Assembly (NCBI GenBank): GCA_003152695.1
Contig: PMAT01000028.1
Location: forward strand, 63,498 to 95,605
Length of the DNA: 32,108 nt
Direction: 5' to 3'
Source of the DNA: Acidobacteriaceae bacterium
GTDB taxonomy: Bacteria > Acidobacteriota > Terriglobia > Terriglobales > Acidobacteriaceae
Shown here: positions 1 to 32,108 of the stretch, piece by piece
How positions within the stretch are numbered: position 1 is the first letter of the stretch
Layout: every line of letters begins with the position of its first letter
Position numbers and translations under genes: made by a program
Notes under the pieces: model-generated
Seen by the model: the letters and a program-made list of their open reading frames with translations, nothing else
Told to the model about the DNA's origin: nothing
Databases searched by the model: none

Positions 1-232
1 CGCAAGCCTTGGCCGAGGCCAGGTGATGCGACCACGGACACACTCCGCAAATGCGCGGTGTAATGCGCGGCATATCTTCTACCGGGCGGCCCAGGCAGAA
101 TTTTTCGAAGCCGCGCAGTTCAATGACGTTCACCCGGGCGGTATCCACGTTGCCGGCATCGTTGAGCTGAATGGTTATCTTGGCATGGCCCTCGATGCGG
201 GTGACAGGTTGAATGACCAGTGTCTTTGACAT
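1..232 (-). CDS. [NiFe] hydrogenase large (alpha) subunit, N-terminal part, cut by window edge
   Basis: The 77 visible residues start [20 protein letters not shown] and contain [11 protein letters not shown], the L1 motif (RxCGxC...H) that supplies two of the four cysteines holding the Ni-Fe centre. The RIEGHAKI opening and the spacing to L1 match MvhA/VhuA-type cytoplasmic group 3 large subunits better than membrane-bound group 1 enzymes. It would pair with the small subunit just upstream to oxidise or make H2. The start is fixed by a textbook Shine-Dalgarno, GGAGGTGATCC, which overlaps the stop of the small-subunit gene, so the two are surely co-transcribed and probably translationally coupled. 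The C-terminal L2 motif (DPCxxCxxH) lies outside the window, so the enzyme class cannot be settled here. Confidence 0.93.
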
Positions 233-235
233 GGA

Positions 236-1162
236 TCACCTCCGGGGCAGCGGCCGCAGACGGCCCGCGCCAGCAAAACGGTTGAAGGTTGCGGCCCGAT
301 CCGGAATCTGTTTCGGATCGAGGCCGATGGAGGAGAGTGCTCCCATCATGTCCACCATGGGATTGGCTTTGTCCGACATCGGGCCAAAGCAACCCTCACA
401 GGGCATGTAGGCGCGGATGCAGCGCGGGTTACCGTCACTGCCACCGCAGCCGGCACGCGTCGCCGGCCCCAGGCACAAGATGCCCTGCTCCATCAGGCAG
501 CGCATTTCGCTCAGTGGCGCTCCCGGCACGAAGTCCGGCGCTTCCAGCCGGCGCTTCAGCGTCGAGACCGCCTTCTTCTCGCGCTTGGTGGGACACTCAT
601 CGCAAACACTCTTCGTCGGCAACACAGGCAGCGGCTTGCCTTCCAGGAGAGCTACCAGCGCTCCGGCCACCATCTCTGGCGTGGTTGGACATCCCGGCAG
701 ATAGGCATCCACCGGCACCACCTCGTGGACGGCATAGACCCGGTCGGTGAGCGCTGGAATCTGCTCGTTGGGTATGCCATTTTTCTCGGTGGTGACGCTG
801 TCGCGATACACCTTCTCCAGCAATTCTTGCGTGCTGAACTGGTTGGCGAGGGCAGGTATGCCGCCAAAGCAGGCACAAGAACCCAGAGAGATCAGGATCT
901 TGCACTTCTTGCGCATTTCCTGCGCCAGTTTCTTGTGCTCCTCACTGCGGATTCCTCCGGATATAAGTCCGACATCCGCGGCGGGAATTTCCATCTCCGT
1001 ACCTTCGCCAGTCTGACCAAAGAGCTTGTGGTCCATCAGGACGGGCATGTGCACGATTTCTACCTGCTTCAGTACGTCGAGGAGCGGTTCACCGATGTCG
1101 AGGATGGTTACTTCGCAACCTCCGCATATGGCGAACCATTCTTCGGCAAGTCGAGCTGCCAT
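236..1162 (-). CDS. [NiFe] hydrogenase small subunit, group 3 (MvhG/HoxY-like)
   Basis: This 308-residue protein carries Fe-S clusters that pass electrons from the Ni-Fe site. The N-terminal domain has a CxxC at Cys13/Cys16, GSCACFGG (Cys96/98) and PGCP (Cys158), the proximal [4Fe-4S] ligands. The C-terminal part has further cysteines at 187, 190, 222, 230, 239, 248, 255 and 258, in the order CDECP, CLGPATRAGCGG, PCEGCFGP. That arrangement is typical of F420-non-reducing hydrogenase gamma subunits (MvhG/VhuG family). There is no Tat signal, so it is cytoplasmic. The ATG start follows GGGAGGTT at good spacing. The large subunit follows 3 nt after the stop. The electron acceptor (HdrABC/MvhD, NAD or other) cannot be inferred from the window. 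A group 3 assignment is likely; the subgroup is uncertain. Confidence 0.9.
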   Translation of the reverse strand: MAARLAEEWFAICGGCEVTILDIGEPLLDVLKQVEIVHMPVLMDHKLFGQTGEGTEMEIPAADVGLISGGIRSEEHKKLAQEMRKKCKILISLGSCACFGGIPALANQFSTQELLEKVYRDSVTTEKNGIPNEQIPALTDRVYAVHEVVPVDAYLPGCPTTPEMVAGALVALLEGKPLPVLPTKSVCDECPTKREKKAVSTLKRRLEAPDFVPGAPLSEMRCLMEQGILCLGPATRAGCGGSDGNPRCIRAYMPCEGCFGPMSDKANPMVDMMGALSSIGLDPKQIPDRAATFNRFAGAGRLRPLPRR

Positions 1163-1343
1163 GCTGAACCTCCCTTACACACTTGAATTAGTGCTGCTCT
1201 GTTGTCGTTTCCTACGAACTGTGCTTACTGCCTTCGACCGGGACGTCAATCATGCCGAGAGTGGCGTCAGCAAACGGAAACCGCTGGGCTCGGCACGCCG
1301 TCGTTGCAAACGTGCTGCTAGTTATCCGTCCAACCCGCACACA

Positions 1344-1363
1344 GGGTCAGTGACCCCGGTCAC
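1344..1363. promoter_or_regulatory. Overlapping palindromes built from GGTCA half-sites
   Basis: GGGTCA-G-TGACCC (1344-1356) is a perfect dyad, and its right half is shared with a second perfect dyad, GTGACC-CC-GGTCAC (1350-1363). Three GGTCA half-sites alternate in orientation within 20 bp. This is the look of an operator for a dimeric regulator, but the regulator is unknown and no function is proven. Confidence 0.45.
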
Positions 1364-1483
1364 GCATCGTCGTGAGCGAACGTCCGTTCGAGGGCCGAGG
1401 AGGACTAAGAACCCGCTGGCTGGTTTTTTTGAAACCCTTGCTGGGTGCGAATTTGGGCCCAGTCTAACGCGCGGCAACAATCG

Positions 1484-1499
1484 TCACAGGCCCTTGTGA
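1484..1499. promoter_or_regulatory. TCACA-N6-TGTGA dyad upstream of hypC
   Basis: TCACAGGCCCTTGTGA is a perfect 5+6+5 inverted repeat about 170 bp before hypC. A closely related 19-mer occurs at 1611-1629 (16 of 19 identical between TCGTCACAG...CTTGTGA and TCGTCACAG...CTTGTAA). The half-sites are those of CRP/FNR-family sites but in the reversed order (CRP sites read TGTGA-N6-TCACA). It is a candidate operator only. Confidence 0.4.
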
Positions 1500-1610
1500 G
1501 CTGGACCCGAAAAAGCAATGAGTGGGTTGACGCCGTTTCTGCGCTGGGTGGGGTGGCGAAGAGACGGCACGGTTCCCCGCGCGCCGTGACCATCACGTCG
1601 AGGTGTGTCG

Positions 1611-1629
1611 CTCGTCACAGTCTCTTGTA
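1611..1629. promoter_or_regulatory. Degenerate second copy of the TCACA-N6-TGTGA site
   Basis: TCACAGTCTCTTGTAA (1614-1629) repeats the 1484-1499 dyad with one half-site change, 130 bp downstream and about 40 bp before the hypC start. The matching flank (TCG before TCACAG) extends the direct repeat to 19 bp. Proximity to the hypC ribosome-binding site puts it near the likely promoter. Confidence 0.35.
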
Positions 1630-1669
1630 ACAAGGCGGTGGTGTACTGGCTGCCGAGGAGTGCCCCACT

Positions 1670-1924
1670 ATGTGCCTCGCCATACCCGGAAAAATCCTTG
1701 AAATTCAAATGCAGGGCACCATGCGGGCCGCCCGCGTGCAATTTGGCGGGATCGTGCGCCAAGTTTCCCTCGACTTTGTGCCCGAGGCCGGGCTGGGTGA
1801 CTACGTGATGGTCCACGTCGGCTTCGCTTTAAGCGTCGTCGATCGCATCGAAGCCGACCGCACCTACCAGCTCCTGCAAGAAATGGGAATGCTGGAGGCA
1901 GAGCTGGCGCCAACCGATTCGTAA
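1670..1924 (+). CDS. hypC: Hydrogenase maturation chaperone HypC/HupF
   Basis: This 84-residue protein begins MCLAIPGKI. The invariant Cys2 and the CLAIPG motif define the HypC/HybG/HupF family. HypC carries the Fe(CN)2CO group with HypD and delivers it to the hydrogenase large-subunit precursor in the cytoplasm. The length is typical (80-100 aa). GAGGAG at 1655-1660 sits 9 nt before the ATG. The gene runs divergently from the hydrogenase structural genes, so the two are probably functionally paired, although hypA, B, D, E and F are not in the window. The next gene (asnS) is unrelated and 179 bp away. Confidence 0.93.
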   Translation: MCLAIPGKILEIQMQGTMRAARVQFGGIVRQVSLDFVPEAGLGDYVMVHVGFALSVVDRIEADRTYQLLQEMGMLEAELAPTDS

Positions 1925-2016
1925 GATTCTCATCCTTTCTGTCGTTCCCCATTATGAAACAGCGCCTTCTGGCGGCTAGGCAGGCTAGAACTCGCCGCCC
2001 GCAGTGACTCCAAGCT

Positions 2017-2075
2017 AAGATACAAGAGACCTGCTTTTCGGATTTTGAGCAGCTTGCCCGCGGGGCCTGTATCTT
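2017..2075 (+). repeat. Inverted repeat in the asnS leader
   Basis: AAGATACA (2017-2024) and TGTATCTT (2068-2075) are perfectly complementary and extend outward with a one-base bulge (CTAA / TTTAG). They would close a stem around a 43-nt interior just before the asnS ribosome-binding site. It has no T-box or other riboswitch hallmark that I can recognise. It may be a 5'-leader structure or chance. Confidence 0.3.
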
Positions 2076-2103
2076 TAGAGATTGTCTGCGAGATTAGGAA
2101 CTC

Positions 2104-3447
2104 ATGGAACCATCGGAAAAACTGGAAACACCCGTCACTACGATCCGCGAAATCGGCCAGCACGAAGGCCAGACCGTCACCCTTCGTGGCTGGCTCTACA
2201 ACTTGCGCGAGAGCGGCAAACTACTGTTCCCCATTTTTCGCGATGGCAGCGGCGTCATCCAGGGCGTGGTCGCGAAGAATGCCGTTTCGCCCGATCTCTT
2301 CGATTCGATCAAGGGTCTGACCCAAGAGTCCAGCGTGATCGTCACCGGCAAAGTGCGCGCCGACAAACGCGCCCCCGGCGGCTACGAAATGGACGTGACG
2401 GACGCGCAAGTTGTGCAGCGCGTCAACCCGGACGATCCTTATCCCATCTCGCCGAAGGAGCATGGGGTTGATTTCCTCATGGAGCACCGCCATCTTTGGC
2501 TGCGCTCGCCGCGTCAGGCCGCAATCTTGCGGGTCCGCGCCGAGATCATCAAAGCGGCGCGCGACTATTTCGACGACCGCGGATTCACCCTCACCGATCC
2601 ACCAATTCTCACGCCCGCAGCCTGCGAAGGCACGACCACGTTGTTTCCGGTGGATTACTTCGACGAGCAGGCTTACCTGACGCAGTCGGGACAGCTTTAC
2701 ATCGAAGCCACGGCGATGGCTCTGGGTAAGGTTTACAGCTTTGGGCCAACCTTCCGCGCGGAGAAGTCGAAGACGCGCCGCCACCTCACCGAATTCTGGA
2801 TGGTCGAGCCGGAAGTCGCCTTCGCCACGCTCGACGATCTAATGACCCTGGCGGAGGAGTTCATCACCTTCATCGTCAAGCGATGCCTGGAGAAGCGGCG
2901 CCCTGAGTTGGAGACGATTGGGCGCGACCTCAGCCAGTTGGAAAAAATTGCCACGCCGTTTCCGCGCATCTCCTACGACGAGGCGGTGCAGATGTTGCAG
3001 GAAGGCCACGCCAAGGGCCTGGTCGAGAATAAGTTCGAGTGGGGCGGCGACTTCGGCTCGCCGGATGAAACCTACGTCTCATCGCAATTTGATCGGCCGG
3101 TGATGGTGCATCGCTATCCGGCGGCCATCAAGGCGTTCTACATGGAGCCCGATCCGCAACGGCCGGAGTTTGCGCTCTGCGTGGATGTGCTGGCACCGGA
3201 GGGTTACGGGGAAATCATCGGGGGCTCGCAGCGCATTGGGTCCTACGATCTTCTGCTGAAGCGCATTCATGAGCACGAACTGCCGGAAGACGCCTTCAAG
3301 TGGTATCTGGACCTGCGCAAGTTCGGCGGCGTTCCGCACGCCGGATTCGGCATGGGCATCGAGCGCGCCGTGGCCTGGATCTGCGGATTGGAGCATGTGC
3401 GCGAGACCATTCCCTTCCCGCGCACGCTGCACCGGTTGTATCCGTAA
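2104..3447 (+). CDS. asnS: Asparaginyl-tRNA synthetase
   Basis: Class IIb aminoacyl-tRNA synthetase of 447 residues that charges tRNA-Asn with asparagine in the cytoplasm. An N-terminal OB-fold anticodon-binding domain (about residues 24-105, [19 protein letters not shown]) leads into the catalytic core. Motif 2 is at about 217-237 ([20 protein letters not shown]), and motif 3 is near the C-terminus ([19 protein letters not shown], then PRTLHRLYP). The FRAE...[10 protein letters not shown] signature fits AsnRS rather than AspRS. The start has a weak AGGA 7 nt upstream. Its presence implies direct Asn-tRNA formation instead of sole dependence on the GatCAB transamidation route. A rocF-type arginase gene follows 67 nt later. 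Confidence 0.96.
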
Positions 3448-3464
3448 CTGCGGATTGTCGTGTA

Positions 3465-3488
3465 CCACATTGTCGTACTGCAATGTGG
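3465..3488. terminator. Stem-loop between asnS and arginase gene
   Basis: CCACATTG (3465-3472) and CAATGTGG (3481-3488) form a perfect 8-bp stem with an 8-nt loop 17 nt after the asnS stop. There is no U-tract, so it may be a 3'-end or attenuating hairpin, not a canonical intrinsic terminator. Confidence 0.4.
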
Positions 3489-3514
3489 GATTGCAATATT
3501 GACAGAGAATCTCT

Positions 3515-4465
3515 ATGGCAACCAGCCCAATCACGAAGCCCCTACAAAACGTTGAAGCCAAGCACATCCGGATTATCGGCGTACCGCTCGACCTCGGTCA
3601 GTCGCGCCGCGGGGTTGACATGGGACCCTCGGCAATGCGCGTCGCCGGACTCGAGGCCAAGCTCGAGGCCCTGGGCTACGAAGTCGAGGATGGCGGCAAC
3701 ATACCCGTCGCTTTGGCCGAAACCAAGTCGGAAGGCGATCCTAACGCCAAGTACCTGAAGGAAATCACCCAGACCTGCTCGAAAGAAGCCGAACTCGTGG
3801 TGAAGACCTTGGAGGCCGGAAAAATTCCCATCGTTCTCGGTGGCGACCATTCCATTGCCGCCGGCACAGTGTCTGGCGTGGCCGAGTTTTATCGCCGCAA
3901 GAACCAGCGCATCGGTCTGTTGTGGATTGACGCGCACACCGATATCAATACGCCCGGCAGCTCACCCAGCGGCAACGTGCATGGCATGCCATTGGGTGCC
4001 ATCATGGGACTGTTCGAGTCTCCGCTCACCGACCTGTATGGCTTCAGTCCGAAAGTACAACCCGACAACTGTGTGCTGGTGGGCATTCGCGACGTCGACA
4101 ATCACGAGCGCGAAAACATCAGGAAGTCACGCGTACACGTCTTTACCATGCGCGACATTGACGAACGCGGCATGCGCTCGGTGATGGAGGAGGCCCTCCG
4201 CATTGCTGGACGCGGCACCGTGGGCTATCACGTCTCGCTCGATCTGGACTGGATCGATCCCGAAGATGCGCCGGGCGTCGGCACTCCGGTTTGGGGCGGC
4301 GCAACCTATCGCGAGGGACACCTGGCGATGGAGATCATCGCCGACCACGGGCGCATGCTCAGCTTCGAACTGGTGGAAGTGAACCCGGTCCTCGATGAGC
4401 GCAATCAGACAGCGGAGTTGGCGGTCGAGTTGGCGCTGTCGGCATTTGGAAAGAAAATACTTTAG
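3515..4465 (+). CDS. rocF: Arginase (ureohydrolase family)
   Basis: This 316-residue protein would hydrolyse L-arginine to ornithine and urea using two Mn2+ ions. The metal-binding residues are visible: GGDHS (His112), DAHTD (Asp139, His141, Asp143) and SLDLDWIDP (Asp243, Asp245). SGNVHGMPLG around residue 156 and ELVEVNP around 285-291 are the substrate-side motifs of true arginases, which favours arginase over agmatinase or formiminoglutamase. Length matches the 300-320 aa norm. The Shine-Dalgarno is poor (AGAGAA). No urease or ornithine-aminotransferase gene lies nearby, so the pathway role (nitrogen release or polyamine supply) is open. Confidence 0.92.
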   Translation: MATSPITKPLQNVEAKHIRIIGVPLDLGQSRRGVDMGPSAMRVAGLEAKLEALGYEVEDGGNIPVALAETKSEGDPNAKYLKEITQTCSKEAELVVKTLEAGKIPIVLGGDHSIAAGTVSGVAEFYRRKNQRIGLLWIDAHTDINTPGSSPSGNVHGMPLGAIMGLFESPLTDLYGFSPKVQPDNCVLVGIRDVDNHERENIRKSRVHVFTMRDIDERGMRSVMEEALRIAGRGTVGYHVSLDLDWIDPEDAPGVGTPVWGGATYREGHLAMEIIADHGRMLSFELVEVNPVLDERNQTAELAVELALSAFGKKIL

Positions 4466-4477
4466 AAATCAGTGACA

Positions 4478-4504
4478 GTCCTGCCGGGCTAGGACCCCTT
4501 TTAG
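4478..4504 (+). terminator. Possible weak terminator after arginase gene
   Basis: GTCCT (4478-4482) and AGGAC (4491-4495) can pair in a 5-bp stem, followed by CCCCTTTT. The stem is short; it is a plausible but weak transcription end before ddl. Confidence 0.35.
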
Positions 4505-4550
4505 GGACATCGCCCCCAGCAACCCGCCTCTTTCACGTTAAGATGCAGTC

Positions 4551-5744
4551 ATGCAGAAACTCCGGGTAGGTGTCCTGTTCGGCGGGCGCAGCGGCGAGCA
4601 CGAAGTCTCGTTGCTTTCGGCCGCCTCGGTCCTGAACGCCATCGATAAGAAGAAATACGACGTTGTTCCCATCGGCATCACCAAGGAAGGCCGATGGGTC
4701 ACTGCGGCGCACGCCGAGCGCCTGTTGCGCGGCAACCTGCCAGAAGCAGCCGAGCCGCGCCATCTGCGCGCCGGCGATCCCGAGACCACCTCCGCCGCTG
4801 CCGTCCTGGCCAAAGGCGAAGCCGTGGTAGTGCCGCCCATGCCGGGCGAAAACCATTCCGCGCTAATGCCGTTTGAGACGCACTCTAGGGAATTGCACGC
4901 GGCGCCCAATTCGATTGACGTGGACATCATCTTCCCCGTTCTGCACGGCACCTTCGGCGAAGACGGCACCATACAGGGCTTGCTGGAGCTTGCGGACATC
5001 GCCTATGTCGGCGCAGGCGTGCTGGGCTCTGCTGCCGGCATGGACAAGGGCGTGATGAAGCGCCTCTTCCGCGACGCCGGCCTGCCCATCGTGAAGCACG
5101 TCACCGTGCTGCGCAGCGCGTGGCAGGAACAACCCAAAAAAGTGCGCAAGCAAATCGAATCCGCGCTGAAATATCCCGTGTTTGTAAAGCCGGCAAATCT
5201 GGGCTCGTCGGTCGGGATCAGCAAAGTGCACAATGCTGGCGAACTGGCCGCGGCCATGGACGAGGCGGCGCGCTACGATCGCAAGCTGGTGATCGAGCAG
5301 GGCGTCGGCGGCACAAAGAGCAAGGCCCGTGAGATCGAATGTTCCGTGCTGGGCAATGACAACCCTATCGCTTCCCTGCCCGGCGAGATCGTCCCCGTGA
5401 AAGAGTTTTACGACTACGACGCCAAGTATCTGGTCGAAGGATCGGAGTCGATCATCCCGGCCAAGCTCACTAAAGCCAAACAAAAGGAAGTGCAGCAACT
5501 CGCGATCGCGGCCTTCAAGGCGGTGGATTGCGCCGGCATGGCACGCGTGGACTTTCTCCTGGATCCACGCCGGGGCAAGGTGTACGTCAACGAAGTCAAC
5601 ACCATTCCCGGCTTCACCTCCATCAGCATGTATCCCAAGATGTGGGCCGCGACGGGAATCGATTATCCCGAACTAATGGACCGGCTGATCCAACTTGGCT
5701 TGGAGCGCCACGCGGAGAAAAAGCAGAACCAATACAGCCGGTGA
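4551..5744 (+). CDS. ddl: D-alanine--D-alanine ligase
   Basis: ATP-grasp ligase of 397 residues that joins two D-Ala for peptidoglycan precursors. Motifs in order: FGGRSGEHEVS (10-20), LHGTFGEDGTIQG (131-143), GMDKGVMKRLF (163-173), VKPANLGSSVGISK (212-225), EFYDYDAKY (285-293) and NEVNTIPGFTSISMYPKMW (347-365). The YDYDAKY loop with Tyr is typical of D-Ala-D-Ala enzymes; D-Ala-D-Lac ligases of the VanA/B type differ here. Residues 60-115 are a longer, Ala-rich insertion than in E. coli DdlB, as in DdlA-like forms. No mur or fts gene is adjacent, so the gene is outside a dcw cluster. The start has only a weak purine stretch upstream. Confidence 0.95.
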   Translation: MQKLRVGVLFGGRSGEHEVSLLSAASVLNAIDKKKYDVVPIGITKEGRWVTAAHAERLLRGNLPEAAEPRHLRAGDPETTSAAAVLAKGEAVVVPPMPGENHSALMPFETHSRELHAAPNSIDVDIIFPVLHGTFGEDGTIQGLLELADIAYVGAGVLGSAAGMDKGVMKRLFRDAGLPIVKHVTVLRSAWQEQPKKVRKQIESALKYPVFVKPANLGSSVGISKVHNAGELAAAMDEAARYDRKLVIEQGVGGTKSKAREIECSVLGNDNPIASLPGEIVPVKEFYDYDAKYLVEGSESIIPAKLTKAKQKEVQQLAIAAFKAVDCAGMARVDFLLDPRRGKVYVNEVNTIPGFTSISMYPKMWAATGIDYPELMDRLIQLGLERHAEKKQNQYSR

Positions 5745-5802
5745 CGCTAACCCTTTTCCTGCGGGAGCGTCTATTTCAGCAAGCAGGGAGCGATGCTCGT
5801 GA

Positions 5803-5845
5803 GGGGCGTGCGCGAAGTTCCACTCCGCTAAGTAGCGTATGCCCC
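5803..5845. terminator. Hairpin downstream of ddl
   Basis: GGGGCGTGCGC (5803-5813) can pair with GCGTATGCCCC (5835-5845) over 11 bp with two G-U wobbles in the plus-strand transcript, leaving a 21-nt loop. It lies 59 nt after the ddl stop and lacks a U-tract. It may mark the 3' end of the ddl transcript. Confidence 0.35.
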
Positions 5846-5903
5846 GGGCACCGCAAACTGCCTTTCCGTATCTCCTGATTCGCAACCACGGAACAAACGC
5901 AGT

Positions 5904-5933
5904 CTCCTCCTCGTAACAAGCAACGAGGAGGAG
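5904..5933 (+). promoter_or_regulatory. Perfect 11-bp stem-loop sequestering the Shine-Dalgarno of the DUF4097 gene
   Basis: CTCCTCCTCGT (5904-5914) and ACGAGGAGGAG (5923-5933) are exact reverse complements around an 8-nt loop (AACAAGCA). The right arm is the Shine-Dalgarno, 5 nt before the GTG start at 5939. In the RNA the ribosome-binding site would be fully paired, so translation should need the stem to open. This is the architecture of an RNA thermometer or of a site freed by a protein, sRNA or upstream ribosome. Confidence 0.65.
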
Positions 5934-5938
5934 TTCGC

Positions 5939-6730
5939 GTGCGTAAAACCTTCCTAATTATTCTCCTGTGCCTCTCAGTGCTCGATGTTTCTGCTTTTGC
6001 CGAGGAATGGAGCAAAACTTATCAGGTCGGCGACAAACCCACTTTGCGTGTGGACACTAACGACGCCTCGGTTGAAATCACGCGCGGAGCCAGCCGCACG
6101 GTTTCAGCCCGTGTGATTGCCGAGGGCTACAGCATGGGAGGGAGTGGCGTGCGCGTCACCGAGCGCCAGGACACCCACAAGGTTGACCTGCAAGTCCACG
6201 TGCCAAACAACTGGGGCATCCACATCAGCACCCATCGAGGAGTGCGCATCGAGGTGCAGGTTCCCTCGGAAACCGCTCTGGACTTGCACTCTGGCGACGG
6301 ACACATCGGGGTCGATGGCATCTCCGGGCAGGCCCGCATCGATACTGGCGATGGACACATTCAGGTTCGCAACTTCAATGGCGGACTGCACGCCCACACC
6401 AGCGACGGCCACATGACCATTGATGGCGTGCTGACCGACCTTGACCTGCGCACCGGCGATGGACATATTGACCTCACGGTGCGGCCGGGTTCGAAGATGA
6501 GCAATGGATGGCTGATTCACACCAGCGACGGCGGGGTGGAGGCTCGACTTCCGCAGGACTTTGCCGCCGAGCTTTACGCTCACACTGGCGACGGCCACAT
6601 CCAGTTGGACATGCCGGTTACGGTGAACGGGTCCATCGAGCGATCGCGCATTCGGGGCAAGTTAAACGGCGGCGGACCGCTGCTGGAGATCACCACCGGC
6701 GACGGCAGCATCCACATCGGCAAGTTCTGA
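5939..6730 (+). CDS. Secreted DUF4097-like beta-repeat protein
   Basis: This 263-residue protein begins at GTG with a signal peptide (about residues 1-22, hydrophobic core LIILLCLSVLDVSAFA, cleavage after AFA). The mature part resembles DUF4097 (putative adhesin, beta-helix-like). It has seven short repeats built on (T/S)GDGHI: SGDGHIGVDG, TGDGHIQVRN, TSDGHMTIDG, TGDGHIDLTV, TSDGGVEARL, TGDGHIQLDM and TGDGSIHIGK, spaced roughly 18-45 residues. Such repeats suggest a right-handed parallel beta-solenoid in the periplasm or at the surface. The biochemical role is unknown. The Shine-Dalgarno is strong but locked in a perfect hairpin. It converges on the M28-family lipoprotein gene with a 13-bp gap. 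Confidence 0.8.
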   Translation: MRKTFLIILLCLSVLDVSAFAEEWSKTYQVGDKPTLRVDTNDASVEITRGASRTVSARVIAEGYSMGGSGVRVTERQDTHKVDLQVHVPNNWGIHISTHRGVRIEVQVPSETALDLHSGDGHIGVDGISGQARIDTGDGHIQVRNFNGGLHAHTSDGHMTIDGVLTDLDLRTGDGHIDLTVRPGSKMSNGWLIHTSDGGVEARLPQDFAAELYAHTGDGHIQLDMPVTVNGSIERSRIRGKLNGGGPLLEITTGDGSIHIGKF

Positions 6731-6743
6731 GAGCGGCTCAGGA

Positions 6744-7751
6744 CTAGCGCGCGTTCACCAGTCGAATGGTTTCCAGCACCACGTCACCGCTAATCGCCAG
6801 CGATTGCGGACTGAGCTTGTCCACCGTGTCTTGCGGGGTGTGCCAGAAGACATTGTTGTAACCGTAGTCGAGGTCGATGATGTCAACCGCAGGCACGCCG
6901 ATTTTCAGAAGCGGCATGTGGTCGTCTTCGATTGGGGCCTTGTATTGGTAGAAATGCGACTGGTAGCCCAAGTTGGTGGCCGCCTGGTAAACCAGTTCAC
7001 TCAACCACGGCGTCGAATTGGTTTCCTGCTGGATGTCGAGGTCGGCGTCGCCGATCATATCGATGAGGATGAAAGCCTTGATCTTCTTCGCGGTCCCATC
7101 CCGCTGCCATTTCTGCGCCAGATGTCGAGTGCCGTACACGCTATCGGTGTCGGTCCACTTCACGAAGGCCTCTTCCCCGTCGGTCCACACCAGCCAGACA
7201 CTGTAGCCGTCAAGAGTCTTGCCGCGAAATTGGTCCCCAAGCGCGAGCAGCAGCGCCGTTGACGAGCCGCCGTCGTTGGCGCCCACAAAGTTTTTCAGGT
7301 GATAGACCGTATCGTAGTGGCCGGCGACCACAATGATGCCGTCTTTCTTGCCTGGAAACTTGGCAATGATGTTGTTCATCGGGAACGTGCCGACCGGAGT
7401 TTTCGCGGTAAAGGTGTCGTTTTCGACGTCAACTCCCTTGAGCTTCGAATGGATGTACTGCTCCAGCTTGGCATGTGCTGGACTGCCGGGCGGACGCCCA
7501 CCGAACGCGACGATCTCCTTCACGTACTGCATTACGCGGTTGCCGTTGATGTCGGGCTTGGGAGCGGCGCTCCCGGAGTCGGTGAGCGGAGTGACCGCTG
7601 GAGTCGCCAGCGGAGCATTTGTCGTCGCCGCGGGTTTGATCTCGGCAGACGCCTCAGACGGTGTCTGCTTGCTGCATCCCGAGCTGACCCCAGCGACGAG
7701 AACCAGCAAACAAAGAACGAGTGGAGAGAAAGATATTCGGCGGGGCTTCAT
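6744..7751 (-). CDS. M28-family lipoprotein, animal-type glutaminyl-peptide cyclotransferase-like
   Basis: This 335-residue protein has a lipobox (VSSGC, Cys26), then a Ser/Ala/Pro-rich linker to about residue 65, so it is a periplasmic lipoprotein. The catalytic domain has M28 metal sites: GHYDT (His145), GANDGG (Asp160), DGEEAF (Glu193/194) and WHTPQD (His304). Beyond generic M28 peptidases it matches vertebrate glutaminyl cyclase at the active site: DGEEAF..W....S.YGTRH (Trp199), ILIDMIGD (Asp231), IEDDHMP (Asp276/277) and FWHT (Trp303-His304). These correspond to QPCT Glu201/202, Trp207, Asp248, Asp305 and Trp329-His330. It may cyclise N-terminal glutamine to pyroglutamate, or act as an aminopeptidase. 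The ATG has no strong Shine-Dalgarno. Confidence 0.85.
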   Translation of the reverse strand: MKPRRISFSPLVLCLLVLVAGVSSGCSKQTPSEASAEIKPAATTNAPLATPAVTPLTDSGSAAPKPDINGNRVMQYVKEIVAFGGRPPGSPAHAKLEQYIHSKLKGVDVENDTFTAKTPVGTFPMNNIIAKFPGKKDGIIVVAGHYDTVYHLKNFVGANDGGSSTALLLALGDQFRGKTLDGYSVWLVWTDGEEAFVKWTDTDSVYGTRHLAQKWQRDGTAKKIKAFILIDMIGDADLDIQQETNSTPWLSELVYQAATNLGYQSHFYQYKAPIEDDHMPLLKIGVPAVDIIDLDYGYNNVFWHTPQDTVDKLSPQSLAISGDVVLETIRLVNAR

Positions 7752-7782
7752 GCTGACAACATTGTAAATGGCGCGGTGTATC

Positions 7783-7829
7783 TACCACAGAGACACTGAG
7801 AAGATCTTTTTACCACGGAGGCACGGGAG
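7783..7829. repeat. Two-copy TACCAC...CAC direct repeat
   Basis: TACCACAGAGACACTGAG (7783-7800) and TACCACGGAGGCACGGGAG (7811-7829) are related copies 28 bp apart in the gap between yebC's 3' end and the lipoprotein gene. ACCACAGAGACAC-type strings recur between genes of many bacteria, so this looks like a small dispersed repeat and not a regulatory pair. Confidence 0.45.
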
Positions 7830-7856
7830 CGCATAGCGAATATGGTAAATGCTGAG

Positions 7857-7890
7857 CCCTAACAAAACGGGCCGCCCCGAAGAGTGGCCC
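7857..7890 (-). terminator. Rho-independent terminator of yebC with UUCG loop
   Basis: Read on the minus strand, GGGCCACTC-TTCG-GGGCGGCCC forms a 9-pair stem (one A-C mismatch, one G-U) closed by a stable UUCG tetraloop, followed by GTTTTGTT. It starts 30 nt after the yebC stop. It is among the most canonical terminators in the window. Confidence 0.75.
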
Positions 7891-7919
7891 TGATGCCTTG
7901 GCTAGTTGCTAGTTGCTTC

Positions 7920-8666
7920 CTACCCCGCCACTTCCTCCAACTGCTTCTGATCGATATCGAAGTTGGAGTACACGTGCTGCACGTCGTCGGAATCTTCCAG
8001 CGCCTCCAGCAGGCGAATCATGGTGCCGGCCTGATGGCCCTCAAGCTTGGTGTAGGTCTGCGGGACCATGCCGATTTCCGCCACCTCGGGCTTGATGCCG
8101 GCGGCCTTCACCGCTTCCAGCACCGTCTCGTACACCGAAGGATCGGTGAGGATCTCCCAATTGTCGCCATCGTCCTTCAGGTCGTCGGCGCCGGCTTCGA
8201 GGACGACGTTCATCAGGTCGTCTTCCTTGGCCGCCGCCTTGGGGATGATGATGTCGCCCTTCTTGTGGAACATCCACGCCACCGAGCCGGCCTCGCCCAT
8301 GTTGCCGCCATTTTTGGAGAACGCATGCCGCAGTTCGCTGACCGTGCGGTTGCGATTGTCGGTGGAGACTTCCACCAGGATGGCGACGCCGCCCGGACCG
8401 TAGCCTTCGAAGGTGATTTCCTCGTACGAAATCCCGGGCAATTCGCCGGTACCGCGCTGGATGGCGCGCTTGATGTTGTCGGCTGGCATGTTTTCCGCCT
8501 TGGCCGCCGCCACCGCGCCGCGCAGCCGGGGGTTCTTCTCAGCATCGCCACCGTTCTTGGCCGCGATGGTGATTTCCTTTATCAAGCGAGTGAAAATCTT
8601 GCCGCGCTTGGCATCCAGCGCGCCCTTCTTGTGTTTGATGGTTGCCCATTTGGAATGGCCGGACAT
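7920..8666 (-). CDS. yebC: YebC/PmpR family protein (TACO1 homologue)
   Basis: This 248-residue protein starts [28 protein letters not shown] in the family's usual form (MSGHSKW...KHKK...DAKRGKxFTK) and has [12 protein letters not shown] near residue 88. Full-length YebC has three domains; the length fits. Members were annotated as transcriptional regulators (PmpR), and TACO1/YebC proteins are now also linked to translation, helping ribosomes through difficult stretches such as polyproline. Here no ruvC neighbour is present, although yebC-ruvC linkage is common. A strong intrinsic terminator follows, and an extended -10 promoter lies 118 bp upstream, so it is probably monocistronic. Confidence 0.95.
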
Positions 8667-8783
8667 GGAGAGACCTCAGATCTTGAATAAATTCGGATGG
8701 CTACCGATGGATGCCCCGCCCCTTCCGCGAATGAAGCGACACTTCCGCTTCGAATCGAGCGGAGAAAGAGCAGGCAAATTGAG

Positions 8784-8814
8784 ATTATATCACCGCCAAC
8801 AATGCGGTTTTCAA
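8784..8814 (-). promoter_or_regulatory. Probable yebC promoter with a dyad in a 19-bp spacer
   Basis: On the minus strand, TTGAAA (8814-8809) and TATAAT (8789-8784, extended by TGA) are separated by 19 bp. The spacer holds an inverted repeat, ACCGC-N7-GCGGT (plus-strand 8792-8796 and 8804-8808). The extended -10 is strong evidence of a promoter; the operator reading is inference. Confidence 0.6.
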
Positions 8815-8893
8815 GGAGATAACGAGCCATGGCCAAGCAGTTCCCGTCTCGGCTGGGGGTCAGAAGCTGCCGAGGCTCCTACCAGCCCACGAT

Positions 8894-10129
8894 CTATTGA
8901 CCCAAGTACCGGGCTAACTTAAAGCCAGAATCGCCACCAGAGTTTGCGAAACTGCCAACTGCAACGATTTTGCCGTCCGACTGAATAGCGAGACCGTTGG
9001 CAGCGAGCGCAGTAGTTCCGAAAGAGGTAGTCACGGTACCGTTGGTTCCGAATGTAGGGTCGAGTTGACCTGCGGCTGTGTAGCGAGCCAGCGCAAGCAC
9101 CTGTGGCGTATGAGGTACGGATGCGGTTCCCAAAATCACAATATCGCCACTCGACTGAACGCCTAACCCCGAGGTTACGATGGTGGAAAATCTGGCGACA
9201 GGAGTGACAATTCCGCCGTGACTGCCGAACTGCGCATCGGTGGCGCCGACGGCCTGATAACCAGACACGGCAAATCCAATCGGTCCCCTAACGCTGTTGC
9301 TAAGATTACCGCCGACCAGGAACTCTCCGTTACCCAGAAGAAGCAAGGTGTTCGCAGGTCCGGTGGTGCCCAACTGGCCGCTAATTGCGAAGGTCGTGTC
9401 CAGACTGCCATTCGAGTTATACCGGCTGACGAAGCCGCTGGTTGGGAAAAAAGACGCAGACGTAACCAGCATCTTCCCGTTGGGAAGAAGCGCCAGCGCG
9501 TTGGCCAGATCGCCATTAAGAACGTGCGCCTGGCCTCCGGTCCCAAAGCTGGAGTCTAGCTGGCCATTCGGTAAAAGACGTACCAGTTCCCCGTCGGCGA
9601 CTAGGATCTTACCGTCCGGCTGGACAACCACACCGCTTGGCACCTCTACAGTGACAACCCCTGTTGTCACAACCCCGCCGGTCCCGAACATGGGATCAAG
9701 AGTCCCGTTAGAGGAGAACCGGACTACGACAATCCCGGCACTACCACCGAAACCACCAATATTAAAACCTACGCCTACAATTTTCCCGTCCGGCTGGAGA
9801 GTTATGGCCGAAGGGAAGGTTAGTCCGGACACGGTCGCAATACCGGCGTTGCCGAATCCAGTGTCCAGGCTGCCATCCGTATTGTAACGAACGACCGCTA
9901 AAACTGTGCTGCCGGGGCTCGTGACTCCGCCGAAGACGACGATTTTCCCGTCCGGCTGAATCGTAACCGCAGCAGCGGAGGCAGTGTGAGCTCCGAAGTC
10001 TGTGGTTACGATGCCGCCTTGGCCAAATGTCGGATCGAGGTGGCCAGCCTGTGCAGCGGTCTGCTGGGCAGCAATGAGTAGGATTGAGAAAATCAACAAC
10101 GACGCCCGGTTCAATGTCGTACCGTTCAT
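8894..10129 (-). CDS. Secreted delta-60 repeat protein
   Basis: This 411-residue protein has a signal peptide (about 1-28, LLIFSILLIAAQQTAAQA) followed by seven or so copies of the delta-60 repeat. Each copy has LDxxFGxxG...T then, about 25 residues later, QPDGKI(V/L)V; examples are DPTFGQGGIVTT, DTGFGNAGIATV, DSSFGTGGQAHV and DPTFGTNGTVTT. The fold is thought to be beta-propeller-like, usually in exported or surface proteins of delta-proteobacteria, Acidobacteria and relatives. No enzymatic motif is seen and the function is unknown. The start is set by AGGAGG 9 nt upstream. A PHO-box-like array lies 97 bp beyond the start, in the opposite orientation. Confidence 0.88.
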   Translation of the reverse strand: MNGTTLNRASLLIFSILLIAAQQTAAQAGHLDPTFGQGGIVTTDFGAHTASAAAVTIQPDGKIVVFGGVTSPGSTVLAVVRYNTDGSLDTGFGNAGIATVSGLTFPSAITLQPDGKIVGVGFNIGGFGGSAGIVVVRFSSNGTLDPMFGTGGVVTTGVVTVEVPSGVVVQPDGKILVADGELVRLLPNGQLDSSFGTGGQAHVLNGDLANALALLPNGKMLVTSASFFPTSGFVSRYNSNGSLDTTFAISGQLGTTGPANTLLLLGNGEFLVGGNLSNSVRGPIGFAVSGYQAVGATDAQFGSHGGIVTPVARFSTIVTSGLGVQSSGDIVILGTASVPHTPQVLALARYTAAGQLDPTFGTNGTVTTSFGTTALAANGLAIQSDGKIVAVGSFANSGGDSGFKLARYLGQ

Positions 10130-10225
10130 AATGCTTTCCTCCTAATTAGCTTGATCGCCCCCGAGCCATAAGCAGCAGACGAAAGGGTTTTCTGTCGGCA
10201 AGCCTAATGCCCCGTGGGCAGGAAG

Positions 10226-10285
10226 TTGTCAGGGGATTGTCACCGGGCTGTCAAAAGACCGTCAATATTTTGTGGCGTCTGTCAT
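10226..10285 (+). promoter_or_regulatory. PHO-box-like array of 7-mers at 11-bp period
   Basis: TTGTCAG (10226), TTGTCAC (10237), CTGTCAA (10248) and CCGTCAA (10259) follow each other at exactly 11 bp, with a degenerate TTGTGGC in phase at 10270 and an exact CTGTCAT out of phase at 10279. The PHO box bound by PhoB is two CTGTCAT direct repeats at an 11-bp period, so this looks like an array for an OmpR/PhoB-family response regulator. It reads toward the MFS gene but is nearer (97 bp) to the divergent delta-60 gene. Confidence 0.5.
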
Positions 10286-10300
10286 TCACCTTAGCCGCGT

Positions 10301-10334
10301 GCCCCATCCTTTCGCCTCTTTTGCGAAAGGGTGG
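10301..10334. repeat. Hairpin repeat, copy 1 (CCTTTCGC/GCGAAAGG)
   Basis: CCATCCTTTCGC (10304-10315) pairs with GCGAAAGGGTGG (10323-10334) in a 12-bp stem with one G-U and a 7-nt loop. Its reverse complement resembles the hairpin at 11853-11893 (CCACCCTT...GCGAA..ATG.GGCAC), so it appears to be a dispersed palindromic repeat family. Confidence 0.6.
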
Positions 10335-10395
10335 AAACAGAGCCGAAACCACACGCGAAGCGTGGGCACCGGGTTAAATGCTCCTCCCCACCCCG

Positions 10396-10539
10396 TGTCA
10401 TTCTGAGCGAAGCGAGGTCGCCCGCCGCGGCGGACGATCGAGCGCAGTCGAAGAACCCCTACTCTGCGGAGAATCCTCGCGCCCATAGGGGTCCTTCGAC
10501 TCGTCGGTCGCCGCGGCGACCTCCTCGCTCAGGATGACA
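10396..10539. repeat. 144-bp long inverted-repeat element (REP/MITE-like)
   Basis: The ends are TGTCATTCTGAGCGA (10396) and TCGCTCAGGATGACA (ending 10539), imperfect reverse complements. Similarity continues inward (AGGTCGCC / GGCGACCT, CAGTCGAAGAACCCCTA / TAGGGGTCCTTCGACT) almost to the centre. It encodes no transposase and has no obvious target-site duplication. Strings of this kind (GTCATTCTGAGCGAAGCGAGG, GTCGAAGAA) are common dispersed repeats in acidobacterial genomes to my knowledge. Confidence 0.75.
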
Positions 10540-10613
10540 AGCGTTATTGCTGAATGCTGAAAGCGGTTCCCGTGCGAAGATAGAGTACGGGACGCCAGAG
10601 ACACCTAGACCAC

Positions 10614-11831
10614 ATGCAAACGTCAACCTTGCGCAGGATCTTCAAAGCATTTCACTATCGCGATTTCCGTTTGATGTGGTTCGGCGCCTGCACGTCCAGC
10701 ATCGGCACCTGGATGCAGATCGTGGCGCAGGGCTGGCTCATCTATCGCCTGAGCCATTCCGCGTTCCTGCTCGCGCTCGACCAGTTTCTGGGCGGCATCC
10801 CCATCTTCCTGTTCTCGCTGATCGGCGGGGTGGTGGCCGACCGGATTGAGCGACGCAAGGTGTTGCTCGCCTCCCAGTATGTGCAGATGGCAAGCGCGAC
10901 CATCCTCACGGTTCTGGTCGCCAACGGACTGACGCACGTCTGGCCCATCCTCTGTCTGTCGTTTATGTCCGGCTTCGCGCAAGCTTTTGGCGGTCCGGCG
11001 TACTCGGCGCTGATACCCACGCTGGTGGACCGTGAGGACATGCCCAACGCCATTGCGCTGAATTCGATTCAGTTCAACCTGGCGGTAACGATTGGCCCGG
11101 CGCTGGCCGGCATCGCTCTGGCAAAGGTGGGCGAGACGTGGTGCTTCGGCTTGAACGCACTTTCTTTTTTGGCGCCCATCGTTTCGCTGTTGCTGATCAC
11201 AACCCGCTTTCTGCCGGCGCCTACCACCGAGTCGATGTTCACCAGCTTGAAGGAGGGCATCAAGTTCGTTCGCAAGCAGGGCTCCATGGAAGCGCTGATT
11301 GTGCTGGCGTTCTGCATGACCGCGCTGGCCATGCCAATGCGCACGTATATTCCGGTGTTCGTGAAAGACATCTTCCAGCGCGGCCCCGGCACTTACGGCA
11401 ATCTGCTTTCGCTCATGGGAGTGGGTTCGATCTGCGGCTCGCTGGGGGTTGCAGCGATGGGCAACATGCGCCGTAAAGGACGGTTTGCCATCACCGGACT
11501 CATTTGTCTGGGCGCCGCGATCGCAGTCTTTTCCCTCTCAAGATCATTGCCGTTGAGCTATGCCTCGCTGGTGATCGTGGGCGCTTCCATGATGGCTGTG
11601 TTCGCGACTGTGACTTCGCTGGTACAGTTGATTACCACCCACGAAATGCGCGGCCGCGTCATGAGCGTGTACAACTGTGCGTTCCGTGGAGGCATGCCCA
11701 TGGGAAATCTGCTGTCAGGTTGGCTCGTCCCGGTATTTTCGGCACCCTTGGTGCTGAGCGTGAACGGAATACTGCTGATTGTAATGGCGCTGTACTTTCT
11801 CCTGGTGCAACGGCGTGTGGCCGCGCTGTGA
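10614..11831 (+). CDS. MFS transporter (MFS_3 / EntS-like)
   Basis: This 405-residue inner-membrane protein has ten to twelve hydrophobic helices. The first loop carries GGVVADRIERRKVLL (about residues 71-85), the MFS A-motif equivalent (GxxaDRxxRR). The N-terminus RDFRLMWFGACTSSIGTWMQIVAQGWLIY is characteristic of the MFS_3 group, which includes the enterobactin exporter EntS and related multidrug-type exporters. EMRGRVMSVY (about 345-354) is the second-half counterpart. The substrate cannot be read from sequence. No clear Shine-Dalgarno precedes the ATG. It converges with the VOC-family gene 116 bp away, with a hairpin between. Confidence 0.88.
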   Translation: MQTSTLRRIFKAFHYRDFRLMWFGACTSSIGTWMQIVAQGWLIYRLSHSAFLLALDQFLGGIPIFLFSLIGGVVADRIERRKVLLASQYVQMASATILTVLVANGLTHVWPILCLSFMSGFAQAFGGPAYSALIPTLVDREDMPNAIALNSIQFNLAVTIGPALAGIALAKVGETWCFGLNALSFLAPIVSLLLITTRFLPAPTTESMFTSLKEGIKFVRKQGSMEALIVLAFCMTALAMPMRTYIPVFVKDIFQRGPGTYGNLLSLMGVGSICGSLGVAAMGNMRRKGRFAITGLICLGAAIAVFSLSRSLPLSYASLVIVGASMMAVFATVTSLVQLITTHEMRGRVMSVYNCAFRGGMPMGNLLSGWLVPVFSAPLVLSVNGILLIVMALYFLLVQRRVAAL

Positions 11832-11852
11832 TGGCCCAGTTCAACGTTCGTT

Positions 11853-11893
11853 CCCACCCTTCGCGCCAAGCCCCGCGCGAAGAATGAGGCACC
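11853..11893. repeat. Hairpin repeat, copy 2, between convergent genes
   Basis: CTTCGCGC (11859-11866) and GCGCGAAG (11875-11882) form a perfect 8-bp stem with an 8-nt loop, flanked by CCCACC and GAGGCACC. The flanks and arms match the reverse complement of the 10301-10334 hairpin. Sitting between the convergent MFS and VOC genes, it could also serve as a bidirectional terminator. Confidence 0.55.
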
Positions 11894-11947
11894 CGAGCGC
11901 GGCCGCATCGCATGCAAATCGCCGATCCCTTCGACAGCCCAGATGAG

Positions 11948-12409
11948 CTATTTCGCCTTGTCGGCTCCGGCCTGCTTCTTCGCCAGCTCGCTATAGCGGC
12001 GCTCGATCTCCTCCGGCGAGACGTCCTCGACATGGGTAGCAACCCACCACTGATTGCCCAGAGAATCCTCGACGCCGCCGCTGCGATCGCCATAGGCCTG
12101 GTTCGTCGGCTCGTGAATGGGCTTTCCCCCAGCTTCAACCGCGCGCTTGTACACCGCGTCCACATCTTCGACGTACAGGTAAAACATGGCCGGCATGGGC
12201 TTCCACTGGTCGCGGGCCTGGCCGATCATGAGCATCGAGTTGCCCACGCGCACCTCGGCATGGCTGACTTTGCCCTTGTCGTCTTTGTGGCGGTAGGTTT
12301 CCTCGCCGCTAAAGGCCTTCTTCAGGAAATCGATCTGCGCCTCCGCGTCCGCCACCACCAGGTAGGGCGTGACAGCGTGGTAGCCGTCCGGAATTGGTTT
12401 GACTGCCAT
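11948..12409 (-). CDS. VOC-superfamily (glyoxalase/PhnB-like) protein
   Basis: This 153-residue cytoplasmic protein has the paired beta-alpha-beta-beta-beta layout of the vicinal-oxygen-chelate fold, PhnB-like subgroup: YLVVADAEAQIDFLKKAF (about 16-33), HAEVRVGNSMLMIGQA (50-65), MFYLYVEDVDAVYKRAVEAG (75-94) and YGDRSGGVEDSLGNQWWVAT (106-125). The GD(R)xGxxxDPxGxxWxxAT ending is the usual signature. A charged tail (EEIERRYSELAKKQAGADKAK) follows. The substrate is unknown; members range from antibiotic resistance to lyase activities, and His/Glu metal ligands cannot be assigned safely. GAGGAG precedes the ATG. It is divergent from folK. Confidence 0.87.
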   Translation of the reverse strand: MAVKPIPDGYHAVTPYLVVADAEAQIDFLKKAFSGEETYRHKDDKGKVSHAEVRVGNSMLMIGQARDQWKPMPAMFYLYVEDVDAVYKRAVEAGGKPIHEPTNQAYGDRSGGVEDSLGNQWWVATHVEDVSPEEIERRYSELAKKQAGADKAK

Positions 12410-12562
12410 GATTTTTTCTCCTCACCAAGTTGAAATTACCGTTGCCGGTATTGTGCCCGAAGGTTTTTGGGCATTTTACACAAGAATAGGGACCTTTTCC
12501 GCCTACGCCCGCGAACCCTCCATGCAACTACGCAGCCGATTCAATCGCGCTAACATACAGGC

Positions 12563-13054
12563 GTGGAAAAGACCGTCTATCTTTCGCTGGGCTCCAACGT
12601 GGGCGACCGCGAGGCCAACCTACGCACCGCGATTGAGAAGCTCGCCGACCTCGGTGAAGTGATGGCGGTGTCGTCGTTCTACGAGACGGAGCCGATGGAG
12701 TTCACGGCACAGCCGTGGTTTCTCAACTGTGCAGTGGCGCTGTGCACCGAATTGATGCCGAAGCTGTTTCTGTCGAAGACGCTGGCCATTGAGCAGCAGA
12801 TGGGCCGCCGTCGCATCCAGCCGAAGGGTCCTCGCGCTATTGATATCGACATTCTGCTCTTCGGAAATTCCGTCATCCACGCGCCGCAATTGGATGTGCC
12901 CCACATTGCCATGCACGAACGGCGATTCGTTCTCGAGCCGCTGGCTGAGATCGCGCCCGAGGTGCGGCATCCCATCTTCAAGCGCACCGTCCGCGAGATG
13001 CTGCAGGCGCTCCCCCACAATGTGGGACAAGTCAGAAATGTCAGCGGCGGCTAG
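12563..13054 (+). CDS. folK: 2-amino-4-hydroxy-6-hydroxymethyldihydropteridine pyrophosphokinase (HPPK)
   Basis: This 163-residue enzyme transfers pyrophosphate from ATP to 6-hydroxymethyl-dihydropterin in folate synthesis. Motifs: LSLGSNVGDREANL (7-20), SFYETEP (38-44), QPWFLNCAVAL (50-60), GPRAIDIDILLFG (89-101, the Mg-binding DxDxL pair) and VPHIAMHERRFVLEPLAEI (about 112-130). Length is normal. The GTG start has no good Shine-Dalgarno, and a -10-like TAACAT ends only 6 nt before it, so a leaderless mRNA is possible but unproven. No folP or folB is adjacent. Confidence 0.94.
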   Translation: MEKTVYLSLGSNVGDREANLRTAIEKLADLGEVMAVSSFYETEPMEFTAQPWFLNCAVALCTELMPKLFLSKTLAIEQQMGRRRIQPKGPRAIDIDILLFGNSVIHAPQLDVPHIAMHERRFVLEPLAEIAPEVRHPIFKRTVREMLQALPHNVGQVRNVSGG

Positions 13055-13065
13055 GAGCAAAAGGT

Positions 13066-13722
13066 CTAGGGCTTGCCGATCTGGGGCGCCCATTTTTTCG
13101 TGTGAACACCCTTCTCAAATACAGTAACGCTATCGTAAAAGTGCATCGATAGCGTGGCCCGTGTGAATTCGGTAGGTGCCAGCGCTCCTCGACTGTGGTC
13201 GGCATTCAACTCATCGAGCAGGTTCTTGCTTAGCTCGATGAAGGTTGTCGGTTTCCGCAGACCGCCTTCATACTCCTCCCAGTACGCCGTATGAAGGTCT
13301 TCCACCATGTAAACGCCGTTCTTGGCGACCCGCGGATAAAGGAATTGGAAGCTTGCAATGACGTGACTCATAACATGGCTACCATCGTCCAGGACAATGT
13401 CTGGCGCTCCGAACTCAGCGATTACGTTCTCCAGGAATTGCCGGTCCTGCTGTGCCCCAATGCGGATCTCGATCTGGTCTTCTTCGAATTCCTTGCACTC
13501 GGGAAGAATGTCAATCCCGACGATGCGCGCGTGCGGGCCAAAATATCTCTTCCACATTTGCAGGGAGCCGCCCCGGCCGCAGCCGATTTCGATGAACGTC
13601 ACGGGCTTGTAAACGAAGTCCCGAAAGTGGCGTTCGTAAATGGGGAAATAATGCTTCCACTTGTGGATCAGCCTGCCATCGTTAGTTAAGAAAGACGACC
13701 ACAGATTCAACGCATCCTCCAT
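13066..13722 (-). CDS. Class I SAM-dependent methyltransferase (MycE/TylE-like sugar O-methyltransferase group)
   Basis: This 218-residue protein has a SAM-binding EIGCGRGGS (45-53), an acidic strand-2 end in VGIDI (68-72), and LDDGSHVMSHVIASFQFLYP (111-130) followed by GVYMVEDLHTAYW (136-148). The DDGSH...EDLHTxYW pattern is that of metal-dependent macrolide sugar O-methyltransferases such as MycE/TylE, where Asp residues and EDL bind Mg2+. The actual acceptor is unknown and could be a glycan or small molecule. It follows the cupin gene with a 1-nt overlap (TAATG), so the two are translationally coupled. The 3' end stops 11 nt short of folK, with which it converges. Confidence 0.8.
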   Translation of the reverse strand: MEDALNLWSSFLTNDGRLIHKWKHYFPIYERHFRDFVYKPVTFIEIGCGRGGSLQMWKRYFGPHARIVGIDILPECKEFEEDQIEIRIGAQQDRQFLENVIAEFGAPDIVLDDGSHVMSHVIASFQFLYPRVAKNGVYMVEDLHTAYWEEYEGGLRKPTTFIELSKNLLDELNADHSRGALAPTEFTRATLSMHFYDSVTVFEKGVHTKKWAPQIGKP

Positions 13723-14093
13723 TAGATTCGTTGTAGCTGCCTCACTGTGCGCTCACTGTCTAGATTGCCCGTATTGAGCGTGGTCTTCGGCTCCAACAGC
13801 ATGACATGGGTTTCCTCGTCGGCGGAAGGAAAATGCTCGACGCCACGCGGAATAATGATGAATTCGCCAGAATTCACCATGAACTCACGCTCCGCGTCAT
13901 TCTCGCGCACCTTCATGCGTAGCGCGCCTTTCACCACGAAGAACAACTCGTCTTCATGGTCGTGGTGATGCCACATGAAGTCGCCTTGCAGCTTCACCAG
14001 CTTCACGTAGGCGTCATTCACGTCGCCCACGATCTTGGGGCTGTAATGATCGGTGAACAGCGACAGTTTCTGCGCGAGATTGACTTTGTCCAT
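13722..14093 (-). CDS. Small cupin-domain protein
   Basis: This 123-residue single-domain cupin has motif 1 WHHHDHEDELFFVVKG (41-56), giving His42-44, His46 and Glu49/Glu47 as metal ligands. Motif 2 is GEFIIIPRGVEHFP (76-89) with His87. Such stand-alone cupins can be dioxygenases, isomerases or metal-dependent sugar epimerase-like proteins; nothing here decides. Its stop overlaps the start of the methyltransferase gene by one base, which suggests they act on the same compound. It lies 65 nt downstream of gyrA, with a hairpin between them, so its transcription may be separate. Confidence 0.85.
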   Translation of the reverse strand: MDKVNLAQKLSLFTDHYSPKIVGDVNDAYVKLVKLQGDFMWHHHDHEDELFFVVKGALRMKVRENDAEREFMVNSGEFIIIPRGVEHFPSADEETHVMLLEPKTTLNTGNLDSERTVRQLQRI

Positions 14094-14105
14094 GCGAAAC
14101 CCTAT

Positions 14106-14139
14106 TGAAATAAAGGGCGCCCATCATAGCGGACGCCCT
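14106..14139 (-). terminator. Probable terminator downstream of gyrA
   Basis: On the minus strand AGGGCG (14139-14134) pairs with CGCCCT (14119-14114) across a 14-nt loop, and TTATTTC follows. The stem is only 6 bp but GC-rich and sits 20 nt after the gyrA stop. It probably separates gyrA from the cupin-methyltransferase pair. Confidence 0.5.
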
Positions 14140-14158
14140 ATAGTCTATCGGCCGGTAT

Positions 14159-16789
14159 CTACTGCAGCAGCAATCCGCTCTCGCCGTTGCCATTCTCAGC
14201 CACTTCTTCCGGTGGAATGACCGACGTGGCGGCCACCCGATCGCCCTCCTCCAGATGCAGCAGGCGCACGCCCTGGGACGAGCGTCCGCATTCCCGGATG
14301 GTCTTGGTGCCGATGCGGATGATCTTGCCAAACTGGCTGATGACCATCACCTCCGACTCTTCGTTCACCAGCATGATGGAGACGACTTTGCCATTGCGCG
14401 ATGTGGTCTTCACATTGATGACGCCCCCGCCGCCGCGTGCCTGCAGACGGTATTCATCCACGTCGGTGCGCTTGCCGTAGCCTTGCTCGGTGACCGAGAG
14501 GATGAGGTTTGCTTGCTGCCCATCTCCGTTCTTGGCCTTCCCGCGCTCCTTGGGAGTGACCGCCATGCCCACAATGTAATCGCCTTTGCGCAGCCTCATG
14601 CCACGGACTCCATAGGCCTGGCGACCCATTGGCCGTACGTCGTCTTCATCGAAGCGAATGGCCTTGCCGTCGTGCGTCGCCAGGAAAACGATCTGGTTGC
14701 CGTCGGTACAACTGGCGGCTACGAGTTCGTCCTCCTTCTCAATGCCGATGGCGTTGATGCCACTCGACCGCACGTTGCTGAAGTCCTTCAGCGGCGTCTT
14801 CTTCACGGTGCCACTGCGGGTGGCGAAGAAAACGTACTTGCCCTCTTCTTCCAGATCGCGCACCGCGAGTAGCGCGCGTACGCTCTCGCCCGCTTGTAGG
14901 GAGACGAGACTTGCAATCGCTTTGCCCTTCCCGGCAGCGCTCAGCTCTGGGATTTCGTACACCTTGAGCCAGTACACCCGCCCGTTGTTGGTGAATACCA
15001 GGATGTAGTCGTGGGTCGAGGCCACGAAGAGATTTTCGACGAAATCCTCCTCGCGCGTGCTCATGCCTTTGCGGCCGGTGCCGCCGCGGCGCTGCTGCCG
15101 ATAGGTCGAAATCGGGGTGCGCTTCATGTAGCCGGAGTGGCTGACCGTGACCGCGACCTGCTCGTCGGCGATCAGGTCCTCCAGGCTGATCTCGACCGTT
15201 TCGTCCTGGATGACGGTGCGGCGCGCGTCGCCGTACTTCTTTTTGACTTCCTCGAGCTCCTTGATGATGACGTTACGCAGCTTCTTTTCGCTGGCAAGGA
15301 TCGATTCGTACTCGGCTATGCGGCCGCGGACCTCGGCCAATTCCTTGAGAATTTCGTCGATCGACAAGCGGGTCAACCGATGCAACTGCAATTCCAGGAT
15401 GGCGTCGGCTTGCACGGTGTCGAAAGGACGCGTGAGTTGCGAAGGAACCAGGCCCTTCAGCGAAGCCGTCTTACCCGACTTGCCTTCCGACACACTGACG
15501 GTCTTGCCGGAAAAATACTCAACCAGGTTGGTTCGGGCCTCGAGACGGTTCTCGCTGCCACGAATGATGCGAATCACGTCATCTACCCGGTCCAGCGCGA
15601 CGTGGTAGCCCTCGAGAATATGCTCGCGCTCGCGCGCCTTCATCAGGAGGTAGGCGGTACGGCGCCGGACTACGTCGATACGGTGATCGACGAAGTACTG
15701 GATGGCCTGCACCAGGCCCATCTCCTTGGGCTGGCCGTTGATGATGGCCAGGAAAATCATGCTGAAGCTCTCCTGCATCGAGGTGTGCTTGAAGAGCTGG
15801 TTGAGCACGATCTGGGCTTCGGCGCTACGCTTCAGTTCGATGACGACGCGCATGCCGTCGCGGTCGCTCTCGTCGCGGACATCGCTGATGTCGTCGATCA
15901 CCTTGTTGTTCACCAGTTCGGCGATGCGTTCGACCAGCTTGGCCTTGTTGACCTGGTAGGGAATCTCGGTGACGATGATCGCGTCCTTGTCCTTCGTCAG
16001 GTGCTCGATGGCGGCTTTGGCGCGCATCATGAAGCGCCCGCGCCCGGTGCGATAGGCTTCGGTAATGCCACTGCGTCCGTAGATAAAGCCAGCCGTCGGG
16101 AAGTCCGGGCCCTGCACATGTTGCAACAAGTCGGCAAGGGTGGCGTGCGGATTGTTTACCAGCGTAATGCAGGCGTCCACGATCTCCGTCAGATTGTGCG
16201 GCGGAATGTTGGTTGCCATGCCGACGGCGATACCGTTCGATCCGTTCACCAGCAGGTTGGGAATTCTGGTTGGCAATACCAGCGGCTCAACCGTGGTGTC
16301 GTCGAAGTTGGCGACGAAATCGACTGTGTCTTTGTCGATGTCAGACAGCAGCTCTTCGGAGATCTCGGTCATGCGCGACTCGGTGTATCGATAAGCTGCC
16401 GGAGGATCGCCATCCACCGAACCGAAGTTGCCCTGCCCATCAATCAGCGGGTAACGCAACGAAAAGGGCTGCGCCATGCGCACCATGGCGTCATATACCG
16501 CGGTGTCGCCGTGGGGGTGATACTTGCCCAGCACTTCGCCAACTACCTTGGCGCACTTCACGTGTTTGCGGTTATGCAACAGGCCCATGTCGTGCATCGC
16601 GTACAGAATGCGGCGATGCACGGGCTTGAGGCCGTCGCGCACATCGGGCAAAGCGCGTCCGATGATGACCGACATCGAATAGTCGAGATACGAACGCCGC
16701 ATCTCCTCTTCAATGTTGATCGGTTGTACATTGCCACCGGTGGGTCCCCCGGGGCCGAGCGGTAATTGCTGGTTGGGATCGTCTGCCAT
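14159..16789 (-). CDS. gyrA: DNA gyrase subunit A
   Basis: This 876-residue subunit breaks and rejoins DNA during negative supercoiling. The winged-helix core has [20 protein letters not shown] (34-53), [19 protein letters not shown] (91-109) and the catalytic tyrosine in RYTESRM (Tyr135). The quinolone-determining positions equivalent to E. coli Ser83 and Asp87 are Thr96 and Asp100; Thr is natural in several bacteria and does not by itself show resistance. The GyrA-box QRRGGTG at 566-572 identifies gyrase instead of topoisomerase IV ParC, and a beta-pinwheel C-terminal domain follows. It is transcribed from its own promoter 110 bp upstream, and gyrB lies about 3.2 kb further upstream on the same strand. 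Confidence 0.98.
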
Positions 16790-16902
16790 GATTGCCTTTA
16801 GCTATTAGCCGAGACTAGGGCAAAAGTGCGTGGGTTGACCGATAATCGGACAGGCTTGAAGCTGATAATTTCGAGTGATCGTCCCGATGAATAGCACGTC
16901 AA

Positions 16903-16911
16903 ATTATATCA
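16903..16911 (-). promoter_or_regulatory. Extended -10 promoter of gyrA
   Basis: On the minus strand TGATATAAT is an exact extended -10 (TGNTATAAT). No good -35 lies 16-18 bp upstream, which the TG extension can compensate. The predicted leader before the gyrA ATG is about 110 nt. Confidence 0.6.
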
Positions 16912-17017
16912 TTGAAACGCGGCGGATGGTAGGCGGTAATCTATTCATTTTCAATTGCTTACATGCGCTTGAGCTGGGGAGCAAGAAGGCGTCCGGAAAG
17001 GGGCCGCAGCGCGGCGC

Positions 17018-17860
17018 TTAGGGCGCAACCGAAGCGATGTTCGCCGGCTTCGTTGCTTGCGGTTCGGCAGGGACCTTCAATTCAATATCGGCTTTCTTCG
17101 GTTCTGGTTTTTGCGCCGGGACCTTGAACTCCATACCACGATCGTCATTGGCCTTGACGGTGGCGGGAACGTCCAGGTCGGCGAGAGAAATCTTCTTGGT
17201 GCGGTCATCCAGGACGTAAACCGTGTGACCCATGATGGCGTAATTGCCAACTTCTTGCTGATGGCCATCGCGAAAAACCAGGACGGTTGATTCGCGCGGC
17301 GTCGCATCCCGTGCTGTGGAGGGTTGCTCGTGTGCCACCGGCGGAGGTGGCGCTACTTCCGCCTGCGCGTCATCGGCTGGGGGACGGTATGACTGCGCTG
17401 GCGCCTGCTCCACAACGATGTGCAGCGTCGATTCGTTAGCACCCATTGGCGGACCAGAATACATGGTGGGCGGGCTGGAATACGTATTGGGATCGCCTAC
17501 GGAATCGTAGTCATAGCCGTAGCCATAATCGCCGAGCGGAATGTAGTAGTAAGGGGCGGCGTAGGCGTAGCCTCCGCTGCCGTATCGGCGATTATGATTG
17601 AAACCCGCACCGTGATTGAAGCCTGCTCCGTTGTGAAAGCGGTTTCCAAATCCAGTGTTTGGGATCGACGAAACGCTAGGAAGTGGGTATCCGCCCATCG
17701 AGCTCACCGAGGGCAGCGGGTAACCGCCACCACGCGTCTGTCCGAATCGTGTCTGCCCGAATGAGGGCGCGGCAAGCAACAGGCACGACCCCAATATCAG
17801 CGCCAGACCCTTGAAGAACTTGCAGCCCTTCGGACACCCGACTTGGCTTGCGCCCCTCAT
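17018..17860 (-). CDS. Secreted low-complexity protein, function unknown
   Basis: I do not recognise a named family. This 280-residue protein has a signal peptide (about 1-35: positive start, core LALILGSCLLLAAPSFG). The next 100 residues are Gly/Tyr/Asn-rich with short repeats (GGYPLPSVSS twice, QTRFG/QTRGG, GAGFNH twice) and a Tyr-rich run YAYAAPYYYIPLGDYGYGYDYD. A Pro/Ala linker leads to a compact C-terminal module (about 190-248) with VLVFRDGHQQEVGNYAIMG, VYVLDDRTKKISLADLD and VKANDDRGMEF, resembling a module I have seen in other acidobacterial exported proteins. A Lys/Pro tail ends it. The start follows GAAGGGG. It lies 47 nt after the GT39-like gene, so they probably share a transcript. 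Confidence 0.75.
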   Translation of the reverse strand: MRGASQVGCPKGCKFFKGLALILGSCLLLAAPSFGQTRFGQTRGGGYPLPSVSSMGGYPLPSVSSIPNTGFGNRFHNGAGFNHGAGFNHNRRYGSGGYAYAAPYYYIPLGDYGYGYDYDSVGDPNTYSSPPTMYSGPPMGANESTLHIVVEQAPAQSYRPPADDAQAEVAPPPPVAHEQPSTARDATPRESTVLVFRDGHQQEVGNYAIMGHTVYVLDDRTKKISLADLDVPATVKANDDRGMEFKVPAQKPEPKKADIELKVPAEPQATKPANIASVAP

Positions 17861-17907
17861 TTGCCCCTTCAGTCTAATCCAACCCGTTAGATGCTGGGAA
17901 GTCTCTA

Positions 17908-19074
17908 TTAGCTTCGGGATGTTAAATGCATCAGGCTGTAAACGTCGATCATGGCGTTGGCGATCAGCACGCCCACGATTACGGCATTGGCCAGCACTGC
18001 GTAGCGGCTTTGCAGCAGGTCCGCCGATACGCCGGCCATGAACAGAATCAGGAATGGGAGGGCGACGAACAGGAAGGTGAAGCCCGCAAAGTGCAGTCGC
18101 AAGGCCAGAACCACCAGCAGGACGCCTATAAACAACGGCGCGGCCGTGCCAAAGAACCGCGACCGCTTCCAAACGACGAAGGTGACCAGCGTGACCAGCA
18201 GCAACAGGACGAGGCCGATCCCGTTTTGCAGGAAAAAAGTCCCCAGCAGCGGAGCGATCCCCCTCCACGAGAAGGTTCGCGAGGACATTTCCAGCCAGTC
18301 TGCGTTGACCAGGGCCTGGCCGAAAACCACCGGGCGGAAGCTGTAGAGGGCCCACAACAAAACCAGCCCAGTCAGACACGCGGCGGCAAAAATCGCCAGG
18401 GCGGCGCTGCGCCGCACGTGGCCGACCCAAAGCATGAAGCCGAGCGCGGGAACCAGCAAAATCCAAAGTGAGAACTGAGCGCCGATGCAGATGGCCATGG
18501 AAAGCCCCATCAGAAGAATCCGCCGCCAATTCCATAGCACGACTTCGCGCGGCGCGTACAGAGTGTGGGCCACCGCGATGGATGTAAAAATGAGACCGAA
18601 GGCCCCCCACGCGCCGATAATGACGGCGTCCGCCTGGCTTGCCCATCCCACCATCAGCGGCGAAAAGCAGTAAAGTCCGAGCGCCACGTATCCGCCAATA
18701 TTCCCGTACAGACGGCGCGCGACGTACCACAGCGAAGCGCCCAGCATTAGCCCGGCAAATAAAAAGGGCAGGCGGATCCAGAAGCGGTAGTTGCCGAGCC
18801 GCAGGTAATGACTTTCGGCGCCGCTGGTTCGCGCCGCGACTCCCGCCAGCAGCGGCGCCAACGGGGAGCGCTCACTCGTGCCGGCATTGGACAGCCGTTC
18901 CAGATGAAGCAACCCGGCCTCAACGTAGCTGCCTTCCACGGCCGATAGCCGCACATGCGCGGAGAACCACAAACACTGCACGAGAAACATAAGCAGAAGG
19001 AACAGCGCCACGATCTGCGGCCTACCAACTCGCTGGCGGATACCCAAAATGGACATGAGCTTTTGTTGTAACAC
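17908..19074 (-). CDS. Multi-pass membrane protein, GT39/ArnT-like glycosyltransferase
   Basis: This 388-residue protein has about ten hydrophobic helices. After the first helix comes SAVEGSYVEAGLLHLERL (about 44-61), which matches the acidic first periplasmic loop of GT-C enzymes (D/E-x-x-x-Y motif of GT39/GT83), and the GRPQIVALFLLLMFLVQ start is similar. These enzymes use polyprenyl-phosphate sugars to glycosylate proteins or lipids on the periplasmic side. It lacks the C-terminal soluble domain of full-size members (500-600 aa), so it could be a short family variant or a protein of another role. The start is GTG at 19074 or ATG at 19056; neither has a clear Shine-Dalgarno. Confidence 0.65.
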   Translation of the reverse strand: MLQQKLMSILGIRQRVGRPQIVALFLLLMFLVQCLWFSAHVRLSAVEGSYVEAGLLHLERLSNAGTSERSPLAPLLAGVAARTSGAESHYLRLGNYRFWIRLPFLFAGLMLGASLWYVARRLYGNIGGYVALGLYCFSPLMVGWASQADAVIIGAWGAFGLIFTSIAVAHTLYAPREVVLWNWRRILLMGLSMAICIGAQFSLWILLVPALGFMLWVGHVRRSAALAIFAAACLTGLVLLWALYSFRPVVFGQALVNADWLEMSSRTFSWRGIAPLLGTFFLQNGIGLVLLLLVTLVTFVVWKRSRFFGTAAPLFIGVLLVVLALRLHFAGFTFLFVALPFLILFMAGVSADLLQSRYAVLANAVIVGVLIANAMIDVYSLMHLTSRS

Positions 19075-19184
19075 GCCGGTGCTGCTGGTGGCGAAGAGTG
19101 GTTGGCGAAAATAAGAGAGGCCGCCGAAGGGGATGAATTTGGCCCGACTTCAGGGGCGAGAGCAATTTCACGGTGGCTGTATCT

Positions 19185-19324
19185 CGGGGAGTGCGGGCCT
19201 TCAGGCCCGCGTCATAACCGCTCGCACAATTCCTAAGCTTCAACCGCTGAGGTCGTTGACCTCAGCGGCTGAAGCGGTTTTTCTTCCTGTCCTTGGACGC
19301 GGGCCTGAAGGCCCGCACTACCCG
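19185..19324. repeat. REPIN-like element: two inverted hairpins around a central hairpin
   Basis: The outer arms (19185-19213 and 19296-19324) are reverse complements with one mismatch in 29. Each arm is itself a hairpin: GCGGGCC-TTCA-GGCCCGC (19193-19210) and GCGGGCC-TGAA-GGCCCGC (19299-19316). Between them GCTTCA(A)CCGCTGAGGTC-GTT-GACCTCAGCGG(C)TGAAGC (19237-19275) makes an 18-pair stem, followed by GGTTTTTCTT. Two inverted REP units with a spacer is the REPIN layout. Confidence 0.75.
19237..19286 (+). terminator. Central hairpin plus T-tract, terminator-like
   Basis: The 18-pair central stem of the palindromic element is followed on the plus strand by GCGGTTTTTCTTCC. It has the form of an intrinsic terminator, but no plus-strand gene ends here, so termination is probably incidental. 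Confidence 0.4.
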
Positions 19325-19426
19325 TACTTACGATGCGCCGTGCGCTCCGAATAACGGCGCGTGCGTTACAGACGTCGTGACGACTTGCGCCGCCACCGCG
19401 ATGCAGCAGGCGGCTGATGACTGCGC

Positions 19427-19843
19427 TTATCGCGGCAGTATGTCGGTCAGCGCGCCTTCAATGCGATCCACCTCTTCGCGAATCACCCGGATCGCCTGGT
19501 GATTGGCGGGATGCGGTACCGGCGTGATGGCTTCGACCGCGTGACGAATCTTGTGGTTCCGGTCCCAGATCAAATTGATCCTCGCAGAAGTTTCCATTCG
19601 GTGCTGATAGATCTTTCTGACCAGCTTCGTGGTCATCCAGGCGAACGCCAGCCCGAACAACATTTCGATGGGAAGGCGGTCGGTCGCTCCATCGAAATCG
19701 AAGAAGGCGAGCCGATAGACGGCTTCGCCTGCGCCGAGAGAAGCGAATATCACTCCCATCCCAATCAAGCCCAGCGTCAGGCGGTCAAGGGGTCGAAGTT
19801 CCAAAGATGGTTGATTAGTGCCACGGTTTTGTGCGAATGCCAT
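19427..19843 (-). CDS. Small membrane protein, unknown
   Basis: I do not recognise this 138-residue protein. Two hydrophobic segments are visible, LTLGLIGMGVIFASLGAGEAV (about 22-42) and LPIEMLFGLAFAWMTTKLV (57-75). They are followed by a charged, probably helical cytoplasmic tail (KIYQHRMETSARINLIWDRN...VIREEVDRIEGALTDI). I chose the ATG at 19843 because GGGGGC lies just before it. A TTG 18 nt upstream would add six residues. It sits between the REPIN-like element and the gyrB 3' end, on the same strand as gyrB. Coding reality is supported by length, start signal and sensible composition; function is open. Confidence 0.6.
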   Translation of the reverse strand: MAFAQNRGTNQPSLELRPLDRLTLGLIGMGVIFASLGAGEAVYRLAFFDFDGATDRLPIEMLFGLAFAWMTTKLVRKIYQHRMETSARINLIWDRNHKIRHAVEAITPVPHPANHQAIRVIREEVDRIEGALTDILPR

Positions 19844-19992
19844 GGTGCCCCCAAAGAACAAATGGTGCTGCGAAGCTCTATTGTGCTACAAACGCCGGGG
19901 TTTGTGGACTATGTATTTGGGACAAAATTTAAGGGTCGCGGGCGATTGACTGCCTTACCGCGGAATGGGAATCCTCGGATACTGCACGTTGG

Positions 19993-20018
19993 GAAGGCCG
20001 GACGGGAGCCCGGCCTTC
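19993..20018. terminator. Hairpin after gyrB
   Basis: GAAGGCCGG and CCGGCCTTC form a perfect 9-bp stem with an 8-nt loop 14 nt after the gyrB stop. No U-tract follows on the minus strand, so termination is likely but non-canonical. Confidence 0.5.
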
Positions 20019-20031
20019 TTGATAGGCGGGC

Positions 20032-23050
<3,019 letters not shown>

Positions 23051-23079
23051 AAAAAATATGGGGCGGATCGTTCCGCCCC
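23051..23079 (-). terminator. Rho-independent terminator of gltA
   Basis: On the minus strand GGGGCGGA-ACGA-TCCGCCCC is a perfect 8-bp stem with a 4-nt loop, followed by ATATTTTTTG. It begins 30 nt after the citrate synthase stop. Confidence 0.8.
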
Positions 23080-23108
23080 AAGTCTTCCAAATTTACATCT
23101 CCAACTTA

Positions 23109-24419
<1,311 letters not shown>

Positions 24420-24498
24420 GACCTGTACCTCCTGTTAAATAAGCGTATGAGATTTAGAGAACAGTACTGCGAACGAGTGTTCGTCCGCTCCATTCTAA

Positions 24499-24515
24499 CG
24501 CGGGGGTCGCCCGCG
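24499..24515. promoter_or_regulatory. GC hairpin next to a -10-like element upstream of gltA
   Basis: CGCGGG (24499-24504) and CCCGCG (24510-24515) pair in a 6-bp stem. On the minus strand it ends two bases before TAGAAT (24497-24492), a good -10 sequence. The dyad could be an operator for gltA or the 3' hairpin of the fmdB-type gene; I cannot decide. Confidence 0.3.
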
Positions 24516-24548
24516 AAACTACGAGAAATACGCGCAATTGAGACGAAA

Positions 24549-24566
24549 ATCACACAGGTCTGTGAT
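24549..24566. promoter_or_regulatory. ATCACA-N6-TGTGAT dyad upstream of gltA
   Basis: ATCACACAGGTCTGTGAT is a perfect 6+6+6 inverted repeat in the 180-bp gap between gltA and the fmdB-type gene. It contains the same TCACA-N6-TGTGA core as the site at 1484-1499 between hydrogenase and hypC. It is a candidate operator for a dimeric regulator. Confidence 0.4.
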
Positions 24567-24599
24567 GGCTGACCGGACGGGAAGACGCAGAACCGAAGG

Positions 24600-24944
24600 C
24601 TATTTCTTGGCGGGGGTCTTGTCTTTCACCGAACTGGAGGTGTCTTTGCCGGAACGGGATGTATCTTTGCTGGAGGCTGTCTCGCTGTGGGGAGTTTCCG
24701 CCTTGCCTTCCGAGGTGGAGGACGATGCGGAACCATTGCGCTTGGAAGAGTCGGCGCCGGACGACTTCTTGGCATAGTCGTTCACGTACCACCCGGAACC
24801 TTTGAACTGTATAGCAGCCGCCGAGAGCAGTTTCTCCAGTGCGCCTCCGCAGTGCGGGCAGACGGTCAACGGAGAATCGGAAAACTTCTGGATCCGCTCC
24901 ATCAGGCTATGGCACTTTTTGCACTGGTATTCGTAGAGAGGCAA
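24600..24944 (-). CDS. FmdB-family zinc-ribbon protein
   Basis: This 114-residue protein begins MPLYEYQCKKC and has two CxxC knuckles (Cys8/Cys11 and Cys29/Cys32, VCPHCGG), the FmdB/CxxC_CxxC_SSSS zinc ribbon. The conserved GSGWYVNDYAKK (about 49-60) follows. From residue 61 on the sequence is a Ser/Lys/Thr/Asp-rich, low-complexity tail, longer than in many members, probably disordered. FmdB was named for a putative regulator of formamidase expression, but the role of most members is unknown. It is divergent from kdsB with a 135-bp gap. Confidence 0.9.
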   Translation of the reverse strand: MPLYEYQCKKCHSLMERIQKFSDSPLTVCPHCGGALEKLLSAAAIQFKGSGWYVNDYAKKSSGADSSKRNGSASSSTSEGKAETPHSETASSKDTSRSGKDTSSSVKDKTPAKK

Positions 24945-25079
24945 CGCGAAGTCCCCAACGATCTCTGTCTCAGCTATTGATTCTATTTTTCGCAGAAGGA
25001 TGCGGTCAATTCGCCGACCTCGAGACGCCGCCAGTAACTCGCACTTGCATCCTGCGTCCCGTCCCTTGAAACTAGCTGG

Positions 25080-25808
25080 GTGAAAGCAATCGCAATCATC
25101 CCGGCGCGGCTGGCGTCCACCCGGCTGCCCCGAAAGGTTCTGCGCGAGATCGACGGCCGCCCGATGCTCGCTTATGTCTATGAAGCGGCGCGAGCCTGCT
25201 CACAACTGCAAGACGTCATCGTGGCCACGGATTCGGAAGAGATTGCCACGATTTGCCGCCAGAATGGCTGGACGTGTCGCCTGACATCGGCGCAACATCG
25301 CAGCGGCACCGACCGCGTCCACGAAGTGGCGCAGGCCATCGAGGCTGACGTTTACGTGAACGTGCAAGGCGATGAGCCCCTGGCCCGGCGCGAGCACCTC
25401 GACGTCCTGCTCGGGCTGATGGAGAACAAAGGCGTCCAGGTAGGCACGCTCAAAACTCCGTGCTCACCTGAGGATCTGGCTAATCCCAATGCCGTGAAGG
25501 TGGTCACCGCGTTGGATGGCAGGGCGCTTTATTTTTCGCGGGCCACCATTCCTTTCGATCGCGACCGCGGCGGGAAGGTTCGCTGCTACAAGCATCTCGG
25601 CTTCTACGCTTATCGCAAAGCCGCCCTCGATGCCTTCTGCGCGTGGCCCGAGTCGGAACTGGAGCGCAGCGAGCGCCTGGAACAGCTCCGCTTCCTCGAC
25701 CACGGCATCGCAATCCACGTAGCTGAGACGCCGTTCGACACGGTGGGCGTGGACACGGAAGAGGATTTGCGGCGGGTGGAACGGATTCTGCGCGGCAGGA
25801 AGCTTTAG
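25080..25808 (+). CDS. kdsB: 3-deoxy-manno-octulosonate cytidylyltransferase (CMP-Kdo synthetase)
   Basis: This 242-residue enzyme activates Kdo with CTP to CMP-Kdo, the donor for the lipopolysaccharide inner core, in the cytoplasm. Motifs: IAIIPARLASTRLPRKVL (4-21, nucleotide-binding PAR...STRxPxK), VIVATDSEEI (46-55), HRSGTDRVHEVA (73-84), YVNVQGDEPL (91-100) and YKHLGFYAYRK (168-178). The C-terminus VAETPFDTVGVDTEEDLRRVE is the usual PxxGVDTxEDL. The start is GTG with a weak ribosome-binding site. The gene marks a diderm with Kdo-containing LPS. Its last four bases overlap the convergent M48 protease gene. Confidence 0.95.
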   Translation: MKAIAIIPARLASTRLPRKVLREIDGRPMLAYVYEAARACSQLQDVIVATDSEEIATICRQNGWTCRLTSAQHRSGTDRVHEVAQAIEADVYVNVQGDEPLARREHLDVLLGLMENKGVQVGTLKTPCSPEDLANPNAVKVVTALDGRALYFSRATIPFDRDRGGKVRCYKHLGFYAYRKAALDAFCAWPESELERSERLEQLRFLDHGIAIHVAETPFDTVGVDTEEDLRRVERILRGRKL

Positions 25809-26977
25809 CTAATCGGCTGGACTTCGGTTTGCGGCTGGTTCCTCGCCCACGACTCGGCTGCAGCGATTCGCTTGCCAATCGACGGATGCGAGTGGAAGAT
25901 GTACTCGATGAACTTCGAGGGCTCGCGCTCCGCCAGGTTCTGATCGGCCAACTTCTGCATCGAGCTGATGAAGGGCGCGATGGCGGGGATATTCTCCCAT
26001 GCATAACGGTCCGCTTCGCGTTCATGGCGGCGTGAGATCGCATTCAAGGCCGGCATCAGCAGAAATCCCAGAAGCGTCGCGACCAGCACGATGAGAGGCA
26101 AGTTGGCAAAATCGTAGAGCCGGGGCCCGAGCGCCGCGAACCACTCCTTCGCGATAACGAAACGAAGCACCTGATTGATGAGCCAGAACCCGAAAAACGT
26201 GATTCCCACCTGCATCAAAATGCCCTTCAGAATGTGCCGGCGCACGTGGTGCCCGAGTTCGTGCGCGAGGACCGCTTCGATCTCGTCGTCGCTGTAATGC
26301 TGGAGCAGAGTGTCGGACAGAATGATGCGGCGGGTCGAACCCAATCCAGTGAGCGCGGCGTTCGCTTTCTTCGACTTCTCCGACAGCTTCCATTCGTACA
26401 CGCCGCGCACCCGGGTGCCGGCGCGCTCGCCGAGTTTGGTCAGCCGCTCGCGCAGGGCATCGTTCTCCAGCGGCTGGAATTTATAGAAGATCGGCATCAG
26501 CACCACCGGCGCAAGCTGCGCCATCAGCAGGAACAGCCCGACAAAGACGGCCCAGGCTATGATCCACCAGCGCTGCGGCGCAATCCGGATAATCGCGTAC
26601 ACGATTTCCACCATGATGGCGCCCAGCACCAGTCCGACCAGCCATCCCTTGCATTCGTCCCAAAGCCAGCCACGCAACTTCTGATTGGAAAGATGGTATT
26701 GGTGCTCAAGGCGGAAGCCAATGAAGTCGAAGGGCGCACTGAGAACTTTGGCGATGACCGAGAACATCAGCACATACAGAAAAACGGCAAGGAAGTAATA
26801 CTGGTGCGCGCCGAGGTAAGACCAGTCGCGGAGTTTGCCGGTCCATCCCGTGACCAGCAACACCACCAGCAAGGCGAAACCGATGACCGCGTCCGTCAGG
26901 CTGAGCCAGCGCTGAATGCGGTTATAGCGGCGTACCTCCGGCGAGTCGGCCGGTCGCGGAATTGAAGTGGTTGCCAT
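25805..26977 (-). CDS. M48A metalloprotease, Ste24/CAAX-prenyl-protease-like
   Basis: This 390-residue integral membrane zinc protease has about six hydrophobic helices. HELGHH (His239, Glu240, His243) is the zinc site, and HEREADRYA supplies Glu319 as the third ligand, with Asp323 (ExxxD). The N-terminal region FRLEHQYHLSNQKLRGWLWD (about 88-107) and ARLTGLG-type NAALTGLGSTRRIILSDTLL (206-225) match Ste24/CAAX protease 1, longer than HtpX. In bacteria, which do not make CAAX-prenylated proteins as such, Ste24 homologues probably act in membrane-protein quality control; the substrate is unknown. It converges on kdsB, with stop codons overlapping (TTAG). It lies 105 nt downstream of the phosphomannomutase gene. 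Confidence 0.92.
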   Translation of the reverse strand: MATTSIPRPADSPEVRRYNRIQRWLSLTDAVIGFALLVVLLVTGWTGKLRDWSYLGAHQYYFLAVFLYVLMFSVIAKVLSAPFDFIGFRLEHQYHLSNQKLRGWLWDECKGWLVGLVLGAIMVEIVYAIIRIAPQRWWIIAWAVFVGLFLLMAQLAPVVLMPIFYKFQPLENDALRERLTKLGERAGTRVRGVYEWKLSEKSKKANAALTGLGSTRRIILSDTLLQHYSDDEIEAVLAHELGHHVRRHILKGILMQVGITFFGFWLINQVLRFVIAKEWFAALGPRLYDFANLPLIVLVATLLGFLLMPALNAISRRHEREADRYAWENIPAIAPFISSMQKLADQNLAEREPSKFIEYIFHSHPSIGKRIAAAESWARNQPQTEVQPIS

Positions 26978-27082
26978 TCAGTTGGAGTTAGTTAAGAGAG
27001 CCGAATGCGCGCAATCGTTGTCTCGATGCTTGCTTCCAGTATGCCAGAAGTGCCGCGGGAAGCGCACGTCAGATGAAATGAA

Positions 27083-28537
27083 CTACTTCGCACCTGCCTC
27101 TGACAGGACTGGCGCGGGGGCTTGAGCGCCGGCGCCGACAAAGGCTTCGGTTTCCTTCAGGATCTGCGAGACCAACTCCGGCGATGCGGCTTCGCAGTAG
27201 ATGCGCAGCAGCGGCTCGGTGCCTGACGCGCGCACCAGCACCCAGGCTTCGGCGCCGTTGCCATAAGTCGGAGCGTCGAGGAAAAACTTCACCCCGTCGA
27301 GTGTTTCCACTTTCTGCACATGGAAGCTTCCGATCATTGCCGGCTTGGCATTGGCACGGCGCATCGCCTCATCCTTCACGTCGGTGCTGAGGTGCAGGTC
27401 GAGACGCCCGTAGTGATGCTCGCCGTATTCCTGTTGCAGGTCGCGCACCAGTTGGCCAAGCGGCTTGCCCTCTTCCGCCATGATGTTGGCCAGTATTAGG
27501 CAATTCAGAATGCCATCGCGCTCCGGCAGGTGCCGGGTTATGCCGATCCCGCCTGATTCTTCCCCGCCGATCAAGATGTCGCGCTCCAGCATGAGATCGC
27601 AAATGTACTTGAAGCCGATACCGCACTCGTTCACCTTGCGGCCATACTTCGCGGCGATGCGGTCGATCATGCGCGTGGTGTTGAATGCCCGAACGATCTC
27701 GCCGGGCCACTGCTTGCGTTTCAGCAGCCACTCCAGAATCAGGCAGAAACACTTGTGCGCATCCACGAAGCTGCCATCGTCGGCGACCGCACCCAGTCTG
27801 TCCGCGTCGCCATCGGTCGCCAGGCCTGCCTGAAAATGGTCGCGCACAACCGTTTCCTGCAGCATGGCAATATGCGGCGGGATGGGCTCGGGATTGATTC
27901 CCGGGAACAACGGATTGAGCTCCCCGCGAATCTCCAGGTGATCGATCCCGCTCTCGGCAAAGATTCCCTTCAGGACGCCCCGTCCTGCGCCGTACATCAC
28001 GTCAATCGCAAACTTAAAGCCAGCCTTCTGAATCAGCTTCAGATCGACAAAGTTCTTGATGGCGGAAATGTAGGGGGCCTTGAAGTCGGCGAGAGTCACG
28101 CTGCCGCCACTGCGCTCCAGACGGGGCGAATCCAGTTCCTCTTCAATCGCCTTCATGATGGCGGGCGTCCCCGATCCCCCATAGCTCGCCTTGTACTTCA
28201 CGCCGTTCCAGTTGAATGGATTGTGGCTGGAGGTGATCATCACGCCGCCCGTCGCCCCCAGATTCTTGACGGCATAAGAGAGTGCCGGAGTGGGCGTGTA
28301 ATCGTCCGAGAGACGCACCGCGATGCCAGAGCCGGCCAGGACTTCGGAGACGATCTCAGCGGCGCGCTGGGATGCAAATCGCGTGTCATAGCCGACGACC
28401 AGCCCCTTGCTGGCGTCCTCGTTCTTGTGGACGTAAGTCGCGATCGCATTGCCGACCCGGCGAACGTTATCAAAAGTGAAATCATCAGCAATGATGCCGC
28501 GCCATCCATCCGTTCCGAACTTGATTGCTGTCGCCAT
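27083..28537 (-). CDS. Phosphomannomutase / phosphoglucomutase
   Basis: This 484-residue alpha-D-phosphohexomutase interconverts hexose 6- and 1-phosphates. The four domain signatures are present: ITSSHNP (catalytic Ser104), TDGDADRLG (Mg2+ loop, 241-249), GGEESGG (sugar specificity, 324-330) and RASGTEPLLRIY (phosphate binding, 436-447). The family cannot be split into mannose or glucose preference by sequence alone, but manA and manC immediately upstream make mannose-6-P to mannose-1-P the likely job. The start is ATG at 28537 (AAAGG 9 nt upstream); a TTG just before it would add one residue. The gap to manC is 40 nt, suggesting an operon. Confidence 0.93.
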   Translation of the reverse strand: MATAIKFGTDGWRGIIADDFTFDNVRRVGNAIATYVHKNEDASKGLVVGYDTRFASQRAAEIVSEVLAGSGIAVRLSDDYTPTPALSYAVKNLGATGGVMITSSHNPFNWNGVKYKASYGGSGTPAIMKAIEEELDSPRLERSGGSVTLADFKAPYISAIKNFVDLKLIQKAGFKFAIDVMYGAGRGVLKGIFAESGIDHLEIRGELNPLFPGINPEPIPPHIAMLQETVVRDHFQAGLATDGDADRLGAVADDGSFVDAHKCFCLILEWLLKRKQWPGEIVRAFNTTRMIDRIAAKYGRKVNECGIGFKYICDLMLERDILIGGEESGGIGITRHLPERDGILNCLILANIMAEEGKPLGQLVRDLQQEYGEHHYGRLDLHLSTDVKDEAMRRANAKPAMIGSFHVQKVETLDGVKFFLDAPTYGNGAEAWVLVRASGTEPLLRIYCEAASPELVSQILKETEAFVGAGAQAPAPVLSEAGAK

Positions 28538-28577
28538 CAATATTTGCCTTTAACTCTGAGTATCCACTAGCGGTGCT

Positions 28578-29690
28578 CTAAACCAGACGCTTGAGTTTTC
28601 GTTCGTCGAGATGCTTCACTACTTTGCCGACGTCCTGCGCGTGCTCGCGCGTGGTGATTAGCAGCGCATCGTCGGTTTCGACGACAATCAGGTTCTTCAC
28701 CCCAACGACAGCGACGAACTTCCGTTTGGAGTGAACAAAGTTTCCCTCAGCATTCAGGGTAAAGTTCTGCTCAGAGACGATGACATTCTCAGCGTCGTTC
28801 TTGCCCACGTTGCGGTGTTCGTAAAGCGCGGTCCAGGAGCCCAGGTCGTTCCATCCGAAGTTTGCCGGAATGCAGTAGATATGCGACTTGCTTTCGCCCT
28901 TGGCGGAGCGCGGTTCGAGCACGGCATAATCCACGCTGATGTTTTCGCACTTAGGGTAAAGTTTGGCGAAGGTCTTCTCGAAGCTGCGAGTGCCGTAGCT
29001 CGCCGCAATTTTCTCCAGCAGCGGCGCCGTGTTCGGCAGATGTTCACGCAGCGCGTTGGCGAGGATGTGCGCACTCCAAATGAACATTCCACTGTTCCAG
29101 AAGAAGTTTCCGGCCTTGACGAATTGCTCGGCGACCTCGGGCAAGGGCTTCTCCGTGAACCGCCGCACCTGAAGTACGCCTTTCTCCAAGGGATCGCCCA
29201 CTTCGATGTAGCCGTAACCGGTTTCCGCGCGCGTGGGAGAAATGCCGACCACAACAATGTTTTCGCCGGCGGCAGCGATTCGGGCGGCCCGACCAATATC
29301 GTCGCGAAAACGCTTCTCATCCACGATCACGTGATCGGAGGGAAACATTCCGATGACTGCGGTGGGGTCGCTCTTCTCCAACAGAAAGGCAGCCAGTCCA
29401 ATTGCCGGAGCCGTGTTCCGTCCGACGGGTTCGGCAATGATCTGCTTCTTTGGAAGACCCTTGAGTTGGCGCACGATAGCTGGGCGCAAATCCTGGTTGG
29501 TGATGATCCAGAATTGTTTTGGCTTGGCCAGCGGCGACAGCCGTTCGACGGTTTCCTGGATCATGCTTTTCTTGCTGTTCAGTGGCAGCAGCTGCTTGGC
29601 CATCCGCTTGCGGCTCAACGGCCAGAAGCGGGTGCCGCGTCCACCAGCGAGAATGACGGGATAAAACGAAAACTTGCCTGAAGTGGCCAC
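28578..29690 (-). CDS. manC: Mannose-1-phosphate guanylyltransferase (GDP-mannose pyrophosphorylase)
   Basis: This 370-residue enzyme makes GDP-mannose from mannose-1-P and GTP. The nucleotide-binding loop LAGGRGTRFWPLSRKRMAKQ (14-33), IAEPVGRNTAPAIGLAA (about 87-103), GMFPSDHVI, GYGYIEVG, RRFTEKP and NFFWNSGMFIW are the standard motifs. It is the short form: the C-terminal cupin-type phosphomannose isomerase domain of bifunctional ManC/AlgA is absent, matching the separate manA upstream. I chose the GTG at 29690 (GAGGAA 11 nt before) because the longer open frame, starting at TTG 72 nt earlier, would add a non-conserved 24-residue extension overlapping manA. Confidence 0.95.
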   Translation of the reverse strand: MATSGKFSFYPVILAGGRGTRFWPLSRKRMAKQLLPLNSKKSMIQETVERLSPLAKPKQFWIITNQDLRPAIVRQLKGLPKKQIIAEPVGRNTAPAIGLAAFLLEKSDPTAVIGMFPSDHVIVDEKRFRDDIGRAARIAAAGENIVVVGISPTRAETGYGYIEVGDPLEKGVLQVRRFTEKPLPEVAEQFVKAGNFFWNSGMFIWSAHILANALREHLPNTAPLLEKIAASYGTRSFEKTFAKLYPKCENISVDYAVLEPRSAKGESKSHIYCIPANFGWNDLGSWTALYEHRNVGKNDAENVIVSEQNFTLNAEGNFVHSKRKFVAVVGVKNLIVVETDDALLITTREHAQDVGKVVKHLDERKLKRLV

Positions 29691-29736
29691 CGAGTTCGAT
29701 TCCTCGCGCCCCGAGGTGGGCGCCCTTGTAAGTGTA

Positions 29737-30723
29737 TTACGGCGCGCTGAGCGATGGCGCAAGCCTCGTCTCCGGCTCTGCGACCGCGCTCGTGGGCAGA
29801 GACATACGCATGACTTCGAGCTCCCACTGCGGCCGCAGTGTGTACTCCGGCACGCTGGCGGGAACGACCACCGCTTCTCCGGTAGCGAAAGTGATGGGCT
29901 CCATGCCTTGCGATTCTACGATTCCTGCCCCGTCTACGGCGACCAGGATGTGAGGAGAGGCGAGTGTGGTCTCCGCGTGGATCGCTTCGCGTAGCCTGAT
30001 CTTCTCGACTTCAAAGAACGGCGAGCGCACCAGAACATCAAGGCCTTCACTTGTGCGGGGAACCACTTTGCCAGCGTTCGTGCGCAGTTTTGTCGCCGCC
30101 AGTCCTTCCGCGATGTGAAGTTCGCGGCCGCGGCCGTAGTCGTACAGGCGATAGGTGGTATCGGATGTCTGCTGCGTTTCGACCAGCACCATTCCGCCGC
30201 CGATGGTATGCACGGTCCCCGCAGCAACATACAGCATGTCCCCCTGATGAACATCCACCCAGTTCAGCAACTCTTCCGCGCGGGTCTCCTGAATTGCCTG
30301 TTTGAATTGCTCCAGAGTCACGCCCGGCTTCAATCCCAGCGCGACTTGAGCGCCGGGCTGGGCGCGCAACGCGTACCAGCATTCGGTCTTTCCGCAGGGC
30401 TGGCCGATTTTGTGCGCCTGCTCATCATCCGGATGGACCTGCACCGACAACTTGTCGCCGGGAAAGAGAAACTTCACCAGCAACGGAAAGCGATCGTCGA
30501 AACGCGCGGCCTTGCCGACCAGATCGCGGCCATATTGCTTCGAAAGCTCGCCCAGCGTGCGACCCGCCAAGGGCCCATTGGCCACACGGTTGTCTTCCCA
30601 AGTTAGCCAGCTCTCGCCAATCGGCTCCTTCACAACTCGGGTGTAAATGGGGCGAAGGTCCCGAACCCCCCAGGGCCGCTCGTCGAAGATGGGCATCAAC
30701 AGGAGTGGGTAAAGTTCAGGCAT
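29737..30723 (-). CDS. manA: Mannose-6-phosphate isomerase, class I (short form)
   Basis: This 328-residue zinc enzyme links fructose-6-P and mannose-6-P. Zinc and active-site motifs: LSVQVHPDDEQAH (His97), GKTECWYAL (Glu114), AAGTVHTIGGG (His172) and VETQQTSDTTYRLYDYGR (182-199, catalytic Arg192). The length and GKTECWY motif fit the Bacillus ManA/Pmi-like short branch of cupin-type isomerases. An upstream in-frame extension is open but overlaps the aminotransferase gene and is rejected; ATG 30723 lies 5 nt after that gene's stop. With manC and the mutase downstream it completes the route from fructose-6-P to GDP-mannose. Confidence 0.94.
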   Translation of the reverse strand: MPELYPLLLMPIFDERPWGVRDLRPIYTRVVKEPIGESWLTWEDNRVANGPLAGRTLGELSKQYGRDLVGKAARFDDRFPLLVKFLFPGDKLSVQVHPDDEQAHKIGQPCGKTECWYALRAQPGAQVALGLKPGVTLEQFKQAIQETRAEELLNWVDVHQGDMLYVAAGTVHTIGGGMVLVETQQTSDTTYRLYDYGRGRELHIAEGLAATKLRTNAGKVVPRTSEGLDVLVRSPFFEVEKIRLREAIHAETTLASPHILVAVDGAGIVESQGMEPITFATGEAVVVPASVPEYTLRPQWELEVMRMSLPTSAVAEPETRLAPSLSAP

Positions 30724-30727
30724 CAGC

Positions 30728-31942
30728 CTACACGCCGGCGAAAAATTTGCGCATGCGCTCCAGACCTCGCTCCAGGTTCTGGGCTGAAACCGCATACGAG
30801 ATCCGGATGTGGTCCTGCGTGCCGAACCCTTCGCCCGGAACCACAACCACGTGCGCTTCATGCAGGAGCTTCCGCGCCACGTCGGACGCCGAATTCAATC
30901 CGCCGCGCTCGAAGTAATGACTGACGTTGGGATACGCGTAGAACGCGCCATTGGGCGAGGCGCACGTGAGTCCGGGAATCGCGCGCAGGCCGGCGACTAC
31001 TTGATCGCGCAGGGAAATGTAGCCAGTGAGCATCTCGCGTACGCATTCCTGCGAACCGGTCAAGGCCGCAACCGCAGCCTTCTGCACGATCGAAGTCGGA
31101 TTTGAGGTGCTCTGGCCCTGCAGCTTCTGCATCGCGCTGATAATCGGCGCAGGCCCCAGTGCGTAACCCAGTCTCCAGCCGGTCATGGCGTAGGTCTTCG
31201 ACAAAGAGCCGATGATGATCAGCCGCTCCTTCACTTCGTGAACGCAACCCGCGGAGAACAGTTGTCCGGTGAAGTTCAAGTACACGTAGCACTCGTCGGA
31301 GACAACATAGATGCCGCGATCATGTGCCAGCCGCAGCACCGCTGTCATGTGCTCGGGCTTCATCACTGCGCCCGACGGATTGCCGGGAGAGTTCAGAACG
31401 ATGACCTTGGTGCGCGGCGTGATCGCGCGCTCGACCATGTCGGCGGTGAGGTCGAAGTCGTGCTTCTCATCGGTGGGAATGTACACCGGCTCGCCGCCAG
31501 CATAGCGGACGATGTCTTTGAACGAAACCCAGTACGGCACCGGCAGAATGACTTCGTCCCCATGGTCCACCAGCACCTGGATAGCATTGAAGAGCGCGTG
31601 CTTGCCGCCCACCGAGGCGATGCAATCCTCGCGCTTGTAGTCGGAGCCGAAATCCTCGGCGTGGCGCCGCACGATAGCATCGCGCAGTTCGGCCGTACCG
31701 CCGACCGCGGTGTACTTGGTGAAGTTGTTATGAATCGCCTCGATGGCCGCCTGCTTGATGTGCGCAGGGGTCGCGAAGTGCGGTTCTCCGGCGCCGAAGT
31801 CCACCAGGTCCACGCCCTGGGCGCGCAGCTTCTCGGCCTCGCCGACCACGGCCATGGTTGCAGAGACTTCGATGCGCTGAATCCGGTTGGTCAGAAACGA
31901 CGAGAGCTGGGTTCCGGCAGCAGTCATGGGTTGGCCCTTCAT
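30728..31942 (-). CDS. Aspartate aminotransferase-like class I (I-beta) PLP enzyme
   Basis: This 404-residue fold-type I aminotransferase has the PLP lysine in SLSKTYAMTGWRLGY (Lys249), NSPGNPSG (Asn188), VVSDECY (Asp216) and Arg257, and C-terminal HIRISYAVS with the carboxylate-binding Arg. The FGAGEPHFATPAHIKQA opening and KYTAVGGTAELRDAI place it in the I-beta group with Thermus/Bacillus-type aspartate aminotransferases, some of which also accept prephenate. Exact substrate range cannot be read. The ATG at 31942 overlaps the coaD stop by 4 nt (ATGA), which supports that start and translational coupling; an alternative ATG lies 15 nt later. Confidence 0.93.
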   Translation of the reverse strand: MKGQPMTAAGTQLSSFLTNRIQRIEVSATMAVVGEAEKLRAQGVDLVDFGAGEPHFATPAHIKQAAIEAIHNNFTKYTAVGGTAELRDAIVRRHAEDFGSDYKREDCIASVGGKHALFNAIQVLVDHGDEVILPVPYWVSFKDIVRYAGGEPVYIPTDEKHDFDLTADMVERAITPRTKVIVLNSPGNPSGAVMKPEHMTAVLRLAHDRGIYVVSDECYVYLNFTGQLFSAGCVHEVKERLIIIGSLSKTYAMTGWRLGYALGPAPIISAMQKLQGQSTSNPTSIVQKAAVAALTGSQECVREMLTGYISLRDQVVAGLRAIPGLTCASPNGAFYAYPNVSHYFERGGLNSASDVARKLLHEAHVVVVPGEGFGTQDHIRISYAVSAQNLERGLERMRKFFAGV

Positions 31943-32108
31943 AAGAGATGAGTTTTCGTGGCGAACGAATGCTTCTCTGCAACCTTTTGGCGGACGCGTT
32001 GCTCGACCAACTCCGGCACGAGTCCGGTCAAGGGACCGCCAAACTTGGCGATCTCCCGCACGATGCGCGAGCTGAGGTAAGAGTACTTTTCGGCGGGCAT
32101 CATGAACA
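31939..32108 (-). CDS. coaD: Phosphopantetheine adenylyltransferase, C-terminal part, cut by window edge
   Basis: The visible 55 residues end a protein whose FMMPAEKYSYLSSRIVREIA and GGPLTGLVPELVEQRV match the CoaD C-terminus (FLMPSPEYSFLSSSLVKEVA...GGDVSGLVP). CoaD adenylates 4'-phosphopantetheine in coenzyme A synthesis. The SSR/SS serines near the active site are present; the catalytic HxGH motif is beyond the window. The stop overlaps the next gene by 4 nt, so the two are co-transcribed. The last 18 or so residues are charged and variable. Confidence 0.92.
   Translation of the reverse strand, partial: FMMPAEKYSYLSSRIVREIAKFGGPLTGLVPELVEQRVRQKVAEKHSFATKTHLL

Follow-up and report, generated by a model that had tools for sequence, protein, structure and literature searches.

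A predicted promoter nested inside a hairpin over the Shine-Dalgarno sequence of an Acidobacteriaceae Toastrack gene

In RNA thermometers of the Shine-Dalgarno (SD)-sequestering kind the SD is paired in cis, and in IS10-like elements inverted repeats shield the transposase in such a way that read-through RNA hides its start, whereas RNA from its own promoter does not. In phage T4, the late genes I-TevI, I-TevII, I-TevIII and segB, as well as others such as soc and e, possess a stable hairpin which hides the SD in RNA from upstream promoters; at I-TevI the SD is hidden only in RNA from the early and middle promoters, the late promoter starting too late for the hairpin to form (PMC2988022). Likewise, in B. 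subtilis a hairpin is proposed to block translation of sigG from RNA reading through from the spoIIG operon, whereas transcripts begun at the promoter of sigG itself are unable to fold it (PMC5942855).

The locus considered here lies in a window of 32,108 nucleotides (the whole stretch of DNA analysed) from an Acidobacteriaceae bacterium, whose genome comprises 4.5 Mb in 141 contigs and, among named relatives, stands closest to Acidobacteriaceae assemblies that bear the labels palsa and bog. Its relevant features are the following.

4551 to 5744, plus strand: ddl, D-Ala-D-Ala ligase (Pfam PF07478/PF01820), upstream of the DUF4097 gene and a possible source of read-through RNA
5747 to 5751, plus strand: predicted -35 of promoter P2 (CTAAC), just 3' of the ddl stop codon
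5768 to 5774, plus strand: predicted -10 of P2 (CGTCTAT), with the same motif conservation as the P2 -35
5780 to 5856, plus strand: conserved structured RNA element with the stem GGGGCGTGCGC / GCGTATGCCCC, at the beginning of the predicted P2 transcript
5890 to 5894, plus strand: predicted -35 of promoter P1 (GGAAC)
5904 to 5914, plus strand: left arm of the hairpin (anti-SD), CTCCTCCTCGT, the exact complement of 5923 to 5933, made up of the second half of the P1 spacer and the first three bases of the P1 -10
5912 to 5917, plus strand: predicted -10 of P1 (CGTAAC), its CGTA invariant in the genus and conserved across the family
5915 to 5922, plus strand: hairpin loop, AACAAGCA, the rest of the P1 -10 and the approach to the predicted P1 start
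5923 to 5933, plus strand: right arm of the hairpin, ACGAGGAGGAG, which includes the SD GAGGAGGAG and by computation pairs strongly with the anti-SD of 16S rRNA
5939 to 6730, plus strand: DUF4097/Toastrack protein gene with orthologs, GTG start, 263 aa, exported (Pfam PF13349, E 1.5e-12)

Direct reading of these positions bears out the first-pass annotation, which had described two exactly complementary arms of 11 bp around an 8-nt loop, with the SD in the right arm 5 nt before a GTG start. All 11 pairs are Watson-Crick, and the right arm is followed by TTCGC and then by the GTG at 5939. The isolated hairpin has a computed folding energy of -19.7 kcal/mol, and the surrounding region (5850-5990) folds with a z of -2.83. 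The annotation had also called so complete a sequestration unusual. In the 32-kb window just one other perfect stem of at least 11 bp with a loop of 3-12 exists, the two together standing against 0.1 expected from mononucleotide shuffles, and the hairpin occurs once in the genome. Elsewhere in the window, a perfect 11-bp hairpin followed by a T-rich run is flanked by palindromic GCGGGCCTTCAGGCCCGC-type repeats (19193-19211, 19244-19268, 19300-19318).

The gene itself is real, its same-genus orthologs being full-length and sharing its start. The protein begins with a signal-like N-terminus, MRKTFLIILLCLSVLDVSAFA, and belongs to the DUF4097/Toastrack family by a PF13349 score of 47.9 bits against a gathering score of 22.9. 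The earlier term beta-repeat fits the Toastrack domain, which is described as a right-handed beta-helix and is tied to envelope stress systems, some of which include a sigma factor linked to them in an operon (PMC11237479).

The left arm of the hairpin coincides with what is predicted to be promoter DNA, the last three bases of the arm being the first three of the P1 -10. Among the 76 orthologs whose upstream sequence was collected, almost all of them belonging to the family, GGAAC-N16/17-CGTA is found exactly in 67 (66 at spacing 17 and one more at N16; shuffle mean 0.16 of 76), with one match at another forward spacing (22) and one on the reverse strand; at L033 the -35 reads AGAAC. Similarly, CT[AC]AC-N16-CGTCT, the P2 motif, occurs at spacing 16 in 43 of the 76 (shuffle mean 0). 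Each promoter has one dominant spacing among the orthologs, and each combines the AAC-like -35, the spacer of 16-17 nt, the CGTA or CGTC -10 and the conservation in orthologs (P1 67/76, P2 43/76) that mark ECF promoters. P1 is then a predicted, conserved promoter of ECF type, to all appearances the gene's own stress promoter, and P2 is a second, ECF-like candidate; no sigma-70-like promoter was found on the plus strand in 4000-5938. Usual ECF spacing puts the RNA start shortly downstream of the -10, and P1 would start at about 5921-5925. As RNA begun downstream of the -10 would lack the left arm, the hairpin could not hide the SD of P1 transcripts, and since the left arm lies within the P1 -35/-10 spacer, a lock is possible only in RNA begun upstream.

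Genome-wide, GGAAC-N17-CGTA is not enriched (26 matches versus 30 in the reversed control), nor is GGAAC-N16/17-CGTATC in excess over the reversed control, and the P1 regulon would therefore be small or loose. In the same genome, intergenic GGAAC-N17-CGTA precedes two CAAX-protease-like membrane proteins and a MacB-like permease (L126, L137, L141), sites which possibly represent an envelope-stress regulon. At L132, an ECF sigma gene with GGAAC-N17-CGTA at its end is followed by a zinc-finger anti-sigma-like gene.

The two P2 boxes are invariant in the genus, where 13 of the 16 spacer sites between them vary, and the extended form GCTAAC-N16-CGTCTAT is present as a single copy in each genome except G005, which has two, and only before the RNA element. 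The placing of P2 differs between this genus and its relatives. In relatives outside the genus carrying both promoters, P2 begins exactly 9 nt after the start of P1, such that the promoters overlap, whereas in this genus it precedes P1 by 135-144 nt, with the RNA element between them. The overlap at a fixed 9-nt offset suggests double sigma control. Overlapping GGAAC-N17-CGTA and CTMAC-N16-CGTCT motifs are seen before DUF4097 genes of several genera, in the orthologs L062-L118 (e.g. L068 and L113).

The reading that we favour, and hold to be probable, is that of an insulating hairpin in which the gene's own promoter is nested, and which would block translation (or transcription) of RNA started upstream while P1 transcripts escape. 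P1 would start RNA past the left arm and so produce a short leader with its SD out of reach of the hairpin, whereas RNA from P2, or read-through from ddl where ddl adjoins, would carry both arms and form the 11-bp stem that hides the SD. In G005 the hairpin followed by nine T residues resembles an intrinsic terminator and would stop upstream RNA before the start codon. Production of the Toastrack protein would accordingly depend mainly on an active P1 sigma factor, and P2 could yield the structured RNA element without protein production. In this scheme the sequence itself shows both promoter motifs and how well they are conserved, the pairing and its retention within the genus, and the T-tract of G005, whereas the start sites, the sigma factors and the action of the lock in cells are what we infer. 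Read-through from ddl cannot be the general reason for the lock, since a minus-strand gene pair parts ddl from P2 in G001. This pair, situated between ddl and the P2 element (L035, about 1900-2720), is toxin-antitoxin-like, consisting of a helix-turn-helix protein and a small protein as called by eye from the translations.

Computed folding of the two RNAs agrees with this arrangement in that the SD of the long RNA is enclosed by the hairpin, as in promoter-nested hairpins of the T4 I-TevI and sigG type. In the long RNA, which contains both arms, the computed SD accessibility is 0.00 in five of the six genus members and 0.14 in the sixth, and the RNA folds with a z of -3.46. The P1 RNA folds no better than its shuffles (z 0.29); its SD can pair with early codons, giving a computed accessibility of 0.02-0.18 in the genus, below the mean of 0.37 for P1 RNA in the other orthologs, and at L033 the computed accessibility is lower in the P1 RNA than in the long RNA. 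The translational control put forward in the first-pass annotation is plausible in part: the SD is lockable, and the inner stem is kept in all six same-genus orthologs, but the normal P1 mRNA should carry no such lock.

On sequence grounds and by analogy, the locus would work like T4 I-TevI and sigG. As described for I-TevI, RNA from the nearer promoter would begin past a hairpin arm and so free the SD, as predicted from sequence; unlike the temporal control of a phage by late promoters, the predicted promoters here are chromosomal, of ECF type, and serve a protein that is exported, with an RNA element lying between the two. With sigG the locus shares a GTG start and would share a hairpin restricted to read-through RNA, but the hairpin of sigG has 20 bp or more and is associated with sporulation sigma factors, whereas that described here has 11 bp and ECF-like promoters, and exists in a terminator version in one species. 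In contrast to IS10-like elements, no transposon is seen at this locus, which is unique. With RNA thermometers it has in common that the SD is paired in cis; it differs in that the left arm should be absent from P1 RNA and in that the perfect, GC-rich stem stays closed to 75 C in the computation.

Another account concerns the main product of P2. The structured element, aligned and folded from seven copies in six genomes, was found by an RNA model search of 120 genomes in the six same-genus genomes only, and Rfam 15 gave no match in the window and none at E <= 1 for 5700-5990. A second copy with its own P2 lies 3' of a second, paralogous ddl (G005:C74, 22942-23043; L075), has no recognisable same-strand gene downstream, and has at its end a hairpin that resembles an intrinsic terminator, with a T-run. 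P2 and the element can thus apparently stand alone as a small-RNA-like unit, and the element is possibly a new small RNA; a short ORF within it (beginning ATGCTCGTGAGG) was rejected, as a 2-nt gap in L035 breaks its frame. The hairpin at the DUF4097 locus could be the terminator stem at the 3' end of a small RNA that P2 makes as its main product, a stem shared with the SD of the DUF4097 gene and with P1. Such a function is conceivable although we doubt it. In its favour are the stand-alone copy and the nine T residues that follow the hairpin at the DUF4097 locus of G005 (L036), where it is called as a terminator. However, a T-tract is present in only this one of the six genus members. The other five, our window included, have none, and in the window, where no intrinsic terminator was called, the hairpin runs directly into TTCGC; the element's want of an Rfam match likewise speaks against this function, which overlaps with the insulating hairpin and is not opposed to it.

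A further question is whether the pairing does anything at all. A CU-rich spacer might match a purine-rich SD by chance, with the arms kept by the promoter, by the SD and by short divergence, and the hairpin decaying slowly and idle. The SD accounts for the right arm and the -10 for three bases of the left, and the comparison extends to just six close genomes. In their alignment 92.4% of the cells are paired and seven of the 11 pairs are invariant; two pairs vary on one side, G-U being retained in one member, and no compensatory double change was found among these six. Three of the six have lost the outermost pair, one of those the next pair as well, and another member the innermost; the outer pairs break freely. 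The leader alignment across relatives proposed at the outset accordingly gave a divided answer, with the stem conserved within the genus, yet devoid of compensatory changes and absent outside it. Three points stand against coincidence, namely the rarity of a perfect 11-bp stem, the two G001 changes, tolerated as G-U pairs with the stem preserved, and the distribution of variable sites, which number one of six in the inner left arm versus eight of nine in the rest of the P1 spacer (Fisher p 0.011, post hoc), even though the bases beside the -10 vary freely in P1 sequences of other genera. This low variability supports selection on the left arm, and we regard an idle hairpin as unlikely. Complementarity between spacer and SD exceeds shuffles in all six genus members (p <= 0.005), but in other genera it occurs at the chance rate (3% of 65 orthologs at p <= 0.05), from which the lock would be a derived trait of the genus, placed upon an older promoter. 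Short hairpins near the P1 -10 that include SD bases, and may be due to chance, are seen at L055 (G070; CACCTC-CTAGC-GAGGTG), L014 (G015) and L008 (G013).

The first-pass annotation had envisaged a regulated switch, and a thermosensor, a riboswitch platform or a site for a protein or sRNA on the long mRNA would all be of this kind. The conserved, structured element upstream in the same P2 RNA, with the hairpin at the position of an expression platform, invites this comparison. However, the P1 transcript would escape the lock, neither arm was found to have another partner to pair with, the second copy of the element (G005:C74) heads no recognisable same-strand gene, and the loop differs among genus members in both sequence and length (7-8). 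Moreover, the perfect stem is very stable at all plausible temperatures in the computation: in the long RNA the SD is open to a fraction of 0.001 at 45 C and 0.022 at 75 C, such that the stem does not open within the physiological range as that of an RNA thermometer would. A switch is on these grounds improbable. A thermosensor in particular is unlikely because the stem remains closed to 75 C, the loop is unconserved and P1 RNA should avoid the hairpin, and since the left arm is P1 promoter DNA, a thermal, sRNA or protein key acting on the gene's normal mRNA is without support. A more elaborate variant, to which we attach little weight, would make the P2 element an RNA sensor, either akin to a riboswitch or acting as a small RNA in control of its neighbour, with the hairpin as its output stage, an SD lock in most species and a terminator in one, and with P1, starting inside that stage, as a bypass that ignores the sensor; the result, a gate with two inputs governing a single exported stress protein, would have arisen by the parting of two ancestrally overlapping ECF promoters. 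Lastly, although a dyad centred near a -10 occupies the classical position of an operator, it is very improbable that a dimeric repressor covers the P1 -10 by binding the inverted repeat, given that the spacing of the dyad is not fixed (loop of 8 versus 7), that the dyad is absent from the P1 sites of other genera and that the right arm is accounted for by the SD.

If the insulating hairpin is what it seems, a mechanism known mainly from T4 and proposed for sigG would gain an example from a bacterial chromosome, with promoters of ECF type, and the birth of the lock would be traceable, the promoters overlapping with a 9-nt offset in relatives and standing apart here, where the hairpin arose at P1. 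More generally, a striking SD hairpin in raw sequence can belong to the architecture of promoters, not to the main mRNA of the gene. For the Acidobacteriaceae, the analysis yields two candidate promoter motifs, both well conserved, ahead of a gene for a Toastrack protein, whose domain is linked to envelope stress responses.
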